Assembly (NCBI GenBank): GCA_902790215.1
Contig: CADAQX010000009.1
Coordinates: forward strand, 1 to 64,000
Direction of reading: 5' to 3'
Source of the DNA: an uncultured Bacteroidota bacterium
GTDB taxonomy: Bacteria > Bacteroidota > Bacteroidia > Bacteroidales > P3
Length of the DNA stretch: 64,000 nucleotides
The translations under genes and the position numbers were made by a program. The notes beneath the pieces are model-generated. The model had not been told where the DNA came from, made no database searches, and saw nothing but the letters and a program-made list of their open reading frames with translations. This document shows positions 1 to 64,000 of the stretch, one piece after another (positions within the stretch are counted from its first letter, which is position 1; each line of letters opens with the position of its first letter).

Positions 1-181
1 CATCTACGACCGCATGGGCAGACAGGTTTATACCTCCAACGACCTCCACTTCAAATGGAACGGCACCACCATGGACGGCGCCAAGTGCCCCCAGGGCTCC
101 TACGCCTACATCATCTACTACCGCCGTCCCGGCACCGAAGACATCGTCACCCAGAAGGGCACCATCACCCTGATACGATAA
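1..181 (+). CDS. T9SS type B sorting domain, C-terminal end of a secreted/surface protein (partial)
   Basis: The first 181 bases are the 3' end of a gene whose start lies left of the window. The reading frame opens at base 2 (IYDRMGRQVYTSNDLHFKWN) and ends ...GTITLIR at the TAA at 179-181. The order IYDRxGRQV, WNGT, CPQGSYAYII and a final KGTITLIR matches the gliding-motility-associated C-terminal domain (CHU_C, TIGR04131). In Bacteroidota this domain is the type B signal for export through the type IX secretion system and attachment to the cell surface. The rest of the protein, and so its function, cannot be seen. recQ follows in the same reading frame after 12 bases. Confidence 0.85.
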   Translation, partial: IYDRMGRQVYTSNDLHFKWNGTTMDGAKCPQGSYAYIIYYRRPGTEDIVTQKGTITLIR

Positions 182-193
182 ACCCAGAACGTC

Positions 194-2077
194 ATAACAC
201 CCAAGGAAACACTTAAGAAGTACTGGGGCTTTGACTCCTTTCGTCCCCTGCAGGAAGAGATTATCAACTCAGTCCTGCAGGGGAACGATACTTTAGCCCT
301 GCTGCCTACCGGAGGCGGCAAATCAATATGCTACCAGATTCCTGCATTGATGAGCGAAGGGCTGTGCCTTGTGGTATCACCGCTCATCTCGCTGATGAAA
401 GACCAGGTGCAGAACCTGCGGGAACGCCATATCAAGGCAGCCTGCCTCGTCTCAGGACTCAACGGCATAGAGCAGGAAATCATCTACAACAACTGTATCC
501 ACGGGAAGACCAAGCTGCTCTATGTGTCGCCCGAAAGACTGAAACAGCAGGTATTCATTGAGCACTTCCGGCAAATGAAGGTATCCTTGATAGCCGTGGA
601 CGAAGCCCATTGCATCTCGCAATGGGGCTACGATTTCCGCCCGCCATACCTTGAGATAGCCAGGATAAGACCTTATCACGAAAACGTCCCGGTTCTGGCA
701 CTTACCGCCACTGCCACACCAGAGGTGATGACAGACATACAGGACAAACTACTGTTCCGGGGAAAAGAGCATGTGTACAAGACCAGTTTCTACCGTCCCA
801 ATCTTGCCTACATGGTGTTTCGCGAGCAAGACAAGGAGGGGCGCATGCTGCGTATTGCCCGCCACGCCGGCGGCAGCGGGATAGTCTATGTGCGCAACCG
901 GCGTCGCACACGCCAGGTGGCGGACACCTTTGCACGAAACGGCATCCCCGCCACCTATTACCATGCCGGCATGGAGCCCAAAGAACGCGACATAGCCCAG
1001 ATGCGGTGGATGAAAGGGGAAACACCCGTCATTGTGGCCACCAACGCCTTCGGCATGGGCATAGACAAGCCCGATGTACGCTTTGTCATCCATTTGGACA
1101 TCCCGTCCTCTATCGAAGCCTATTTCCAGGAGGCAGGACGCGCCGGACGAGACGGCAAGAAGTCATATGCCGTGATGCTATACGACGACAACGACATTGA
1201 CAACCTGCACAAAGGTTTTGAGATCAGCTATCCCACGCAGCGGCAGATTGCCAATGTCTACAAAGCCATCTGCAACTACTACCAGCTGCCTATCGGCTCG
1301 GGAACCGACTGCCAGTTCGACTTCGACATAGAGTCTCTGTGCAGTGCTTACAACTTCAATTTGGTGGAGATGTTCAATGCCGCCCGTTTTCTCGAACGCG
1401 AAGGGCTGATATCTCTTCCCGACCGCGAAGAAGCCGAATCGAAAGTCCATATCCCCCTTTCAAAAGAAGAGATCTACCGTTTTCAGGTGTCACAGCCACG
1501 CTACAGCGACCTGCTCACCCTGCTGTTGCGCATGTATGGAGGGCTTTTCAACGACTTCATCCCAATATCCGAGCGCACCCTGGCACGACGACTTATGCTG
1601 GACGAGAAACAGGTAGTCAATATGCTCCACCACATGGATGCCCTCAAGGCTATCGTATACAAAGCGAAAAGTACAAAGCCACAGATTATTTTCAATTCCC
1701 CGCGCATCGACACCAACAGCCTCTACCTGAGCGAGAGCAACTACAAGGAATTAAAAGAACACGCCTTGCACCGTATGGAGGCCATGATTGGCTATGTGAA
1801 CAATACCACAGAATGCCGCAGTCAAATATTGCTTGACTATTTCGGGGAACAGGATGCACGCAAATGCAGCATGTGCGACCACTGCATTCTGGAGCACCGC
1901 CCTGCCGCCTCCTTGCGCCAACAGATACTCGCAATGCTGAAAGAACAGCCAATGAGAGCCGATGAACTGATGGGAAAACTACCCGGCATAGACGAAGCCA
2001 CCGTGCAGGACATGCTACGCCTGCTCGTTGACGAGAGGAAGGTCTCGATTAACCAGTCTCTTCAATTCCTTGTATAA
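194..2077 (+). CDS. recQ: ATP-dependent DNA helicase RecQ (apparent ATA start)
   Basis: RecQ is a superfamily 2 3'-5' DNA helicase used in recombination and replication-fork repair. Visible motifs are the N-terminal FRPLQEEII, Walker A (TGGGKS), the DEAH box (VDEAHCISQWG), the helicase C domain (AGRAGRDG), the zinc-binding CRSQ...CSMCDHC segment and a short winged-helix tail. No HRDC domain is evident. The first ATG/TTG in frame (347/350) would remove the Q motif and Walker A. The codons from 194 read ITPKETLKKYWGFDSFRPLQ, which is the usual RecQ N-terminus with ATA where ATG is expected. I therefore place the start at ATA 194 (627 aa). The 3' end overlaps convergent maf by 63 bases. Confidence 0.85.
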   Translation: MTPKETLKKYWGFDSFRPLQEEIINSVLQGNDTLALLPTGGGKSICYQIPALMSEGLCLVVSPLISLMKDQVQNLRERHIKAACLVSGLNGIEQEIIYNNCIHGKTKLLYVSPERLKQQVFIEHFRQMKVSLIAVDEAHCISQWGYDFRPPYLEIARIRPYHENVPVLALTATATPEVMTDIQDKLLFRGKEHVYKTSFYRPNLAYMVFREQDKEGRMLRIARHAGGSGIVYVRNRRRTRQVADTFARNGIPATYYHAGMEPKERDIAQMRWMKGETPVIVATNAFGMGIDKPDVRFVIHLDIPSSIEAYFQEAGRAGRDGKKSYAVMLYDDNDIDNLHKGFEISYPTQRQIANVYKAICNYYQLPIGSGTDCQFDFDIESLCSAYNFNLVEMFNAARFLEREGLISLPDREEAESKVHIPLSKEEIYRFQVSQPRYSDLLTLLLRMYGGLFNDFIPISERTLARRLMLDEKQVVNMLHHMDALKAIVYKAKSTKPQIIFNSPRIDTNSLYLSESNYKELKEHALHRMEAMIGYVNNTTECRSQILLDYFGEQDARKCSMCDHCILEHRPAASLRQQILAMLKEQPMRADELMGKLPGIDEATVQDMLRLLVDERKVSINQSLQFLV

Positions 2078-2638
2078 CCGTGCCACGGGCAACCCCATGA
2101 CATTATAGAAACAACCCTCTATGCGGTCTATGCCCACCATGCCTATCCATTCCTGAATGCCATAGCTGCCCGCCTTGTCGAAGGGACGGTATGTATTGAC
2201 GTAATAGGTTATCTCCTGAAGGGTAAGGTGATGGAATGACACATCGGTGCACTCTGTAAAAGAGACCATCGACTCCGAGCCGCGAAGACAGACACCCGTG
2301 TATACCTGATGTGTGCAATCCGAAAGCATTTGCAGCATGGCAACGGCCTCCTCACTGCTGCGGGGTTTGCCCAAAACAGTGTCCTCGTACACAACAACAG
2401 TGTCGGCTGTTACCAGCACCTCATTGTCTGCAATTGCTGTCGTATAGGCCAACGATTTCCTGCGTGCCAGAGTCTCCGCCACACGGGCAGGAGCCACGGC
2501 CTCGGACAAAGTCTCATCCACGTCAATATCCACCATCCGGCAAGGTATTCCCAGCCGCTCAAGGAGCTCACGCCGCCGTGGCGACTTGGAGCCTAACAAG
2601 AGTGTGCAATTCAGCAAAGCACTTCCGCTATCTGCCAC
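2015..2638 (-). CDS. maf: Maf family nucleotide pyrophosphatase
   Basis: Maf proteins are cytoplasmic house-cleaning nucleotide pyrophosphatases that act on dTTP/UTP or modified nucleotides. The 207-aa product has the family's LLGSKSPRRREL motif near the N-terminus, VTADTVVVYED with the conserved Asp, LGKP, and DKAGSYGIQEW. The C-terminal tail after GLPVARLYKELKRL is about ten residues longer than usual and lies antisense to the last 63 bases of recQ. The start codon overlaps the stop of the upstream MORN-repeat gene by 11 bases, so the two are probably co-transcribed. Confidence 0.9.
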   Translation of the reverse strand: MADSGSALLNCTLLLGSKSPRRRELLERLGIPCRMVDIDVDETLSEAVAPARVAETLARRKSLAYTTAIADNEVLVTADTVVVYEDTVLGKPRSSEEAVAMLQMLSDCTHQVYTGVCLRGSESMVSFTECTDVSFHHLTLQEITYYVNTYRPFDKAGSYGIQEWIGMVGIDRIEGCFYNVMGLPVARLYKELKRLVNRDLPLVNEQA

Positions 2639-3827
2639 TATTCCTATCCTTCTGCTGTTTGGCAGTGTTGTCGGTCATGGAGGTCATCTGCCCGTCCTTG
2701 AACTCAGCCACTACACCTTCCCTGCCATATTTGTCGTACCAGACCCATTTGCCATCCTTCTTGCCGTGGACAAAGGTGCCGGTCTCTTCCGGTGTGCCGG
2801 CGGTGTTGAACCGCTCATACTTGCCATGGCGTTCACCGTTGATATAATTCTCCGATATTTCAACCTTGCCATTGGGGTGGAAACGCACCGTTTTCCCGTG
2901 CTGCAGGTCGTCGTGGTAGTTCATCTCGTACCTGATACTGCCGTCGTCGTACACACCACGCCACAGGCCTTCTTTCCTGCCGTTATGGAAGCTGCCGGTA
3001 TAGTCTATTTTACCATTCTCGTACCAGGCTGTCCATACACCCTCTTCCTTGTCGTTGACATACTCGCCCTCGTGCAGTTTCTGGCCACTCTCGTACCATG
3101 TAGTCCACAGGCCTTGCTTGTAGCCGTTGTTGTACTGGCCCTCACGCCATTTCTCGCCGGTCTCATAGTAATATGTCCAGGTGCCGGTCTCGTTGCCGTT
3201 GGTATAATGTCCGCGAATGCCCACGTTGCCGTTAGTGCGCCAATAGAAGACCCATTCGCCTTCCTGCTCGCCTTGCACAAGTCTGCCTTCCTGGTCCTTC
3301 TTGCCCGTAGGGGTCCACCAGGTGGCCTGGCCTTCCAGTTCGTCGTCCACATAGACACCCTCGAACTTCAGCTGGCCGTTTTCATGCCACTCGCGGGTCT
3401 TGCCCTCACGCACCCCATCGACATAGGGGACCTCATCCTTCTGCTGGCCATTCTCATACCACGAGACAAACATGCCCTCTTTCTTCCCGTTCACAACAGG
3501 GACTTCACTCTGGCGTTTGCCGTTGGCATACCATGTGCGCGAAGTGCCGCTGCCGCTCATCACCATCTCCTCGTGCTTCGTGCCGTCATTATAGAATGTA
3601 CGCCACACTCCGGTCTTGTGGCCCTGATTGTCATATTTACCCTGACGGAACACCTGCCCGTTGGGATGCCACCACGTCCAATTACCGATATGGACACTGT
3701 CGTCATTCAATGTGCCCGAAACATACAGCTGGTCGGGATGCGTGGCGTAGGCCTCTTCATAGTGAATCTGCGCAGTGGCCACCATGGCACTTAAGCAGAG
3801 AATGGGGAAAATGACTCTTTTCTTCAT
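2628..3827 (-). CDS. MORN-repeat (YwqK-like) secreted protein
   Basis: The protein is 399 aa with a Sec signal peptide (MKKRVIFPILCLSAMVATAQ). It is followed by more than ten tandem repeats of about 23 residues with the pattern W-x-x-Y/H-x-x-N/D-G-x(n)-G-x-Y, such as WYENGQQKDEVPYVDGVREG. This is the MORN-like variant often annotated as YwqK-family antitoxin. No toxin gene is adjacent, so I do not infer toxin-antitoxin function; a periplasmic or surface scaffold role is possible. The start at 3827 places the signal peptide at the N-terminus; an in-frame ATG at 3863 would add 12 residues before it. It lies between the DUF4270 lipoprotein gene and maf on the same strand. Confidence 0.8.
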   Translation of the reverse strand: MKKRVIFPILCLSAMVATAQIHYEEAYATHPDQLYVSGTLNDDSVHIGNWTWWHPNGQVFRQGKYDNQGHKTGVWRTFYNDGTKHEEMVMSGSGTSRTWYANGKRQSEVPVVNGKKEGMFVSWYENGQQKDEVPYVDGVREGKTREWHENGQLKFEGVYVDDELEGQATWWTPTGKKDQEGRLVQGEQEGEWVFYWRTNGNVGIRGHYTNGNETGTWTYYYETGEKWREGQYNNGYKQGLWTTWYESGQKLHEGEYVNDKEEGVWTAWYENGKIDYTGSFHNGRKEGLWRGVYDDGSIRYEMNYHDDLQHGKTVRFHPNGKVEISENYINGERHGKYERFNTAGTPEETGTFVHGKKDGKWVWYDKYGREGVVAEFKDGQMTSMTDNTAKQQKDRNSGR

Positions 3828-3898
3828 ATTGGTGATATTTGTTTTCTTATTGAACAGTTTCATGGGATTGATGATTTCGCTCTTCCTGCATCAGGCCG

Positions 3899-5191
3899 TT
3901 AACGACCTTTATCCGAGTCACCGACGTTTCTTTCCGAATATACAAAGTCTATGAGGACAGGCTTGGCTGCATCGGTACCGTTAATCACCGTGCGGAGAGC
4001 CGACGACCTGCGGGCATCGATATAGAGCTCCGTGCCGTAGTCCTTGCCGCTGCGCAGCAATTCCTGCATATGGCGGGTGACACGCAGACGGTATTGATTC
4101 TTTTTCTTGTCATAGTATCCATCGAAGCCCGAATAGAAGTTTGGATTACTCACAAAGTTGGCATCGGAAATAAGGACAGAAGTCCCGTCGTTCAGATTCT
4201 TGTTTGCCAGAATACGCACTGGGGGCTGGGTGTCGGCTATTTCATTAACTGGCAGTATCAATTCAGCATAGTGAATCACCGCCCAGGGATGCTTTTTCCT
4301 GAAGGTGTTGAGGAACGGCTGCAAGTTGAGACGCACACGGGTGCCGCCCAGCGGCTCGAGATACAGCAGCTGGTCACCCGCTATCGAGTCAACCGTATGG
4401 TTGGCAATAGGGGCAATGGCCTTTCCGGTATAGTCATGGTTGAAATACATGCTATGCCCCGCATCGGCGTTGATTACAAAGATATACCTCAAAGACTCCA
4501 CATTGGCAGTATGGTAATACAGGGTCAGCCGGGTGTTTGTAGCGGTGAAGTCCACCGTCACCATCCTGTTGGAATTCTCGGCCAGCTTAAGGCTGAAGCC
4601 CTTCACCCTCTCGGCGAACTCATCAGTGGTGCAGTTCTGCCTCAACACGGGGTATATATCCTCGTTCATGCGCAGCCTGATGCTGTCGGCAATGTAGGTC
4701 ACTGTTCCGTCAAAGAAACACACACCGTTGTCGGACAGGCTCTGTGACGAATAAGAGGCATGGTAGATGCTGTCTCTCAACGGTTCATCCAGCTGATTGA
4801 TGATAATATGCAGCGGCACAGGGGTCGAGTCGGGCACCACAGGATACAGCGAGTCAATAACCAGCGTCATCACCACCGAGTCTATAATCACATCGTCGGT
4901 GAGATTGATACCGGTGGTCGAAGAGATGGTGATTTGGGAATAGATGACTGATGTCACCGAGCCGAACACATCGTCTTCATAATCGCCAAAGATGCCATAC
5001 TGGTAGCCCGCCGTCCACAGCGAGTCGTCGAATATCGTGCAGCCCGTCATGTAGGCCGTGTCGCGGATGCCGTCATATAGTGAAAAGGGGTCCTGCAAAT
5101 CCAGACCCAAGTCCGACTCCTTCTCCGTGCAAGCGGCAGGAAGCAGGAACAAGAGAACTCCCAAAGGGAAGAAAAGTTTTCTAAAAGACAT
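3899..5191 (-). CDS. DUF4270 family lipoprotein
   Basis: A 430-aa lipoprotein precursor. The N-terminus MSFRKLFFPLGVLLFLLPAA is followed by Cys in a lipobox-like context (LLPAAC). The body (ESDLGLDLQDP near the start, alternating strands, RLRVTRHMQELL and ARRSSALRTVING near the end) matches DUF4270, a Bacteroidota-specific family of unknown function that is probably surface- or periplasm-facing. In this phylum it is commonly next to a GT5 glycogen-synthase-like gene, as here, with the GT5 gene 65 bases upstream on the same strand. The start at 5191 is preferred over 5221 because it puts the signal peptide first. No separate promoter is visible, so transcription probably starts at 6110. Confidence 0.8.
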   Translation of the reverse strand: MSFRKLFFPLGVLLFLLPAACTEKESDLGLDLQDPFSLYDGIRDTAYMTGCTIFDDSLWTAGYQYGIFGDYEDDVFGSVTSVIYSQITISSTTGINLTDDVIIDSVVMTLVIDSLYPVVPDSTPVPLHIIINQLDEPLRDSIYHASYSSQSLSDNGVCFFDGTVTYIADSIRLRMNEDIYPVLRQNCTTDEFAERVKGFSLKLAENSNRMVTVDFTATNTRLTLYYHTANVESLRYIFVINADAGHSMYFNHDYTGKAIAPIANHTVDSIAGDQLLYLEPLGGTRVRLNLQPFLNTFRKKHPWAVIHYAELILPVNEIADTQPPVRILANKNLNDGTSVLISDANFVSNPNFYSGFDGYYDKKKNQYRLRVTRHMQELLRSGKDYGTELYIDARRSSALRTVINGTDAAKPVLIDFVYSERNVGDSDKGR

Positions 5192-5256
5192 GCTTATTGT
5201 GTGTAAATTGTGTGTTGTCAAGATTTCTACGTATCTACTTATCCCAATACCGGTCT

Positions 5257-6081
5257 CTAATTATTGATGGCACTGCCACAGAGCGTGTCGTACAACTTGT
5301 TGATTTTAGTGTAGAACTCCGTGCGGTCGGGCATGTAGTCAATTACATGGCGCTTGTTCTCCTTGGCAAACTGGACCAGTTCGGGGTTGACATTCGGCGA
5401 GGAGATGACAATGCCGTTGGCATAAGTGATGGCCGCCTTCATCAAGGTGAGGTAATCCAGATTCTGATACAGGCGCAAGTCCTTTGCCGTGGCTCCGTCG
5501 GTGCGCATCTTCTTCTCCAGCTCCTCGGCAAACTTGCCGTTGAAGCCATCGTCCTGAAGCGACAGCACCGTACGTGTCCCGGTGAAGAATGCATTCTCCT
5601 TGTTGATACGGCGCAGATAGAACGGGACCATACCGCTGAACCAGCCCGAGAAATGAATCAGGTGTGGCTGCCAGGCAAGCTTGCGCACCGCCTCAAGCAC
5701 CCCGCGTCCAAAAAACAGGATGCGCTCGTCGTTGGAAGGAAGAAGGTTCCCCTTCTCGTCAAACGTGCTGCCAAACCGGGTGAAATACTCCTCATTGTCG
5801 ATGAAATACACCTGCAAACGGGCTGTGGGTATGGAGCCGACCTTGATAATCAACTGATGGTCGCAATTGTTAATAATCAGATTCATCCCCGAAAGGCGGA
5901 TGACCTCATGAAGCTGGTGCTTGCGCTCGTTGATGTCGGTAAAACGCGGCATGAACACTCTGATTTCACGACCCAGTTCCTGGGTAAACTGCGGCAGATA
6001 ACGCCCCATTACCGTGGCATCGGATTCTTCCGAGAATGGCACAACACCCTGATTTATAAATAGTATTCTTCCTTTTGCCAT
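5257..6081 (-). CDS. Glycogen/starch synthase-like protein, GT5 N-terminal domain only
   Basis: The product is 274 aa and starts MAKGRILFINQGVVPFSEES, the GT5 N-terminal Rossmann fold seen in GlgA. It continues through HFSGWFSGMVPFYLRR and AITYANGIVISSPNVNPELV. The second glycosyltransferase domain of GlgA is missing; this short form is normal for a Bacteroidota family annotated as glycogen/starch synthase, and whether it is catalytic is uncertain. The start at 6081 is chosen because the upstream extension to 6177 would run through the promoter at 6110. It heads a leftward run with the DUF4270 lipoprotein. Confidence 0.8.
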   Translation of the reverse strand: MAKGRILFINQGVVPFSEESDATVMGRYLPQFTQELGREIRVFMPRFTDINERKHQLHEVIRLSGMNLIINNCDHQLIIKVGSIPTARLQVYFIDNEEYFTRFGSTFDEKGNLLPSNDERILFFGRGVLEAVRKLAWQPHLIHFSGWFSGMVPFYLRRINKENAFFTGTRTVLSLQDDGFNGKFAEELEKKMRTDGATAKDLRLYQNLDYLTLMKAAITYANGIVISSPNVNPELVQFAKENKRHVIDYMPDRTEFYTKINKLYDTLCGSAINN

Positions 6082-6109
6082 ATTCGACAATGCATAATAA
6101 ACAATATGC

Positions 6110-6117
6110 AAAGATAC
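6110..6117 (-). promoter_or_regulatory. Bacteroidota -7 promoter element (TATCTTTG)
   Basis: Read on the minus strand this is TATCTTTG, the TAnnTTTG -7 consensus of the phylum. It lies 29 bases upstream of the GT5 start and predicts a leader of about 20 nt for the GT5-DUF4270 transcript. Confidence 0.7.
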
Positions 6118-6268
6118 GAATTTTTTTTTGATAATAAAGAAAAAAGATTTGCCCGGACACCCCTTCCACCCTCTCATCCATTATGTTTCAAGGCAGAGAA
6201 ACATCTTGGTATTAACACATTGTTGATAAAAAATCATGTTAAATAAATTCGCGCATTCATATTTTTTG

Positions 6269-6276
6269 TACTTTTG
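6269..6276 (+). promoter_or_regulatory. -7 promoter element of recX (TACTTTTG)
   Basis: TACTTTTG fits TAnnTTTG. Only four bases (CATC) separate it from the ATG at 6281, so the predicted transcription start falls on or next to the start codon. Confidence 0.65.
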
Positions 6277-6280
6277 CATC

Positions 6281-6763
6281 ATGGTACAGAATTTGTCAGA
6301 AGAAGAAATGTCGCTGTTAGCCAAAGCAGAACGCTATTGCGCTAATGAGGAGCAATGCCGCACTTCCGTGCGGAAGAAACTATGTGACTGGGGGGCAACA
6401 CCCGATTCGTCCAACAAAATTGTCAACCGGCTCATAGACCAGGGTTTCATCGACGAGCGCCGCTACGCCCGTGCCTATGTGTCCTCCAAGCTGCGCCACC
6501 AGAAATGGGGAAGGCTGAAAGTCATCTACCAACTGCGTTCAAAACAGGTGCCGCCGAAGTTCATCACCGAAGCCCTTGCCGAAATCACTGACGAGGAATA
6601 CCGGAACATACTGCTCGACGTGGCCAACACCAAGTGGGCTTCCTATTCTGCTTCCGAAGCCACTGCCAAACGCCGCTCAAAACTCGCCACTTTCCTGGCC
6701 TCGCGCGGCTACGAGTCGCCGGAGATTCAGGCCATGATTGCCGAGCACTATACCGACGAATAA
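6281..6763 (+). CDS. recX: Regulatory protein RecX
   Basis: RecX family proteins modulate RecA filaments. The 160-aa product has the typical three-helix repeats: AERYCANEEQCRTSVRKKL, then VNRLIDQGFIDERRYARAY, WGRLKVIYQLRSKQVPP, and a C-terminal repeat ending AMIAEHYTDE. I start at 6281 because the codons between 6281 and the next Met (6308) encode the conserved LSEEE segment, while the longer reading frame from 6236 would translate the promoter. With this start the mRNA is probably leaderless. A strong hairpin terminator follows at 6837. Confidence 0.85.
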   Translation: MVQNLSEEEMSLLAKAERYCANEEQCRTSVRKKLCDWGATPDSSNKIVNRLIDQGFIDERRYARAYVSSKLRHQKWGRLKVIYQLRSKQVPPKFITEALAEITDEEYRNILLDVANTKWASYSASEATAKRRSKLATFLASRGYESPEIQAMIAEHYTDE

Positions 6764-6836
6764 CAACGCCCCGGCCGCCATTCCCACGCGACATTATCAC
6801 CCCCTCCCGGGGTATAATATGATAATCCCTTTCCAT

Positions 6837-6873
6837 GGATACCATCACATCACAATGGTATCCTTTCTTTTTC
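6837..6873 (+). terminator. Rho-independent terminator after recX
   Basis: Perfect 9-bp inverted repeat GGATACCAT / ATGGTATCC with a 9-nt loop, followed by TTTCTTTTT. It lies between the convergent recX and SAM-adenosyltransferase genes and has its T-rich tail in the recX direction. Confidence 0.8.
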
Positions 6874-6896
6874 ACCCATCCCCTTGCCGGAGACTA

Positions 6897-7694
6897 CTAC
6901 AGAAATTTTATCTGAACCGACGACATGTACTCCAAGTTGAAATACTGCGCGGCATTGCCGTTGTTGATGGCCAGCTGAAGGTTGCCCAACGACGACACTG
7001 TGAGAATCAGCGACGAGCGGGGACGTGCCTGCCTCTCGCCGTCGACATAGCTGCGATACAGCTTCTTCACCGTCACTTCACGCACCTGCACCTCGAAGTC
7101 ACGCTTGTTGCACAACTTCTCAAATTCATCGTATGTAATATCCAGGTTGCAGTTGCCGTAGCCGTCGACATATATCACATGCACCTCCAACACGTCTTTC
7201 ACTAAGTTGGGTTTCAAGAACGTTTTCTTCACCAGGCTGTCCGTGGCGAAACCGATGTCCGACAAAGCGGCTCCCTGCGCCAACCGTGAAGCCACCTCGC
7301 AGAAAAGGTCGCAGGCGGCAAAAGTGTAGGAATTGGTCTCCTGATAAACCTTATCGATAACCACCGCCTTGATGTTCTCCGACCCGAAAACAGCCGTGGG
7401 CAAACCGTTGTCGGTGCAGATGTAGTACTGCTCATTGTGCTCCACAACAACAAACGGATTTTCCGGGGTCTGCGACGAGCACACATCGATAATATGGATG
7501 GTGCCCGGAGGGAAGCCAAGGCAGCCATATTTCACCACATAGGTGGCACGCACAAGCTGGTAGGGAGGGATGCCGTGGGTGATATCCACCACCTGCACAC
7601 CGGGGATGTACGAATACAACTTCCCCTTCACCCGACCGATGTAATAGTCGTTGTAGCCCCAGTCCGTGGTAAGTGTGACAATGGTTGGATTCAT
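6897..7694 (-). CDS. SAM hydroxide adenosyltransferase (DUF62 family)
   Basis: The 265-aa product starts MNPTIVTLTTDWGYNDYYIG. The TLTTDWGxxDxYxG segment is the N-terminal signature of the DUF62 / S-adenosyl-L-methionine hydrolase (adenosine-forming) family, related to fluorinase and chlorinase, which splits SAM to adenosine and methionine using water. It continues with VDITHGIPPYQ, GTIHIIDVCSS, ICTDNGLPTAVFG and a C-terminal beta domain with VIYVDGYGNCNLDITYDEF. The start at 7694 is chosen because the 20-codon upstream extension overlaps the promoter. It is monocistronic between recX and sufC. Confidence 0.85.
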   Translation of the reverse strand: MNPTIVTLTTDWGYNDYYIGRVKGKLYSYIPGVQVVDITHGIPPYQLVRATYVVKYGCLGFPPGTIHIIDVCSSQTPENPFVVVEHNEQYYICTDNGLPTAVFGSENIKAVVIDKVYQETNSYTFAACDLFCEVASRLAQGAALSDIGFATDSLVKKTFLKPNLVKDVLEVHVIYVDGYGNCNLDITYDEFEKLCNKRDFEVQVREVTVKKLYRSYVDGERQARPRSSLILTVSSLGNLQLAINNGNAAQYFNLEYMSSVQIKFL

Positions 7695-7740
7695 GATACA
7701 GTGATTGTTATACGACGATATGGTGGATAGCTTGCCAATG

Positions 7741-7748
7741 CAAAGATA
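7741..7748 (-). promoter_or_regulatory. -7 promoter element of the SAM adenosyltransferase gene (TATCTTTG)
   Basis: On the minus strand TATCTTTG followed by CATTGG, 46 bases upstream of the start codon. It matches the phylum consensus exactly. Confidence 0.7.
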
Positions 7749-7907
7749 CAACAATTATTTGAAATAATAAGCCTAATTTGACATATTAGGCTTATCGATT
7801 TGATACAGCACGGGTTACCGCTCAATTCCCCACCGTCATCCGGCCGATGGCGGCACCCTGCGTGTAGCGAGAGCGTATCCCGGCCCGATGAAGAGACAAT
7901 GAAGGGT

Positions 7908-8144
7908 CGTCATTTATTCGATCGTTATTCGATCGTTTTCCCATCGTTTTCCCTTTCACAAAGGGAAAAATGAGGGAAACATATCGAAAAACGATATGAT
8001 AAAGAACGACGCAACGTCGAACCCGGAAGGCGAACAGAAGAACGTTGAGTACAAATATGCGACACTTTCGGAACGGTGGAGTAAGTTGGCGAAAGTTGGC
8101 GTAATCCCTCACAGAATAAAACGTAACTTCCGCGCGAAGCGGCA
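7908..8144. repeat. Dispersed intergenic repeat, copy A
   Basis: About 237 bp shared with 53779-54005. The outer parts are nearly identical: CGTCATTTATTCGATCGTTA at one end and ACTTCCGCGCGAAGCGGCA at the other. The middle has drifted and copy A is about 10 bp longer. Internal palindromes are TTTCCCTTT-CAC-AAAGGGAAA and CATATCG-AAAAA-CGATATG, plus a direct repeat of ATTCGATCGTT. No transposase, terminal inverted repeats or target duplication is visible. Confidence 0.85.
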
Positions 8145-8147
8145 AAT

Positions 8148-8216
8148 GTCTCACCGAAAAAAAGTCGCCCCCATTCAGTCTCACCGAAAACAGCGCTGCT
8201 CCCATTCGGTCTCGAC
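8148..8216. repeat. Imperfect tandem repeat, about 31 bp, 2.3 copies
   Basis: Unit 1 (8148-8177) and unit 2 (8178-8208) both start GTCTCACCGAAAA and end CCCATTC followed by A or G; a third partial unit starts GTCTCGACG at 8209. It directly follows dispersed repeat copy A. Confidence 0.6.
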
Positions 8217-8374
8217 GTTGCTTTGTGCAACTTTCGCCAGCTGTATTGTACGGAAACAAGGGATGACTTGCATCGTTACCGCGGCGCTTTTGTATCGTCG
8301 GTTCGGGAGAGCATCCCGCAGCCCTGTCGCGTTGAATAAAAAAAGCCAGGGTTCTGCATTATTGAAAAAAAGTG

Positions 8375-8382
8375 TATCTTTG
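8375..8382 (+). promoter_or_regulatory. -7 promoter element of the sufC operon (TATCTTTG)
   Basis: TATCTTTG 63 bases upstream of the sufC start. The leader contains a small hairpin (GTGGT-AGAACAA-ACCAC, 8387-8403). No clear iron- or stress-responsive operator is recognisable. Confidence 0.65.
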
Positions 8383-8445
8383 TAGAGTGGTAGAACAAAC
8401 CACTTATTGCACAACAATCAACTAATAAGATATTTATAAATATTT

Positions 8446-9210
8446 ATGGCTTTATTATCCATCCGCAATTTGCACGCTTCCATCGGCGATAAAGAAATAT
8501 TGAAGGGCGTGAACCTCGAAATTAACCGCGGCGAAGTGCACTCCATCATGGGACCCAACGGCAACGGCAAAAGCACCCTCGCCGGGGTCATTGCCGGCAA
8601 CAGCAAGTACACCGTCACCGAAGGGGAGGTCATCTACAAAGGCAAGAACATCCTTGACATGCCCGTGGACGTGCGTGCCTGCGAAGGCATCTTCCTCGGA
8701 TTCCAGTATCCCGTCGAAATACCCGGTGTCAGCATCACCAACTTCATGCGCACCGCCGTCAACGAGCAGCGCAAATATCGCGGCCTTGACCCTCTCAACG
8801 GCTCCCAGTTCCTCAAACTCATGGAGGAGAAGAAGAAAATCGTGGAGATGACCACCAACCTGGCCAACCGTTCCGTCAACGAAGGGTTCAGCGGCGGCGA
8901 GAAGAAGAAGAACGAAATCTTCCAGATGGCCATGCTCGAGCCCACCCTTGCCATCCTCGACGAGACCGACTCTGGCCTCGACATTGATGCCCTCCGCATT
9001 GTGGCCTCGGGCGTCAACAAGCTCCGCAGCGCCGACAACGCCACCGTTGTCATCACCCACTACCAGCGCCTGCTCGACTACATCGTGCCCGACTATGTCC
9101 ATGTGCTCTACGAAGGCCGCATTGTAAAGACCGGCCCCAAGGAGCTGGCCCTCGAGCTGGAGGAAAAGGGCTACGAATGGATTCGCGAAGAACTTGAAGG
9201 AAAGGAGTAG
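8446..9210 (+). CDS. sufC: Fe-S cluster assembly ATPase SufC
   Basis: SufC is the ABC-type ATPase of the SUF iron-sulfur assembly scaffold (SufBC2D) and acts in the cytoplasm. The 254-aa product has Walker A GPNGNGKST at 36-44, the Suf-type signature FSGGEKKK, Walker B LAILDETDSGLD, and the switch His in VVITHYQRLLDY. The length and the FQYPVEIPGVS segment are typical of SufC. It is seven bases upstream of sufD. The usual partners sufB and sufS are not upstream, where an unrelated gene sits on the other strand. Confidence 0.95.
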   Translation: MALLSIRNLHASIGDKEILKGVNLEINRGEVHSIMGPNGNGKSTLAGVIAGNSKYTVTEGEVIYKGKNILDMPVDVRACEGIFLGFQYPVEIPGVSITNFMRTAVNEQRKYRGLDPLNGSQFLKLMEEKKKIVEMTTNLANRSVNEGFSGGEKKKNEIFQMAMLEPTLAILDETDSGLDIDALRIVASGVNKLRSADNATVVITHYQRLLDYIVPDYVHVLYEGRIVKTGPKELALELEEKGYEWIREELEGKE

Positions 9211-9217
9211 CGCTGCC

Positions 9218-10147
9218 ATGATAAGAAAAGACCAACTACCCGACATATGGGGCGACGACCTGAAGTGCACAGCCCCGCCACATACAATGGTAGTCAACCC
9301 GGGCAAAGAGCCTTACAAACTCGTCCTGCACGACAAGGCCTATTGGAATCTTTTCCGCCTTGACCCCAAACACGGCTACGACCTACAGCCCGACCACGAC
9401 AACCTGCAACTCGTCATAAAAGAGGGTGCCGAAATGGAGCTGTACCGGCTCCAGTACATGAACAGCAAGGAGATTACAAACCTCGACATCATCATGGAGG
9501 CGGGTGCCAGACTGAACCTCTGCACCGTCACACTCAACGGCGGGCATGTGCGCAACAACATCACCGTCCGCATGAAAGGCGAAGGCTGCCAGCTCGAAGC
9601 CAACGGACTATACCTTGTAGACCGCGAACAGGAGTGCGACAACTACATATTCGTCGAACACGCCTGCCCCCACTGCATCAGCCACGAGCTTTACAAAGGC
9701 ATTGTCGACGACACGGCACGCGCACGCTTCAACGGCCACGTGCTTGTGCAGGACGGTGCCGTCAAAACCGAAGCCTACATGACCAACCGCAACATCCTCC
9801 TCACCGACAAGGCCCATGTCGACACCCGTCCTTTCCTCGAAATCTACAACGACGATGTCAAGTGCTCCCACGGCAGCACCGTCGGCCAGCTCGACAAGCA
9901 GGCGCTTTTCTATCTCCGCTCACGCGGCATCACCGAGCGCACTGCCATGACCATGCTCAGCTATGCCTTCTGCGACGAGGTGATACGCGGCATTGCCATC
10001 GACAGCCTCCGTGACACCGTGGGCGACATGGTGAAGAAACGCCTTCACGGCGAGCTGTCGCCGCTGTGCGACGATTGTGCCATACAATGCACCACGCCCT
10101 GCAACGGTTCTGAGGCCAACTTCTACATCGACCCCGACAAATTGTAA
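9218..10147 (+). CDS. sufD: Fe-S cluster assembly scaffold protein SufD (short form)
   Basis: SufD pairs with SufB and SufC in the SUF scaffold. The 309-aa product shows the SufBD beta-helix core, with DTRPFLEIYNDDVKCSHGST and QLDKQALFYLRSRGI, and the C-terminal helical segment. The N-terminal region is much shorter than in proteobacterial SufD. The C-terminus carries four cysteines (C284, C287, C291, C295; CDDCAIQCTTPC), which could bind metal or be a lineage trait. The start at 9218 (MIRKDQLPDIW) follows sufC by seven bases; an alternative TTG at 9194 would overlap sufC. Confidence 0.9.
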   Translation: MIRKDQLPDIWGDDLKCTAPPHTMVVNPGKEPYKLVLHDKAYWNLFRLDPKHGYDLQPDHDNLQLVIKEGAEMELYRLQYMNSKEITNLDIIMEAGARLNLCTVTLNGGHVRNNITVRMKGEGCQLEANGLYLVDREQECDNYIFVEHACPHCISHELYKGIVDDTARARFNGHVLVQDGAVKTEAYMTNRNILLTDKAHVDTRPFLEIYNDDVKCSHGSTVGQLDKQALFYLRSRGITERTAMTMLSYAFCDEVIRGIAIDSLRDTVGDMVKKRLHGELSPLCDDCAIQCTTPCNGSEANFYIDPDKL

Positions 10148-10168
10148 CACGCACACCGCCGAATCCCC

Positions 10169-11761
10169 ATGCGCCGAATCCTCCTGTTCCTGCTCTTTTG
10201 CCACGTTCTCTGCGGTGTCGCCGCCCAAAGCGGCCACGCCTACCCCATGGCCGCCGCCGACCGGGGGCGTATGGAGCGTGCCATACAGGAATACAACAAA
10301 AAGCACTATCGCAAATCAAACGACCAGCTGCTTCAACTCTCCAAACTCTACCCCAACAACCCCGACATATACTTCTATCTCGGCCTTAACGCTGTCAAGC
10401 GCGACTTCAACGCCACCGGCATCCGGCGCAACTTCACGCGGGTCATCCAGCTTGCACCCGACTATCCCGATGCCGTCGCACACTACTACATGGGCATCAT
10501 ACACTACACCGACAACCAGTTCGACCAAGCCGTGGACCAATTCAACCAGTATTTCACCCTGGCCAACAGCCACGGCACCCCCGAAAGCGACGCCCTCTAC
10601 ATGGAAGCCTCCAACTACCTCTATTGGTCCCAGTTCCTTGCCGAGGCCTACCGCCATATCGCGCCCTACAACCCCCACGTGGTCGCCGGTGTCTCTTCGC
10701 CCGAGGACGAGCTCCTGCCCTTCTTCACTCACGACGGTTCGCAATGCTTCTTCCTGCGCTACACCTCCATGCCGTCACCCGTTGCCATCCACAGCAACGA
10801 GTTGCAGCCCAAGCAGCTCAAACTCTTCTCCGCAGCCCGTCGCGACGGTCTCTTTGCCAATGCCCGCATACTCCCGGCCCCCTTCAACCAGGGAGACCCT
10901 GAAGGCAGTGTTTCCATCACCGCCGACAACCGGGAACTTTTCTACTCCGTCATACGCCGTTTCAGGGGCTATAACAACAGCGACATATACCTTTCACGCT
11001 TCGACGGAACCCGCTGGAGCCCCGTGTCCAACCTCGGCGACAGTGTCAACGCAGCCGACTGCTGGGACTCGCAGCCCTCTGTCACCCCCGACGGCAACAC
11101 CCTCTACTTTGCCTCCAACCGCAAGGGCGGCCTCGGCGGCACAGACATCTGGCGCTGCCGCCGCAAAGCCGACGGCACCTGGAGCCGCCCTGTCAACCTC
11201 GGTTCCAGCGTCAACACCCCCGGCAATGAGAAATGCCCCTTCATCCATGCCGACGGCCATACCCTCTACTTCGCCTCCGACAGCTGGCAGGGCTTCGGCG
11301 GATACGACATTTACTACATAGACCTCGACCGGGACACCCTCTCCCGGCCCACCAATCTCGGCCTCCCCTTCAACACCGAGGAGGACGACATCACTTTCGG
11401 CGTATTTGCCGACGGCACCCGTGCCTACTATGCCGGCCGCACCGACTCTGCCGACCGCATCGGGGGCACTGATGTACTCACCTTCGACCTCTACCCTGCC
11501 GCACGTCCCGAAGCCATGACGCTCATCCGCGGGCAGGTCTCCGCCCCTGACGGCGCACCCCTCCAGGCCACAGTCACCGTCACGCACGGCTCTCACACCT
11601 CAATGGTCTATACCGCCGACTCCTCCGGGGCTTTTGCCATTCTCATCTCACAGCAGCGCCCCAACAGCGTCACCGTCACTGCTCCCGGCCACCGTAGCGT
11701 CACCCTCTCCGACACCCGCCTGCGCCAAGCGCCCCTCACCGTCACCCTGCCACGTCTGTAA
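10169..11761 (+). CDS. TPR and PD40 beta-propeller envelope protein (PorE-like without OmpA domain)
   Basis: A 530-aa exported protein with signal peptide MRRILLFLLFCHVLCGVAAQ. Residues about 25-175 form TPR-like helices (AIQEYNKKHYRKSNDQLLQL, then LAPDYPDAVAHYYMG). Residues about 190-450 hold PD40/WD40-like blades with repeated D-G-xx-LYFAS and GGxDI/YDIY motifs. Residues about 465-530 look like a carboxypeptidase-regulatory-like beta domain. This order resembles the T9SS protein PorE, but the C-terminal OmpA peptidoglycan-binding domain of PorE is absent. It follows sufD by 21 bases and precedes an ABC exporter. The T9SS link is inference from domain order. Confidence 0.75.
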   Translation: MRRILLFLLFCHVLCGVAAQSGHAYPMAAADRGRMERAIQEYNKKHYRKSNDQLLQLSKLYPNNPDIYFYLGLNAVKRDFNATGIRRNFTRVIQLAPDYPDAVAHYYMGIIHYTDNQFDQAVDQFNQYFTLANSHGTPESDALYMEASNYLYWSQFLAEAYRHIAPYNPHVVAGVSSPEDELLPFFTHDGSQCFFLRYTSMPSPVAIHSNELQPKQLKLFSAARRDGLFANARILPAPFNQGDPEGSVSITADNRELFYSVIRRFRGYNNSDIYLSRFDGTRWSPVSNLGDSVNAADCWDSQPSVTPDGNTLYFASNRKGGLGGTDIWRCRRKADGTWSRPVNLGSSVNTPGNEKCPFIHADGHTLYFASDSWQGFGGYDIYYIDLDRDTLSRPTNLGLPFNTEEDDITFGVFADGTRAYYAGRTDSADRIGGTDVLTFDLYPAARPEAMTLIRGQVSAPDGAPLQATVTVTHGSHTSMVYTADSSGAFAILISQQRPNSVTVTAPGHRSVTLSDTRLRQAPLTVTLPRL

Positions 11762-11780
11762 TCCGAAAACAAGCAACGCC

Positions 11781-13610
11781 ATGCACGATATCTGGAGAGT
11801 CTTCCGCTACACAAAGTTCTATCCCTGGAACATAGCAGCCAATCTGCTCTTCAATATGCTGGCTGTCATCTTCAACCTTTTCACCTTCGTCACCATTGTT
11901 CCCTTCATCGAACTTGTTTTCGGCTCTCCCCAACCCGTCGAGTTGCCGCCTTTCTCTCTTAGCCAGGAATACCTGTCGCTCTTCATGACTCACTCCCTCG
12001 CCCTTCTCAAGGCTCGCCACGGCCAGTGGACATGCCTCCTCGGCTTTGCTTTTGTCTATCTTGCCTTCTCGTTTTTCTCCAACCTGTGCCGCTATGCCGC
12101 GCAATTCGTCATCAGCCCCATGCGCAACGGCATCGTCATGCGCCTGCGCGACGACATTTACCACAAAGTCACCATACTCCCTGTCTCCTACTTCAACTCC
12201 CGCCGCCGGGGCGACATCATCAGCCGCATGTCCAACGACCTCTCCGACATTGAATGGGGTGTACTCACATCCATCATCTCCCTCGGCAAAGACCCCGTCA
12301 ACATCATCGTATTCGCCGCCGTACTCATATTCATCAGTCCGCGCCTTTTCCTGTATTTCTTGATTATCATGCCTGTGGCCGTATGGCTCATCAGCGTTAT
12401 CGGCAGCAGCCTGCGCCGCAGTGCCGCCAAAGGGCAGTCGGGTCTCGGACACCTCTTCGCAATCCTCGAAGAGTCGCTCTCCGGCATCCGCACCATCAAA
12501 TCCTTCGCACAGGAACAGCTCAGCACCGACCGTTTCGACAACGCCAACCAATCCTACGCCCGCCGCATGATACACGTTGCCACACGCCGCGAGCTCAGCA
12601 GCCCCCTCTCCGAAGTGCTCCTCACCATAGGGCTTGCCTTCATCCTCATCCTCGGCGGCCTCGCCGTGCTTCAGGGCGAACTCCTCTCCTCTGTCTTCGT
12701 CCTCTTCGTCATCCTCTTTGCCCGCCTTGTGCCGCCCGTCCAGTCCATTGTGCGCGTATACAACAACCTGCAGAAAGCCAATGCTGCCGCTGTCCGCATC
12801 TTTGAAATCATGGATGCTGACGAAACCATTATTGAGAAAGACCATCCTGTTGTTCTCAACGGATTTACGTCCACTATAGAATACCGCGATGTATCCTTCG
12901 CCTACCGCACCGGACCCGACACCGACCCCGTCTATGTGCTCCGCAACATCAACCTCACCATCCCTTGCGGGCAGACCATTGCCATAGTAGGTCCTTCCGG
13001 AGCCGGCAAGACCACACTCGTCGACCTCCTCCCCCGTTTCTACGACAGCACACAAGGCGACATACTTATTGACGGAATCCCTGTCCGCGACCTGAACATC
13101 AACAGCCTCCGGGCACAGATTGGCCTCGTGTCGCAGGACTGCATCCTCTTCAACGACACCGTCGCCAACAACATAGCCTTCGGCCGCACCGGCCACAGTC
13201 CGGAGCAGGTGCATCAGGCCGCCATGATTGCCCATGCCGATGAATTCATATCACAATTGCCGCAAGGCTACGACACCAACATCGGCGACAGCGGCATCAC
13301 CCTCAGCGGAGGCCAGCGCCAACGCCTCAGCATTGCACGCGCCGTGCTCAAAGACCCGCCCATCCTCATCCTCGACGAAGCCACCTCAGCCCTCGACACC
13401 GAAAGCGAGCGCGCTGTGCAGCAGGCCCTCAACCGCCTCATGCAAGGCCGCACATGCATTGTCATCGCCCACCGACTCTCCACCATACGCCACGCCGACC
13501 ATATCATTGTCATGGACAAAGGCGTCATAGTAGAGAGCGGAACCCACGACCAGCTCATCGCCCGCCAGGGCCTCTACCACCGCCTTGTTGACATGCAGTC
13601 ATTCCTCTAA
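11781..13610 (+). CDS. MsbA-type ABC exporter (fused membrane and ATPase domains)
   Basis: The 609-aa product starts [20 protein letters not shown]. It has about six transmembrane helices (residues about 15-335) with coupling segments such as [20 protein letters not shown], then an ABC ATPase domain with Walker [10 protein letters not shown], signature [10 protein letters not shown], Walker [13 protein letters not shown] and the switch His in [13 protein letters not shown]. This is a homodimeric type IV ABC exporter of the MsbA/lipid A flippase group; the substrate cannot be read from sequence. It is 19 bases downstream of the TPR/PD40 gene and probably ends the sufC transcript. Confidence 0.9.
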
Positions 13611-13682
13611 CATCTTCCTGCACCAAAAATGTTCTTTTTGGCCTTTTTCATTATTATTAATTCTTAATTCAAATAAAAGTTG

Positions 13683-13690
13683 TATCTTTG
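13683..13690 (+). promoter_or_regulatory. -7 promoter element of rpsA (TATCTTTG)
   Basis: TATCTTTG followed by CAATTCGC, 106 bases upstream of the rpsA ATG. It predicts a leader of about 100 nt. Confidence 0.75.
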
Positions 13691-13715
13691 CAATTCGCGT
13701 ATGGGTAGCCCGATG

Positions 13716-13770
13716 CCTGCCAAGAAGGTATTGCCCAGCGTGTTATATAAGTTTAACCCGGTCTGGCAGG
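13716..13770 (+). promoter_or_regulatory. Structured rpsA leader (possible autoregulatory element)
   Basis: In the rpsA 5' leader CCTGCCA (13716-13722) can pair with TGGCAGG (13764-13770), enclosing about 40 nt. Ribosomal protein S1 represses its own leader in other bacteria; a similar role here is inference. Confidence 0.35.
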
Positions 13771-13796
13771 GGGCCACAAACAACACAATCTCACAC

Positions 13797-15596
13797 ATGG
13801 ATTACAAAAATGTGCAACCGTTAGCAGATTTTGACTGGGCTGCTATCGATAAAAAAGAAGAAGTCAACAGCGAACAGGTCAAAGAGATGACCGACAAGTA
13901 TGAGCAGACCTTCAAATCTTTCACTGAACAGGAAGTCATCGAAGGCACCATCGTCAGCATCAGCGACCGCGAGGCCGTAGTCAACATCGGATTCAAGAGC
14001 GACGGTGTCATCCCCGCCTCCGAACTGCGCTACAACCCCGATTTCAAAGTGGGCGACAAGATTGAAGTATATGTCGAAAGCCAGGAAGACTCCAACGGTC
14101 AGCTTCTCCTCTCCCACAAAAAAGCACGCATCCTCAAGAGCTGGGAGCGCGTCAACCAGGCCTACGAAAGCCAGGAAATCATCACCGGCTACGTCAAGAG
14201 CCGCACCAAAGGCGGTCTTATCGTCACCGTATTCGACAACATCGAGGCCTTCCTCCCCGGTTCGCAAATCGATGTCAAGCCCATCCGCGACTACGATGTC
14301 TTCGTCGACAAGACCATGGAATTCAAAGTTGTCAAGATCAACCACGAATACAAGAACGTCGTTGTTTCTCACAAAGCCCTCATCGAGGACGAAATCGAAG
14401 CCCAGAAAGCCGAGATTATCAGCCACCTCGAAAAAGGTCAGGTTCTCGAAGGAACCGTCAAGAACATCACCCCCTATGGCGTGTTCATCGACCTGGGCGG
14501 CGTAGACGGTCTCATCCACATCACCGACCTCAGCTGGGGCCGTGTTTCCGATCCTAAAGACATTGTCGAGCTCGACCAGAAAATCAACGTCGTCATCCTC
14601 GACTTCGACGAGGCCAAGCACCGCATTGCCCTCGGTCTCAAACAGCTCACTCCTCACCCCTGGGATGCTCTCGACCCCAACCTCAAACAGGGCGACCATA
14701 TCCATGGCAAAGTGGTGGTCATTGCCGACTACGGTGCATTCGTCGAAGTGGTGCCCGGTGTCGAAGGCCTCATCCACGTCAGCGAGATGAGCTGGAGCCA
14801 GCACCTCCGCAGCGCTCAGGACTTCCTCAAAGTTGGACAGGAAGTCGAAGCCGTCATCCTCACTCTCGACCGCGAGCAGCGCAAGATGAGCCTCGGCCTC
14901 AAGCAGCTCATGCCCGACCCCTGGCTCACCATCAACGAGAAATACCCCGTGGGCAGCAAGCACACCGCCACCGTCCGCAACTTCACCAACTTCGGCATCT
15001 TTGTCGAGCTTGAAGAGGGCGTCGATGGCCTCATCCACATCAGCGACCTGAGCTGGAGCAAGAAAATCAAACACCCCGCCGAGTTCACCAAGATTGGTGA
15101 CAGCATCGAGGTGGTAGTCCTCGAAGTCGATGCCGAGAACCGTCGTCTCAGCCTCGGCCACAAACAGCTCGAGGAGAACCCGTGGGATGTCTACGAGTCG
15201 CTCTTCACCGTTGGCAGCATCCATCAGGGCACCATCACCAACCTCAATGACAAGGGTGCCACCGTTTCTCTGCCCTACGGCGTTGAAGGCTTCGCTCCCA
15301 TGCGTCATCTCGACAAGGAAGACAAGTCCAAAGCCCGCCAGGGTGAAACCCTCGACTTCAAAGTCATCGAGTTCTCCAAAGAGAACAAGAAGATCATCGT
15401 CTCCCACAGCCGCATCCATCAGGACAACATCGAAGGCGAGCGCGTGAAGAGCGAGAACGAAGAAGCCAAGAAAGAGCGCGCCACCAAGAAGACCGTCAAG
15501 AAGATCAACGAGGCTCTCGAAAAGACCACCCTTGGCGACCTCAGCGTGTTAGCAAGCCTCAAGGAAGAAATCGAGAAAGAAGAGAAAGGCGAATAA
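13797..15596 (+). CDS. rpsA: 30S ribosomal protein S1
   Basis: S1 binds mRNA on the 30S subunit. The 599-aa product has six S1 RNA-binding repeats with the expected pattern G-x(I/V)-x(n)-G-F/V-F-V/I-(D/E)-x(n)-G-L-I-H-x-S/T-(D/E)-(L/M)-S-W; three consecutive repeats contain VDGLIHITDLSW, VEGLIHVSEMSW and VDGLIHISDLSW. The C-terminus is Lys/Glu-rich. The start at 13797 (MDYKNVQPLADFDW) is chosen because the longer frame from 13680 would translate from inside the promoter. It is monocistronic with its own promoter, leader and terminator. Confidence 0.95.
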   Translation: MDYKNVQPLADFDWAAIDKKEEVNSEQVKEMTDKYEQTFKSFTEQEVIEGTIVSISDREAVVNIGFKSDGVIPASELRYNPDFKVGDKIEVYVESQEDSNGQLLLSHKKARILKSWERVNQAYESQEIITGYVKSRTKGGLIVTVFDNIEAFLPGSQIDVKPIRDYDVFVDKTMEFKVVKINHEYKNVVVSHKALIEDEIEAQKAEIISHLEKGQVLEGTVKNITPYGVFIDLGGVDGLIHITDLSWGRVSDPKDIVELDQKINVVILDFDEAKHRIALGLKQLTPHPWDALDPNLKQGDHIHGKVVVIADYGAFVEVVPGVEGLIHVSEMSWSQHLRSAQDFLKVGQEVEAVILTLDREQRKMSLGLKQLMPDPWLTINEKYPVGSKHTATVRNFTNFGIFVELEEGVDGLIHISDLSWSKKIKHPAEFTKIGDSIEVVVLEVDAENRRLSLGHKQLEENPWDVYESLFTVGSIHQGTITNLNDKGATVSLPYGVEGFAPMRHLDKEDKSKARQGETLDFKVIEFSKENKKIIVSHSRIHQDNIEGERVKSENEEAKKERATKKTVKKINEALEKTTLGDLSVLASLKEEIEKEEKGE

Positions 15597-15634
15597 CCCA
15601 CGCTCATCCCTTTCGGTTTCATACCGATACCCAC

Positions 15635-15672
15635 AAAGCCGGGACACACAATGTGTCTCGGCTTTTGTTTTG
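15635..15672 (+). terminator. Rho-independent terminator of rpsA
   Basis: Stem AAAGCCGGGACACA / TGTGTCTCGGCTTT with a 3-nt loop and one G-T pair, followed by TGTTTT. Confidence 0.85.
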
Positions 15673-15777
15673 GGTCAACGTAAGCTGGGTTTACAAGGAG
15701 CCGCGACAATCAACGGCACAGCCATGCTGCACCGTCAGGCAGAACTCAGCTGGGAGCTGTGGCAGACTATTGTTTGA
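15673..15777 (+). pseudogene. Remnant of a second shikimate dehydrogenase gene (C-terminal 34 codons)
   Basis: In frame from 15673 to the TGA at 15775-15777 the sequence encodes a tail containing GAATINGTAMLHRQAELSWE. This matches the AroE C-terminus; the intact aroE of this window (45034-45798) has GGLAMLHRQAELSWEIW, sharing twelve residues in a row. Nothing of the rest of AroE is present upstream, where the rpsA terminator sits. The nucleotide sequences have diverged at many third positions, so this is an old decayed copy or vertical remnant. It overlaps the end of the convergent gene by 11 bases. Confidence 0.75.
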
Positions 15778-16945
15778 CTACTTTGTGGCTTACCACATTC
15801 CCTTGGCGCGTGGTGATGCGAAGCAGATAGGTGCCGGATTCCAAATCTCTGAGGTCGAGTGTGTGGCTTGCATCGCTGTGCAGCAGCAGACGTCCCGTAC
15901 TGTCCAGCACTTCCAGCTTCTCTGCGTCGGGAAGGTCAATGGTCAGTGTCCCGTCGGTGGGATTGGGATAGACTGCCGGTTCTTCCTCCATCTCTCCTGT
16001 CAGGGACGGCACGGCAGCGTGTGAGCTGTCGGGGCGGAGATAATCGCCCAAAAGCGTGGAAAGGTCGATACTCAGCAGCTGCGCGGGCTGACTGATGCCG
16101 AAACGCGAAAAGGCCTCGTTGGTAAGCCAGTAGTGCAAACCGTCGGCACTGACGATGGCCTCTGTTTGTGTGCCTATGGGTCTGTCCAACGCCAGTCGGT
16201 CGTGATGCCCTTGGTCGAAGGCGGTTCCGTCGAAGTCATACATCACAAACACAAATGGTTGCAGCAGGAGGCTGTAGCCGCACAAGGCCAGCACCTGTCT
16301 CGTTCCCTCGGGGGTGATGCGAGCCGTGTGGCAGGCCCCTGTCACCAGCCCATCCACGTCGAGTGTAAAGCGAGGCAGCGCCGTGTATGTGCCGGGCTCC
16401 TTGGGCAGGGCGAAGCAGGTGGTGTGCCGTGAAGACCATTGCTTGGTGAAAAGAAACAGGCTGTCGCCTACGGCCACCATTGCCTCGCAGTCGTAGTCGG
16501 TTGTGGGCAGCCTGCGGGCTCCTGCGCCGGCGGGGTCGTAGCCGCTGTAGGTGAAGGCAATGGTGTCGAAACGGCAAAGCCCGCGCGTCAAGTCGCTTTT
16601 GCGCATGCGCAGGATGCGCAGGTCATTGCGCAGCCGCTCGTGGTTGTTGCCGAAATCGCCGAAATAGAAATAGACCGAATCCTGTGCCACTTCTTCCATG
16701 TCGTTGAACGAAGTGTCGCAGCCTACTTGCTGCAATGTCGCGGCCGTCAGTGTGTCGAGGCAGTGCAGGGTCAGGTTGCCGTGGTCGTTGCTGGTCCACA
16801 GGCGGTTTTCCCAGTAGAAAAGGGCCGACGTGTTGCCCAGTCCTGAGTCCAGCTCCCCTACCACAGTGGTGGCCAAAGGCTGTGCGATTGTTTGCAAAGA
16901 ACAAGTTACCAGCAGAATAAATATAAATGCAGCATGCTTTTCCAT
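15767..16945 (-). CDS. Secreted protein with T9SS type A sorting domain
   Basis: A 392-aa exported protein: signal peptide MEKHAAFIFILLVTCSLQT ending at IAQ, a middle region of about 290 residues with beta-propeller-like strands (LYFxGDFGNN-type blades, DYDCEAMVAVGDSLFLFTKQ), and a C-terminal region of about 75 residues with VYPNPTDGTLTIDLP, EVLDSTGRLLL, LESGTYLLRI and a KVVKQ end. That last part is the Por-secretion-system type A sorting domain (TIGR04183). It should be exported across the outer membrane by T9SS. Its enzymatic function, if any, is not recognisable. The -7 element sits four bases before the ATG, predicting a leaderless mRNA. Confidence 0.8.
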   Translation of the reverse strand: MEKHAAFIFILLVTCSLQTIAQPLATTVVGELDSGLGNTSALFYWENRLWTSNDHGNLTLHCLDTLTAATLQQVGCDTSFNDMEEVAQDSVYFYFGDFGNNHERLRNDLRILRMRKSDLTRGLCRFDTIAFTYSGYDPAGAGARRLPTTDYDCEAMVAVGDSLFLFTKQWSSRHTTCFALPKEPGTYTALPRFTLDVDGLVTGACHTARITPEGTRQVLALCGYSLLLQPFVFVMYDFDGTAFDQGHHDRLALDRPIGTQTEAIVSADGLHYWLTNEAFSRFGISQPAQLLSIDLSTLLGDYLRPDSSHAAVPSLTGEMEEEPAVYPNPTDGTLTIDLPDAEKLEVLDSTGRLLLHSDASHTLDLRDLESGTYLLRITTRQGNVVSHKVVKQ

Positions 16946-16949
16946 AATG

Positions 16950-16957
16950 CAAAGATA
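16950..16957 (-). promoter_or_regulatory. -7 promoter element four bases before the start codon (TATCTTTG)
   Basis: On the minus strand TATCTTTG-CATT-ATG. The spacing predicts that transcription starts at the initiation codon of the T9SS type A protein gene. Confidence 0.7.
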
Positions 16958-16992
16958 CGTTTTAAAATTGAAAAGTGAAAATTGAAATATTG

Positions 16993-17057
16993 CGTTAATG
17001 TGTTAATTCGTTAATTCGTGAGTCATTTGACCGCGCCAAGGACTAACACATTCACAC
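16993..17057. repeat. Word-array hairpin, family A variant
   Basis: Contains GTTAATGTGTTAATTCGTTA, the core TTTGACCGCGCCAAG (17026-17040) and the opposite arm GACTAACACATTCACAC. The core matches those of the elements at 17062, 23236 and 54058, while the flanking words differ (TTAATTCG instead of TTGCTTGA). Confidence 0.6.
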
Positions 17058-17061
17058 TTTA

Positions 17062-17155
17062 AATGATTGCTTGATTGTCTGATTGCTTGATTGTTTGAGT
17101 AATTCTGACTGCGCCAGCACTCAAGCATTGACACAATCAAGCATTCAAGCAATAG
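17062..17155. repeat. Word-array hairpin, family A
   Basis: Left arm built from TGATTGCTTGATTG words, core CTGACTGCGCCAG (17105-17117) flanked by GAGT and ACTC, right arm CAAGCATT...CAATCAAGCATTCAAGCAAT. The arms are imperfect inverted repeats of each other. Confidence 0.75.
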
Positions 17156-17185
17156 TTCAAATAATATTTATTCAAAAAAAAATCG

Positions 17186-17193
17186 TAACTTTG
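17186..17193 (+). promoter_or_regulatory. -7 promoter element of the acyltransferase gene (TAACTTTG)
   Basis: TAACTTTG fits TAnnTTTG and lies eight bases upstream of the ATG at 17202, implying a leader of only a few nucleotides. Confidence 0.65.
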
Positions 17194-17201
17194 CAAATTC
17201 A

Positions 17202-18266
17202 ATGAATCGGTTTGAAAAATACTATCCCTATCAAGGAGAAGAGTTTAGGCAAGTGATGGCTGCTTTGGCAGAGCATCGGATTGCCCAATCGCTCTTTCCC
17301 GAGTTGTCGCAAGACGACCTGCGGCGTCGTTTTGCGGCCTATCGCGACGTGCGCGATTTTCAGGCCGATGCCATGTACCGCGGCTGTCGCTACGTGGTGG
17401 AACACACCATGAGCCAATTCACCTGGTCGGGTGCCGAACACCTGGACGGAAGCCCCAGACTCTTTATCTCCAACCACCGCGACATCGTGCTGGACACCAT
17501 GCTGCTGCAATACCTGCTTATCTCCCTCGGCCGGGACACCACCCACGTGGTGGTGGGCACCAACCTCTTTGAAATGCCCCTCATGGCTCAGATGGCTCGG
17601 GTCAATAAAATGTTCGGCATCGACCGTGGCGGCAACCGCATGGAATATTACCAAAGCCTCATCGAAATGTCGGCCTATCTGCGCCATTTGGTCACCGAAC
17701 GCCGCGAGAGTGCCTGGATAGCCCAGCGCAATGGACGCACCAAAGACGGCATAGACCGTACCGACCCCGCACTGCTGAAAATGATAGCTGCCACAGGCAA
17801 TCCTTCCGACCCAGTTGGAGCCCTCCACGCCATGCATATTGTACCCCTTTGCGTCAGCTACGAATGGGAGCCCTGCGGACGGCAGAAAGCCCGCGAGGTG
17901 TGCCTCCGCCGACAAGGACCCTACGTCAAAGCCCCCGGTGAGGACACACAAAGCATCGTCAACGGCATCATGGACTTCAAAGGCCGTGTACACCTGTCCG
18001 TGTGCCCTCCTCTAACACTCGACGAACTGGCCACCACCGACGGCGACTTTCACCAAGTGGCTGCTCTCATCGACCGCAGCATCGCCCAAGGACGCACCAC
18101 ATTCGACAACAACCGCATCGCCAAAGCCATGCTCGATGGCAGACCGCTGCCCGACAGCAAAGCCACTGCCGACTTCCAACGCTACATCGACGACGCCTGC
18201 GCCCAGTACCCCGATTGCGACAACTACCGCACCACGCTGCTACAAATCTACGCCAACAGCGTCTGA
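17202..18266 (+). CDS. PlsC-like glycerolipid acyltransferase
   Basis: The 354-aa product carries the acyltransferase block I ISNHRDIVLDTMLL (a Bacteroidota variant of NHxxxxD), then VVGTNLFEMPLM, a block with FGIDRGGNRMEYYQSL, and the block III-like IAQRNGRTKDGIDRTDPALL, followed by IVPLCVSYEWEPC. These suit acyl transfer to lysophosphatidic acid or a related acceptor at the inner membrane; the exact substrate is uncertain. There is no clear transmembrane helix. It is followed after 120 bases of word-array repeats by prfA on the same strand. Confidence 0.8.
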   Translation: MNRFEKYYPYQGEEFRQVMAALAEHRIAQSLFPELSQDDLRRRFAAYRDVRDFQADAMYRGCRYVVEHTMSQFTWSGAEHLDGSPRLFISNHRDIVLDTMLLQYLLISLGRDTTHVVVGTNLFEMPLMAQMARVNKMFGIDRGGNRMEYYQSLIEMSAYLRHLVTERRESAWIAQRNGRTKDGIDRTDPALLKMIAATGNPSDPVGALHAMHIVPLCVSYEWEPCGRQKAREVCLRRQGPYVKAPGEDTQSIVNGIMDFKGRVHLSVCPPLTLDELATTDGDFHQVAALIDRSIAQGRTTFDNNRIAKAMLDGRPLPDSKATADFQRYIDDACAQYPDCDNYRTTLLQIYANSV

Positions 18267-18331
18267 AAAATTGAAAATTGAAAATTGAAAGTTGGCTGCC
18301 GCATCCAGATATCTTTTCACTTTTCACTTCG
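18267..18331. repeat. Word-array hairpin, family B
   Basis: AAAATTG words (three copies) lead into the core GTTGGCTGCCGCATCCAGAT (18291-18310), followed by CTTTTCACTTTTCACTTCG. The same core occurs at 59266 and, inverted, at 20380. Confidence 0.7.
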
Positions 18332-18375
18332 TCAAGCAATAACTCAAGCAATCAAACAATCAAGCAATCAAGCAA
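18332..18375. repeat. Word array, family A half-element
   Basis: CAAGCAATAACTCAAGCAAT followed by further CAATCAAG words up to 11 bases before the prfA start codon. Only the CAAGCAAT arm is present; there is no TTGAC core. Confidence 0.65.
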
Positions 18376-18386
18376 TAATACAAGAT

Positions 18387-19457
18387 ATGTTAGACAAACT
18401 CGAAGCCATTTACTCACGGTATCAGGAGATAGAACAACAAATGAACGACCCGCAGATAACTGCGGACATGAAGCGTTACGTAAAACTGAGCAAAGACTAC
18501 AAAGACCTGCAGCCGGTGGTGAAAGCTTACCACGACTACAAGGCATTGCTTGACAATATTGCAGAGTGCAAGGAACTGCTCAGTACGGAGAAAGACGAAG
18601 AGCTGCGCGAGATGGCCAAGCAGGAACTCGCTGAAAGCACCGAGAAACGTGACAAGATGGAGGAAGAAATCCGCATCATGCTCATTCCCGCCGACCCCAC
18701 CGACAGCAAGAACGCAGTGGTCGAGATACGCGGCGGCACGGGCGGCGACGAGGCCTGCATCTTTGCCGGCGACCTTTTCCGCATGTACACCCGCTACTGT
18801 GAAAAGAAGCACTGGAAAGTGGAAGTCGTAGATTTCAACGAGGGCACCGCAGGCGGATACAAAGACATCACCTTCAACGTCACGGGCGAGAAAGTCTATG
18901 GCATGCTCAAATACGAGAGCGGCGTGCACCGTGTGCAGCGCGTCCCCGCCACCGAGACACAAGGCCGCGTCCACACTTCCGCAGCCGGTGTTGTTGTGCT
19001 GCCCGAGGCTGAAGAGTTCGATGTGGAACTGAACATGGCCGATGTCAAGAAAGAGACCTTCTGCGCCTCGGGTCCCGGAGGGCAGTGCGTCAACACCACC
19101 TACTCTGCTGTGCGCCTCACCCACATCCCTACAGGCATTGTGGTATCCATGCAGGACCAGAAGTCGCAGATAAAGAACATGGAGAAAGCCCTTTCGCTCC
19201 TGCGCACACGACTCTACGAGCGCGAATACAACAAATACATGGAAGAGATGTCCACCAAGCGCAAGACCATGGTGGCCACCGGCGACCGCAGTGAGAAAGT
19301 GCGCACTTATAACTACCCCCAGAGCCGTGTCACCGACCACCGCATCGGTTACACCATGTACAACCTTCCCGCCTTCATGGACGGTGACATCGAAGACCTT
19401 ATCGACGCCCTCCAGTTAGCTGAGAACGCCGAGAAGCTGAAAGAAAGCGTCGGCTGA
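18387..19457 (+). CDS. prfA: Peptide chain release factor 1
   Basis: RF1 ends translation at UAA and UAG. The 356-aa product has the PAT anticodon tripeptide (HRVQRVPATETQGR), which distinguishes RF1 from RF2, and the catalytic GGQ in CASGPGGQCVNTTYSAVR. The N-terminal coiled domain and the end helices (FMDGDIEDLIDALQL) are complete. The start at 18387 (MLDKLEAIYSRYQEIE) is the normal RF1 N-terminus; the longer frame from 18285 would translate the repeat array upstream. Confidence 0.95.
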   Translation: MLDKLEAIYSRYQEIEQQMNDPQITADMKRYVKLSKDYKDLQPVVKAYHDYKALLDNIAECKELLSTEKDEELREMAKQELAESTEKRDKMEEEIRIMLIPADPTDSKNAVVEIRGGTGGDEACIFAGDLFRMYTRYCEKKHWKVEVVDFNEGTAGGYKDITFNVTGEKVYGMLKYESGVHRVQRVPATETQGRVHTSAAGVVVLPEAEEFDVELNMADVKKETFCASGPGGQCVNTTYSAVRLTHIPTGIVVSMQDQKSQIKNMEKALSLLRTRLYEREYNKYMEEMSTKRKTMVATGDRSEKVRTYNYPQSRVTDHRIGYTMYNLPAFMDGDIEDLIDALQLAENAEKLKESVG

Positions 19458-19462
19458 ACCCC

Positions 19463-20278
19463 TCACCACACATACCCCACCGACACCACGGCCTGGGCGG
19501 TGCTTTTGGGAAGGATATAGCTGGCAAAGGCTGTGCCTCTGTCAAGGTCAAGATCTACAATACCGCTGGGATACTCGCTCAGGTCAATATCGCTGTACCT
19601 GCCGAGAAGGGACAGTATGCTGAACGAGTAGAAGCAGTACTGCAGCCTTAGCCCGCAAAACCACTCTTCATTGAACCAGTATTTCACTCCCGCATTGACA
19701 TCGAAGTGGAAGTTGAACAATCCCAGTAAAAGCATTTCAATGTCCCCTTCGCTGTCCGTATGGCTTTCCGTTACAATGCCATCCACATTCACCTTGCTCC
19801 TTATCTGCGGCGACATAGTGATGCCGAGTCCTGCGCTGACCGAGAATTGGTCGGAAATCATGTAGCTGAGGAAAGGGTTTGCCTGGAGCAGAATGCGCTG
19901 GGCGTTGTACTGCAACGTATGGGTCTCTGTCTTCCCGTCGCGGGCAATGTTTACCGTGCCGCTGAACGGATTGATGCCATAAAAGACCGATAAATAGTTG
20001 CCAAACTCTATGGTGCGGTTGTGACGGGTTTCATAACCATAAAAGAGACCGGCGTTGAAACCATAGTTGTTAGTAAGGGTTCCGGTCACATCAAGGTCGT
20101 GACTCATTCCGTCAGGGCCGGCAGCTGACGCCGACACACCGAAATATTGTGGACTATAGGAAGGACTGAGACTGACTCCGAACTGGCGTTCTCCTGCGCC
20201 TGGCAAATACACAATATACTGTGCATAGGCACACGACAGCAGAGCCACAAGGGGCAGCAGGGCAATGATTCTTTTCAT
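19463..20278 (-). CDS. Putative outer-membrane beta-barrel protein
   Basis: A 271-aa exported protein with signal peptide MKRIIALLPLVALLSCAYAQ. The rest alternates hydrophobic and polar residues in short strands with aromatic ends (YGFNAGLFYGYET, FHFDVNAGVKYWF, WFCGLRLQYCFYSF) and finishes AQAVVSVGYVW, an aromatic C-terminus typical of outer-membrane barrels. No specific family is recognised. It is convergent with prfA with a gap of only five bases and is separated from the M48-barrel gene by a nested repeat region. Confidence 0.65.
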   Translation of the reverse strand: MKRIIALLPLVALLSCAYAQYIVYLPGAGERQFGVSLSPSYSPQYFGVSASAAGPDGMSHDLDVTGTLTNNYGFNAGLFYGYETRHNRTIEFGNYLSVFYGINPFSGTVNIARDGKTETHTLQYNAQRILLQANPFLSYMISDQFSVSAGLGITMSPQIRSKVNVDGIVTESHTDSEGDIEMLLLGLFNFHFDVNAGVKYWFNEEWFCGLRLQYCFYSFSILSLLGRYSDIDLSEYPSGIVDLDLDRGTAFASYILPKSTAQAVVSVGYVW

Positions 20279-20295
20279 GTCAAGTTTTATTTGAG

Positions 20296-20477
20296 ATGTT
20301 GAGGGTTTTAGGGTTTAAGGGTTAAAAGATTGCTTGATTGTTTGATTGCTTGATTGTTTGAAAGTTGAGAGTTGGGAATTATCCGGGAGCGGCAGCGACT
20401 TTCAATTTTCAATTTTCAATTTTCAATTCGTCAAACCCTTCTCCCCTAAAACCTTAAAACCCTATAACCCTTAATAT
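20296..20477. repeat. Nested composite of three word-array families (E, A, B, E)
   Basis: From left to right: GGGTTTTAGGGTTTAAGGGTT (about 20303-20323); TTGCTTGATTGTTTGATTG words (20329-20360, family A); an inverted family B element with core ATCCGGGAGCGGCAGC (20381-20396) and TCAATTTTCAATTTTC words; then CTAAAACCTTAAAACCC and ATAACCCTTAA (20446-20474), which mirrors the left end. The outer and inner parts are inverted repeats around each other. Confidence 0.75.
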
Positions 20478-20483
20478 TTGTGT

Positions 20484-23225
20484 TTAGGGTACAAGGCCGA
20501 TGCCTACTTTGATGGTGAGGATATTGGACAGAATGGCGTCGGCATAGTGGAAGTAAGGGCGTACATCGCTTTCAAAGCCCACTACTTTGAGCAAGCCGTA
20601 TGTAAAGCCATAATCTATCTGGTAGTTAAGTAGCAGGTGTTTGTAGAATATGTAGTTGCGTCCAATGCCGAGGTGGATGCCGTAAGTGTTGTTCATGTGT
20701 TTGCCGTCGGGCAGGGAGAATCGTGTCATGTGGACACCGTAGTCAAAATAATAGCCCAACGGGGCAAAGTCGCTGTTTTTGTAGTGCCGCAGTTCGAGAC
20801 CGAGAGTGAACAAGTTGCGCGAGCTGACAGCGATGGAGTCAAACCCCGTGTAATATCCATACTCTGAATAGCGGGACACATGGTAAGTTTGTGTAACGTC
20901 GGTGTAAGACTTGTGGTATCGGGCCGAGAAGGCAAGCGACAGGCTGCGCGACAGGGCAAACTCGGCAGATGCCCAGGGTGTGACGGCGAAGATGTGGTTG
21001 AGTTTTAAGGGCTGGTAGCCGCTGAGGCTTAGGTTGGCTCCAGCGGCAAAGGCAAAACGGTGGCCCATGAAACCCACAGGTTCGCGCTTGGAGGGCTTGA
21101 GAGCACGGCGGTAGGTGTCATAGAGCATGGCATCAACAAGTGAAGGGTGATCGGCCACGTTGTAGGAATAGGCTTGACGGGTGAGCATGCGTCCTTCGCG
21201 AGCATCAGCTACAAGTGACACCATGGTGGTGTGCTCCAACCCGGTGAGGGAGGACGACAAGACAAGAGGTGCAAAGGGGACAAGCAAGGCATAGAAGGGC
21301 GAGATAGCGCCTCGCTGTCCTTCGTTGTTGAGGACAGCAGTCATGGTGAGCGTTCGTGCACCATAGCGGTCGAGGAGGCTATCCATGACCGGCTGGGTGA
21401 TGCGGCAAAGGCTGAAACGCCCTTTGGTAAGCCAGAACTCGTTCATCCATTCACACACGGTGAGGAAGTCGTTGTATTGGGTGTCGGAGACCATGGTGTG
21501 CATGCCCTGGTCGGAGAAATCGACGGTGTTGCCGCCAAGGTGGTGCACCGTCTGGACGATGCGCTTGGCAATGTCGTCCTCCCGTGTGTTGCTTTTGGAA
21601 GTAATGAGGTTGTCGTGTTTATCGACCACCCAGTAGTTGGGGTTGAAGAGGAGCATGGCCTGAGAGGATGTGTCGAACTTGGCCGGTGCGGGGGTGGCGG
21701 TACCATCGAGGTGGCGGCGCAGGTGGGTGGCAAGGGCGGTGTCGGCCATAAGGAGGTCGGTGAGGGCATAGGCGGTGGGATTGCGGCGGGTCTGGCTTTG
21801 CCGTTTCTGTTTGATGCGCTCATATTTGGTAAGGTTCTTGTAGGCGGCAGTGTCGGTGGTGGCAGCGCTGTCGTCGGCAACAGTCGGGGTGGAAAGAAAG
21901 TCAGGAGTGGATTTATTAAGCGTGGTGCGGAGCAGCTCCATGAGGTGGTGCGACATGGCTGTATAATGCCCATCGGAAGGAAAGCGGAGGTGTGCTTGCC
22001 ATGCGCAGTGCAGGGCGGCCAGGGTGGCCTGTTCTGCAGACATAGTATGGAGGGCATAGCTCACCTGCTGGCTCTCGCCTTCGATCTTGTGGTAGTCGTC
22101 GGCAAGGATATCCTCGCGGTCGTTGCATTTTGCCACGGCGGTGCAATAGAGCGCATGGGCATGGTAGCGGTTGAGTATGGGGTCATCAGGGGCAAGGCGG
22201 AGGAGAAGCCAGCTGTTGTAGCAGGCTCGGGCGAAGTGGCCGTGCAAGAGGTCCTGGCGTATGCATTCCATGCGTGCGGCATGGCGCAGACGGTTGAATT
22301 CATCGGGGGATGACATCAGGTATTTCTCTCCGCCGGAGTGACCCGCCAAAGCCTGTGCAGTGCGGTGGCGGCGAGAGAGAATGTTGGGGTGGGTACTTTG
22401 CCTATCGTCGTAGTTGTCGCGGGCGGTGATGTCGGCCACGGTGTCGAGCCAGCAGCCGGTAAGCTTATAGTATGGGGTGTTGAAATGGGTGGTGTCAAAG
22501 GGTATGTCGTCGAAAGGCAGTTCGCTGTACTGCAGTATGTCGAAAACGCTTTCGGTTACCTCTTTCCAGTAAGGGCTGCCGAGGTAAAATAGGGCAATGC
22601 CGAGCGAGTCGGCCTCGTTCTCCATCTCCCGGCTGCGGGCATGGAGGCGCATAAAGTCGCCTGCCTGCTCTGCCTCGTCGTCAAGGTCCGGGTCTTTGTC
22701 CCCTTTTTTCTTCTTGTCGGCTTTCTTCTTCTTGTCCCCCACAAGGGTCTCCATGCCGTGGGCGCGGTAGTAGTGTATGATTTCATGGGCGATGATAAAA
22801 GCCAGTTGCGCCTCGTTCTCCAGCTGTGCCACAAGTCCCGCATTGATGAATATCATGCCCTGGGGGGTGGTGAAAGCATTGACAACGGGGCTGGTGACGG
22901 TGTAGAAACGTAGTTCGGAACGCAGTTGGGGGTAGTCCTTGAGGAGTGTGTCGGCAATGCGAGCGGCAAGGAGGCTGATGGAGTCGCCATAGACAATATG
23001 GCCGCCAGCCAGCATCTTGTTGATGCGATAGGAGGCCTCGAGCAGCTGCTGCCGGTCGCGCACGCGCCTGCCGGCGTATTGTTCGGCACGCTGTACGTCG
23101 GTGTCGTATAGTTGCTGCACGCTCATCTTGAGGTCGGCGGGCACAGGGCCACGGCTGCGCAGAGTCTGGGCACAGACCAGTTGGACGGCTGCCACAGCAG
23201 CAAGGAGCAATAGAGTTTTCTTCAT
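20484..23225 (-). CDS. M48-family metalloprotease with C-terminal outer-membrane barrel-like domain
   Basis: A 913-aa exported protein with signal peptide MKKTLLLLAAVAAVQLVCAQ. An M48 peptidase domain follows, with zinc motif HEIIH at 147-151 and third-ligand region EMENEADSLG near 200-209; a Lys/Asp-rich insert (about 164-185) separates the two. The middle (about 330-700) contains helical segments and a Pro/Ala-rich linker. Residues 721-913 are about 190 residues of amphipathic strands with many Tyr/Phe (AFALSRSLSLAFSARYHKSY, LFTLGLELRHYKNSD), resembling an 8-stranded barrel. M48 proteins in the envelope (BepA/LoiP type) help outer-membrane assembly; fusion to a barrel is unusual. The start at 23225 puts the signal peptide first. 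Confidence 0.75.
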   Translation of the reverse strand: MKKTLLLLAAVAAVQLVCAQTLRSRGPVPADLKMSVQQLYDTDVQRAEQYAGRRVRDRQQLLEASYRINKMLAGGHIVYGDSISLLAARIADTLLKDYPQLRSELRFYTVTSPVVNAFTTPQGMIFINAGLVAQLENEAQLAFIIAHEIIHYYRAHGMETLVGDKKKKADKKKKGDKDPDLDDEAEQAGDFMRLHARSREMENEADSLGIALFYLGSPYWKEVTESVFDILQYSELPFDDIPFDTTHFNTPYYKLTGCWLDTVADITARDNYDDRQSTHPNILSRRHRTAQALAGHSGGEKYLMSSPDEFNRLRHAARMECIRQDLLHGHFARACYNSWLLLRLAPDDPILNRYHAHALYCTAVAKCNDREDILADDYHKIEGESQQVSYALHTMSAEQATLAALHCAWQAHLRFPSDGHYTAMSHHLMELLRTTLNKSTPDFLSTPTVADDSAATTDTAAYKNLTKYERIKQKRQSQTRRNPTAYALTDLLMADTALATHLRRHLDGTATPAPAKFDTSSQAMLLFNPNYWVVDKHDNLITSKSNTREDDIAKRIVQTVHHLGGNTVDFSDQGMHTMVSDTQYNDFLTVCEWMNEFWLTKGRFSLCRITQPVMDSLLDRYGARTLTMTAVLNNEGQRGAISPFYALLVPFAPLVLSSSLTGLEHTTMVSLVADAREGRMLTRQAYSYNVADHPSLVDAMLYDTYRRALKPSKREPVGFMGHRFAFAAGANLSLSGYQPLKLNHIFAVTPWASAEFALSRSLSLAFSARYHKSYTDVTQTYHVSRYSEYGYYTGFDSIAVSSRNLFTLGLELRHYKNSDFAPLGYYFDYGVHMTRFSLPDGKHMNNTYGIHLGIGRNYIFYKHLLLNYQIDYGFTYGLLKVVGFESDVRPYFHYADAILSNILTIKVGIGLVP

Positions 23226-23235
23226 AGAGCCGGTA

Positions 23236-23360
23236 TGAATGCTTGATTGTTTGAATGCTTGATTGCTTGAGTGATTGCTTGATTGTTTGAGTGATTGTTT
23301 GAGTGATTTGACCGCGTCAGCACTCAAGCATTTACACACTCAAGCATTCAAGCAATAACT
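23236..23360. repeat. Word-array hairpin, family A (largest copy)
   Basis: Left arm has six or more TTGCTTGAT/TGATTGTTTGAG words. The core TTGACCGCGTCAG (23308-23320) is bracketed by TTGAGTG and CACTCAA. The right arm is CAAGCATT...CACTCAAGCATTCAAGCAAT. It fills the gap between the M48-barrel gene and the upstream secreted-protein gene. Confidence 0.8.
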
Positions 23361-23366
23361 CAACTT

Positions 23367-24812
23367 TCACTTTTCAATTTTCACTTTAGTTAATTGCTGC
23401 CGGTTGCCCGAGGTGAGCAAAACGATATACTCACCCGGAGTGTCGAGGCTGTGTGCCGGCCCGGCCAAGGTCTGGCGCGAGAGTTCTATGAAACTCAAGT
23501 CTTCTTTGCCGTCGTGCGTGAGTGTCCACACATTCAGTGTGGCTTTACTTTTAAACGGGGAGAAGAGTTTCACCTGTTTCGAAGGCGGAAAGGAGATATT
23601 GGCAATGTGGTCGGTCCAGGCCAGCATGACACCCGTAGGGGTGGGCAGCCATTTGTAGTCGAGATAGTCGCGGTCGTTCCAACTGGTGTTGGTGGTGGTT
23701 CGTTTCGCGGTGGTCCACAGTATCTTGCCGTTGGGGTCAACGCGCATGACCATCATCCCCATGCGTTGCTCTCCGGTAGGCACCCCGTTCAGAGTTGTTG
23801 TCCAAGACTGGTCAACCATCAGGTATGCCCCGTCGCTGTCGGCTATGCGCTGGCATATATGCCCGAACTGCACCCACAGGTGGCGCTGGTCGCGGTCTTC
23901 TTTGTCGTTGCAGAGCCGGTTTACCTCCTGCATGGTGAAAGGATGGTGCTGCACAGTGAGCTTTTTGCCGGCTATGTTGTAGCAATAGATGTCGATGCCA
24001 TCAATATTGGCACCGACGGGCATGAGCGTGTGGCTCTCGTGGCGGACGGCTGTGGCAAGCAGTATGTTGCCATTGCCGTAGCGCAGCAGTTCACGTTGCA
24101 GAACCATGTCGCCTTCGGGCAGTTTGAACTCGACGTTGCGAATATCCTCGCCGTCGAGGATGGTGAAGCGGCATTCGCCATTAGCGCCGAATGAATAAAG
24201 GATGACATCGCCTTCGTCAGTGGCATAAATATTGTCGAAATTGGAGCGGGAGCAGTTCTGTGTCCAGTAGGCCTCCAGCTGGTGGTTATACAAACACACC
24301 TTCACCTCCGTGCCCTGCGCCGTGCGGTCGGCCACAAAAACACCCGCCAACAGTTTCCCGTTGGGCGACACGGCATTGCCGAAGTAGAAACGGTCGCCCT
24401 TCTCGCCGCTGTAGTCGGCCAACATCAGGGGCTCGCCTTCGGGAGCAAGGGTGGCAAGACTGCGACGGTCGCGATACACGCGCATGCCCTCTCCGATAAA
24501 AGTGGAGTAGAGCAGGTCTATATGCCCGTCGTTGATGAAGCCGCCATAGCAGCGGTAGTCTTCGCCGCCGTCCAAGCCGGCACGGCACTGCTCTTTGAGC
24601 CCGAGAGTATATTTCACCAGCTCCAAACGGTTCTTGAGGCGGCCGCTGCGCTGTATAAGCACAACGCTCTCGCCGTCGCACCCGATAAAATGGGGAATGC
24701 TGTTCTTGACAATGCCTTTGCCTACAGGCAACTGGTCAAATGTGATGGTCTGTGCCTGCAACCCCGTGGCAAGCAGCAGGGCGGCAAGCAGCGACAGGAG
24801 ATTCTTTTTCAT
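23367..24812 (-). CDS. Secreted protein of unknown function, probable beta-propeller
   Basis: A 481-aa exported protein with signal peptide MKKNLLSLLAALLLATGLQA. The body has repeated strand-turn patterns such as FGNAVSPNGKLLAGVFVAD, MMVMRVDPNGKILWTTAKR and TPTGVMLAWTDHIANIS, which suggest propeller blades, but no catalytic signature. An ATG two codons upstream (24818) is an alternative start. Its last codons (TKVKIEK-stop) lie inside an AAAATTG word tract. It is the sixth gene of a leftward run that begins with an ECF sigma factor at 27330. Confidence 0.6.
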   Translation of the reverse strand: MKKNLLSLLAALLLATGLQAQTITFDQLPVGKGIVKNSIPHFIGCDGESVVLIQRSGRLKNRLELVKYTLGLKEQCRAGLDGGEDYRCYGGFINDGHIDLLYSTFIGEGMRVYRDRRSLATLAPEGEPLMLADYSGEKGDRFYFGNAVSPNGKLLAGVFVADRTAQGTEVKVCLYNHQLEAYWTQNCSRSNFDNIYATDEGDVILYSFGANGECRFTILDGEDIRNVEFKLPEGDMVLQRELLRYGNGNILLATAVRHESHTLMPVGANIDGIDIYCYNIAGKKLTVQHHPFTMQEVNRLCNDKEDRDQRHLWVQFGHICQRIADSDGAYLMVDQSWTTTLNGVPTGEQRMGMMVMRVDPNGKILWTTAKRTTTNTSWNDRDYLDYKWLPTPTGVMLAWTDHIANISFPPSKQVKLFSPFKSKATLNVWTLTHDGKEDLSFIELSRQTLAGPAHSLDTPGEYIVLLTSGNRQQLTKVKIEK

Positions 24813-24840
24813 AAACATAAAGGATTGAGGAGTGTGAGGG

Positions 24841-25569
24841 TTAACGTATGAATTTGTATCCAACGCCTATCATGAGTCCGTAGTTTGAGGTGAGGTTTTT
24901 GTCCTCGTCAAAAAAGCGGATGGGGATATGTACCTTGGCCGTGGCTGTGGCGAAGAAGTTGTCGGTAAAGTAATAGTATGCTCCTACTGTGCCGCTGAAT
25001 CCGGCATGCATCCCGAAGGTGGGTTTTCTCATGGGGGACTCCTCGCGAGTCACGGTGCCTGTCACCTTGTCGGTGCGGGTAAGGGTGGAGTTGCGTGAGG
25101 TGAGGAAACTCTCGTAGAGGCCGGGTGCGATGTAGAGGCTCAGGTTTTCCGTCAGGTAGTATCCCACCATGAAACGTTCCTCTACTGCAAGTGTCCATTC
25201 TTTCGTCTCAAAGCGCAGCCATTTCCCCCTGTTGGGGTCGTTTGCTTGCGAAGGCTGCTGATCGCCGTCGAGGTTATAAACGAGTCCGGTGATGGCATAG
25301 TTCAGTTCTGCCTGGAATCCAGTGACCCACTTCGTACCCATGGCCATCTCGCCGTCGTAGCGGAATGAAAACGAAAGGGGCAGCCTCTCACGGATGTCGG
25401 TGGCATCGGGCGCCAGCTTGCTCGGCTGGTAGAAGGAGCCGACATGAAGGCTGAAAAGGTTGTCGCCCGTCCAGGGTGCGGTGGCTGGCTGGTAATGGTA
25501 GATGACTTGTGCCGAGGCGGCACCGCCTGCAAGCATGGCCGCCAGAAGAATGAATAGGTGTTTTTTCAT
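24841..25569 (-). CDS. Putative outer-membrane beta-barrel protein
   Basis: A 242-aa exported protein with signal peptide MKKHLFILLAAMLAGGAASA. Amphipathic strands (FSFRYDGEMAMGTKWVTGFQ, LSLYIAPGLYESFLTSR, GTVGAYYYFTDNFFATATAK) end in YGLMIGVGYKFIR, as in outer-membrane barrel proteins of this phylum. No exact family is recognised. It sits 18 bases downstream of a lipoprotein gene and 28 bases upstream of the propeller-like gene, within the sigma-factor-headed cluster. Confidence 0.65.
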   Translation of the reverse strand: MKKHLFILLAAMLAGGAASAQVIYHYQPATAPWTGDNLFSLHVGSFYQPSKLAPDATDIRERLPLSFSFRYDGEMAMGTKWVTGFQAELNYAITGLVYNLDGDQQPSQANDPNRGKWLRFETKEWTLAVEERFMVGYYLTENLSLYIAPGLYESFLTSRNSTLTRTDKVTGTVTREESPMRKPTFGMHAGFSGTVGAYYYFTDNFFATATAKVHIPIRFFDEDKNLTSNYGLMIGVGYKFIR

Positions 25570-25587
25570 GTTAATGTATGTTTTGAT

Positions 25588-26067
25588 TTATTTTTTCTTG
25601 GGAATACGGGCAGTGCATACGTAGAGCTTGTTGCGCTTGTCATAGACTACTTCGACCTGGTAGCCCTTCAGCAGCATCTTCTTGGCCCATTCTTTCACTT
25701 TGTTGATGTCGGCGGAGGAGAACTTGGTCTCCATCTGTTCATTGTGTTCATTGAATGCCTGGCTAAACGCCATGCCTTCTGTGTTGCCGCTCCGAATGAG
25801 GGTACAGGTCTTTTTCTTGGCATCGGAAAGGACTCTGTAGAGCAGGATGTCGAGGTCCGACTGGTTGTGGATGACGGTCTGGTTGATTTTGTCGCCATAG
25901 GTGTATTTGATGATGCAGAGGGTATCCAACGCCTCGTCGGGGTTGACGGGTGCGGGGTCGTCAAGGTTCCAGTACATTTCGGTTGCCATGTCGGACATCA
26001 TGATGCAGCTCTGCATGCAGAGGCTGCAAAGAACAATGGCAAGAACGGTTACAAAAAGTCTTTTCAT
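25588..26067 (-). CDS. Hypothetical lipoprotein
   Basis: A 159-aa lipoprotein precursor: MKRLFVTVLAIVLCSLCMQS followed by Cys, a lipobox-like end. The mature part has a SADINKVKEWAKKMLLKGYQ helix and a final KLYVCTARIPKKK. No family is recognised. It is six bases downstream of another lipoprotein gene in the same run, which supports co-expression. Confidence 0.6.
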   Translation of the reverse strand: MKRLFVTVLAIVLCSLCMQSCIMMSDMATEMYWNLDDPAPVNPDEALDTLCIIKYTYGDKINQTVIHNQSDLDILLYRVLSDAKKKTCTLIRSGNTEGMAFSQAFNEHNEQMETKFSSADINKVKEWAKKMLLKGYQVEVVYDKRNKLYVCTARIPKKK

Positions 26068-26073
26068 GGGCTG

Positions 26074-26541
26074 TTATTGTAGCAGTTGGTCAATATGATT
26101 TTCGACAATGAGGTTAAACTGTTCCATGGTGGTGGTGTGGAAGATGCTGACGCATTGCAGCGCGCGCGAGGCTGCAGCCACATGCACGGTGTCGGCAAAA
26201 TCGACAGGGGTGGGCGAAAGGATGCTGAGCACGATGTCGGGGTTGCCCTCCTGCAGCAGGGCTTTGGTCTCGGTGTCGGCTTCAGCTATGTCAAACTCAC
26301 GGCACAGCAGCGCCCAGCCCTCGGAATCGGTGGCCTGCAGCAGGGTGAGATCAACGCGCAGGGTGTCGTTCAGGCTCTTGCCCTTGATATAGGTGGCCTG
26401 GACACCGTCGCGGTGCTGCCAGCTGCGGTAGTAGGCGCTGCACTCGCTGTCGTCGGTCGTGCGCGGCCAGTACTTGCAGGCCGGTACTGCCGCCGCGACG
26501 GCGAGGATGACAATCAGCGTTATGGTCCAGCGGCGTTTCAT
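26074..26541 (-). CDS. Hypothetical lipoprotein
   Basis: A 155-aa protein starting MKRRWTITLIVILAVAAAVP then ACK, a likely lipobox or N-terminal anchor. The mature part contains RVDLTLLQATDSEGWALLCR and VHVAAASRALQCVSIFHTT with no known domain. The start at 26541 gives a 4-base overlap with the preceding small membrane protein gene, typical of translational coupling; the longer frame from 26673 reads through that gene and is rejected. Confidence 0.6.
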   Translation of the reverse strand: MKRRWTITLIVILAVAAAVPACKYWPRTTDDSECSAYYRSWQHRDGVQATYIKGKSLNDTLRVDLTLLQATDSEGWALLCREFDIAEADTETKALLQEGNPDIVLSILSPTPVDFADTVHVAAASRALQCVSIFHTTTMEQFNLIVENHIDQLLQ

Positions 26542-26825
26542 AGGTTGCGAATTATTATGTCCGACGTGGCGATGGCCTCGCTGCGCTCTGCAAGCGTGGC
26601 ACGGCTGGTGGCCTGGGCCGACACCTTGGGGGTGACACCCCAGAGCGACACGGCCATCAGCAGGGCGGCGCATGCTGTGACAGCGTAGTGGCGACGGTTG
26701 GCACGGCGCAGGTAGGTGCTGTAAAGGGCGTCGCCCTCCTCCACCACCTGCTGCTCCACGCAGCGCCGAGTGTGTCGCTGCAGCAGCAGTTCTATGTCGG
26801 ACTCGTCAATATTGTTTGTTTTCAT
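26538..26825 (-). CDS. Small single-pass membrane protein, possible anti-sigma factor
   Basis: 95 aa. The N-terminal 45 residues are charged (MKTNNIDESDIELLLQRHTR onward), followed by one hydrophobic segment (YAVTACAALLMAVSLWGV) and a short exported tail. It overlaps the end of the upstream ECF sigma gene by 20 bases. Position directly after an ECF sigma factor and a cytosol-membrane-periplasm layout suggest a cognate anti-sigma factor, but no zinc-binding ASD motif (HxxxCxxC) is present. The role is inference. Confidence 0.55.
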   Translation of the reverse strand: MKTNNIDESDIELLLQRHTRRCVEQQVVEEGDALYSTYLRRANRRHYAVTACAALLMAVSLWGVTPKVSAQATSRATLAERSEAIATSDIIIRNL

Positions 26826-27330
26826 ATATCTCTTTGTATATTTCTTTCAACTTTGTTACAATGCGGCTCATGCGTTTGTTCAGCGTGTTTTCTTTCATCC
26901 CCATACGCACGGCTATCTCCGCGTTGGAATAGCCGTAAAAACGTTCCTGCAGTATCTGCCGGTCGTCGGGCGGCAGGTGCGACACCAGCTCCTCTATCAG
27001 CTCGCGGTCACTGTCGACGGTGTCGGCCACATTGGCGGCTTCGCCGAGCTGTGCCTCTGCCTTGATGCGCGGGCGGCGTACCTGGCGGACAAACACCGTG
27101 CGCATCACCTTCTGCATCCACCGGTTCACCTGCTGGGGTGTGCTGTCGCTGCGCAGCGCGTCGATATTCTCCCACACGGCAATAAACACCTCCTGCATCA
27201 TGTCCTCCGCATCCTCACGGCAATTGCTGTGCACAATGCAGTAGTGTTCAATATGCCGGCGGAATGTCCGCAGCAGCGACAGATACCTTTCGTTGCGTTC
27301 AGCTTCTATGTCGTGGTGTTGTTCGCACAT
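26806..27330 (-). CDS. ECF-type RNA polymerase sigma-70 factor
   Basis: 174 aa with region 2 (REDAEDMMQEVFIAVWENID) and region 4 (FYGYSNAEIAVRMGMKENTL, then NKRMSRIVTKLKEIY). The linker between them is short, as in extracytoplasmic-function sigma factors. It is first in a six-gene leftward run encoding a small membrane protein, two lipoproteins, a barrel and a secreted protein, so control of envelope functions is likely. The promoter lies at 27431. Confidence 0.9.
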   Translation of the reverse strand: MCEQHHDIEAERNERYLSLLRTFRRHIEHYCIVHSNCREDAEDMMQEVFIAVWENIDALRSDSTPQQVNRWMQKVMRTVFVRQVRRPRIKAEAQLGEAANVADTVDSDRELIEELVSHLPPDDRQILQERFYGYSNAEIAVRMGMKENTLNKRMSRIVTKLKEIYKEIYENKQY

Positions 27331-27430
27331 TCTTTACGTCAGCCCGTGCATTGGGTTTGTTCATTGGGATTAGAGCCATTTTATTGCCTAAAAGTGACAT
27401 CCGACAAAAAAAAAATTCATGTTTACGATG

Positions 27431-27438
27431 CAAAGATA
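27431..27438 (-). promoter_or_regulatory. -7 promoter element of the ECF sigma operon (TATCTTTG)
   Basis: On the minus strand TATCTTTGCATCG, about 100 bases upstream of the sigma factor start. This is the housekeeping consensus; no different ECF-type motif is recognised. Confidence 0.65.
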
Positions 27439-27519
27439 CGAAAAAAAACAAAAACGGCAACCCAGCAAAACCTCCAAAACTCTTTTTTAACACAAATCGG
27501 TCATTAGGGTTTTTATCTG

Positions 27520-27560
27520 CAAAAGAAAAAGAGGATGCCCGGTATAGGACATCCTCTTTC
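27520..27560 (-). terminator. Rho-independent terminator of the EF-G2 gene
   Basis: On the minus strand AAGAGGATG / CATCCTCTT (27550-27558 with 27529-27537) and an U-rich run (TTTCTTTT) at 27521-27528. It lies 22 bases after the EF-G2 stop codon. Confidence 0.85.
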
Positions 27561-27581
27561 GTATTAAGTATAAGCTGACGC

Positions 27582-29714
27582 TTACTCTTCCTCGGCAGCA
27601 GCTTCCTCGTAGGCTTTGAGGAGTGCCTGCTGAACGTCGGCGGGGACGAGCTCGTAGCTGCTGAAGGTCATGGTGAAGGTACCGCGGCCGCTGGTGAGCG
27701 AGCTCAGGGCGGTGCAGTAGCGGTTCATCTCGGCCAACGGGGCTTTGGCCTTCAATGTGGTGTACTTGCCCTCGGCATCCATGCCCATGACGATGGCACG
27801 GCGGCCCTGCAGGTCGGTCATCACACCACCCTGTGCCTCGGTGGGAACGGTGACAGCGATGTCGTAGATAGGCTCCTTGATCTTCGGGGCAGCCTGCTTG
27901 AAGGCCTCGCGGAAGGCGGTACGGCCGGCAATCTTGAAGGCGGTTTCGTTGGAGTCAACGGGGTGCATTTTACCGTCGAAGATGTTGACGACGATGTCAC
28001 GGGCGTAGGAACCGGTCAGAGGACCCTGCTCCATCTTCTCCATGATACCCTTGAGGATGGCGGGCATGAAACGGGCGTCGATGCTGCCGCCGACAATGCA
28101 GTTGTTGAAGACCAGCTTGCCACCCCACTCCAGAGGATACTCCTGGGTGTCGCGGATGGGGTACTTGGTCTGGTTGGGCATGCCGTCGTAGTAAGGCTCG
28201 ATGAGCATGTGCACCTCACCGAACTGACCGGAACCACCGGACTGTTTCTTGTGGCGGTACATGGCCTCGGCGCTCTTGGTGATAGTCTCGCGGTAGGGGA
28301 TGTTGGGAGCGGTGAAGTTGACGCCCAGCTTGTACTGGTTCTCAAAATACCACTTGATGGTGTTGAGGTGCAGCTCGCCCTGGCATCCGAGGATGACCTG
28401 ACGCAGCTCGCGGCTGTTCTCGAGCGAGAGGCTGCGGTCGTAGGTGGCAAGGTCTTTCAGTGCGGCGCCGACCTTCTCGTCGTCGTTGCTGTTGGCAGCC
28501 TTCACGGCAACCTGGTAGATGGGAGTGGGGAACTCTATCTCGGTGACAACGTCGTCGGTGTTCTTCGGGGTGGTGAGGGTGTGGTTAATCTTGACGTCTT
28601 TCAGCTTGATGGTGCAGACGATGTCGCCGGCGCAGGCCTTCTCGACACGCTGACGGTTGCTGCCGCTGCAGACGAGCACCTGGCTGACGCGCTCCTTGCT
28701 CTGGTTGCAGGCGTTGATTACATCCTGAGCCTCGGCCAGCTCGCCGTCGTAGAGACGGAGGTAGGTGATTTCACCGAGGTTCTTGTCCTTGGCGCTCTTG
28801 AAGGCGAAAGCCACAGTGGGGTTGGCGGAGTTGCACTTCAGTTCCTTGCCGCCTTTGGTCTTCTTGGCCTCGGCCACCTCGCAGGGAGCGGGGACGTTCT
28901 GGCAGATGAACTCAAGCAGACGGTTGACGCCGAAGTTCTCCTTGGCGCTGGTGCAGAGGATGGGGAAGAGGTCGCGCTTGTCGATAGCGAGTTTGAGGGC
29001 TTTGGTGAGTTCCTCGGGGGTGAGGTCGCCGTTCTCGAAGTATTTTTCCATCAGTTCGTCGTCAGCGGCGGCAGCCTCTTCAACGAGAGCCATGCGCATC
29101 TCCTCGGCCTTGTCGGCATATTCGGCGGGGATGTCGGCCTCGGTGTATTTGCCATCGGTGAAGGTGTACATCTTGTTGGCCACAATATCGACCACCTGGT
29201 TAAATCCAAGACCGGCGTTGGTGGGGAACTGCAGCACGGTGCACTTGCCACCGAAGAAGTCTTTGAGCTGATTGACGCTCTCGTCGAAGTTGGCCTTCTC
29301 AGCGTCCAGATGGTTGACCACGAAAATCATGGGGGTGCCCAGTTTGTTGCTGTAGCGGTTGGCAATCTCGGTGCCCACCTCGACGCCGCTCTGGGCGTTG
29401 ACGACCACGACGGCAGCCTCGACCACGTTGAGGGCGCTGTCGAGCTCACCTTGATAGTCGGCGAAACCGGGAACATCGATAATGTTCACCTTCTTGCCAC
29501 CAAATTCGGTGTACATGAGGGTGTTCTCCACGGAGTAGCCGCGGTCGTGCTCGATGTCGCGATAGTCGCTGATGGTGTTCTTGCTGTCCACGGAGCCACG
29601 ACGGTTGATAAGGCCGCCGCAGAATGCCATGGCTTCAGCCATAGAGGTCTTGCCGGATTTGGCGCCGCCCACGAGGGCGATGTTGCGGATGTCGGTTGTC
29701 TGGTAAACTTTCAT
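27582..29714 (-). CDS. Elongation factor G paralog (EF-G2-like, degenerate GTPase motifs)
   Basis: The 710-aa product has full EF-G domain order but altered GTPase motifs. G1 is GGAKSGKTS (16-24) instead of GHVDHGKTT. Switch II is DVPGF (80-84), so the catalytic His of DTPGH is Phe. The RGIT of switch I is RGYS. G4 NHLD (134-137) and SAK are kept. This matches the Bacteroidota EF-G2 type; a B. thetaiotaomicron EF-G2 is reported to translocate without GTP hydrolysis under carbon starvation. It should act in translation elongation under special conditions. It has its own promoter (29807) and terminator (27520). Confidence 0.85.
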   Translation of the reverse strand: MKVYQTTDIRNIALVGGAKSGKTSMAEAMAFCGGLINRRGSVDSKNTISDYRDIEHDRGYSVENTLMYTEFGGKKVNIIDVPGFADYQGELDSALNVVEAAVVVVNAQSGVEVGTEIANRYSNKLGTPMIFVVNHLDAEKANFDESVNQLKDFFGGKCTVLQFPTNAGLGFNQVVDIVANKMYTFTDGKYTEADIPAEYADKAEEMRMALVEEAAAADDELMEKYFENGDLTPEELTKALKLAIDKRDLFPILCTSAKENFGVNRLLEFICQNVPAPCEVAEAKKTKGGKELKCNSANPTVAFAFKSAKDKNLGEITYLRLYDGELAEAQDVINACNQSKERVSQVLVCSGSNRQRVEKACAGDIVCTIKLKDVKINHTLTTPKNTDDVVTEIEFPTPIYQVAVKAANSNDDEKVGAALKDLATYDRSLSLENSRELRQVILGCQGELHLNTIKWYFENQYKLGVNFTAPNIPYRETITKSAEAMYRHKKQSGGSGQFGEVHMLIEPYYDGMPNQTKYPIRDTQEYPLEWGGKLVFNNCIVGGSIDARFMPAILKGIMEKMEQGPLTGSYARDIVVNIFDGKMHPVDSNETAFKIAGRTAFREAFKQAAPKIKEPIYDIAVTVPTEAQGGVMTDLQGRRAIVMGMDAEGKYTTLKAKAPLAEMNRYCTALSSLTSGRGTFTMTFSSYELVPADVQQALLKAYEEAAAEEE

Positions 29715-29806
29715 TGTTATGTATTATATTAATTTATTGTTATCTATTTAAGTGTAAGCACACTAAGAGCAAAAGACCAGGCCTTTCACTCCAGTAAATC
29801 GAATGG

Positions 29807-29814
29807 CAAAGATA
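29807..29814 (-). promoter_or_regulatory. -7 promoter element of the EF-G2 gene (TATCTTTG)
   Basis: On the minus strand TATCTTTG followed by CCATTCGA, 93 bases upstream of the start. The leader contains no obvious hairpin. Confidence 0.65.
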
Positions 29815-29867
29815 CGAACTTTTTTTGAATTATCACCACCTGTGGTCGAAATATCCTTTTTTTTGTG

Positions 29868-29875
29868 TACTTTTG
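29868..29875 (+). promoter_or_regulatory. -7 promoter element of the flippase gene (TACTTTTG)
   Basis: TACTTTTG 28 bases upstream of the ATG at 29903, preceded by a T-run. It is divergent from the EF-G2 promoter. Confidence 0.6.
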
Positions 29876-29902
29876 CATTGCTAAACGATATTGAAGTCAG
29901 GC

Positions 29903-31435
29903 ATGGGTATTATTGCAAAACAGAGCATTAAAGGCGCTTTGGCGAATTATCTGGGTGTCCTTATAGGGGCTTTCACCACGTTTTTTGTGGTGACAGACCT
30001 GCTCACGCAGGAGGAAATCGGCCTCACGCGGGTGATGGTGGATGCCGCCATGCTCTTTGCCGGGCTGGCACAGCTGGGCACGAATGCCTCCATCCTGCGC
30101 TTCTATCCGCATTTCTGCACGCCCGACAAGCCCGAGCTGCGCGACCACGGCTTTTTCGGATGGACTCTCATCCTGCCTTTCATTGGTTTCGTTATCCTTG
30201 CCGTGCTTTTCTTTGTATTCAAAGACAACATCGTGGCCTACTATGCCGAAGACGCTCCCCTGCTGGTTAACTATGTCTATCTGCTGCTGCCGCTCACGTT
30301 CTTTGTGCTGTACATGACTGTGTTCGAGACCAACGCCAGCGTGCTGCTGCACATTGCGCTGCCCAAGTTCGTGAGGGAGGTGGTGATACGCCTGCTGAAC
30401 CTGACGGCATACCTGCTGTATGGCTACGGTGTCATTTCGCTCGACCTCTTTGTGATACTCTTTTGCTCCAGCTGGGTGGTGGCAACGGCCATCAACTTCT
30501 TCTATCTGCTGTCGCTGAAGCGCATCTCTTTCCGCCCCGACTGGCATTTCGTGAGCCGCCCCTTTCTGCGCGAGATTGGGGTATATACATTCTTCATGAC
30601 CGCCACAGTGCTGGCCGGAAACATCAAACTGTTCAACTCGATATTCATTGCCAAAGAGAGCCTTGCCGCCGCGGGCATCTACACCATTGCCTGCTACATA
30701 GCCAACGTGGTGGAGATTCCTTACCGCTCGCTGGGGGCCATTTCCAGCCCCATCATCTCCCAGGCCGTAGCGGCCGGCAACATGGAGGAGGTGAACCGCC
30801 TGGGCAGACAGGTGTCGCTGCACCAGCTGCTGGTGGCCTGCATGCTGCTGTTCTTCATATGGATAAACCTCACGCCGCTCTTTTCGGTCATCCCCAACGG
30901 GCAAGACTATGTGTCGGGCATGGGCGTGGTGCTGTTTCTGGGCATTGCCAACATCCTCAACTCCACGCTCAGCATCTCTACGAATATCCTTAATTTCTCC
31001 AAGTTTTTTGCCTTTTCGCTCCTGTTCATCTCGTTGTTGACGGTCACTGCCATCCTGCTCAACCTATGGCTCATACCCCTGTGGGGCGTAACAGGGTCGG
31101 CGTGCGCTACGCTGGCAGCCTATGTGGTGTATTTCACCCCGCTGCTCACGCTGCTGTGGAGGCGGATGGGCGTTTCGCTGTTCAGCCGGAAACAACTGTG
31201 GGTGGTGTTGTTCACGCTTGCCCTTTTTGCAGCCAATATACTGTGGCAGTGGCTTGTGTCGCCCCTTTTCGACAGAATGGGCACTGGCCTGGGCATCGTA
31301 CTGCTGCAGGCGCTGGTGCGCACAGCGTTCTTTGCCGTTGCAGCCGTGGTTGTTGTCAGCCGGATGGACATCTCGCCCGAAGTCAACAGGATTATCGGCT
31401 TGATTCTTCCCAAGTCGCTCCGTAAACGCGATTAG
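29903..31435 (+). CDS. Polysaccharide/lipid-linked oligosaccharide flippase (Wzx/MVF-like)
   Basis: The 510-aa protein has about 12-14 transmembrane helices over its whole length, with N-terminal ANYLGVLIGAFTTFFVVTDLL, the LGTNASILRFYPHF loop and SLGAISSPIISQAVAAGNME near the middle. This is the polysaccharide biosynthesis (MOP) superfamily that flips undecaprenyl-linked sugars. The substrate is unknown and no glycan gene cluster is beside it. The start at 29903 (MGIIAKQSIKGALANYLG) is preferred over a TTG at 29891. Confidence 0.8.
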   Translation: MGIIAKQSIKGALANYLGVLIGAFTTFFVVTDLLTQEEIGLTRVMVDAAMLFAGLAQLGTNASILRFYPHFCTPDKPELRDHGFFGWTLILPFIGFVILAVLFFVFKDNIVAYYAEDAPLLVNYVYLLLPLTFFVLYMTVFETNASVLLHIALPKFVREVVIRLLNLTAYLLYGYGVISLDLFVILFCSSWVVATAINFFYLLSLKRISFRPDWHFVSRPFLREIGVYTFFMTATVLAGNIKLFNSIFIAKESLAAAGIYTIACYIANVVEIPYRSLGAISSPIISQAVAAGNMEEVNRLGRQVSLHQLLVACMLLFFIWINLTPLFSVIPNGQDYVSGMGVVLFLGIANILNSTLSISTNILNFSKFFAFSLLFISLLTVTAILLNLWLIPLWGVTGSACATLAAYVVYFTPLLTLLWRRMGVSLFSRKQLWVVLFTLALFAANILWQWLVSPLFDRMGTGLGIVLLQALVRTAFFAVAAVVVVSRMDISPEVNRIIGLILPKSLRKRD

Positions 31436-31861
31436 GGTTTGCCTTTGCGACGACTGAAAACCGTTTTGCGACGGATGTTGTTTCGTCGGTACATTCTCAT
31501 CTCCAATTATTTTACTCCTCTGTATCACCTTTTTTGGAAGGTAAAACCAATCGGTTGTTAGGCCGGCTTTTGTAATCTGGTATTTTTTTGCCAGTAAGAA
31601 TAACCATTGATACTACGATTGTTAGACGATTGTTCCTCGCTTGTTCTTCGGTTGTTCTTCGCTTTAAAAGCGAAGAACAACCGAAGAACGACCGAAGAAC
31701 GAGCGAAGAACGGTTGGTGCTTCTCTTGCCGCACAGTGGTGGATAAGAAGCGGGAAAAACTGTCAAATTCTACATTATAAAAGTCGGTCAGACGGCCGAT
31801 TTGAACTAATCGAAAGGAATGGTGGGGAGAATGATCGGGACAGCAGAGGTGCCGGGCTGGG
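31436..31861. other. Gene-free stretch with a long palindrome
   Basis: About 425 bases between the flippase stop and the tRNA-Cys terminator without a supported gene. It holds the GTTCTTCG hairpin (31628-31713), an AATCGGTTGTTAGG motif (31549-31562) related to sites at 27495 and 53661, and a short CTGG/CCAG hairpin with a T-rich loop near 31577. Confidence 0.6.
31628..31713. repeat. GTTCTTCG word-array palindrome (family C)
   Basis: A 23-bp perfect stem (31643-31665 with 31667-31689) around a single A, built from alternating GTTGTTCTTCG and GCTTGTTCTTCG words. The right arm continues with two more CGAAGAACGAG/C words. It looks like a strong hairpin without a following T tract. Confidence 0.85.
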
Positions 31862-31894
31862 AAAAAGAAAAGAGACCCCTTTGTGGAGTCTCTT
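31862..31894 (-). terminator. Rho-independent terminator of tRNA-Cys
   Basis: On the minus strand AAGAGAC / GTCTCTT (31888-31894 with 31870-31876), extended by CC/GG pairs, then TTCTTTTT. Confidence 0.85.
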
Positions 31895-31898
31895 GTTT

Positions 31899-31972
31899 TG
31901 GAGGTCGCTTCCGGATTTGAACCGGAGTAGCAGGTTTTGCAGACCTGTGCCTAACCCCTCGGCCAAACGACC
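31899..31972 (-). tRNA. tRNA-Cys (anticodon GCA)
   Basis: On the minus strand the sequence folds into a cloverleaf. The acceptor stem is GGTCGTT / AGCGACC with one G-T pair. The anticodon arm is CAGGT-CTGCAAA-ACCTG, giving GCA. The T arm is CTCCGG-TTCAAAT-CCGGA, and the discriminator is U as usual for Cys. An encoded CCA follows at 31901-31899. No variable-arm extension is present. The promoter is at 31996-32027 and a terminator follows. Confidence 0.95.
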
Positions 31973-31995
31973 ATTTTTCTTTCTGAAAGCGGATG

Positions 31996-32027
31996 CAAAA
32001 GTACGAAGATTTTTGCAATTGGCAAAA
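31996..32027 (-). promoter_or_regulatory. Promoter of tRNA-Cys (-33 TTTTG and -7 TACTTTTG)
   Basis: On the minus strand TTTTG (32023-32027), 19 bases, then TACTTTTG (31996-32003). The tRNA 5' end is 24 bases downstream. Confidence 0.75.
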
Positions 32028-32151
32028 TATTTTTTGAAACTGATGCGCGACAAGCTGATTGTGTGCAGGTTAATTATTCGGCATATTTCATTTCAACCTT
32101 TGCAAACCGACTGTTTCCCGGCGAGGTTTTAGGTTTTTCGGCATCGTTTCG

Positions 32152-32961
32152 TCAACGTTTCAGGAACTGGATTTCTTTTGCGTCAATAAGTCCATACTGC
32201 AGTGCTTTGGCGATGCGGGCGCCCGATTTGTTGACGATGTCGAGCTTGCGCGAAAGCTCCTTCTGGCGCTCCTGTATGTTCTTGTCGGTCTCGTGCAGCG
32301 TGGCGGCTATCTCCGAGGCGGTACACCCGGCCGCCTCGAGCAGGAGAAGCCGGCGCTCGGTGTCGCTGAGGGCGATGTCGCTGCGCATGTGCGAGGCATG
32401 GGTGACGTAGAGCTCAGCGGCCTCTTTAAGGGTGAGCATGACGGGGTAGTTGAAGTAGTATTTCTCGCCGCGCTCGAGGCACTCGATAGCACGCAGCACG
32501 TTTTCGACGGAGAAGCCTCCGGCGGCGTTTTTGCTGACGAAAGCGCAGGCACCGTGCTGGAGCGACTCGAAGACCACACGGGCTATTTCGAGCATGCGCT
32601 CGTGGCGGTTGCCCTCGTCAGGGAGGGGGTTGTCGAAGCGACCCGAGAGGATGGCAATCTTTATCTGCGGGTATTTCCGGTGCACCCGGTCGGCAATGAA
32701 AATGCCGCCTGTGGGTTCGCCCTGAAACTCCATATCGAGCAGCAGGTAGTCGGGCATGTCGTGGGGCACGGGGCTGTCAAGGGCGGCCATAAGCTGCGCC
32801 CCATTGGCGAAGGTGTCGAGCACGGTGACACTGCGGTATTCGACCTCTCCGTCGTCGTTCATGCCGCAGGCAATGGTGGAAGGCTGGCTGTTGAGTTCGG
32901 TCTTGAGGGCTTTTCGGATGATGGGTTCGTCGTCGACGATTATGATTTTAAGTGGTTCCAT
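32152..32961 (-). CDS. LuxR/NarL-type response regulator
   Basis: 269 aa. An N-terminal receiver domain (KIIIVDDEPIIRKAL, phosphoacceptor D76 in DYLLLDMEFQG, Lys144 in FVSKN) has an insertion of about 25 residues before D76. A C-terminal LuxR helix-turn-helix (LSDTERRLLLLEAAGCTASE, then IAATLHETDKNIQERQKELS) binds DNA. The gene is 11 bases downstream of the histidine kinase gene, so the two form a two-component system. The signal sensed and the targets are unknown. Confidence 0.85.
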   Translation of the reverse strand: MEPLKIIIVDDEPIIRKALKTELNSQPSTIACGMNDDGEVEYRSVTVLDTFANGAQLMAALDSPVPHDMPDYLLLDMEFQGEPTGGIFIADRVHRKYPQIKIAILSGRFDNPLPDEGNRHERMLEIARVVFESLQHGACAFVSKNAAGGFSVENVLRAIECLERGEKYYFNYPVMLTLKEAAELYVTHASHMRSDIALSDTERRLLLLEAAGCTASEIAATLHETDKNIQERQKELSRKLDIVNKSGARIAKALQYGLIDAKEIQFLKR

Positions 32962-32972
32962 ACTGTTTTGTA

Positions 32973-35156
32973 TTAACGGGCTTGTTGGGGTTGACGGTTA
33001 TCATTGGGGGCGGCGAGGAGACAGTGGAAGGTGCTGCCCTGGCCGGGTTGGCTTTCGGCCCAGATGCGGCATCCTCGCAGGGTGTTGTCGTCGTGTCGCT
33101 TAATAATGTATTTGCACAGGATGAGGCCAAAGCCGGTGCCATGTGGTGCAGAGGGGTCTTTGGCGGTGCGCACCTCCTTGTCGGCACGGAAGAGGTTGTC
33201 GAGCGTTTCCTCATCCATTCCCGTTCCGGTGTCGGCAACTTCGATGTCCACAAACCGGCTGTCGCCAGCATAGACTCCGGCGCTGACGGCCACCTTGCCT
33301 TTGTGGGTGTGCTGCAGTGCGTTGTTGACGAGGTTGCGCAGCATGATTTCGACGAGCTGACGGTCGCCGTAGAGGCTGAGCGCGGTGGGGTTGAAAACGA
33401 GGTCTACATCGTGTTCAAGTCTCACGCACGAGGCGGCCACGCTCTCAAACACCTCTCCGAGGGGAAAAACCGTGGGCTGGAATTGCAGTCCACTGGGGAT
33501 GGAGAGGTTTGTCCAGTTTTTGATGTTTGAGAATGTACGCAGTAGCTGGTCGAGGATTTCCTGCCGCATTTCGGGGCTGAGCGACTTGTTGGTGAGGTAG
33601 GACAGGAACGGGTTGATGTCGTGGCGCATGACGGAAAGGCACGTCTCCACATTGGCGATGCGCTCAATGTCTTTCCGCTTGGCATCCTGGAGGGCTTGCT
33701 TCTCGTTGCGCAGCACGATGGACCGATGGCGCAGCAGCACCACCAAGACTGCCAGCAGAACAAGAAAGACGGAGCTGATGACAATGGTGAGGATGTAGTA
33801 ATGGTTTCGGGTCTCGGATTTGAAGAGGAGATCCTGAAGCATCAGGTCGGCACTTTCGTTTTGACCGATAAGCTTGAGTAGCTCCATTTCGCGGGCATAC
33901 CAGTGCGAGTTTTCCTCGGGGTTGTCAGAGTACCCCATGCGTATCAGTCCGTCGTAGAGCATTGACTCGAACTTCGGCGCCATGCCGTCGTGCCAGGAGG
34001 TGTCATCCAGCGCCATGGTGTAGTAGTCGTATGCCTGCTGGTATTCGTCGATGTGCAGACAGTATTCCGCTGCGGCCACGATGGCGCCGAGGTGCTGGTA
34101 GGGGTCGCTGGTCTGGAAAAACAGGTGTGTGGACACCTGGAACATGGAGAGGCCGTATTCCGGGGCCGTGAAGAGCGCATCGGTGGGGTACAGCCGGTCG
34201 GTAAGCGAATGAAGATAGAAAACCTTGTTGCGGCAATGGGGATGCCGGGTGTAGGTGTCGGGAAGGATGTTGGTGTCGGCGACGATGAATGCCTGCAGCT
34301 GAAAGACATTGGCCAGATGATAGATGCTGTATTGCCCGGGAATGGCAAGGATTTTGGCATTGTCGGCCAGATAGTCATAGGCTTTGCCCAAAAGGAGGGA
34401 ATCGCTGCCGTTGGCTGCAGCCAAGCGGTAGTAGCTGTGTGCCAAGGCATAGTTGAGCGACAGCTCCTCGGCATAGTCGCATCTGAGGCGGCTGCGAGCC
34501 TCCTCCACCTCGTCCAGCAGATCGCCCATGGCCTTCTTGGTTCCGGAGGAGAGTGCCGTCCCCGACGAGGAGGCGACAGCACGGTTGCGGTAGTGGTAGT
34601 TGAGAGTGAGGGAAGTGATGTAGTACTCCATCTGCGCATAAGAATAGAGATAGTATTCCGGGTTGTGCCGCAGGACGTTGGAGCGGTTGATGTCGTAGAG
34701 CAGCTGGTAGGAGTCGGCAATGCGGCAGCTCCGCTGCAACAGGCGTATCTGCATCAGTTGGGATATCACCTTCTCCACTTCGACATTTTTGCGTATGGCC
34801 TTGATGCCCGACAGTCCCGAGGGTTGGGAGGCCAACAGGGCGACACTGTCGATATAGGCCTCGGACGAGTCGTGCTCGGCCAGCATGTAGTAGCCGAAAG
34901 AGAGGTTGTTGTAGGCACGCAGTATCCCGTCGTGATAAGCGGGGAGCGAGTCGCGGAGGAGGTGCAGCGCATCATAGGCATAGCGTATGGAGACTTGCGG
35001 GTCCTGGTAGCGGTTCATAAACGACTGCTTGTTATAGCTGTCCACACGCGCTCGGAGACGCAAATCCACCCGTCCGCCAGAGTGCGGTGTGTGGCACTCG
35101 GCAACAACGAGAATGATGACGGCCAACAATGCCGCCCGCTTGAAATATCCAGTCAT
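32973..35156 (-). CDS. TPR-type membrane sensor histidine kinase
   Basis: 727 aa. An N-terminal hydrophobic export signal (to about residue 20) is followed by an exported region (about 30-450) of helical TPR-like repeats, with SIRYAYDALHLLRDSLPAYH near the start. A transmembrane helix spans about 453-475. The phosphoacceptor region is MRHDINPFLSYL (H512), and the ATPase domain has N-box NLVNNALQHT, DTGTG (642-646) and GTGFGL (673-678). This layout matches Bacteroidota kinases with DUF5112/DUF5113-like sensory parts, though that assignment is from memory. The start at 35156 is preferred because the 20-codon extension to 35216 adds nothing recognisable. Confidence 0.85.
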   Translation of the reverse strand: MTGYFKRAALLAVIILVVAECHTPHSGGRVDLRLRARVDSYNKQSFMNRYQDPQVSIRYAYDALHLLRDSLPAYHDGILRAYNNLSFGYYMLAEHDSSEAYIDSVALLASQPSGLSGIKAIRKNVEVEKVISQLMQIRLLQRSCRIADSYQLLYDINRSNVLRHNPEYYLYSYAQMEYYITSLTLNYHYRNRAVASSSGTALSSGTKKAMGDLLDEVEEARSRLRCDYAEELSLNYALAHSYYRLAAANGSDSLLLGKAYDYLADNAKILAIPGQYSIYHLANVFQLQAFIVADTNILPDTYTRHPHCRNKVFYLHSLTDRLYPTDALFTAPEYGLSMFQVSTHLFFQTSDPYQHLGAIVAAAEYCLHIDEYQQAYDYYTMALDDTSWHDGMAPKFESMLYDGLIRMGYSDNPEENSHWYAREMELLKLIGQNESADLMLQDLLFKSETRNHYYILTIVISSVFLVLLAVLVVLLRHRSIVLRNEKQALQDAKRKDIERIANVETCLSVMRHDINPFLSYLTNKSLSPEMRQEILDQLLRTFSNIKNWTNLSIPSGLQFQPTVFPLGEVFESVAASCVRLEHDVDLVFNPTALSLYGDRQLVEIMLRNLVNNALQHTHKGKVAVSAGVYAGDSRFVDIEVADTGTGMDEETLDNLFRADKEVRTAKDPSAPHGTGFGLILCKYIIKRHDDNTLRGCRIWAESQPGQGSTFHCLLAAPNDNRQPQQAR

Positions 35157-35302
35157 AATCGGGTGCAAAATTACAAAATATTCTTCATATATGTGAAAGT
35201 CTATCGCAACTTTCATTCCGACCCGCTTAGTCCATTAGGCATTAATGTCTTTAAAATTTAGGTTAAGAGGTGGCTTTTTTTTCATGTTTTAAAAATATTT
35301 GT

Positions 35303-35310
35303 TATATTTG
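35303..35310 (+). promoter_or_regulatory. -7 promoter element upstream of the small membrane protein (TATATTTG)
   Basis: TATATTTG fits TAnnTTTG, 24 bases upstream of the ATG at 35335. Confidence 0.65.
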
Positions 35311-35334
35311 CAAGAACAATAAACAACACTAATT

Positions 35335-35775
35335 ATGGAAGAAAACGAGATTATTTCATTGAAGAATAGCAAGATGTATGTCGCCCGCGTAGGCCGTTGG
35401 ATGAACATTTTTTCAATTGTTTCTGTTTTGGGAATGCTGTTTATCGTTGCCGGTGGCATCGTGATGCTTTATGTAAGTAATATGATGGACGAAGCCACTC
35501 CTTACTATTTAGACAATGTTGTCGGACTGGGCGGTGTAGGCATGATTATTTTGGCAGGAGCAATGATTCCCGCCATCATGATGATGCGCCGCGCTGTTGC
35601 CGAAGCCAAGCGAATCAAAGGCACCCAGGAGGTTTACCCAATTGTCAACTTCCTCCGCGAAAGCCAGAAACTGTGGCATTATACCACCATCGTTCTTATC
35701 GTTATATTTATCGTTGGCGTGATTGCCTCCATTATTGCAGGACTGTATTACACTTCCGTCCGTAGCATTTTTTAG
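35335..35775 (+). CDS. Small membrane protein, DUF5362-like
   Basis: 146 aa with three or four hydrophobic helices: WMNIFSIVSVLGMLFIVAGG, GLGGVGMIILAGAMIPAIMM and TTIVLIVIFIVGVIASIIAG. There is no signal peptide. It resembles the DUF5362 membrane family; function unknown. It is 27 bases upstream of nadB on the same strand and has its own promoter, so it may be co-transcribed with nadB. Confidence 0.6.
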   Translation: MEENEIISLKNSKMYVARVGRWMNIFSIVSVLGMLFIVAGGIVMLYVSNMMDEATPYYLDNVVGLGGVGMIILAGAMIPAIMMMRRAVAEAKRIKGTQEVYPIVNFLRESQKLWHYTTIVLIVIFIVGVIASIIAGLYYTSVRSIF

Positions 35776-35802
35776 GCTTATGCCAACCCCAACCGTACTG
35801 AG

Positions 35803-37380
35803 ATGAGGTACGAAGTAGATTTCTTAGTTATCGGGTCCGGTATTGCCGGTCTGAGTTTTGCCTTGAAGGTGGCCCCTTACGGGAAAGTATGTATCCTGAG
35901 CAAAGGCGAGGCCGCCGAGGGCTCCACACGCTATGCCCAGGGAGGCATAGCCGCTGTCATGTACGACAGCGACAGTTTCGACAAACACATCCACGACACC
36001 CTTGTGGCTGGCGACGGGATATGCGACCGCGAGGTGGTTGAGATGACCATCCGCGAGGCACCCGACCGCATCCGCGAGTTGGTGCAATACGGAGTTAACT
36101 TCGACAAAAGCCGTGGTAGCGACCGTTTCGACCTCCACAGGGAAGGCGGCCACTCCGAATTCCGCATCCTGCACCACAAGGACAATACCGGTGCCGAGAT
36201 AGAAAGGGGACTGCTTGAGGCTGTGCGCAGCCATCCTAATATTGAATTAAAGGAACATCAGTTCGCCATCGACATCATCACCCAGCACCATTTGGGCCAG
36301 CGGGTGACCAAGCACACACCCGGCATCGAATGCTATGGTGTCTATGCCCTTGACTGCCGTACCAATGAGATTGACACTTATCTGGCCAAGGTCACACTCC
36401 TGGCCACCGGCGGCATGGGGAATGTATACACCACCACCACCACACCCATTGTCTCCACCGGCGACGGTGTGGCCATGGTGCACCGTGCACGCGGCGTGCT
36501 GGCCGACTTGGAGTTTATGCAGTTCCACCCCACTTCGTTGTACAATCCTGCCGAGAAACCCGCATTCCTCATCACCGAGGCCATGCGCGGCGCCGGTGCC
36601 ATCCTCAAGGACTTCAAGGGTCACGAATTCATGCATAAATACGATGCCCGCCTGTCACTGGCTCCCCGCGACATTGTGGCACGCGCCATCGACAATGAGA
36701 TGAAGATTGCCGGTGTCGACCACCTCTACCTCGACGCCCGCGGCATTGGCAAGGACGAACTCATCAACGGTTTCCCCACCATCTATGCCAAATGCTTGGA
36801 GTTGGGCATCAATATCACCAAGGACATGATACCCATCCGCCCGGCAGCGCACTACCAGTGCGGCGGCATCAAGGTGGACCGAAACGGTGAATCATCCATC
36901 AAGCACCTCTATGCCGCCGGCGAATGCGCCTGCACCGGCCTGCACGGAGGCAACCGTCTGGCCAGCAATTCCCTATTGGAAGCTGTAGTCTATGCCCACA
37001 ACGCAGCAATGAGTGCCATCAATCAGATATCTCAGAGCAGTCAGAACACTCCGAATAGCCAAATCCCCGACTGGAATGCCGAGGGCATGGTGCTCAACGA
37101 AGAGATGGTGCTCATCACCCAGACCAAGCGCGAGCTGCAGGAACTCATGTGGAACTACGTCGGCATTGTACGCAGCGACCTGCGGCTGCAGCGTGCTTTC
37201 GACAGGCTCAACCTCATTTTCCGCGAGACCGAAGACCTCTACAATCGTTCTGTGCTCACTGAGGAGCTGAGCGAGTTGCGCAACCTCATCGCCTGTGCCT
37301 ACCTAATCATCAAGATGGCCCGCGCCCGCCGCGAAAACGTGGGGCTCCACTATAGCATAGACTTGGTCAAAGACAAATAG
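35803..37380 (+). CDS. nadB: L-aspartate oxidase
   Basis: NadB oxidises L-aspartate to iminoaspartate, the first step of de novo NAD synthesis. The 525-aa product has the FAD Rossmann motif GSGIAG (11-16), STRYAQGGIAAV, HREGGHSEFRILHHKDNTG with the catalytic region, EFMQFHPTSL, RPAAHYQCGGIKVD and GGNRLASNSLLE. A Gln/Ser/Asn-rich linker (NQISQSSQNTPNSQIPDW) follows that block. nadA and nadC are not adjacent. Confidence 0.95.
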   Translation: MRYEVDFLVIGSGIAGLSFALKVAPYGKVCILSKGEAAEGSTRYAQGGIAAVMYDSDSFDKHIHDTLVAGDGICDREVVEMTIREAPDRIRELVQYGVNFDKSRGSDRFDLHREGGHSEFRILHHKDNTGAEIERGLLEAVRSHPNIELKEHQFAIDIITQHHLGQRVTKHTPGIECYGVYALDCRTNEIDTYLAKVTLLATGGMGNVYTTTTTPIVSTGDGVAMVHRARGVLADLEFMQFHPTSLYNPAEKPAFLITEAMRGAGAILKDFKGHEFMHKYDARLSLAPRDIVARAIDNEMKIAGVDHLYLDARGIGKDELINGFPTIYAKCLELGINITKDMIPIRPAAHYQCGGIKVDRNGESSIKHLYAAGECACTGLHGGNRLASNSLLEAVVYAHNAAMSAINQISQSSQNTPNSQIPDWNAEGMVLNEEMVLITQTKRELQELMWNYVGIVRSDLRLQRAFDRLNLIFRETEDLYNRSVLTEELSELRNLIACAYLIIKMARARRENVGLHYSIDLVKDK

Positions 37381-37387
37381 CCACCCC

Positions 37388-37446
37388 AAAGAATAATCAG
37401 ATTATTCAGAATACTCTGATTATTCTGATTATTCCGATTATTCCGA
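37388..37446. repeat. ATTATTC word array (family D)
   Basis: AATAATCAGATTATTCAGAA followed by CTGATTATTCTGATTATTCC and one more CGATTATTCCG word. The first part can fold back on the second. It lies 30 bases before the next start codon. Confidence 0.65.
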
Positions 37447-37475
37447 ATCCTCCGAAAAATAAAACACTCCCACTC

Positions 37476-38645
37476 TTGAAAAAATACGACTTTGACGAAA
37501 TCATCCCGCGCAAGAACACCGCATGCGTCAAACACGATGCACTGGAGTTGTTTTTCGGTCGCGACGACTTGACCCCCATGTGGGTGGCCGATATGGACTT
37601 CCGCACTCCCGACTTTATCATGGATGCATTGCGCACCCGCTGCAACCACGAGGTGCTGGGCTATGCCATCCCGCCCGAAAGCTATTGGCAGACCGTCATC
37701 CAGTGGTTCCAGCGACATTACGGTGTTTCATGCATCAAGGAGGAACTCCACTTCATACCCGGCATTGTGGCGGGCATCTCTTTTGTCATCCAGGCCATGA
37801 CCCAGCCAGGCGACGGCATCCTGGTGACAACACCCGTCTATCCGCCTTTCCTCAATCTGCCGCAAGGCGGACATCGCCAACTGGTATGCAGCCCCCTGAA
37901 GGTCGAGGACGGACGCTTTGCCATCGATTTCGAAGACCTCGAATGGCGCGCACGCCAGTGCCGCTGGATGATTCTCAGCAACCCCCACAACCCCGGCGGC
38001 ACCGTCTGGGGCGAGGAGGTGCTGCGCCGTGTGGCTGAAATATGCTACCGCAACAACGTCAACGTCATCTCTGACGAGATTCATGCCGACATGACCCTGC
38101 CTCCGCACCGTCACGTCAGCTTTAGCACCGTAAGCCCTCAGGCCAAGGAAATCTCCATCACCTTCATGGCACCCAGCAAGACTTTCAACATGGCCGGGCT
38201 GGGCAGCTCGGTGTGCTATTGCGGCAGTGACTCACTGCGCAAGCGTTTCTTCGGCTATCTCGACGCCTACGAAGTGGCCGGAGGCAACATCTTCGCCTTT
38301 GTAGGAGCCGAGGCTGCCTTTAAACACGGCGAGGAATGGCTGACACAGATGCTGCAATACCTGAGCGGCAATGTGGACTTCCTGCGTGGCTATCTGCAGG
38401 AGCACCTGCCGCAGGTCAAGGCCATCCTGCCCGAGGCCTCCTATCTGGCCTGGCTCGACTTCAGCGATATGGGTCTCACCCACGAGGAAATCAAAGACCG
38501 CCTAATCAACCGCGCCCGCGTGGCATTGAACGACGGCACCACCTTCGGTGGCAGCAACTACCGCTGCTGTTTCCGCATCAACCTCGGCTGCCCGCGCGCC
38601 ACTCTCGCCGATGTCCTCGACCGCATTGTCGGCTGCCTGAAATAG
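37476..38645 (+). CDS. PatB/MalY-type PLP-dependent C-S lyase (aminotransferase class I/II fold)
   Basis: 389 aa starting from a TTG at 37476 (MKKYDFDEIIPRKNTACVKH). It has MWVADMDFRTPDFIMDAL, YPPFLNLP, LSNPHNPGGTVW, SDEIHADMTLP and the PLP lysine in MAPSKTFNMAGL. These are the marks of the PatB/MalY group, which act as cystathionine beta-lyases or aminotransferases; the natural substrate is uncertain. No ATG lies in frame near the N-terminus, so TTG is likely the real start. It ends before a strong palindrome at 38694. Confidence 0.85.
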   Translation: MKKYDFDEIIPRKNTACVKHDALELFFGRDDLTPMWVADMDFRTPDFIMDALRTRCNHEVLGYAIPPESYWQTVIQWFQRHYGVSCIKEELHFIPGIVAGISFVIQAMTQPGDGILVTTPVYPPFLNLPQGGHRQLVCSPLKVEDGRFAIDFEDLEWRARQCRWMILSNPHNPGGTVWGEEVLRRVAEICYRNNVNVISDEIHADMTLPPHRHVSFSTVSPQAKEISITFMAPSKTFNMAGLGSSVCYCGSDSLRKRFFGYLDAYEVAGGNIFAFVGAEAAFKHGEEWLTQMLQYLSGNVDFLRGYLQEHLPQVKAILPEASYLAWLDFSDMGLTHEEIKDRLINRARVALNDGTTFGGSNYRCCFRINLGCPRATLADVLDRIVGCLK

Positions 38646-38693
38646 GGTAATCCCCCCCCAAAAAAAAGCACTGCCTGAACAGGTGGTAGGCAG

Positions 38694-38738
38694 AGAAAAA
38701 ATGTCTGTTGAAAATTAGACTGTTAAGACATTTTTTCT
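38694..38738. terminator. Terminator-like palindrome between the lyase gene and the ATP synthase operon
   Basis: 13-bp perfect inverted repeat AGAAAAAATGTCT / AGACATTTTTTCT with a 19-nt loop. The T6 run lies in the right arm, followed by GTTTTATT. Confidence 0.7.
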
Positions 38739-38757
38739 GTTTTATTGTGTTAAAAAC

Positions 38758-38788
38758 TTGTGTGAATGAAATATTATGATTAATTTTG
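38758..38788 (+). promoter_or_regulatory. Promoter of the ATP synthase genes (TTG, 20 bp, TAATTTTG)
   Basis: TTG at 38758-38760, 20 bases, then TAATTTTG at 38781-38788, the two-part Bacteroidota promoter. About 95 nt of leader precede atpE. Confidence 0.7.
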
Positions 38789-38885
38789 CCTATTCAAAAG
38801 CAGGGGGTACACCTGTGCCTTTGGATACACCTAGAATATTAATATTCATATAAATACATTAACAAATCACATAAAAAACACAACT

Positions 38886-39140
38886 ATGTCATTACTCATT
38901 TTATTACAAGCTGCTGCCCAAATGGCCTGGGGTTATTTCGGTGCAGCCGTCGGAGCTGGTCTGGCAACCATCGGTGCCGGTCTCGGTATTGGTAAAATCG
39001 GTCAGGGTGCCATGGAAGGCATGGCCCGTCAGCCTGAGGCTGGTGGCGACATCCGTTCTACCATGATTATCGCGGCCGCTCTGGTTGAAGGTGTTGCCTT
39101 CTTCGCAGTGGTTGTCTGCTTGCTGGTTGTCCTCAAGTAG
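38886..39140 (+). CDS. atpE: ATP synthase F0 subunit c
   Basis: 84-aa two-helix proteolipid that forms the rotor ring. It has the Gly-rich first helix (GAAVGAGLATIGAGLGIGKI), the ARQPEA polar loop, and the ion-binding Glu in the second helix (AALVEGVAFFAVVV). It is the first gene of the segment; subunit a (atpB) is not upstream. Confidence 0.95.
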   Translation: MSLLILLQAAAQMAWGYFGAAVGAGLATIGAGLGIGKIGQGAMEGMARQPEAGGDIRSTMIIAAALVEGVAFFAVVVCLLVVLK

Positions 39141-39234
39141 TCCTCCGACGCAGCAGGAAGAGATGTTGGCGCGATTGGCGCCAACATCCCTTTCCCTCTA
39201 ACTTTATTCAACACGAAACAAATAATTGTTATAT

Positions 39235-39735
39235 ATGAACAATCCGTTAATCAATCCTGGTTTAGGCACTTTCTTTTGGATGCTCGTCTCTTTCGGCGTG
39301 CTGGTTTTCATTCTTGGCAAGTGGGGCTGGCCCATGCTGCTCAAGGCGCTGAAGAAGCGTGAGCAGGCCATTGCCGACTCGCTCAACGCCGCACAGAAGG
39401 CACGCGAGGAAATGGCACAGCTGGTGGCTCACAACGAGGAGTTGTTGAGACAGGCAAAGGTGGAGCGCGACGAAATGCTGCGTAATGCACGCCTGACGAG
39501 CGAGAAAATCGTCGAGGATGCACGTACCAAGGCAACCGAGGAAGCCGACCGCATCGTAGAAAATGCCCGCGAGAGCATCAACTACGAGAAACTGAAAGCT
39601 ATGCACGACCTAAAGAACCAGATAGCCACCCTTTCCATCGACATCGCCGAGAAACTGATGATGGCCGAGCTCTCCGACAAAGAGAAAGCCAACGCCATTA
39701 TCCTGCGCGAGCTGGAAGAGGCGCATCTGAATTAA
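39235..39735 (+). CDS. atpF: ATP synthase F0 subunit b
   Basis: 166 aa: one N-terminal transmembrane helix (TFFWMLVSFGVLVFILGKWG), then a long charged helix (QAIADSLNAAQKAREEMAQL onward) that forms the peripheral stalk. The start at 39235 (MNNPLINPGLG) is chosen over a TTG at 39226. The stop codon lies inside an AATTAAGAATTC word tract. Confidence 0.95.
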   Translation: MNNPLINPGLGTFFWMLVSFGVLVFILGKWGWPMLLKALKKREQAIADSLNAAQKAREEMAQLVAHNEELLRQAKVERDEMLRNARLTSEKIVEDARTKATEEADRIVENARESINYEKLKAMHDLKNQIATLSIDIAEKLMMAELSDKEKANAIILRELEEAHLN

Positions 39736-39778
39736 GAATTCAGAATTAAGAAATCAAATTAATAATTCAGAATTAAGA
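39728..39778. repeat. AATTAAGAATTC word array (family F)
   Basis: GAATTAAGAATTCAGAATTA followed by ATTAATAATTCAGAATTAAG. It overlaps the atpF stop and fills the gap up to the atpH start. Confidence 0.6.
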
Positions 39779-39787
39779 GTTTAGAAA

Positions 39788-40345
39788 GTGCAAGACTATA
39801 GAATCAATATCAATTACGCGAAGGCACTCTTTATGCTGGCTGCGGAGCTCAACGAGCAGGACACCGTCGCTGTCGACATGCGGCTGGTCAACGCTGTCTG
39901 CGCCGACAACCGCGAGCTGAACGCCGTCTTCCGTAATCCTGAAATCAAGATGTCCAAAAAGGCCGCCATCGTCGATGCCCTTTTTGGCGAACATGTAGGC
40001 AAAACCTCCTTGGCATTTCTCCATTTTGTAGTGCGCAAGCACCGCACGGTCAACCTGCGCGGCATCTCTGCCTCCTATCTGGATCTCTACAGGGAGAGCC
40101 ACGGCATCGTGCTTTCAAAGTTCACTACTGCCGAGCCTGTCGACCAGGACATTCTCGACCTCGTGAGCAAAACCATTGCCGCACACACCGACAAGAAGGT
40201 GGAGCTCCAGACTGTGACCGACCCAAAAATCATCGGCGGCTTCGCTTTGGAGTTCGAAAACAACATCTACGATGCCCGGCTCAGCACTTACTTAGTCAAG
40301 CTGCGCCAGCAGTTCGAGAAGAACATCTACGAGAGCAAACTTTAG
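39788..40345 (+). CDS. atpH: ATP synthase F1 subunit delta
   Basis: 185 aa from a GTG at 39788 (MQDYRININYAKALFMLAAE). It has the alpha-helical N-terminal OSCP domain and the C-terminal signature GGFALEFENNIYDARLSTYL. It connects F1 with the b stalk. It is 52 bases after atpF and 23 before atpA. Confidence 0.9.
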   Translation: MQDYRININYAKALFMLAAELNEQDTVAVDMRLVNAVCADNRELNAVFRNPEIKMSKKAAIVDALFGEHVGKTSLAFLHFVVRKHRTVNLRGISASYLDLYRESHGIVLSKFTTAEPVDQDILDLVSKTIAAHTDKKVELQTVTDPKIIGGFALEFENNIYDARLSTYLVKLRQQFEKNIYESKL

Positions 40346-40368
40346 AAATAAACTAATACATTACATAT

Positions 40369-41949
40369 ATGTCAGAAATAAAACCTGCCGAAGTATCGGC
40401 GATTCTGAAGAAACAGCTGGCCGACGTCAATCTCGATGTTGCGCTGGAGGAGGTCGGCACCGTCCTCACCGTCGGTGACGGCATCGCCCGCGTCTATGGC
40501 CTCAATAACGCCCAGTCCGGCGAGCTCGTCGAGTTTGCCACAGGCGAACAGGGCATCGTCCAGAACCTCGAAGAGGACAATGTCGGCGTGGTGATGCTGG
40601 CCGAAGCCAGTACCATCAACGAAGGCGACACCGTCAAGCGCACCAAGCGCATTGCCTCCATCAAGGTGGGCGAAGGCCTGGTGGGCCGTGTCATCAACAC
40701 CATCGGCGAGCCCATCGATGGTAAGGGCAACATCGAAGGTGAACTATTCGAAATGCCTATCGAACGCAAAGCCCCCGGTGTCATCTTCCGCCAACCCGTC
40801 GAGCAGCCCCTCCAGACTGGCATCAAGGCCATCGACTCCATGATTCCTATCGGACGCGGACAGCGTGAGCTCATCATCGGTGACCGCCAGACCGGCAAGA
40901 CTGCCATTGCTATCGACACCATTATCAACCAAAAGAACTTCTACGATGCTGGCGACCCCGTTTACTGTATTTATGTAGCTTGTGGTCAGAAAGGCTCTAC
41001 CGTCGCCAACCTGGTGAAGAACCTCGAGGAGAAAGGCGCCATGGCTTACACCATCGTTGTTTCCGCCACTGCCTCCGACCCCGCCGCCATGCAGTTCTAT
41101 GCTCCCTTTGCCGGTGCCGCTATCGGCGAATACTTCCGTGACACAGGGCGCAATGCTTTGGTCATCTACGACGACTTGAGCAAGCAGGCTGTAGCTTACC
41201 GCGAAGTTTCGTTGCTGCTCCGTCGCCCGCCGGGACGTGAGGCTTATCCGGGCGATGTGTTCTACCTCCACAGCCGTCTGCTGGAGCGCGCTGCACGAAT
41301 CATCCAGAGCGACGAGATTGCCCGTCAGATGAACGACCTGCCCGCATGCCTCAAAGACAAGGTGAAGGGTGGCGGTTCTCTCACGGCTCTGCCCATCATC
41401 GAGACCCAGGCAGGCGACGTGTCGGCATACATCCCCACCAACGTCATCTCCATCACCGATGGCCAGATATTCCTTGAGACCAACCTGTTCAATGCCGGTA
41501 TCCGTCCTGCCATCAACGTGGGTATCTCCGTCTCCCGCGTGGGCGGCAAGGCACAGATCAAGTCCATGAAGAAAATTGCCGGTACACTGAAACTCGACCA
41601 GGCTCAGTACCGCGAGCTGGAGGCCTTCTCCAAGTTCGGCTCCGACCTCGACGCCGCCACCAAGGCAGTGCTGGACAAAGGTGCCCGCAACGTGGAAATC
41701 CTCAAGCAGCCCCAGTACAGCCCCATGGCTGTGGAAGACCAGGTAGCCATCATCTTCTGCGGAACGAAAGGCCTGCTCCAGAAAGTGCCCGTCGATAAGG
41801 TACGCAACTTCGAGAGCGAGTTCCTCTTCTTCCTCCACCAGAACCATGCCGGCATCCTGGAGAACCTCCACAATGGCAAACTGGTCGACGAGGACCTCGA
41901 CACCCTCAAGAGTGTCGCCCTCGACATGGCCGGGAAATACGCAAAATAA
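40369..41949 (+). CDS. atpA: ATP synthase F1 subunit alpha
   Basis: 526 aa, the non-catalytic nucleotide-binding subunit. It has Walker [10 protein letters not shown], the [20 protein letters not shown] block and the [20 protein letters not shown] motif. It is full length for the family and six bases upstream of atpG. Confidence 0.97.
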
Positions 41950-41955
41950 TCTGTT

Positions 41956-42843
41956 ATGGCAAACTTAAAAGAAGTCCGTACCCGTATCGCCTCCGTCAGC
42001 TCCACGCAGCAGATCACCTCTGCCATGAAGATGGTGTCGGCCGCCAAGTTCCGCAGGGCGCAGAACGCCATTGTGGGCATGAGGCCCTACGCCAACCAGC
42101 TGGGGCAGATAGCTGCCGACATCGACACGGGCGACGGCATACAAACCCCCTACCACGAGGTGCGGCGGCTCGAGAACGTACTGCTGATAGTGGTGACATC
42201 CAACAAAGGCCTGTGCGGTGCATTCAACAGCAATGTCATCAAGCAGGCTCAGGCACGGATTGACCACTACCACTCCATTGCCACTCCCGAACAGCCCGCT
42301 CGGCTTGCCATGATTACCATCGGCAAACGTTGCTCCGAGTTCTTCGCCAAACGGTTCGACAACATTGTGGCCACACGCGACGACCTGCTCGACAATGCAA
42401 CTTTCGACTCCGTGGCAAACATGGCCGACGACATCATGCAACAGTTCTGCGACAAGAAGTACGATCGCGTAGAACTGATATACAATCAGTTCAAGAACTC
42501 TCTCGTGCAAATCCTCAGCACCGAGCAGTTCCTCCCCATCGAGGCCCGAAAAGAAGAAAAGGCTCAAGCCTCGCGCTCTGCCAACGACTACATCTACGAG
42601 CCCTCGAAGGAGGAAATCATGCGCGAGATGATTCCCCTCACACTCCGATCCCACCTCTACCGCGTTGTGCTCGACTCTTTAGCCTCCGAACACGGCGCAC
42701 GCATGAACGCCATGCAGAAAGCCACCGACAACGCCACCGAGCTGCTCAAAGAGCTGCGCCTCAGCTACAACAAGGCACGCCAGGCCGCCATCACCAATGA
42801 AATTATCGAAATTGTGAGCGGTTCCGAAGCCTTGAAAGGATAA
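41956..42843 (+). CDS. atpG: ATP synthase F1 subunit gamma
   Basis: 295 aa, the central rotor shaft. The N-terminus MANLKEVRTRIASVSSTQQI and the C-terminal ITNEIIEIVSGSEALKG are the paired coiled-coil ends of AtpG; TSNKGLCGAFNSNVIKQA is the conserved middle block. The beta and epsilon genes do not follow; the next gene is a sugar transporter. Confidence 0.95.
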   Translation: MANLKEVRTRIASVSSTQQITSAMKMVSAAKFRRAQNAIVGMRPYANQLGQIAADIDTGDGIQTPYHEVRRLENVLLIVVTSNKGLCGAFNSNVIKQAQARIDHYHSIATPEQPARLAMITIGKRCSEFFAKRFDNIVATRDDLLDNATFDSVANMADDIMQQFCDKKYDRVELIYNQFKNSLVQILSTEQFLPIEARKEEKAQASRSANDYIYEPSKEEIMREMIPLTLRSHLYRVVLDSLASEHGARMNAMQKATDNATELLKELRLSYNKARQAAITNEIIEIVSGSEALKG

Positions 42844-42850
42844 TGATTGT

Positions 42851-42886
42851 TGAACCCTTAAACCCTTGCGGCCACAGGCCGCTGTA
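42851..42886. repeat. AACCCTTAAACCC word with a GCGGCC hairpin
   Basis: AACCCTTAAACCC at 42853-42865 is identical to the reverse complement of 20311-20323. GCGGCC-ACA-GGCCGC (42868-42882) then forms a short strong hairpin without a T tract, 14 bases before the MFS start. Confidence 0.6.
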
Positions 42887-42896
42887 ACATTACAAT

Positions 42897-44210
42897 ATGG
42901 AAAAGAAACAAAAAGGCACGCAAGTTGTGGCCATTATCACAATGTTCTTCATGTTTGCCATGATTTCATTTGTGACCAACATGGCTGCTCCTTTCGGCAA
43001 TATCTGGAAAAACCAGTACTCATGGGCCGGCATGTGGGGCAACATGATGAACTTCCTTGCCTACCTCATCATGGGTATCCCCGCTGGCAAGCTCATGTCA
43101 CGCATCGGGTATAAAAAGACTGCGCTCATAGCTCTTGCGGTGGGATTCGTTGGCATGGTGGTACAATACCTTTCCAGCCTTATGGGCGCCGATGTGCAGA
43201 CTTTCTCCGTCAGCGGACAGCCGGTGATGCTCAACTTCCTCATCTATCTGCTGGGCGCTTTCGTGTGTGGGTTCTGTGTCTGCATGCTCAACACCGTGGT
43301 TAACCCCATGCTCAACCTGCTGGGCGGCGGCGGAAACCGCGGCAACCAGCTCATCCAGACCGGTGGCACCCTTAACTCACTCACCGGCACCCTTACCCCC
43401 CTGCTGGTGGGTGCACTGATTGGACAAGTGACCGACCGCACCGCCATGGGCGACGTGGCTCCCCTGTTATTCATTGCCATGGGAGTGTTTGCCGTGGCGT
43501 TCCTCATCATCTGCTTCGTGGCCATTCCCGAACCCAACCGCGTGCGTCCGCAGGCCGGTGTCAAGGACAAATACAGCGCCTGGAGCTTCCGCCATCTGGT
43601 GCTTGGCGTCATCGCCATCTTCTTTTATGTAGGCACCGAAGTGGGTATCCCGGCCGAACTGAACTTCTACCTCACCGATGTGGACGGCAAAGGCACTGGC
43701 GCCGCCATAGGCGGGGCCGTGGCCGCAGTCTACTGGCTGTTGATGATGGTAGGCCGTGCCGGCAGTGCCGCCATCAGCGGCAAAGTATCCACACGCACGC
43801 AGCTCACTGTAGTCTCTCTCGTAGCCATTGTCCTCGTGGTGGTGGCTATCATCCTGCCCTCATCCATCCGCATTTCTATGCCCGGCTACAGTGTGGCCGA
43901 CGGCTTCAAGATGTTCCAGGTGCCCATCAGCGCCCTATTCTTAGTGCTCTGCGGCCTCTGCACCTCGCTCATGTGGGGCGGCATCTTCAACCTCTCCGTT
44001 GAGGGCCTGGGCAAATACACCGAACAAGCCTCCGGCATCTTTATGATGATGGTAGTGGGTGGCGGTGTCATGCCGCTCATCCAGAACGCACTGGCCGGCT
44101 CCATAGGCTATATGGGCAGCTACTGGCTCGTAGTGGCCATGCTGGCCTACATTCTCTTCTACGCCCTGGTGGGCAGCAAGAACGTCAACAAAGACATCCT
44201 AACAGAATAG
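42897..44210 (+). CDS. MFS sugar transporter (FucP/glucose-galactose type)
   Basis: 437 aa with twelve hydrophobic segments. Hallmarks of the sugar MFS group in this phylum are MISFVTNMAAPF, FLAYLIMGIPAGKLMSRIGY in the first half, NTVVNPMLNLLGGGGNRGNQ and GTEVGIPAELNFYL. The substrate is probably a hexose or deoxyhexose, but the exact sugar is not readable. It lies downstream of the ATP synthase genes and ends at a strong terminator. Confidence 0.85.
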   Translation: MEKKQKGTQVVAIITMFFMFAMISFVTNMAAPFGNIWKNQYSWAGMWGNMMNFLAYLIMGIPAGKLMSRIGYKKTALIALAVGFVGMVVQYLSSLMGADVQTFSVSGQPVMLNFLIYLLGAFVCGFCVCMLNTVVNPMLNLLGGGGNRGNQLIQTGGTLNSLTGTLTPLLVGALIGQVTDRTAMGDVAPLLFIAMGVFAVAFLIICFVAIPEPNRVRPQAGVKDKYSAWSFRHLVLGVIAIFFYVGTEVGIPAELNFYLTDVDGKGTGAAIGGAVAAVYWLLMMVGRAGSAAISGKVSTRTQLTVVSLVAIVLVVVAIILPSSIRISMPGYSVADGFKMFQVPISALFLVLCGLCTSLMWGGIFNLSVEGLGKYTEQASGIFMMMVVGGGVMPLIQNALAGSIGYMGSYWLVVAMLAYILFYALVGSKNVNKDILTE

Positions 44211-44234
44211 TAAGGGGATAGGCTCTATAACACA

Positions 44235-44272
44235 GTCGCGCCGGTAGCAAAGCCACCGGCGCGACCCTTTTC
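44235..44272 (+). terminator. Rho-independent terminator after the MFS gene
   Basis: 11-bp perfect stem GTCGCGCCGGT / ACCGGCGCGAC with a 9-nt loop, followed by CCCTTTTCT. It lies between convergent genes. Confidence 0.85.
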
Positions 44273-44794
44273 TCACAGTCTGTCACCCTTTATCGTATCG
44301 ACTTCACGCAGTGTCGGCGGCCGGTGTTCGCGGTAGGCTTTCCGTTCCTCACGGTTCTGGCGGCGGAACTCCTCGCGCTCTGCCCACTCCTGCTCGTCCA
44401 CCTTCAAGGCCGACTCAATCATCTGTTCATACGATATGCGGGGCTTGCGGTGCATGCAGTGCCGCTCATGGCTTGCAATGGACATGGGATACTTGCGCCG
44501 CAGTTCCATATATTCCGGGTAGTTCTCCCTCATGAGCTGCATCCGTTCCCCCTTCGCCTCACTTCTCCATGACTTCCACATCTTGGTATAGTCCGTGGCC
44601 GCCCATATCCAGATTATCGAAAACACAGCCCACAACACACCCGAAGAGGCAATCAGCAGTTTAATTACGAGAGTCTGATACATGTTCAGCACAATGTAAA
44701 TCGGAATGTATCCAATTACAAGCATGGCAACCATGACTAGCGTCACCAAGGCAATCTTCACCGGTGTGCGCTTGAAAAATTTCTTTTTCCCCAT
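44273..44794 (-). CDS. Hypothetical membrane protein
   Basis: 173 aa: two transmembrane helices (KIALVTLVMVAMLVIGYIPI and LLIASSGVLWAVFSIIWIWA) and a charged C-terminal half (REEFRRQNREERKAYREHRP). No family is recognised. It is monocistronic, convergent with the MFS gene. Confidence 0.6.
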   Translation of the reverse strand: MGKKKFFKRTPVKIALVTLVMVAMLVIGYIPIYIVLNMYQTLVIKLLIASSGVLWAVFSIIWIWAATDYTKMWKSWRSEAKGERMQLMRENYPEYMELRRKYPMSIASHERHCMHRKPRISYEQMIESALKVDEQEWAEREEFRRQNREERKAYREHRPPTLREVDTIKGDRL

Positions 44795-44957
44795 CGCAGT
44801 ATTTTTTTCATATAACGCAACAGCTGCCTCATTATTGTGTCCTGTCTTATTCTTTAACCCAAATCACTACTGAAGTCGTCCAGATGACCAACTGGGGGTT
44901 AATGGCAGGGTCTCACCCCATACCAAGCACCATCTTTTCCCCATTTGTCTTCTACAT

Positions 44958-45013
44958 TTATTCCTTCATTATTCGTTTCAGAAAGGAAAAGGGAACGAAT
45001 AACAAAGGAATAA
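44958..45013. repeat. TATTCGTT-type hairpin related to 54161-54210
   Basis: TTATTCCTT (44958-44966) pairs with AAGGAATAA (45005-45013), and ATTCGTT (44971-44977) with AACGAAT (44994-45000). The stretch to 45030 shares TATTCGTTYC, AAGG, GAATAAC, GAACGA and ACAACG blocks in the same order with 54161-54210. Confidence 0.5.
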
Positions 45014-45033
45014 GGAACGACGTTACAACGACG

Positions 45034-45798
45034 CTACGACGAGCCGTCATATATGCCGGGCCATTCTGCCGCACGCCATATTTCCCAGCTGAGCTCGGCC
45101 TGCCTGTGGAGCATGGCCAGTCCACCACAGACGACGGCTCCACGCTCTGCCGCGCAGCAAAGAAAACGAGTGGGCGAAGGGTTGTAGACCAAGTCATAGC
45201 ACAGGTGGCGCGGACCGATACAGGAACTTTCCGGCCACGGTGTACCCTCCACATCGGGATGCATACCCACGGGCGTGGCATTGACGATAATCAGGTGTGT
45301 CGAGGCCATGGCGACGGCCTGTGCATAGGACACTGCCCCAGAATGAAGGTCCGGACAGCGCGAAACCATGGTGCAGCCTATGCCCATGCCCCGCAGCGCA
45401 TAAGTCACGGCCTTGGCGGCACCGCCCGTGCCCAGCACAAGTGCCTCGCGGTGCCAGGGCTGCAACAGGGGTGCAAGGGTTTCGGCAAAGGCCGGAGCAT
45501 CGGTATTGTGACCGACAAGCCTGCCGTCCTGCCTCACGACACAGTTGACCGCGCCAATGCCTCTCGCCGCTGCATCGATGTCGTCGAGGCAGTCCATGAC
45601 GGCCTCCTTGTAGGGTATGGTGACATTGAAGCCCGAAATGTCGTTGTCGTGTACCCAACGGCGCAGATTGTCGACAGAATCCATTTCATAGAGCCTGTAG
45701 ACTGCATCGGTGACACCCTCGCGACGCCACCGCTCCGCAAACCACTGCGGCGACTGAGAATGGGAGAGTTTTTTGCCTATCAAACCGTATTGTTTCAT
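45034..45798 (-). CDS. aroE: Shikimate dehydrogenase
   Basis: AroE reduces 3-dehydroshikimate to shikimate with NADPH. The 254-aa product has the substrate motif LIGKKLSHSQSPQWF, FNVTIPYKEAVMDCLD with the catalytic Lys, GHNTDAPAF, the NADP motif LVLGTGGAAKAVTYAL and the C-terminal GGLAMLHRQAELSWEIW. The -7 element ends four bases before the ATG, so the mRNA is probably leaderless. A decayed C-terminal copy lies at 15673. Confidence 0.95.
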   Translation of the reverse strand: MKQYGLIGKKLSHSQSPQWFAERWRREGVTDAVYRLYEMDSVDNLRRWVHDNDISGFNVTIPYKEAVMDCLDDIDAAARGIGAVNCVVRQDGRLVGHNTDAPAFAETLAPLLQPWHREALVLGTGGAAKAVTYALRGMGIGCTMVSRCPDLHSGAVSYAQAVAMASTHLIIVNATPVGMHPDVEGTPWPESSCIGPRHLCYDLVYNPSPTRFLCCAAERGAVVCGGLAMLHRQAELSWEIWRAAEWPGIYDGSS

Positions 45799-45802
45799 GG
45801 TG

Positions 45803-45810
45803 CAAATTTA
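45803..45810 (-). promoter_or_regulatory. -7 promoter element of aroE (TAAATTTG)
   Basis: On the minus strand TAAATTTG-CACC-ATG, the same four-base spacing as recX and the 16945 gene. Confidence 0.65.
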
Positions 45811-45841
45811 CGAATTAATTGGCAATTTTCAATTTTCTTCG

Positions 45842-45849
45842 TATCTTTG
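45842..45849 (+). promoter_or_regulatory. -7 promoter element of the EEP-nth operon (TATCTTTG)
   Basis: TATCTTTG 22 bases upstream of the ATG at 45872, divergent from the aroE promoter. Confidence 0.7.
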
Positions 45850-45871
45850 CAATTTAAAGTATTTGCCCGTC

Positions 45872-46942
45872 ATGAAGAAAATACTGTGTATAATACTGCT
45901 AATTATCAACCTAATTGCGGCGGCGGCACTGATACTCTCCACCCTGGCCGGGGCGGTTGAGCCAAGCCGCATGGCTGTTATTTCCATTCTCAGCTACGGA
46001 TATTTCATTTTTCTACTGGCCAACGTGGTGTTTATCATCATCTGGCTTTTCCTGTCGCGATGGGAGTTTCTCGTGTCGGTGGCGGCCATTGCCGTGCGCT
46101 TCTCGTTTGTGCCGCTGTTCTTCCAGGTGGGCGGTACCTTGGATGTAGAACCGGAAGACAACACGTTGAAGATATTGACCTTGAACGCCCATTCCTTCAA
46201 AGGGCTGGACAACGACACGCTGATGACAGCCGACTCGGGGGCCTTGATGTTCTTGGAACTGCTGGACCGCGAGCAACCCGACGTGATGTGCCTGCAGGAG
46301 TTCTTCCGTCCGAAACATGTGTCGCTGGTTGACAGCATAGAAGCCCGTGGCTACCAGTATCACTATGGGGTGCACGGGAGCAACACCCGCTCACAGGCTA
46401 TTCTCTTTTCGCGCTGCAAGATGCTGAAGGGCTACGACATGGACAGGAAGTCGAAGTTCTATGCCGACATTGAGAAGAACGGGCATACGGTACGGGTATG
46501 CTGTGTGCATCTGGACTCGTACCAACTGGACGAGGACGACTTGGAGAGTTTTGAGAACCTTTCCCACGCCAAGGCCGACAGCACGACGCACCGGCTGATG
46601 AAGAAGTTTGCCGAGACCACACGTCAGCATGAGCGGGAGTGGAAAGAGGAGTTGAAACCGCTGGTGGAAGAGAGCACTGTGCCACTGATTATCGCGGGGG
46701 ACTTCAACGACACCCCGGCATCGTATATCTACCAACAGGCCACCGACCTGCTGTCAGACCCCTATGTGGAACAGGGACGCGGTTTCGGCACTACCTACCA
46801 TGGACCCTACCCCGCTTTCCGCATAGACTACATACTCCACAGCCACGATCTGGAAGCCCTTTCATACAAACGCATACCCTCAGCCATTTCAGACCACTAC
46901 CCTATCGTGGTGACGTTGAGAATGAATGTTAACAAACAATAG
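45872..46942 (+). CDS. Membrane-anchored endonuclease/exonuclease/phosphatase family protein
   Basis: 356 aa. Two or three N-terminal transmembrane helices (MKKILCIILLIINLIAAAAL, and YFIFLLANVVFIIIWLFLS) precede an EEP domain with LNAHSFKG, VMCLQEFF with the metal-binding Glu, IIAGDFNDTP and a SDHYPI end containing the catalytic His. EEP enzymes cut phosphodiesters in nucleic acids or lipids; the target is unknown. The start at 45872 is chosen because the longer frame from 45773 overlaps aroE and the promoter. It is the first gene of a run to 53592. Confidence 0.85.
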   Translation: MKKILCIILLIINLIAAAALILSTLAGAVEPSRMAVISILSYGYFIFLLANVVFIIIWLFLSRWEFLVSVAAIAVRFSFVPLFFQVGGTLDVEPEDNTLKILTLNAHSFKGLDNDTLMTADSGALMFLELLDREQPDVMCLQEFFRPKHVSLVDSIEARGYQYHYGVHGSNTRSQAILFSRCKMLKGYDMDRKSKFYADIEKNGHTVRVCCVHLDSYQLDEDDLESFENLSHAKADSTTHRLMKKFAETTRQHEREWKEELKPLVEESTVPLIIAGDFNDTPASYIYQQATDLLSDPYVEQGRGFGTTYHGPYPAFRIDYILHSHDLEALSYKRIPSAISDHYPIVVTLRMNVNKQ

Positions 46943-46947
46943 GCGGA

Positions 46948-47604
46948 ATGACCCAGAAGGAACGATATGAGCGCATGATTGCCTATTTTGAGCAGTCAAG
47001 ACCCACAGCCCAGACAGAGCTGGAGTACAAAGACCCGTTCCAGCTGCTGGTGGCGGTCATCCTGTCGGCACAGTGCACGGACAAACGCGTGAATATGACC
47101 ACTCCGGCACTCTTTGCCGCCTATCCCGACGCAGCCTCCATGGCCCAAGCCTCACCCGAAGAGATTTTTGAATACATCCGTTCCATATCATATCCCCACA
47201 ACAAGAGCAAACACCTGGCTGGAATGGCGCGGAAACTGGTGGAGGACTTTGGCGGGGAAGTGCCGGGCGACCTTGACGAACTGCAGTCCCTTCCCGGTGT
47301 TGGACGCAAGACAGCCAACGTCATTGCATCGGTGGTGTTTCACCTGCCTGCCTTGGCAGTGGACACCCATGTGTTCCGTGTAGCCAATCGCATAGGGCTG
47401 ACCCATAACAGCAAAACCCCGCTGCAGACCGAGCGTGAGTTGGTAAAGCACATCCCGGAGGAAAAAATACCCATAGCGCACCACTGGCTGATACTGCATG
47501 GACGCTATGTCTGCCAGGCACGCAAACCCCATTGCGGGGAGTGCGGTATTGCGGAAATATGCAAACAATACCTTAGCAACAAGAAGAAAGAGACATCATG
47601 TTGA
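46948..47604 (+). CDS. nth: Endonuclease III
   Basis: Nth is a DNA glycosylase/AP lyase for oxidised pyrimidines. The 218-aa product has LLVAVILSAQCTDKRVN, the helix-hairpin-helix LPGVGRKTANVI with catalytic Lys, VDTHVFRVANRIGL with catalytic Asp, and the Fe-S ligand set CQARKPHCGECGIAEIC. It starts five bases after the EEP gene and overlaps the next gene by seven. Confidence 0.95.
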   Translation: MTQKERYERMIAYFEQSRPTAQTELEYKDPFQLLVAVILSAQCTDKRVNMTTPALFAAYPDAASMAQASPEEIFEYIRSISYPHNKSKHLAGMARKLVEDFGGEVPGDLDELQSLPGVGRKTANVIASVVFHLPALAVDTHVFRVANRIGLTHNSKTPLQTERELVKHIPEEKIPIAHHWLILHGRYVCQARKPHCGECGIAEICKQYLSNKKKETSC

Positions 47605-49676
47605 CCTATCCGCTATTTCTCATCGGCCTTGCGGCTGTGGGCATTCCCATAGCCATCCACCTGCTTCAGCTGCGCCGCTACCGCAAAGTGTATTTCAGCA
47701 ATGTGGAGATGCTGGAGGAATTGGAGAGCGAGAACCGTCGCCAACGGAATCTCAGGCAACTGCTGATACTGGCGGCACGCATCCTGGCCATTGTCTTCCT
47801 GGTGCTGGCTTTCTGCCAGCCAGTCATCCCCGACAAGGACACTCAGATGACAAGCGGCGGCACGGCGGTAAGCGTATATATAGACAACTCCTACAGCATG
47901 GAGTGCGGCGGCATGGACGGCAGCCTGATAGAGGCAGCACGTCAGAAAGCCCGCGAGATAGCCGCCGCCTACAGCCCCGGCACACAGTTCCAGCTTCTGA
48001 CCAACAACGCGTCGGGCATCCAGTTCCGCTGGATGAGCCACGAGGAATTCCTCGATGCAGTGAACGAGGTGGAGGCAGGAGCCGTCACCACACCCCTCTC
48101 GTCAATAGCACGGCGGCAGAACGAATTCCTGCACACATCCACGGCAGGCAACCGCCACGCTTATATTGTCAGCGACTTTCAGCGCACCACCGCCGATTTG
48201 GCCAGTTATCCACCCGACAGCACCGTGCTCACCACTTTCATCCCTTTGGGCGGCACTGACGTTGCCAACATTTACATAGACAGCCTCTCGTTCAATAGCC
48301 CGTCATACTTCCGAGGAGCCACCGTACAGGTGGAGGCACGGGTGCGCAACGACGGTGACAAGGCGGTGGAAAAACAGCCCCTGCGCCTCTATGTCGGCAA
48401 CCGCGAGCGGGCAGTAACCTCTGTGGACATTGGCGCAAGAAGCTCTGCCACGGTACAGATGACCTTCTCCATACAGGACGACAGCCTTATGCAGGGATAT
48501 GTCGAGACCACCGACTACCCTATCACATTCGACGACAGGATGTATTTCTCCATCCCCGTCACCCCACAGGTGCCCATGCTTGTCATCAGCGGCAAAGACG
48601 AAAACAGTTTCCTGAAACGGCTGTTCCAAGGCGATTCACTGGTGGAGTACCGGCAAGAGCCATACAACCGCATGGACTATGAACACTTGAGCGAGAGCCG
48701 TTTTATCGTGCTTGACGAGTTGCACGCCATCCCGTCGGGACTGGCACAGTCGCTCGTCCAGTTTGTCAAAGAGGGTGGCACCCTGCTCGTCACGCCCGGC
48801 AAAGGGGTGGAGGCCTCGTCGTACAACCAACTGCTGGGTGCCCTGCAGGCACCTCAGCTTGGACGATGGAGCGACCGACAGGTACGCAGCCGCGACATGG
48901 CATCCAACCACCCACTCTATCAAGGAGTTTTCATGCACACAGGAACCGGAGCGAAAAGCAACGGAGACGAGATAGAGATGCCCACCGTGACAGGATACTA
49001 TGCACTACAGCGTACCTCGGGCACCGTATCACGGCAGATAATCGGACTGCTTGACGGCAACAGCTACCTGACCGAGACCCCTGCGGGCGAAGGACGGCTA
49101 TATCTCTTTGCCGCCCCTCTGCGCCCTGAGCACACCGACTTTATACACCAGGCACTTTTTGTCCCCACGCTATACAATATGGCGCTCTACAGCACTCCGC
49201 AGCCGCATCCATACCACCTGCTCACCGGCACCGACCCCATACCCATTGCCACACAACCCGCAGACGACACTCCACGCAAGCTGATCAATGCCGACCCCAA
49301 TGCCCGGCACACAGAGTTCATCCCCGACATCCGCCGCATAGCCTCCCGCTACTGCCTCATCCCCCACGGCGAAATTGCCGAGGCGGGGAACTACCTCCTC
49401 ACCCCCACCCCCGTGGAGGGGCTGGCCTTCAACTACAGCAGGCAGGAGTCAAACCTTTCCTGCTATTCTCGCGAAGAGCTGAAACAAGCTGTCAGCGACG
49501 CCGGGCTTACCCACTGCCGCATAGTGCCCAAGGCCGAGAAATCCATGACACAATACATCCGCCAGCGCAGTCAGGGCACCCCCCTGTGGCGTTGGTGCAT
49601 TGTCCTCGCCCTGCTCTTCCTGCTGGCAGAGATACTGCTCATCCGTCTCGGACAAAAGAAACCCACCGAAGCATAA
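47598..49676 (+). CDS. BatA-type N-terminal domain protein with vWA-like fold
   Basis: 692 aa. The N-terminal BatA double-transmembrane domain (LFLIGLAAVGIPIAIHLLQL, RRYRKVYFSNVEMLEELE, then LLILAARILAIVFLVLAFCQ) is followed by a vWA-like start (VYIDNSYSM), a large exported region, and a C-terminal helix (WCIVLALLFLLAEILLI). This is the common Bacteroidota family near moxR/bat genes, but here the neighbours are nth and an ABC transporter. Its role is probably in envelope function and is not established. It overlaps nth by seven bases. Confidence 0.75.
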   Translation: MLTYPLFLIGLAAVGIPIAIHLLQLRRYRKVYFSNVEMLEELESENRRQRNLRQLLILAARILAIVFLVLAFCQPVIPDKDTQMTSGGTAVSVYIDNSYSMECGGMDGSLIEAARQKAREIAAAYSPGTQFQLLTNNASGIQFRWMSHEEFLDAVNEVEAGAVTTPLSSIARRQNEFLHTSTAGNRHAYIVSDFQRTTADLASYPPDSTVLTTFIPLGGTDVANIYIDSLSFNSPSYFRGATVQVEARVRNDGDKAVEKQPLRLYVGNRERAVTSVDIGARSSATVQMTFSIQDDSLMQGYVETTDYPITFDDRMYFSIPVTPQVPMLVISGKDENSFLKRLFQGDSLVEYRQEPYNRMDYEHLSESRFIVLDELHAIPSGLAQSLVQFVKEGGTLLVTPGKGVEASSYNQLLGALQAPQLGRWSDRQVRSRDMASNHPLYQGVFMHTGTGAKSNGDEIEMPTVTGYYALQRTSGTVSRQIIGLLDGNSYLTETPAGEGRLYLFAAPLRPEHTDFIHQALFVPTLYNMALYSTPQPHPYHLLTGTDPIPIATQPADDTPRKLINADPNARHTEFIPDIRRIASRYCLIPHGEIAEAGNYLLTPTPVEGLAFNYSRQESNLSCYSREELKQAVSDAGLTHCRIVPKAEKSMTQYIRQRSQGTPLWRWCIVLALLFLLAEILLIRLGQKKPTEA

Positions 49677-49683
49677 TACACGC

Positions 49684-50391
49684 ATGTTACAAATCAACGA
49701 CATAACAAAGACCTACGGCTCGTTCCGCGCCCTCGACGGGGTCAGTCTCCATGTGCGGCGCGGCACAGTCTTCGGCCTTCTCGGCCCCAACGGCGCCGGC
49801 AAGACCACCCTCATCCGCATCATTAACCACATCATAGCCCCGGACAGCGGCACCCTCCTTTTCGACGGCCACACCATGACCGACAACGATGTCATGCAAA
49901 TAGGCTATCTGCCTGAAGAGCGCGGCCTCTACAAGAAGATGCGTGTGGGCGAGCAAGCCATCTATCTGGCACGACTTAAAGGCCTAGACAAAGCCACCGC
50001 ACAGCAACGCCTAAACCAGTGGTTCAGCCGCCTGGATATAGGCGACTGGTGGAACCGCCCGGTAGAGGAACTTTCCAAGGGCATGCAGCAAAAGGTACAA
50101 TTCGTCGTGACGATGCTGCACAACCCGCAGCTGCTTATTCTCGACGAGCCTTTCAGCGGCTTTGACCCAGTGAATGCCGACATGCTGAAACGTGAGATCC
50201 TCCGTCTTAAAGAAGAAGGCACCACTATTATCTTCTCCACCCACAACATGCCCTCGGCCGAAGAGCTGTGCGACGACATCGCCCTTATCAACCACGCCCG
50301 TGTGGTGCTCAGCGGCTCCCTCGCCGACATCAAAGCCAACAATCCCGGCAAAGGCCTCGACCGAATATTTATTGATACTGTAAAACAATGA
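49684..50391 (+). CDS. ABC transporter ATP-binding protein (NatA-like)
   Basis: 235 aa starting MLQINDITKTYGSFRALDGV. Walker A GPNGAGKTT, signature LSKGMQQKVQ, Walker B LLILDEPFSGFDPV and the switch His in IFSTHNMPSAEEL. The LSKGMQQ variant and the paired ABC-2 permease suggest the NatAB sodium-efflux-like or YhaQ group. It overlaps the permease gene by four bases. The start at 49684 follows the BatA-like gene by seven bases. Confidence 0.9.
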   Translation: MLQINDITKTYGSFRALDGVSLHVRRGTVFGLLGPNGAGKTTLIRIINHIIAPDSGTLLFDGHTMTDNDVMQIGYLPEERGLYKKMRVGEQAIYLARLKGLDKATAQQRLNQWFSRLDIGDWWNRPVEELSKGMQQKVQFVVTMLHNPQLLILDEPFSGFDPVNADMLKREILRLKEEGTTIIFSTHNMPSAEELCDDIALINHARVVLSGSLADIKANNPGKGLDRIFIDTVKQ

Positions 50392-51746
50392 ACAAGATAC
50401 TCCTCGTCATACAGCGCGAATACCTCACCCGCGTCAAAAAGCCCTCCTTCTGGATACTCACCCTTGTCGTGCCCATCCTGCTGGCAGGGGTCTATGCCAT
50501 CCCCATCATCTTAGCCTCTCGCCCCTTAGAGCACGCCAACGTGCTGGTGGTGGACGACAGTGGCCTCTTCCAGGGGCAGTTCCGTTCAGGACGCGATATC
50601 ACCTATCACGAAGCGGGAAGCATCGACTACGCCCGCCGCCAGCTGGAGCAGACCGATACCCTCGACGCCATTGTCTATATCCCCGCCCGCGAAACCACCC
50701 TGCCGCGCGATGCCTATCTCTACTACCGCACCGACGCCCCCTCGATGACTGTGCAAAGCGACGTCAACAGCCAGCTGCAGGAGATACTCCGCAACCGCAT
50801 CCTGCTTGATGTCCACGGTCTTACCCCCGACGACTACACCATGCTAACCTCTACCCATATCAAACTCCGCACGCAGGACATCGAGACTGGCCGCGACAGC
50901 TTCCTGCAAGTCAAGATAGCCCTTGGCGTCATCCTGGCCATGCTGGTCTTCATAGCCGTCTTCATGTTCGGCTCGCAGGTGATGCGCGGTGTCATGGAAG
51001 AGAAGACCAGCCGCATTGTGGAAGTCATCGTCTGCAGTGTGAAGCCTTTCCAGCTCATGATGGGCAAAGTGGTGGGAATAGGTCTTGTAGGCCTTACCCA
51101 GTTTGCGCTGTGGGTGATTCTCTCCGCCGTCGCCGTGACAGGCGTGCAACTCACCAACGCCGACCTCTTCGAGCAAATCTCCCAGCGCGGTAACCGCACT
51201 GAGATAGCCACCAAAGGCGACGAGGCCACCTCACAGTATCAGACAGCCCAGTACGAAGCCGCGCAATACGAGGCAGGCGAGGGCATCGACAACAGTCTGC
51301 AGGACCTTATCCAAGGCCTCACCGACATCAACTACGGCCTCATTATCCTGCTCTTTATCTTCTATTTCGTGTTCGGATATCTGCTCTACGCCTCGCTCTT
51401 TGCGGCGGCAGGCTCCCTTGTCGACAACGACACCGACTCGCAGCAGTTCACCCTGCCCCTCACCGTTCCCCTGTTGCTGGCCATGCTGCTCCTGCCAGCC
51501 ATGATCAACGAGCCTTCGGGAAACATCAGCACCTGGCTCTCGCTCATTCCCTTCACCTCGCCTGTGGCCATGCTGCTGCGCATTCCCTTCGGCGTGCCCG
51601 TATGGCAAGTGGTGCTTTCCATGCTTCTGCTCTTGGCCACCTTCCCCCTCTGCATTTGGGCTGCCGCCAAGATATACCGTTCCGCTATCCTCCGCTACGG
51701 GCATAAAACCACCTGGCGTGACGTATGGCACCTCATAAAAAGATAA
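50388..51746 (+). CDS. ABC-2 type permease (NatB-like)
   Basis: 452 aa. One N-terminal transmembrane helix (SFWILTLVVPILLAGVYAIP), an exported loop (about 45-175), and five C-terminal helices, with FGSQVMRGVMEEKTSRIVEV before TM3 as in NatB/YhaP. A short direct repeat QYxxAQYEAAQYEAGEG lies in the second exported loop. Together with the ATPase it should form an exporter for an ion or small molecule; substrate unknown. Confidence 0.85.
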   Translation: MNKILLVIQREYLTRVKKPSFWILTLVVPILLAGVYAIPIILASRPLEHANVLVVDDSGLFQGQFRSGRDITYHEAGSIDYARRQLEQTDTLDAIVYIPARETTLPRDAYLYYRTDAPSMTVQSDVNSQLQEILRNRILLDVHGLTPDDYTMLTSTHIKLRTQDIETGRDSFLQVKIALGVILAMLVFIAVFMFGSQVMRGVMEEKTSRIVEVIVCSVKPFQLMMGKVVGIGLVGLTQFALWVILSAVAVTGVQLTNADLFEQISQRGNRTEIATKGDEATSQYQTAQYEAAQYEAGEGIDNSLQDLIQGLTDINYGLIILLFIFYFVFGYLLYASLFAAAGSLVDNDTDSQQFTLPLTVPLLLAMLLLPAMINEPSGNISTWLSLIPFTSPVAMLLRIPFGVPVWQVVLSMLLLLATFPLCIWAAAKIYRSAILRYGHKTTWRDVWHLIKR

Positions 51747-51769
51747 CACCAATACAATAAAGCTACGTC

Positions 51770-52918
51770 ATGAAACGATACATTCTGATACTACTGCCTT
51801 TACTGGCTCTGAATTTCACAGTATCGGCTCAAGACACACACCGCACCTGGGACCAAGGTCCCCTCACTTGGGATGACTTCACCATTCTGACCACCGGCGG
51901 GGCTGAGCAGTCTTTCCTGCAGTATGAGATTGGCTTTGCTCCTGCCCACGACACCATCGACGGCATCCAGTCCCACTACTACCTTGCCACTGCGTGCATG
52001 ATTCCCGGTTCCTCATGGGTCTCCTCCGACCATCGCACACCGGAACTGCTGCGCTACCACCAAGTGGTGTTCGACATGCTCGAAGTGGAACGCCGCACCC
52101 TGCAACGCGCCCTCAACACTGCCGACAACACAAAGTCTTTCAACAACATGCTCCACGCATCCAGTGACAGACTCAACACCCGAATAGCCGGTTTCCGCCG
52201 TCGCACGCAGGACGGCAGCGACACCACCGACCTTGCCGCCTTCGAGCAGCAGGTGCGCCACGAACTGTCGCTGCTCCCGGCCACAAGCCGCCCATCCTAC
52301 ACTCCCCAGCCCTTTGGTTTTTGCGCCTATTTCTCCCTGGGCGCATCCTGTCCTTTCGGTTCCATGGGGCAGGACTTCACCCCGGGGTTCACCATCGGCT
52401 ACGGGTTCGACTTCTCCTGGAACCGTCATCTTTTCAACATCGAGGCTTACATGGGAAACCTTGATGCCCGGAAGCAACTGGCCTTGCTCAACACCGACCC
52501 CACGATTCAATCCCTCGACAACTTCATCAAAGGCCAGGCCTACAGTTTTTCCAACTTCAACATCGGCTATGGTTTCCTGCTCCTCGACAACCTCCACATG
52601 CAACTTGCGCCTGTTGCCGCCCTCAGCATCCGGAGCCTCGGAACCCTCCGCACCCAGACCGACCGTTTCTCCTACACCCGCCTCGAACCCGCCGTGGGTC
52701 TTACGTTCCGCTACCATTTCTGGCAGCAGAACTCCTTCCCCCGCTACAGCGCCTTATTTGGCAATAAACGCATCTCCGAGCGCGACCGCATCTCACTGCA
52801 TAGCAAGGTGATGCTATCCTACACTTCATTCCCCCGCATCGAGGGCAGTCCTGCAGGCCTCTATCTCACGACAGTGGTGGGCATAGCCTTCGGCGGCCGG
52901 TACCACAATGTTGAATAA
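51770..52918 (+). CDS. Exported protein with C-terminal barrel-like strands
   Basis: 382 aa with signal peptide MKRYILILLPLLALNFTVSA. The N-terminal half (WDQGPLTWDDF, SSDHRTPELLRYHQVVFDML) looks like the DUF922 fold, but I see no intact HExxH. The C-terminal half (from about residue 180) is amphipathic: FGFCAYFSLGASCPFGSMGQ, FTIGYGFDFSWNRHLFNIEA and a final GLYLTTVVGIAFGGRYHNVE. It may sit in the outer membrane. It follows the permease by 23 bases. Confidence 0.55.
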   Translation: MKRYILILLPLLALNFTVSAQDTHRTWDQGPLTWDDFTILTTGGAEQSFLQYEIGFAPAHDTIDGIQSHYYLATACMIPGSSWVSSDHRTPELLRYHQVVFDMLEVERRTLQRALNTADNTKSFNNMLHASSDRLNTRIAGFRRRTQDGSDTTDLAAFEQQVRHELSLLPATSRPSYTPQPFGFCAYFSLGASCPFGSMGQDFTPGFTIGYGFDFSWNRHLFNIEAYMGNLDARKQLALLNTDPTIQSLDNFIKGQAYSFSNFNIGYGFLLLDNLHMQLAPVAALSIRSLGTLRTQTDRFSYTRLEPAVGLTFRYHFWQQNSFPRYSALFGNKRISERDRISLHSKVMLSYTSFPRIEGSPAGLYLTTVVGIAFGGRYHNVE

Positions 52919-52932
52919 ACCCCAGCACAGCC

Positions 52933-53592
52933 ATGATACAGAGCCAGCAACAAATGGAAAACCTCGCCCTCGAATGGGGCTTCCTCCCTTTCTTCCGCAA
53001 CCGCGTGGAGGGCTTCTCTATCGAAGAACACACACCCGAAGAACGCTGGTTCTCGCCCGAACACCCCGGCCCGTGGGACTGGAAAGGACCCGTCATCGGC
53101 GAATGGCGGTGCGCCTACGGCAAATTCTTCGCCGGCAAAGCCGGGTTCGTCAGCCTTGAATGGCTGCCCGACTTCATCAACTGGCGCCGCAGCCAAACTC
53201 CTCTCGAAAAGATGCCCCCTGCCGCCCAGCATATCCATCAGGTGCTTGTCGAACATGAGTCGCTCCTCTCGCAAGAGCTGAAAAAGGCCAGTGGCTTCAC
53301 TCTCAGCCGGAGACGCAGTCCCGAAGGCAATGACGGATCGACCTGCGACACCCTCATCGCCCGCCTCGAAATGGCCACCTATGTCTGCATCGCCGACTTT
53401 GAATACAAGATTTCGCGCAGCGGCCAAAGCTACGGCTGGGGCGTGGCGCGCTACTGCACCCCCGAAGCCATGTACGGCAGCGGTATTGCCCTCTGCGACC
53501 GCACGCCCGAACAGAGCCGCGCCCGCATCCTCGCCCATCTGCAAAGCCTCTTCCCCAACGCCGCGCCCGCCCATCTGGAACGGATGATCTAA
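52933..53592 (+). CDS. AlkZ-related protein
   Basis: 219 aa, no signal peptide. The N-terminal part (FFRNRVEGFSIEEHTPEERW, PGPWDWKGPVIGEWRCAYGK, FFAGKAGFVSLEWLPDFINW) and DTLIARLEMATYVCIADFEY match the Bacteroidota family annotated as AlkZ-related, named for similarity to the bacterial ICL unhooking/alkyl glycosylase family; biochemical function is not established. It is the last gene of the run that includes nth, 14 bases after the barrel-like gene. Confidence 0.65.
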   Translation: MIQSQQQMENLALEWGFLPFFRNRVEGFSIEEHTPEERWFSPEHPGPWDWKGPVIGEWRCAYGKFFAGKAGFVSLEWLPDFINWRRSQTPLEKMPPAAQHIHQVLVEHESLLSQELKKASGFTLSRRRSPEGNDGSTCDTLIARLEMATYVCIADFEYKISRSGQSYGWGVARYCTPEAMYGSGIALCDRTPEQSRARILAHLQSLFPNAAPAHLERMI

Positions 53593-53778
53593 TCCCTCGG
53601 GGCGCTCTTCCCCCCAATCGTCTTCTCGTTCTTCTCCTATCGTTATCCTACATTTATCCCAAATCGGTCATTAGGGTTCCCCACTTGACATGACGAGGCC
53701 GAGAAAGCCTGTCCCATCGCCACTGAGGAACACGCGCTCTTAATAGGCCCTACCCTGTATGTAGAAACCATCAAGCGC

Positions 53779-54005
53779 CGTCATTTATTCGATCGTTATT
53801 CGATCGTTTTCCACTCTTTTTCCCTTTCACAAAGGGAAAAATGAGGGAAACATATCGAAAAACGATATGATAAAGAACGACGCAACACCGGGCTCTGAAG
53901 GCGCACTGAGGAACGTTGGGGACAAATATACGACACTATCGGAACACTGACGAAAGTTGGCGTAATACTTCACAGAATAAAGAGTAACTTCCGCGCGAAG
54001 CGGCA
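53779..54005. repeat. Dispersed intergenic repeat, copy B
   Basis: About 227 bp matching 7908-8144 over its full length. It keeps the same palindromes (TTTCCCTTT-CAC-AAAGGGAAA; CATATCG-AAAAA-CGATATG) and the same ends (CGTCATTTATTCGATCG and TTCCGCGCGAAGCGGCA). Confidence 0.85.
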
Positions 54006-54057
54006 GAAAGCAAAGTAAGAAGTAAGAGATAAGAACCAGGATTGTATGCCACTGAGA

Positions 54058-54140
54058 TATTGCTTGAATGTGTAATTGCTTGAGTAATTTGACTGCGCCA
54101 GTCACTCAGACAATCAAGCAATCAGACAATCAAGCAATAC
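54058..54140. repeat. Word-array hairpin, family A
   Basis: TTGCTTGAATGTGTAATTGC, the core TTTGACTGCGCCAG (54088-54101), then CACTCAGACAATCAAGCAAT and a second CAATCAAGCAAT word. Confidence 0.75.
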
Positions 54141-54160
54141 ACTAACGACCGATTCAGGTT

Positions 54161-54210
54161 TTATTCGTTCCAAAAGGGGAAAGAATAGAATAACGAACGA
54201 TAGTACAACG
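54161..54210. repeat. TATTCGTT-type element related to 44958-45030
   Basis: TTATTCGTTCCAAAAGGGG then GAATAGAATAACGAACGATA and GTACAACG; block order matches 44969-45030 with gaps. Confidence 0.45.
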
Positions 54211-54274
54211 GTCCCATTTTGTGTTAAAGAAGAACAAATTTTCAAAAAAAACCTTACAATCCAAAAAAATGTTG

Positions 54275-54282
54275 TATCTTTA
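54275..54282 (+). promoter_or_regulatory. Probable -7 element of recJ (TATCTTTA)
   Basis: TATCTTTA deviates from TAnnTTTG at the last base. It lies inside the palindrome GTTGTA-TCTT-TACAAC, 13 bases before the recJ ATG. Confidence 0.4.
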
Positions 54283-54295
54283 CAACCAGTAAAAA

Positions 54296-56117
54296 ATGAA
54301 AGAAAAACGTTGGATATTAAGGGAAGATTATGACAAAGAGGTAGTTAAAAAACTTGCGGAAGCATTAGGAGTTGACGAAATTATCGCCACGCTGCTTGTG
54401 TTTCTTCCGTCCAAGCTTGGACCAATTGCATGACCCTTTCCTGATGAAGGACATGGACCGCGCCATTGCACGCATCAATGAGGCGGTACGCCGCCACGAG
54501 CGAATCCTGGTATATGGGGATTACGACGTGGACGGCACATCGGCTGTTGCTCTGGTGTACTCCTACCTCAGTACATTCCACCGCAACATCGACTTTTACA
54601 TCCCCGACCGCGACAGCGAGGGGTACGGCATTTCATTTAAAGGCATTGACTACGCCCGCGACACTGGGGTGAAGTTGATTATTGCCCTTGACTGCGGCAT
54701 CAAGGCCATGGAACAGGTGGCCTATGCCGCAGGGTTCGGCATCGACTTTATCATCGGCGACCACCATCTGCCCGACGGCGACAATATCCCCGCCGCCGTG
54801 GCGGTGCTCGACCCCAAGCGCGAGGACTGCCCCTATCCTTACAAGGAGCTGTCCGGCTGCGGCATCGGCTTCAAGATTGTGGAAGCCCACCAGGAACAGC
54901 GGGTGGGTGTACGCCTGTGCGACGCACCTGACAGCCTTGACGAGGCCCGGCGCGAGAAACGCGACGCCCTGCAGCTGCGTCTGCTCAAATACCTGGACTT
55001 GGTGGCCGTGAGCATCGCCTCCGACATCGTGCCGATCATGGGAGAAAACCGCGTGCTTGCCTCCTACGGCCTGAAGGTCATCAACACCCATCCCCGTCCC
55101 GGCATCGAGGCCATTCTGCGCTACGGACATGTGGACCGCCGCCCAGCCTCCCAGCCGGGAGCCACGGAACAACCGGCTCAGCCGCAGCAGGCAGGCTATT
55201 TCGAGAAAGAGCTGAACATTACCGACCTGGTGTTTCTGGTGGGTCCACGCATCAATGCCGCAGGCCGGATACGAAGCGCCTTCGACTCCGTAAGGTTGCT
55301 GCTGAGTGACAATCCCGCACAGGCGGAGCTGCTGGCAAAGGAAATCGACGAGTTCAACAAGCAGCGCAAAGACCTCGACAGTGCGGCCACCGAGGAGGCC
55401 AAACACCGCATCGAGGCCGATGCTGTGATGCGCGGACGCAAAAGCATAGTACTTTACGACGAGAACTGGCACAAGGGCGTGGTGGGCATTGTGGCCTCCC
55501 GCTTAGTGGAGGCGTTCTACAAACCCACGGTTATCTTTACCAAATCCACCACCGACGACCTCTACACGGGGTCGGCACGCAGCATCAAGGAGTTCGACGT
55601 GCATGCCGCCCTGGAGCAGTGCAGCGACCTGCTGGAGCATTTCGGCGGTCACCGCTGTGCGGCGGGAGTGTCGGTAAAGCCCGAAAACCTGGAGGCTTTC
55701 AAGCTGCGCTTTGAGGAGGTGGTGAACAACACCCTGCCGCCCGAGGTCATGACTCCGGAGATAGAGATTGACGCCGAGATAGACTTCGGCAAGCATATCA
55801 CGCCCAAGTTCCTGCGCATATTGAAGCAGTTCGGTCCCTTCGGCCCTGAGAACAATATGCCAGTGTTTATGTCGCACAGCTTGGTGGACACGGGTTACCC
55901 CCGCGTGGTGGGCACCAACCACTTGAAGTTTAATGTCATCTCCCTGCTGTCGCGGTCGCGGTCGTTCCCTGCCATCGGTTTCCAGCTGGGCAAGCACTTC
56001 CCCCGCGTCAAGAAAGGGGAACCTTTCACCATCTGCTACACGCTGGAAGAGAACTACTGGAACGGCAGAACCGACATACAAATCAACGTGAAAGACCTCC
56101 GCTTCGACGAAGACTAA
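54296..56117 (+). pseudogene. recJ: Single-stranded-DNA exonuclease RecJ, frameshifted by a short deletion
   Basis: The first 35 codons from ATG 54296 (MKEKRWILREDYDKEVVKKL...ATLLV) are the normal Bacteroidota RecJ N-terminus, but this frame stops at 54431-54433. The rest continues in another frame from 54402 (FFRPSLDQLHDPFLMKDMD) to 56117. Between LLV and FFRPSL about twelve residues of the family (xRGxxTFxxAxx) are missing, a net loss of about 35 bases. Downstream motifs are intact: DYDVDG, ALDCGIKA, DHHLPDG, GPRINAAGR, HKGVVGIVASRL. A Pro/Gln-rich insert lies near 55142-55195. An ATG at 54444 could still give a protein with the DHH core. It could be a real pseudogene or an assembly error. 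Confidence 0.8.
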
Positions 56118-56169
56118 ACAAGCGTTTCTATTCCAAAGGGAATCCTCAGACATATAAATAATCCTGAAA

Positions 56170-56211
56170 GGGCAAAAGCATTACATTTAAGAATGGCTTT
56201 TGCCCTTTCTG
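56170..56211 (+). terminator. Rho-independent terminator of recJ
   Basis: 10-bp perfect stem GGGCAAAAGC / GCTTTTGCCC with a 16-nt loop, followed by TTTCT. Confidence 0.8.
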
Positions 56212-56281
56212 GCAAGAGGGAGATATCGTCCCCCTAATAGATTGCATTGCGCAACTTGACTGTTCGGGTTGCTGTGGGCAA

Positions 56282-57106
56282 CTATTGTATGTTGACCACC
56301 GGCATCAAGCGAATAAATTCGGGTAAAATCATGTTGTTGTGCGTGGTAGTCAGTGTGGTAATCACACTGTTGTCCGTACCTTTCACTACAACGGTAAAGC
56401 CCTGTGTAAAGGCGCCCATCCGGGTGACAAAGACGCAGGTCTGAGGTGTAGAGGAAAGAGTGAGACCGCCAGGGCAAGTCAAAGTGATTGTGGTCACGGG
56501 ATTCACAAGAGTGAAGTTCGTCGGATTGAGTGGATCAAAACCCACGGGGTTGACTCTGAGTTGTCCCGCCAATGCCTCACCACGGTTTCCTGTTATTTCT
56601 ATGCTGCCGATGGTGCAATTACCTGTGAGAGGAATGGCCAGTACTCCACAAGGGCTGTGGAAAGTGAAGGCAGTACCACTGCCACCGTTGTATGCGGCAA
56701 TAGGATAGGTATTGGGAGCGAAAGAACCATTGGCAAAGGTCTGATTGGCGTTGAGGGTCAGATAGACGTAGCCGCCTGTCAAGTCGCTGGAGTTGGCTGC
56801 GGGATAGAAAGCGCAGTAGGCTGCGTTGGGGTCAATCTGGTCATTGCTTACGAAAGTAGTCTGCACCACATCGTGGTTGGTAGTGGTGAAGAGGTGGGAT
56901 GCACCCGCTGCATCGTACACCTTGATTTGGTCGCCCGAATTCCACATGAGGTAATTGCCAGTGCCAATATAGGTCTTGCCATCACTGTTGGGCTGTGTCA
57001 ACTCAGCGGTGATGCGGTTGGTGAATTGCTCTTCATTCTTCTGGCACGAGGTGGCGGCAATGGTCACAAGGGCGCATAAGCCCATTATTCTCAATGTCTT
57101 TTTCAT
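56282..57106 (-). CDS. Fimbrillin-like lipoprotein
   Basis: 274 aa with a lipoprotein signal: MKKTLRIMGLCALVTIAATS then Cys. The mature part begins QKNEEQFTNRITAELTQPNS and is all-beta with many Thr/Asn, such as YLMWNSGDQIKVYDAAGAS, ITGNRGEALAGQLRVN and TTHNNMILPEFIRLMPVVNI. The WNSGDQIxVYD segment is typical of fimbrillin (Mfa/FimA-like) and related surface proteins in Bacteroidales. It lies 28 bases downstream of a 52-codon gene; both share the promoter at 57374. Confidence 0.65.
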   Translation of the reverse strand: MKKTLRIMGLCALVTIAATSCQKNEEQFTNRITAELTQPNSDGKTYIGTGNYLMWNSGDQIKVYDAAGASHLFTTTNHDVVQTTFVSNDQIDPNAAYCAFYPAANSSDLTGGYVYLTLNANQTFANGSFAPNTYPIAAYNGGSGTAFTFHSPCGVLAIPLTGNCTIGSIEITGNRGEALAGQLRVNPVGFDPLNPTNFTLVNPVTTITLTCPGGLTLSSTPQTCVFVTRMGAFTQGFTVVVKGTDNSVITTLTTTHNNMILPEFIRLMPVVNIQ

Positions 57107-57134
57107 TGCTTCTCGATCTTTAAGGGGTTATACA

Positions 57135-57293
57135 TTACCATTGACCCGGTATAGTTCCGAAATGGAAGCCACCCGAAGGGTCAGTTGTTGTCCCGCTGGT
57201 TTCCTGACGACTGAGTGCGTAGCCGTCTTCCACAACTACCAGCATTTGCCTGATTTGGGGAGTCAGGTATTCCCGTTTGCATTTTTCTTTCAT
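57135..57293 (-). CDS. Small protein of 52 aa upstream of the fimbrillin-like gene
   Basis: An ATG at 57293 opens a 52-codon frame: MKEKCKREYLTPQIRQMLVV, then VEDGYALSRQETSGTTTDPS, ending PGQW. Short proteins of the pattern Y-x-x-P-x(n)-V-x(n)-G-x-A-L-S preceding surface lipoprotein genes are frequent in Bacteroidales and their role is unknown. The frame is bracketed by a good promoter (57374-57406) and by the lipoprotein gene 28 bases downstream. Confidence 0.55.
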   Translation of the reverse strand: MKEKCKREYLTPQIRQMLVVVEDGYALSRQETSGTTTDPSGGFHFGTIPGQW

Positions 57294-57373
57294 GGTGTTT
57301 GGGTATTAAATACTTTTATTATCAATTAATTACGTTTTTCAAATCAAGTTATCCGTCCTTCACTTAGAATAAA

Positions 57374-57406
57374 CAAAGATACACATTTTATTTTATTGCA
57401 CAACCT
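57374..57406 (-). promoter_or_regulatory. Promoter of the small protein/fimbrillin-like pair (TTG, 19 bp, TATCTTTG)
   Basis: On the minus strand TTG near 57401-57403, 19 bases of mostly A/T, and TATCTTTG at 57374-57381. About 80 bases separate it from the small-protein ATG. Confidence 0.7.
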
Positions 57407-57560
57407 TTCTGCACAAAAAAACAATTATTTTCACACTTCATGTGCAATATTTTCTAAGGTATTACGTTTAAGTAAACAACCACATCATGTTAGGGATTAC
57501 TAGACCTTTCACCGATGAGGTTTTCATTTACATCATCGTTTAACCTTAATGCGAAACACA

Positions 57561-59231
57561 ATGGCTGACGACAAGAAGATTATTTTCTCGATGGTAGGCG
57601 TAGGCAAGCTGATACCGCCTTCGCGCCAGATATTAAAGGACATATACCTTTCGTTCTTTTACGGTGCCAAGATAGGCATCATCGGTTTGAACGGTTCGGG
57701 CAAGTCGAGCCTGCTGAAGATTATCGCCGGCGTGGACAAGGACTATCAAGGCGAGGTGGTCTTCTCGCCCGGCTACAGCGTGGGCTATCTGGAACAGGAG
57801 CCCAAGCTGGACGACAGCAAGACAGTCAAAGAAGTGGTGCAGGAGGCAGTGCAGCCCATTGTGGATGCCCTGAAAGAGTATGAGGATGTGAACAACGCCT
57901 TTGCCGAGCCGGATGCAGACTTCGACAAGCTGTGCCAGCGGCAAGGTGAGTTAACCGAACTGTTAGAGCAATACGATGCCTGGAACCTCGACAGCCGGCT
58001 GGAGCGCGCCATGGATGCCCTGCGCTGTCCCGACGAGGACGAGCCGGTGAAGAACCTCAGCGGCGGCGAGCGGAGACGTGTGGCACTATGCCGCCTGCTG
58101 CTTCAGGAACCAGACATCCTGCTGCTTGACGAGCCCACCAACCATTTGGATGCCGAAAGCATCGACTGGCTTGAGCAGCATTTGCGCCAGTATAAGGGCA
58201 CAGTCATTGCGGTGACCCACGACCGCTATTTCCTCGACAATGTGGCAGGCTGGATTCTCGAACTCGACCGCGGCGAAGGTATTCCCTGGCAGGGCAACTA
58301 CAGCAGTTGGCTTGACCAAAAGACACAGCGTCTGGCCATGGAAGAGAAGCAGGAGAGCAAGCGTCGCAAGACTCTGCAGCGCGAGCTGGAATGGGTGCGC
58401 ATGGCTCCCAAGGCAAGGCACGCCAAGGGCAAGGCCCGTCTGGCAGCCTACGACCGCATGATGAACGAGGATGTGAAAGAGAAAGAACAGAATCTGGAGA
58501 TATTCATCCCCAACGGACCACGACTGGGCAACAAGGTATTGGAAGTGGAGGGCGTCAGCAAGGCCTATGGCGACAAGCTGCTGTATGAAAACCTCACCTT
58601 CAGTCTGCCTCCCGCTGGAATAGTAGGCATCATCGGTCCCAACGGGTGCGGCAAAACCACCCTCTTCCGCCTAATCATGGGACTGGAGAAGCCCGACACA
58701 GGCACCTTTACCGTGGGCGAGACAGTGAAGATAGGCTATGTGGACCAACAGCATGTGCAGATTGACCCCGAAAAGAGCGTCTATGACATAGTGTCGGAGG
58801 GCAACGAGCTGATTAGCATGGGAGGCCGGCTGGTGAATGCCCGTGCCTATATCTCGCGCTTCAACTTCACCGGCACAGACCAAAGCAAGAAAGCGGGTGT
58901 GCTGAGCGGCGGCGAGCGCAACCGCCTGCATCTGGCCTTGACGCTGAAGAGTGAGGCCAACGTATTGCTTTTGGACGAGCCCACCAACGATATTGACGTG
59001 AACACCATGCGCGCCCTGGAGGAAGGCTTGGAGAACTTTGCCGGCTGCGCCGTAGTCATCAGCCACGACCGCTGGTTCCTCGACCGCATCTGTACCCATA
59101 TACTGGCCTTTGAGGGCGACTCACAGGTCTATTTCTTTGAGGGCAGCTACAGCGAATATGAAGAGAACCGCCGCAAACGCCTCGGCGATGACGCTCCGCA
59201 CCGTCTGCGCTACAAGAAACTGATGAAATAA
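57561..59231 (+). CDS. ettA: ABC-F protein EttA (energy-dependent translational throttle)
   Basis: EttA binds the ribosomal E site and gates early elongation according to energy level. The 556-aa product has two ABC domains: Walker A GLNGSGKSS and GPNGCGKTT; signatures NLSGGERRR and VLSGGERNR; Walker B LLLDEPTNHLD and LLLDEPTNDID. The linker between them includes a QRELEWVRMAPKARHAKGKA segment, the P-site-tRNA interaction region, and the arm insertion within domain 1. No transmembrane domain. The start at 57561 (MADDKKIIFSMVGVGKLIPP) is the usual N-terminus; ATG 57549 would add four residues. Confidence 0.92.
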   Translation: MADDKKIIFSMVGVGKLIPPSRQILKDIYLSFFYGAKIGIIGLNGSGKSSLLKIIAGVDKDYQGEVVFSPGYSVGYLEQEPKLDDSKTVKEVVQEAVQPIVDALKEYEDVNNAFAEPDADFDKLCQRQGELTELLEQYDAWNLDSRLERAMDALRCPDEDEPVKNLSGGERRRVALCRLLLQEPDILLLDEPTNHLDAESIDWLEQHLRQYKGTVIAVTHDRYFLDNVAGWILELDRGEGIPWQGNYSSWLDQKTQRLAMEEKQESKRRKTLQRELEWVRMAPKARHAKGKARLAAYDRMMNEDVKEKEQNLEIFIPNGPRLGNKVLEVEGVSKAYGDKLLYENLTFSLPPAGIVGIIGPNGCGKTTLFRLIMGLEKPDTGTFTVGETVKIGYVDQQHVQIDPEKSVYDIVSEGNELISMGGRLVNARAYISRFNFTGTDQSKKAGVLSGGERNRLHLALTLKSEANVLLLDEPTNDIDVNTMRALEEGLENFAGCAVVISHDRWFLDRICTHILAFEGDSQVYFFEGSYSEYEENRRKRLGDDAPHRLRYKKLMK

Positions 59232-59235
59232 GTGA

Positions 59236-59309
59236 CAATTGAAAATTGAAAGTTGAAAATTGAAAGTTGCTGCCGCACCCGGACAATTCTCAACTCTCAA
59301 CTTTTTCAA
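59236..59309. repeat. Word-array hairpin, family B
   Basis: AATTGAAAATTGAAAGTTG and AAAATTGAAAG words, the core GTTGCTGCCGCACCCGGA (59266-59283), then CAATTCTCAACTCTCAACTT. It lies 13 bases before the next start codon. Confidence 0.75.
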
Positions 59310-59321
59310 TAATTCATACTT

Positions 59322-59777
59322 ATGAAAAAGATAATACTGATACTCTTAATCCTCATCTCTCATTTCTCATTTCTCAATTCTCTATGGGCACAGGAGATTG
59401 GTGTGGAATATGATGAACACGGACGTCCGTTTAGATCCTCGCACAGGGTGGTCGATGCCAACGACCGCTTGGCGGTACTGATTACCTACACCTACGACAG
59501 CACAGGCGTGGTGGAGACCCGCACCCTGCAGAGCTACGACAAGCAGGGTCGCCCAGTACGCAAAGAGGTTTATACAGTGGATGAATACCTCCTCTACACA
59601 GAGGAAAACAAATACGACAGTCACGGCAACCGCACCCGCTGCATCCAGACCACATACGACGAAGACGGTAAGCCCACCGAGACGGTATATAAATACCGCT
59701 ACAGCAAGCAACCCGACGGCACGTGGAAACTGGTCAGCATCCTCCTAAACGGGAAGGAGGTCCTGCTTGAGGAATAA
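59322..59777 (+). CDS. Small exported protein with YD-like pattern
   Basis: 151 aa with signal peptide MKKIILILLILISHFSFLNS ending LWAQ. The mature part has repeated Y-D-x-x-G-R/N patterns (VEYDEHGRPFRSS, SYDKQGRPVRKEV, KYDSHGNRTRC, TYDEDGKPTETV), like short RHS/YD repeats. Function unknown. The signal-peptide codons at 59353-59384 are made of repeated CTCATTT words. It overlaps the next gene by 11 bases. Confidence 0.65.
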   Translation: MKKIILILLILISHFSFLNSLWAQEIGVEYDEHGRPFRSSHRVVDANDRLAVLITYTYDSTGVVETRTLQSYDKQGRPVRKEVYTVDEYLLYTEENKYDSHGNRTRCIQTTYDEDGKPTETVYKYRYSKQPDGTWKLVSILLNGKEVLLEE

Positions 59778-60282
59778 GGTCAAAACCCTGGCAGTGTCTG
59801 TGGCAATATTGACGGTGCCATGCCTGCTATTCTATCTGATACAGAGACACGACAAGCGCGAAGATTGTGAGTCGGCCAAAGCATTCGACCTACTGGTCAA
59901 GACCATCTATTTCGAAGGCGATGTACTGTCCGCGCCAGTATGCAACAACTCCACCCTGCTATGCATCAAGCTTGACACCACCAGTGTCGACTCGTTCTAT
60001 CATTTCAACCGTGGTGGTTGGGCCCTCTTCATCCGCAATGGTATGGCAGTCATGCCTATCGGGATGATTGACAAGTATGATTCGGCAGACATCTTCATGG
60101 CCACTGCCCAACGAGTGGTTCTAAACAAAGACCACAACAAAAGGGTCCTATTCATACGAGGCAATGACACCCTACCCCAATACCTCGACCTCTGGCCAGC
60201 AAAACTGGAAGAAGTGCACCTACTGACAGCATGGGAAGAAGCGCAGGACTCTCTAATACAACTGCTAAGAAAGACATCTTAA
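59767..60282 (+). CDS. Hypothetical membrane-anchored protein
   Basis: 171 aa from a TTG at 59767 (MRNKVKTLAVSVAILTVPCL, then LFYLIQRH), giving one N-terminal transmembrane helix and a mostly exported domain with FNRGGWALFIRNGMAVMPI and LFIRGNDTLPQYL. No family is recognised. It overlaps the preceding gene by 11 bases, which supports coupling. A GTG at 59794 is a possible alternative start. Confidence 0.5.
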   Translation: MRNKVKTLAVSVAILTVPCLLFYLIQRHDKREDCESAKAFDLLVKTIYFEGDVLSAPVCNNSTLLCIKLDTTSVDSFYHFNRGGWALFIRNGMAVMPIGMIDKYDSADIFMATAQRVVLNKDHNKRVLFIRGNDTLPQYLDLWPAKLEEVHLLTAWEEAQDSLIQLLRKTS

Positions 60283-60367
60283 TTATTTATCACTTCCTTT
60301 TCATATTCTTGAATCCTGTTTATGGCAGGGGAAAAGTTAAATATTTTATAGTTTCGTTTTTTTTATG

Positions 60368-60375
60368 TACATTTG
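60368..60375 (+). promoter_or_regulatory. -7 promoter element of the DUF5020 gene (TACATTTG)
   Basis: TACATTTG fits TAnnTTTG, preceded by a T8 run, 74 bases upstream of the ATG. Confidence 0.65.
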
Positions 60376-60449
60376 CAGTGTCGTTTAGCGGCAACTGAAA
60401 TGTTAAATATCACTATAAAACAATTATTATCAACAAAAACAATCACACC

Positions 60450-61226
60450 ATGAAAAAAGTAGTATTTGTTGCAGCCATGCTGCTGGCATTTGTCGGAGCC
60501 AAGGCTCAGACCAACATCCAAGAGATGTACGACTTCAAACGTGGACACCTCACCACCACTTTGGAGATGTTCAAGAGTGATGCCTTCGGTAGCACATTTT
60601 TCTTCAACGACATCTACCACCCCACCGACCAACTCGCTCCCACTGGCTACTACACCGAGATAGCACGTGCACTGAATTTCTGGCAGAACACCTCACTGGC
60701 ACCCTTCAGCCTGCACGTGGAATGGAACGGCGGCCAGTTTGCAAGCAACGCCTGGCTGTTCGGTATTGAGTATTTCCTGCACAACGAAAGCTACACCAAC
60801 ACCTTCACCTTCGAACTGATGTACAAGCGCATCAGCGGCCAGAAGGACCTCAATGCCTTGCCCGCCGTAGCGCGGCCTTTCGACAAAGTGAGCGACATTC
60901 CCATCCAGTTCACCTTCGTATGGGGCATGCAGAACCTCTTCGGCGTGCACGGGCTGACCTTCAGCGGCTTCCTCGATGTATGGGGTGAAAACGTCAACTG
61001 GGGTCTCACCGACAAACTGGAGTGGGACAACACCAAGCTGGTCATCCTCTCCGAGCCTCAAATCTGGTACAACATCGGTCAGCACTTCGGCTGCAACCAC
61101 TTGATGATTGGCGGTGAAGTGGAACTGGCATACAACTTTGCCGGCGGCTGGCACGGCGGTGGCGACTTTGCAAAGAACAAAGGCTTCAACGTGGCTCCCT
61201 GCGCTGGTATCAAATGGGCTTTCTAA
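60450..61226 (+). CDS. DUF5020 family outer-membrane protein
   Basis: 258 aa with signal peptide MKKVVFVAAMLLAFVGAKAQ. NIQEMYDFKRGHLTTTLEMF, GSTFFFNDIY, EIARALNFW, FSLHVEWNGG and the C-terminal AGIKWAF are the typical blocks of DUF5020, a Bacteroidota barrel family with Tsx-like (nucleoside channel) features. It is 27 bases upstream of a purine permease gene, so a joint role in nucleobase or nucleoside uptake is a reasonable inference. Confidence 0.8.
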   Translation: MKKVVFVAAMLLAFVGAKAQTNIQEMYDFKRGHLTTTLEMFKSDAFGSTFFFNDIYHPTDQLAPTGYYTEIARALNFWQNTSLAPFSLHVEWNGGQFASNAWLFGIEYFLHNESYTNTFTFELMYKRISGQKDLNALPAVARPFDKVSDIPIQFTFVWGMQNLFGVHGLTFSGFLDVWGENVNWGLTDKLEWDNTKLVILSEPQIWYNIGQHFGCNHLMIGGEVELAYNFAGGWHGGGDFAKNKGFNVAPCAGIKWAF

Positions 61227-61253
61227 GTTAAGAATCAATAATACTACATCGTT

Positions 61254-62594
61254 ATGCTAAAGAAACTTTTCGGGTTCGACCCCGCTGTAAATAATCTGAG
61301 AACAGAGATAGTGGCCGGCATCACCACGTTTCTTGCCATGGCCTATATTCTGGCTGTGAATCCCGGCATCTTCAGTGCACTGGCTGACCAGGGCATGCCC
61401 ACCAACGCCGTGTTCACGGCTACGGCACTGGCCGCCATCATCGGCACGCTGGTCATGGCCATCTATGCCAAGAAACCCTTTGCGCTGGCTCCCGGCATGG
61501 GACTGAACGCCTTCTTTGTCTTCGGCGTGTGCCTCGGCATGGGGCACTCCTGGCAGTTTGCCCTCACCGCCATTTTCCTTGAGGGTATCATCTTCATTAT
61601 CCTCACCGTCACCAAGGTGCGTCAATGGATTGTGGATGCCATCCCCCTGAACCTGCGCCACGCCATCGGTGCCGGTATCGGTCTTTTCATAGCCTTTATC
61701 GGCTTGAAGAACGGCGGCATAATTGTCAATAACGATGCCACGCTGGTGGGTCTGGGCGACATCTGCCACGGCACGGCTCTGCTGGCCATCATCGGCATTG
61801 TCGTCACCGGTGTGCTGCTTATCCTCAAGGTGCCCGGCAATATACTGATTGGTATCATTGCCACTGCCTTGCTGGGCATGCTGCCCGTTTGGCAGATACC
61901 CGGAGCCGACGGAGTTGTTGCACGCGGAGCTCTCACCACCTTCGACAGCGTGGTGGACGTACCCCCTTCGATAGCGCCTATCTTCTGCCAGTTCCAGTGG
62001 AGCGAAGTGCTCTCGCTTGACATGCTGGTGGTGCTCTTCACCTTCCTCTTTATCGACATGTTCGACACCATGGGAACCGTCATTGGTGTTTCTCAGAAGG
62101 CCGGTATGGTGGACGAGAAGGGCAACATCGACGGCATCAACAAGGTGTTCATGGCCGACGCCGTGGCCACCACCTGCGGTGCCTGCCTCGGCACATCGAC
62201 CACTACCACTTATGTGGAGAGTGCAGCAGGTGTAGGAGCCGGCGGCCGCACTGGTCTCACCGCCTTCACTACAGTGTGCTGCTTTGCCCTCGCCCTGTTC
62301 TTTGCCCCCATCTTCACCCACATTCCCTCGGCAGCCACTACGGCGGCACTGGTCATCGTGGGTCTGATGATGCTCACCCCCATCAAGGAGATTGAATTGG
62401 AAGACTTCAGCGAGTCGATTCCCGCTTTCCTGACCATTATCCTCATGCCGCTGTGCTACAGCATCAGCGACGGCATCCTGATTGGCATGATATCCTATGT
62501 GCTTATCAATGCCCTGTGCGGCAAATTCAATAAGATTTCCGTCACCATGTGGATACTGGCCATCCTGTTCATTGCCCGCTATCTGTTCCTATAG
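61254..62594 (+). CDS. NCS2 family purine/xanthine permease (AzgA-like)
   Basis: 446 aa with about 12-14 transmembrane helices. It has FGFDPAVNNLRTEIVAGITT at the N-terminus, PGMGLNAFFVFGVCLGMGHS, a central FIDMFDTMGTVIGVSQKAGM and the GTSTTTTYVESAAGVGAGGR motif. These are characteristic of AzgA-like NCS2 permeases for adenine, guanine or hypoxanthine in symport with protons. It probably shares the transcript of the DUF5020 gene. Confidence 0.9.
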   Translation: MLKKLFGFDPAVNNLRTEIVAGITTFLAMAYILAVNPGIFSALADQGMPTNAVFTATALAAIIGTLVMAIYAKKPFALAPGMGLNAFFVFGVCLGMGHSWQFALTAIFLEGIIFIILTVTKVRQWIVDAIPLNLRHAIGAGIGLFIAFIGLKNGGIIVNNDATLVGLGDICHGTALLAIIGIVVTGVLLILKVPGNILIGIIATALLGMLPVWQIPGADGVVARGALTTFDSVVDVPPSIAPIFCQFQWSEVLSLDMLVVLFTFLFIDMFDTMGTVIGVSQKAGMVDEKGNIDGINKVFMADAVATTCGACLGTSTTTTYVESAAGVGAGGRTGLTAFTTVCCFALALFFAPIFTHIPSAATTAALVIVGLMMLTPIKEIELEDFSESIPAFLTIILMPLCYSISDGILIGMISYVLINALCGKFNKISVTMWILAILFIARYLFL

Positions 62595-62613
62595 GAACTG
62601 AAACCCTATTATA

Positions 62614-62649
62614 AACCGAGGAGGGTGCCGCATAGCACCCTCCTCGGTT
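62614..62649. terminator. Strong bidirectional hairpin between convergent genes
   Basis: 15-bp perfect stem AACCGAGGAGGGTGC / GCACCCTCCTCGGTT with loop CGCATA. There is no long T tract, so it may act as a roadblock more than a classical terminator. Confidence 0.7.
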
Positions 62650-62673
62650 ATATAAGATTTCAAACAGATTTGT

Positions 62674-62687
62674 TGATAGGCCTATCA
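62674..62687. repeat. 14-bp perfect palindrome TGATAGGCCTATCA
   Basis: Complete palindrome six bases beyond the stop codon of the Fe-hydrogenase-like gene. Role unknown. Confidence 0.5.
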
Positions 62688-62692
62688 GGGTA

Positions 62693-64000
62693 TCATTTCA
62701 CCTCGGGGGGCTCGTTGTCGCCTATGGGGTCTTCGCCCCATACCGAGCGGGTGGCGGCCAGGCACTCCTGCCGCGTGATGTCGTTGAGGCGTTCAAGGTG
62801 GCGCTGGTAAAACACACACTTGGTCATACCCACCTGCCTGCACACCACATCGGTGGCGAATGCCTCGCACGTGGGGGCTCCGCACATGCCGCAGTCCACC
62901 TGTGGGAGATACATCTTCAGCTTGTTGATTTTCTCCAACTTCTGATAGGCCTTTGTCAAGTCCTTGTCGAGTGTCAGCATTGAGCGGGGCTGAGGAGGCT
63001 CCACCTCCGAATTCTCTATCAGATAATCCTTATAGGCATCCATCTCACGGGCACGTGCCACCTCGCCGTTGCGCTCGCGCTCGGCAGCCTTGCGGGCACG
63101 GGCGTACATGCGCTCGCCGCAGAGGAAACGGTTCTCGCACGACAGCAGTGCACCGGCACAGCTCTGGTCGCACGCCCTGAGTTCAAGGAACTCCACACCC
63201 TCCACCTCGTCGTTCTCCAGTTTGTCGAGGAAGTCCATCACATTCTCTATGCCGTCGATGGCATAGGAGCGCTTGGCCAGGCAGATGCGACGCTCGCCGT
63301 TGGTGAGTGTCGAGAGTACGGCATCGGCCGACAGCTGAGGAGTCTGCAAGGCAGTGAAGGAATAGCCCTTGCCCTGCTCCTTAATCTTGCGGTAGACCTT
63401 GTTGAACAGCGCGTCCATATTGATGACACCGTCGATTAACGAGCGTTTCTCGCCCACCGGGGCCTTCACGGCGGCAATCTTGGCAGCGCAGGGAGTGACA
63501 TAAAACAGGCCAATCTCCTCGCGCGGCACCCCGCGTTCCTCGGTGAGCATCTTCAGCACATACATGGCCGAGATGTCGAGCGGTGCCTTCACCGGGATGA
63601 TGTTCCCCACCAGCGAAGGGTATTTAATCTGTATGAGCCGCACTATGGCGGGACAGAAACTGGAAATCAGCGGTTCGTCGTCGACATGTTCGCGGGCGTA
63701 CCGGTGTTTGACATCGGCATAGATGGCCGCAGCCGACTCCACCTCAAACACATGCTTGAAGCCCAAATCCTTCAAGGCGGCATAGATGCGCGACACGCGG
63801 ATGTCGTCGGGGAACTGGCCGAGGAACACCGCCGGCAGCAACGCCACCGAGTGCGGAAACTCATGCACTTTCTTGAAGTCGTCCTGCTTGATATAGATGG
63901 CGTCCACCGGGCATGCTGCGTGGCACTTGCCGCAGTCTATGCAGCGATCCTCCATAATGAACGCTTTGCCATTATTGATGCGTATGGCCTCCGTGGGGCA
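62693..64000 (-). CDS. [Fe-Fe]-hydrogenase-like iron-sulfur protein, 5' end outside the window
   Basis: The 436 codons run off the right edge; the frame stays open through 64000 (CPTEAIRINNGKAFIMEDRC). Two ferredoxin-type clusters are seen: the end of one (CPTEAI) and CIDCGKCHAACPVDAI. An Fe-only hydrogenase large-subunit fold follows, with SSFCPAIVRLIQIKYPSL, FYVTPCAAKIAAVKAP and ELRACDQSCAGALLSCENRF, and a C-terminal FeS domain (PF04060-like) with CGMCGAPTCEAFATDVVC. The first H-cluster motif has one Cys (SFCPA) where catalytic enzymes have TSCCP, so it is more likely a sensory or non-canonical hydrogenase-like protein. Confidence 0.8.
   Translation of the reverse strand, partial: CPTEAIRINNGKAFIMEDRCIDCGKCHAACPVDAIYIKQDDFKKVHEFPHSVALLPAVFLGQFPDDIRVSRIYAALKDLGFKHVFEVESAAAIYADVKHRYAREHVDDEPLISSFCPAIVRLIQIKYPSLVGNIIPVKAPLDISAMYVLKMLTEERGVPREEIGLFYVTPCAAKIAAVKAPVGEKRSLIDGVINMDALFNKVYRKIKEQGKGYSFTALQTPQLSADAVLSTLTNGERRICLAKRSYAIDGIENVMDFLDKLENDEVEGVEFLELRACDQSCAGALLSCENRFLCGERMYARARKAAERERNGEVARAREMDAYKDYLIENSEVEPPQPRSMLTLDKDLTKAYQKLEKINKLKMYLPQVDCGMCGAPTCEAFATDVVCRQVGMTKCVFYQRHLERLNDITRQECLAATRSVWGEDPIGDNEPPEVK

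Follow-up and report, generated by a model that had tools for sequence, protein, structure and literature searches.

A palindromic repeat of about 90 bp is dispersed through the genome of an uncultured Bacteroidales bacterium (assembly GCA_902790215.1), and we think it probable that this repeat, which is found in one genus and has no gene of its own, multiplies by copying its units to new places. The stretch from which the analysis started, hereafter the window, comprises the first 64,000 nucleotides of contig CADAQX010000009.1. Mobility is inferred here from the positions and edges of the copies and would involve a candidate enzyme acting in trans: sharp-edged units without an own gene stand at mostly different places in two genomes, and we therefore read them as nonautonomous mobile elements.

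Elements in the window were surveyed by direct reading of the sequence and with a covariance model built from 67 copies. Inverted arrays of CAAGCAAT-type words around a core, described earlier by the sequence-only reading, are seen in all three full elements. The first of them (17064..17155, plus strand) is in canonical orientation, with its core at 17105-17117 (CTGACTGCGCCAG) and a model E value of 1.5e-15 for 17064-17151, this copy being absent from the training rows of the model. The second (23236..23360, plus strand; core 23308-23320, TTGACCGCGTCAG; E 2.1e-14 for 23268-23354, with the copy, L023, among the training rows) has a lengthened left arm; its neighbours on either side are an M48 peptidase-domain gene (20484-23225, minus strand) and an ORF without Pfam match (23367-24863, minus strand). 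The third (54058..54140, plus strand; core 54089-54101; E 2.9e-13 for 54049-54136, again with the copy, L024, among the training rows) represents a flipped subtype, in which the arms are exchanged and the direction of the core is unchanged; it is located upstream of a RecJ-like gene (54372-56117). The same layout had been claimed for four places. The fourth, at 17027, proved to be a cousin, because its core (TTGACCGCGCCAAG) is set in GTTAATTCG words and not in CAAG words, which leaves three full places. This cousin (16987..17063, plus strand) has GTTAATTCG-word arms around a like core at 17027-17039 (TTGACCGCGCCAA) and a model E value of 0.0018, and its 30-base centre has two exact matches in the genome.

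Two half-elements complete the survey. One, already proposed at 18332, spans 18332..18377 (plus strand) and consists of right-arm words alone (model E 2.4e-6, minus strand, over 18260-18378); it stands just upstream of a prfA-like gene at 18387, named from its sequence. The other, which the earlier reading had missed, is located at 20327..20361 (plus strand), consists of left-arm words alone (E 3.1e-5 over 20327-20430) and lies within a bigger cluster of word arrays, of 7 and 8 bases, at about 20290-20480. Within the window, the core taken by itself carries little weight: when two mismatches are allowed it is matched 16 times against 12.3 expected, 14 of 100 shuffles reach 16, and one extra core-like match, at 45545, falls inside a long ORF (44884-45960). 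Other inverted word palindromes are also present, at 18267-18330, 59233-59310 and 20290-20480. They are composed of TTGAAAA words, 7 bases long, that enclose a CTGCCGCA-like centre, and also of AGGGTTTT words; TTGAAAA-type words are frequent flanks of CAAG elements genome-wide.

Copies are by no means confined to the window. The whole genome (2.98 Mb, 40 contigs) contains 78 matches of the core with at most one mismatch, 44 of them exact, versus 17 matches of the reversed pattern, and a 22-base pattern allowed up to two mismatches is found 55 times, versus no match of its reversed control. Of 69 references collected from several genomes, 67 entered the alignment, from which two L062 rows were omitted; three others had been dropped beforehand, namely the window row, the cousin L049, and L076, the last because it is too near its end. 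Their consensus reads GATTGCTTGATTGTCTGATTGCTTGATTGTTTGAGT(A/G)AT TTGACYGCGYCAG (C)CACTCAAGCATTAACACAATCAAGCATTCAAGCAATA. As the copies were gathered with the core pattern, constancy of the core is partly a matter of construction; this does not apply to the arms and edges. In the unit, left-arm words occupy about 30 bp and lead into TTGAGT; a GC-rich centre follows, and then a right arm of about 36 bp from CACTC. Per-base information is near background beyond about -30 from TTGAGT (47 copies of the own genome) and beyond about +36 from CACTC (44 copies of the own genome). Such a sharp drop at both edges argues for a discrete unit of about 90 bp that is copied as a whole, and not for a drifting spacer. 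A search for target duplications in 21 copies, at 9 offsets and 6 lengths, found none: the highest z shown was 2.57, and identity averaged 0.36, versus 0.30 for shuffled sequences.

The claim that the core is kept as word number and order vary agrees with the genome-wide matches and the aligned copies, which together present a dispersed, mainly intergenic family. Typed versions of the element are imperfect palindromes of 86-90 bp. Two of the 47 copies are identical across a stretch of 88 bases and the remainder differ. An arm may be cut or replaced, as in L007 and L025, which run past the core into 7-base TTTCAAT words. Copy numbers reach the tens in several genomes. By eye, five of the 47 copies belong to the flipped type (L005 at 1492, L009, L018, L024 and L035), and three more look mixed (L001, L014 at 2188 and L027). 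Core and word versions differ by species, and shorter centres (TTGACTGCGCAAG, TTGACGCGTCAG, CTGACGCGTCAG and similar ones) are common in the 20 loci read from other species.

At a threshold of E 1e-4, the model has matches in 55 of the 120 genomes searched in the genus, a count that includes the own genome, and none in 65; across the family the figure is 55 of 190 genomes, all in one of 12 genera, with none among the 70 genomes outside that genus, where at most 36 (genus) and 23 (family) candidates per genome were scored under stricter filters and weak matches may be lost. A viral or plasmid origin was rejected, the 22-base pattern having no exact match in viral contigs and the 17064 element no match in plasmids. 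An autonomous parent between elements was rejected as well: no transposase was noticed by eye among the ORFs of six loci that contain close element pairs or long stretches, and these ORFs look like ordinary host genes.

Copies are found in all spacer types, and an orientation bias is not clear. Simple ORF calling was applied to 48 copies, three of which, at locus edges, stayed unclassed; of the remaining 45 (one being the cousin L049), 30 lie between tandem genes (13 along the genes, 17 against), 8 between convergent and 7 between divergent ones, the type being rough in 13 of the 45 because a called ORF covers the element. Several copies leave no more than about 10 bp of the spacer free next to either called gene.

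Comparison with another copy-rich genome, G037, revealed few shared positions. In G037, 29 elements in 20 loci were read, as against 50 loci in the own genome; three loci share a neighbour gene that is more than 80% identical, and at least two of the 29 elements stand in the same spacer as an own-genome copy, a lower bound since the own-genome set is incomplete. At the window sites, inspected by eye in relatives that are other species, the element is carried by none of seven at 17064, none of eight at 18332 and none of four at 23236; these sites hold other word arrays or none. Absence at the three sites fits gain here or loss there. At the 17064 site, locus L204 (genome G044) contains, at about 670-1460, a long array of CCCTGAGTTCG-like words of about 11 bases. 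Movement is not continual, since some copies (L139-L141) have been retained at a single position by several species.

The spacer between genes resembling subunits of 2-oxoacid oxidoreductase (named from their reading frames) was matched in 107 of the 120 genomes, and the 30 loci listed were read by eye. Three carry a CAAG element, six other inverted word palindromes, 11 tandem arrays of words of about 9 bases, three other sequence, and seven a short spacer of 18-24 bp; in this last group one coding flank is about 97% identical to that of a filled site, and the opposite flank 89-95%. Because the 9-base array occurs in the own genome at that place with one weak match elsewhere, it looks local, and the CAAG unit is dispersed. 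This diversity of arrays in one spacer, together with the varying number of arm words, speaks for the idea that arrays are born locally by slippage or hairpin-driven mutation, resemble each other through shared seed words, and owe the spread of their commonest form to gene conversion. We regard such an origin as unlikely, however, since dozens of places have units with a like centre, words in a like order inside them, and the same sharp ends. For the claim that the element is "mobile or templated", few positions shared between two copy-rich genomes, absence at three window sites in the relatives read, and sharp edges lend indirect support to its first half, and not to the second.

The presence of a palindromic, multi-copy unit for which no target duplication was found also suits the mechanism of Y1 transposases, and the element might be a usual REP/REPIN mobilised by a RAYT (Y1 HUH) transposase whose gene lies at another place in the genome. 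The own genome does possess two Y1 proteins, one of them flanked by palindromes of another sort. Several observations nevertheless make us doubt this explanation. The surroundings of the two Y1 genes, read over 6 kb and 12 kb, contain no element core, and one of the genes starts 252 bp from a contig end. Element-bearing genomes show no enrichment in Y1 transposases (37 of 55, versus 36 of 65 other genomes; Fisher p 0.195), and no Y1 match was obtained in G093 (98% complete, 21 scored copies) and G014 (97%, 17 copies), or in G037, G104 and G019 (81-85% complete). The unit is also about 90 bp long. The element differs from the REP/RAYT system in lying beside neither of the two Y1 genes of the own genome, within the stretches read, and in showing no co-occurrence with Y1. 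As for the two Y1 genes themselves, L083:253-708 (contig 8 of G000) encodes a 151-residue Y1 transposase with GGCCTTTCAGGCC- and CCCAGGGCGTTGCCCTGGG-type palindromes on both sides and looks like a RAYT with its own REP family. The other, L084:4371-6053 (contig 19 of G000), is a 560-residue frame in which a Y1-like domain is placed inside an apparent transcription regulator, named as such by eye.

In-frame elements were found in coding sequence at two sites, both in other species. In a ligase-like gene, named from its frame, 23 of 25 loci were placeable (2 unplaceable) and 19 were distinct, and in a permease-like gene 26 of 29 (3 unplaceable); four of the placed loci repeat a place. The 19 distinct ligase-like loci comprise one with a CAAG element, three in which both arms are made of TTGCGTTA words and enclose the same centre, one with a 7-base array, one with a short hairpin, and 13 that lack any word array. 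In the permease-like gene, the full element is present at two loci, L210 has the arms but lacks the GCG centre, two loci combine TTGAGAA left words with a TTGACTGCGCAAG centre after them, and 21 have no word array. Length differences at both sites are all multiples of three, one stop-free frame is present in two of four element versions tested, and the element stands where relatives have a variable linker. Neither a clean split nor an empty site was seen at the two coding sites or in the oxidoreductase spacer; as the element replaces other sequence in all of them, a clean empty site is never encountered.

These sites bear on the question of what part of the unit is inherited. Possibly the centre is what is inherited and moves, and the arms are replaced once the unit has arrived, by a copying process that draws on short words peculiar to the species and can write the inverse word on the other side. 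Like cores are indeed set in CAAG and in GTTAATTCG arms within one window. At the ligase-like site, the CTGACGCGTCAG centre is accompanied by TTGATTGC words in one species and, at the same codons, by TTGCGTTA words on both sides in three others, one of which has one base of the centre changed; in two further species, TTGAGAA words precede the TTGACTGCGCAAG centre and are confined to its left side. We nonetheless hold a two-part repeat with interchangeable arms to be quite improbable, as arms do not covary among copies of one genome.

Strong hairpins are predicted for the unit: eight folds of five elements (three of them on both strands) gave z from -2.9 to -6.1 as DNA, and the same eight gave -4.3 to -6.8 as RNA. 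The two arms, whose covariation had been put forward as a check, did not covary: RNAalifold predicted seven pairs, none with a two-sided change. Own arms likewise paired no better than swapped ones. In 32 copies (44 minus the flipped, mixed and cut ones) both had an energy of -29.34, 992 of 2000 permutations were as good, and shuffled left arms reached -12.0. With flipped and cut copies kept in (44 copies), own arms paired worse than all 2000 permutations, and 96 of 2000 permutations did as well as own arms in a set of 15 elements from other species. Equal energies of own and swapped arms indicate that the palindrome is a property of the family and is not mended copy by copy. A hairpin whose arms do not covary could mean that the hairpin itself matters little.

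The strength of the predicted hairpin as RNA and the location of several copies within about 10 bp of called gene ends would be in keeping with a functional RNA or DNA site under selection, such as a terminator, a processing hairpin, an attenuator or a protein-binding site. We judge this very unlikely. The element occurs in both orientations and in all three spacer types, lacks covariation, is placed in frame inside proteins in other species, and has no match in more than half of the genus genomes. An intrinsic terminator was rejected in particular: the consensus ends in GCAATA, the right flank is not a T tract, and the hairpin is not tied to 3' ends. A structured RNA was rejected as the main reading, given the lack of covariation and an Rfam search of the window in which tRNA was the sole match.

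We accordingly return to the nonautonomous mobile repeat as the preferred reading. In its proposed cycle, a trans-acting enzyme would recognise the hairpin or the centre as single-stranded or cruciform DNA and would paste the unit without target duplication. Insertions would survive where they are least harmful, that is in spacers and flexible protein linkers. The octamer words may then change in number and kind via slippage and recombination between copies, a turnover of the arms suggested by their varying word number. Such an element probably has no single regulatory job, and its effects on neighbouring transcripts would be local.

In behaviour, the nearest known relatives appear, on our best reading, to be the Rickettsia palindromic elements (RPEs). 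RPEs are described as short palindromes of about 105-150 bp, present in spacers and in frame in conserved protein genes, with target duplication marked "?" (PMC2229807, PMC10969869). Solubility and activity with and without the inserted peptide are reported for a Rickettsia guanylate kinase (PMC2229807). As described, the two groups share short palindromic units in spacers and, in frame, in genes; the typed versions of the present imperfect palindrome measure 86-90 bp. Unlike in RPEs, its arms are tandem 8-base words around a GC-rich centre, its host is a Bacteroidales genus, most copies read are intergenic, and other word arrays occupy the same sites. REPs are described as multi-copy, mainly extragenic palindromes, of 14-40 nt in E. 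coli (PMC12306157). The element resembles REPs, REPINs and BIMEs in being a multi-copy extragenic palindrome, and differs in its octamer arms and in its length of about 90 bp as compared with about 14-50 nt. BrickBuilt, a MITE of Porphyromonas gingivalis, is described as having 23-base direct repeats, a leader and a tail, IS5-like ends, and putative target duplications in three of four copies with both ends, and as being always intergenic (PMC4596501). BrickBuilt and other P. gingivalis MITEs share with the present element a Bacteroidales host, intergenic location and tandem words in a dispersed unit, and build and ends differ from those of BrickBuilt. The ends here are near-inverted (GATTGC/GCAATA), and, unlike in MITEs, the 21 copies yielded no target site duplication. 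Tandem 7-base words in spacers are also known from cyanobacteria, as short tandemly repeated repetitive (STRR) sequences, which are, to our knowledge, not inverted around a conserved centre. The present element shares with them the tandem short words in spacers and differs by their inversion around such a centre. A prior description of this family was not noticed in a literature search that had most subscription papers outside its reach.

In this genus, a lineage remote from Rickettsia, small palindromes occupy spacers and also lengthen proteins in frame at two of the sites read. One site is seen filled, differently filled and unfilled in relatives, and this variety makes the spread of gene-less repeats testable by comparison of strains. 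It is also a warning that exchange of repeats may bring about turnover of spacers and protein linkers in these genomes.

A separate dispersed repeat (53771..54005, plus strand) adjoins the 54058 element and has a second copy in the window at about 7888-8144. It lies at most 300 bp from 13 of 47 element copies, and the five flipped copies have in common a longer flank that contains it. About 240-400 bp long and carrying TTATTCGATCG words, it is a possible MITE, with inverted ends like AACCCGAATCGGTCGTTAGGG noticed by eye near 53605 and 54143. Another sequence joins the element itself in L020, L040, L042 and L052, where an insert GTTGTACAGGGTGAGAGC... or close to it meets the right arm after TTAAC or TTACC; in L020, TAAC recurs after the GTTGTACAGGGTGAGAGC-type insert, by eye as if duplicated on insertion.
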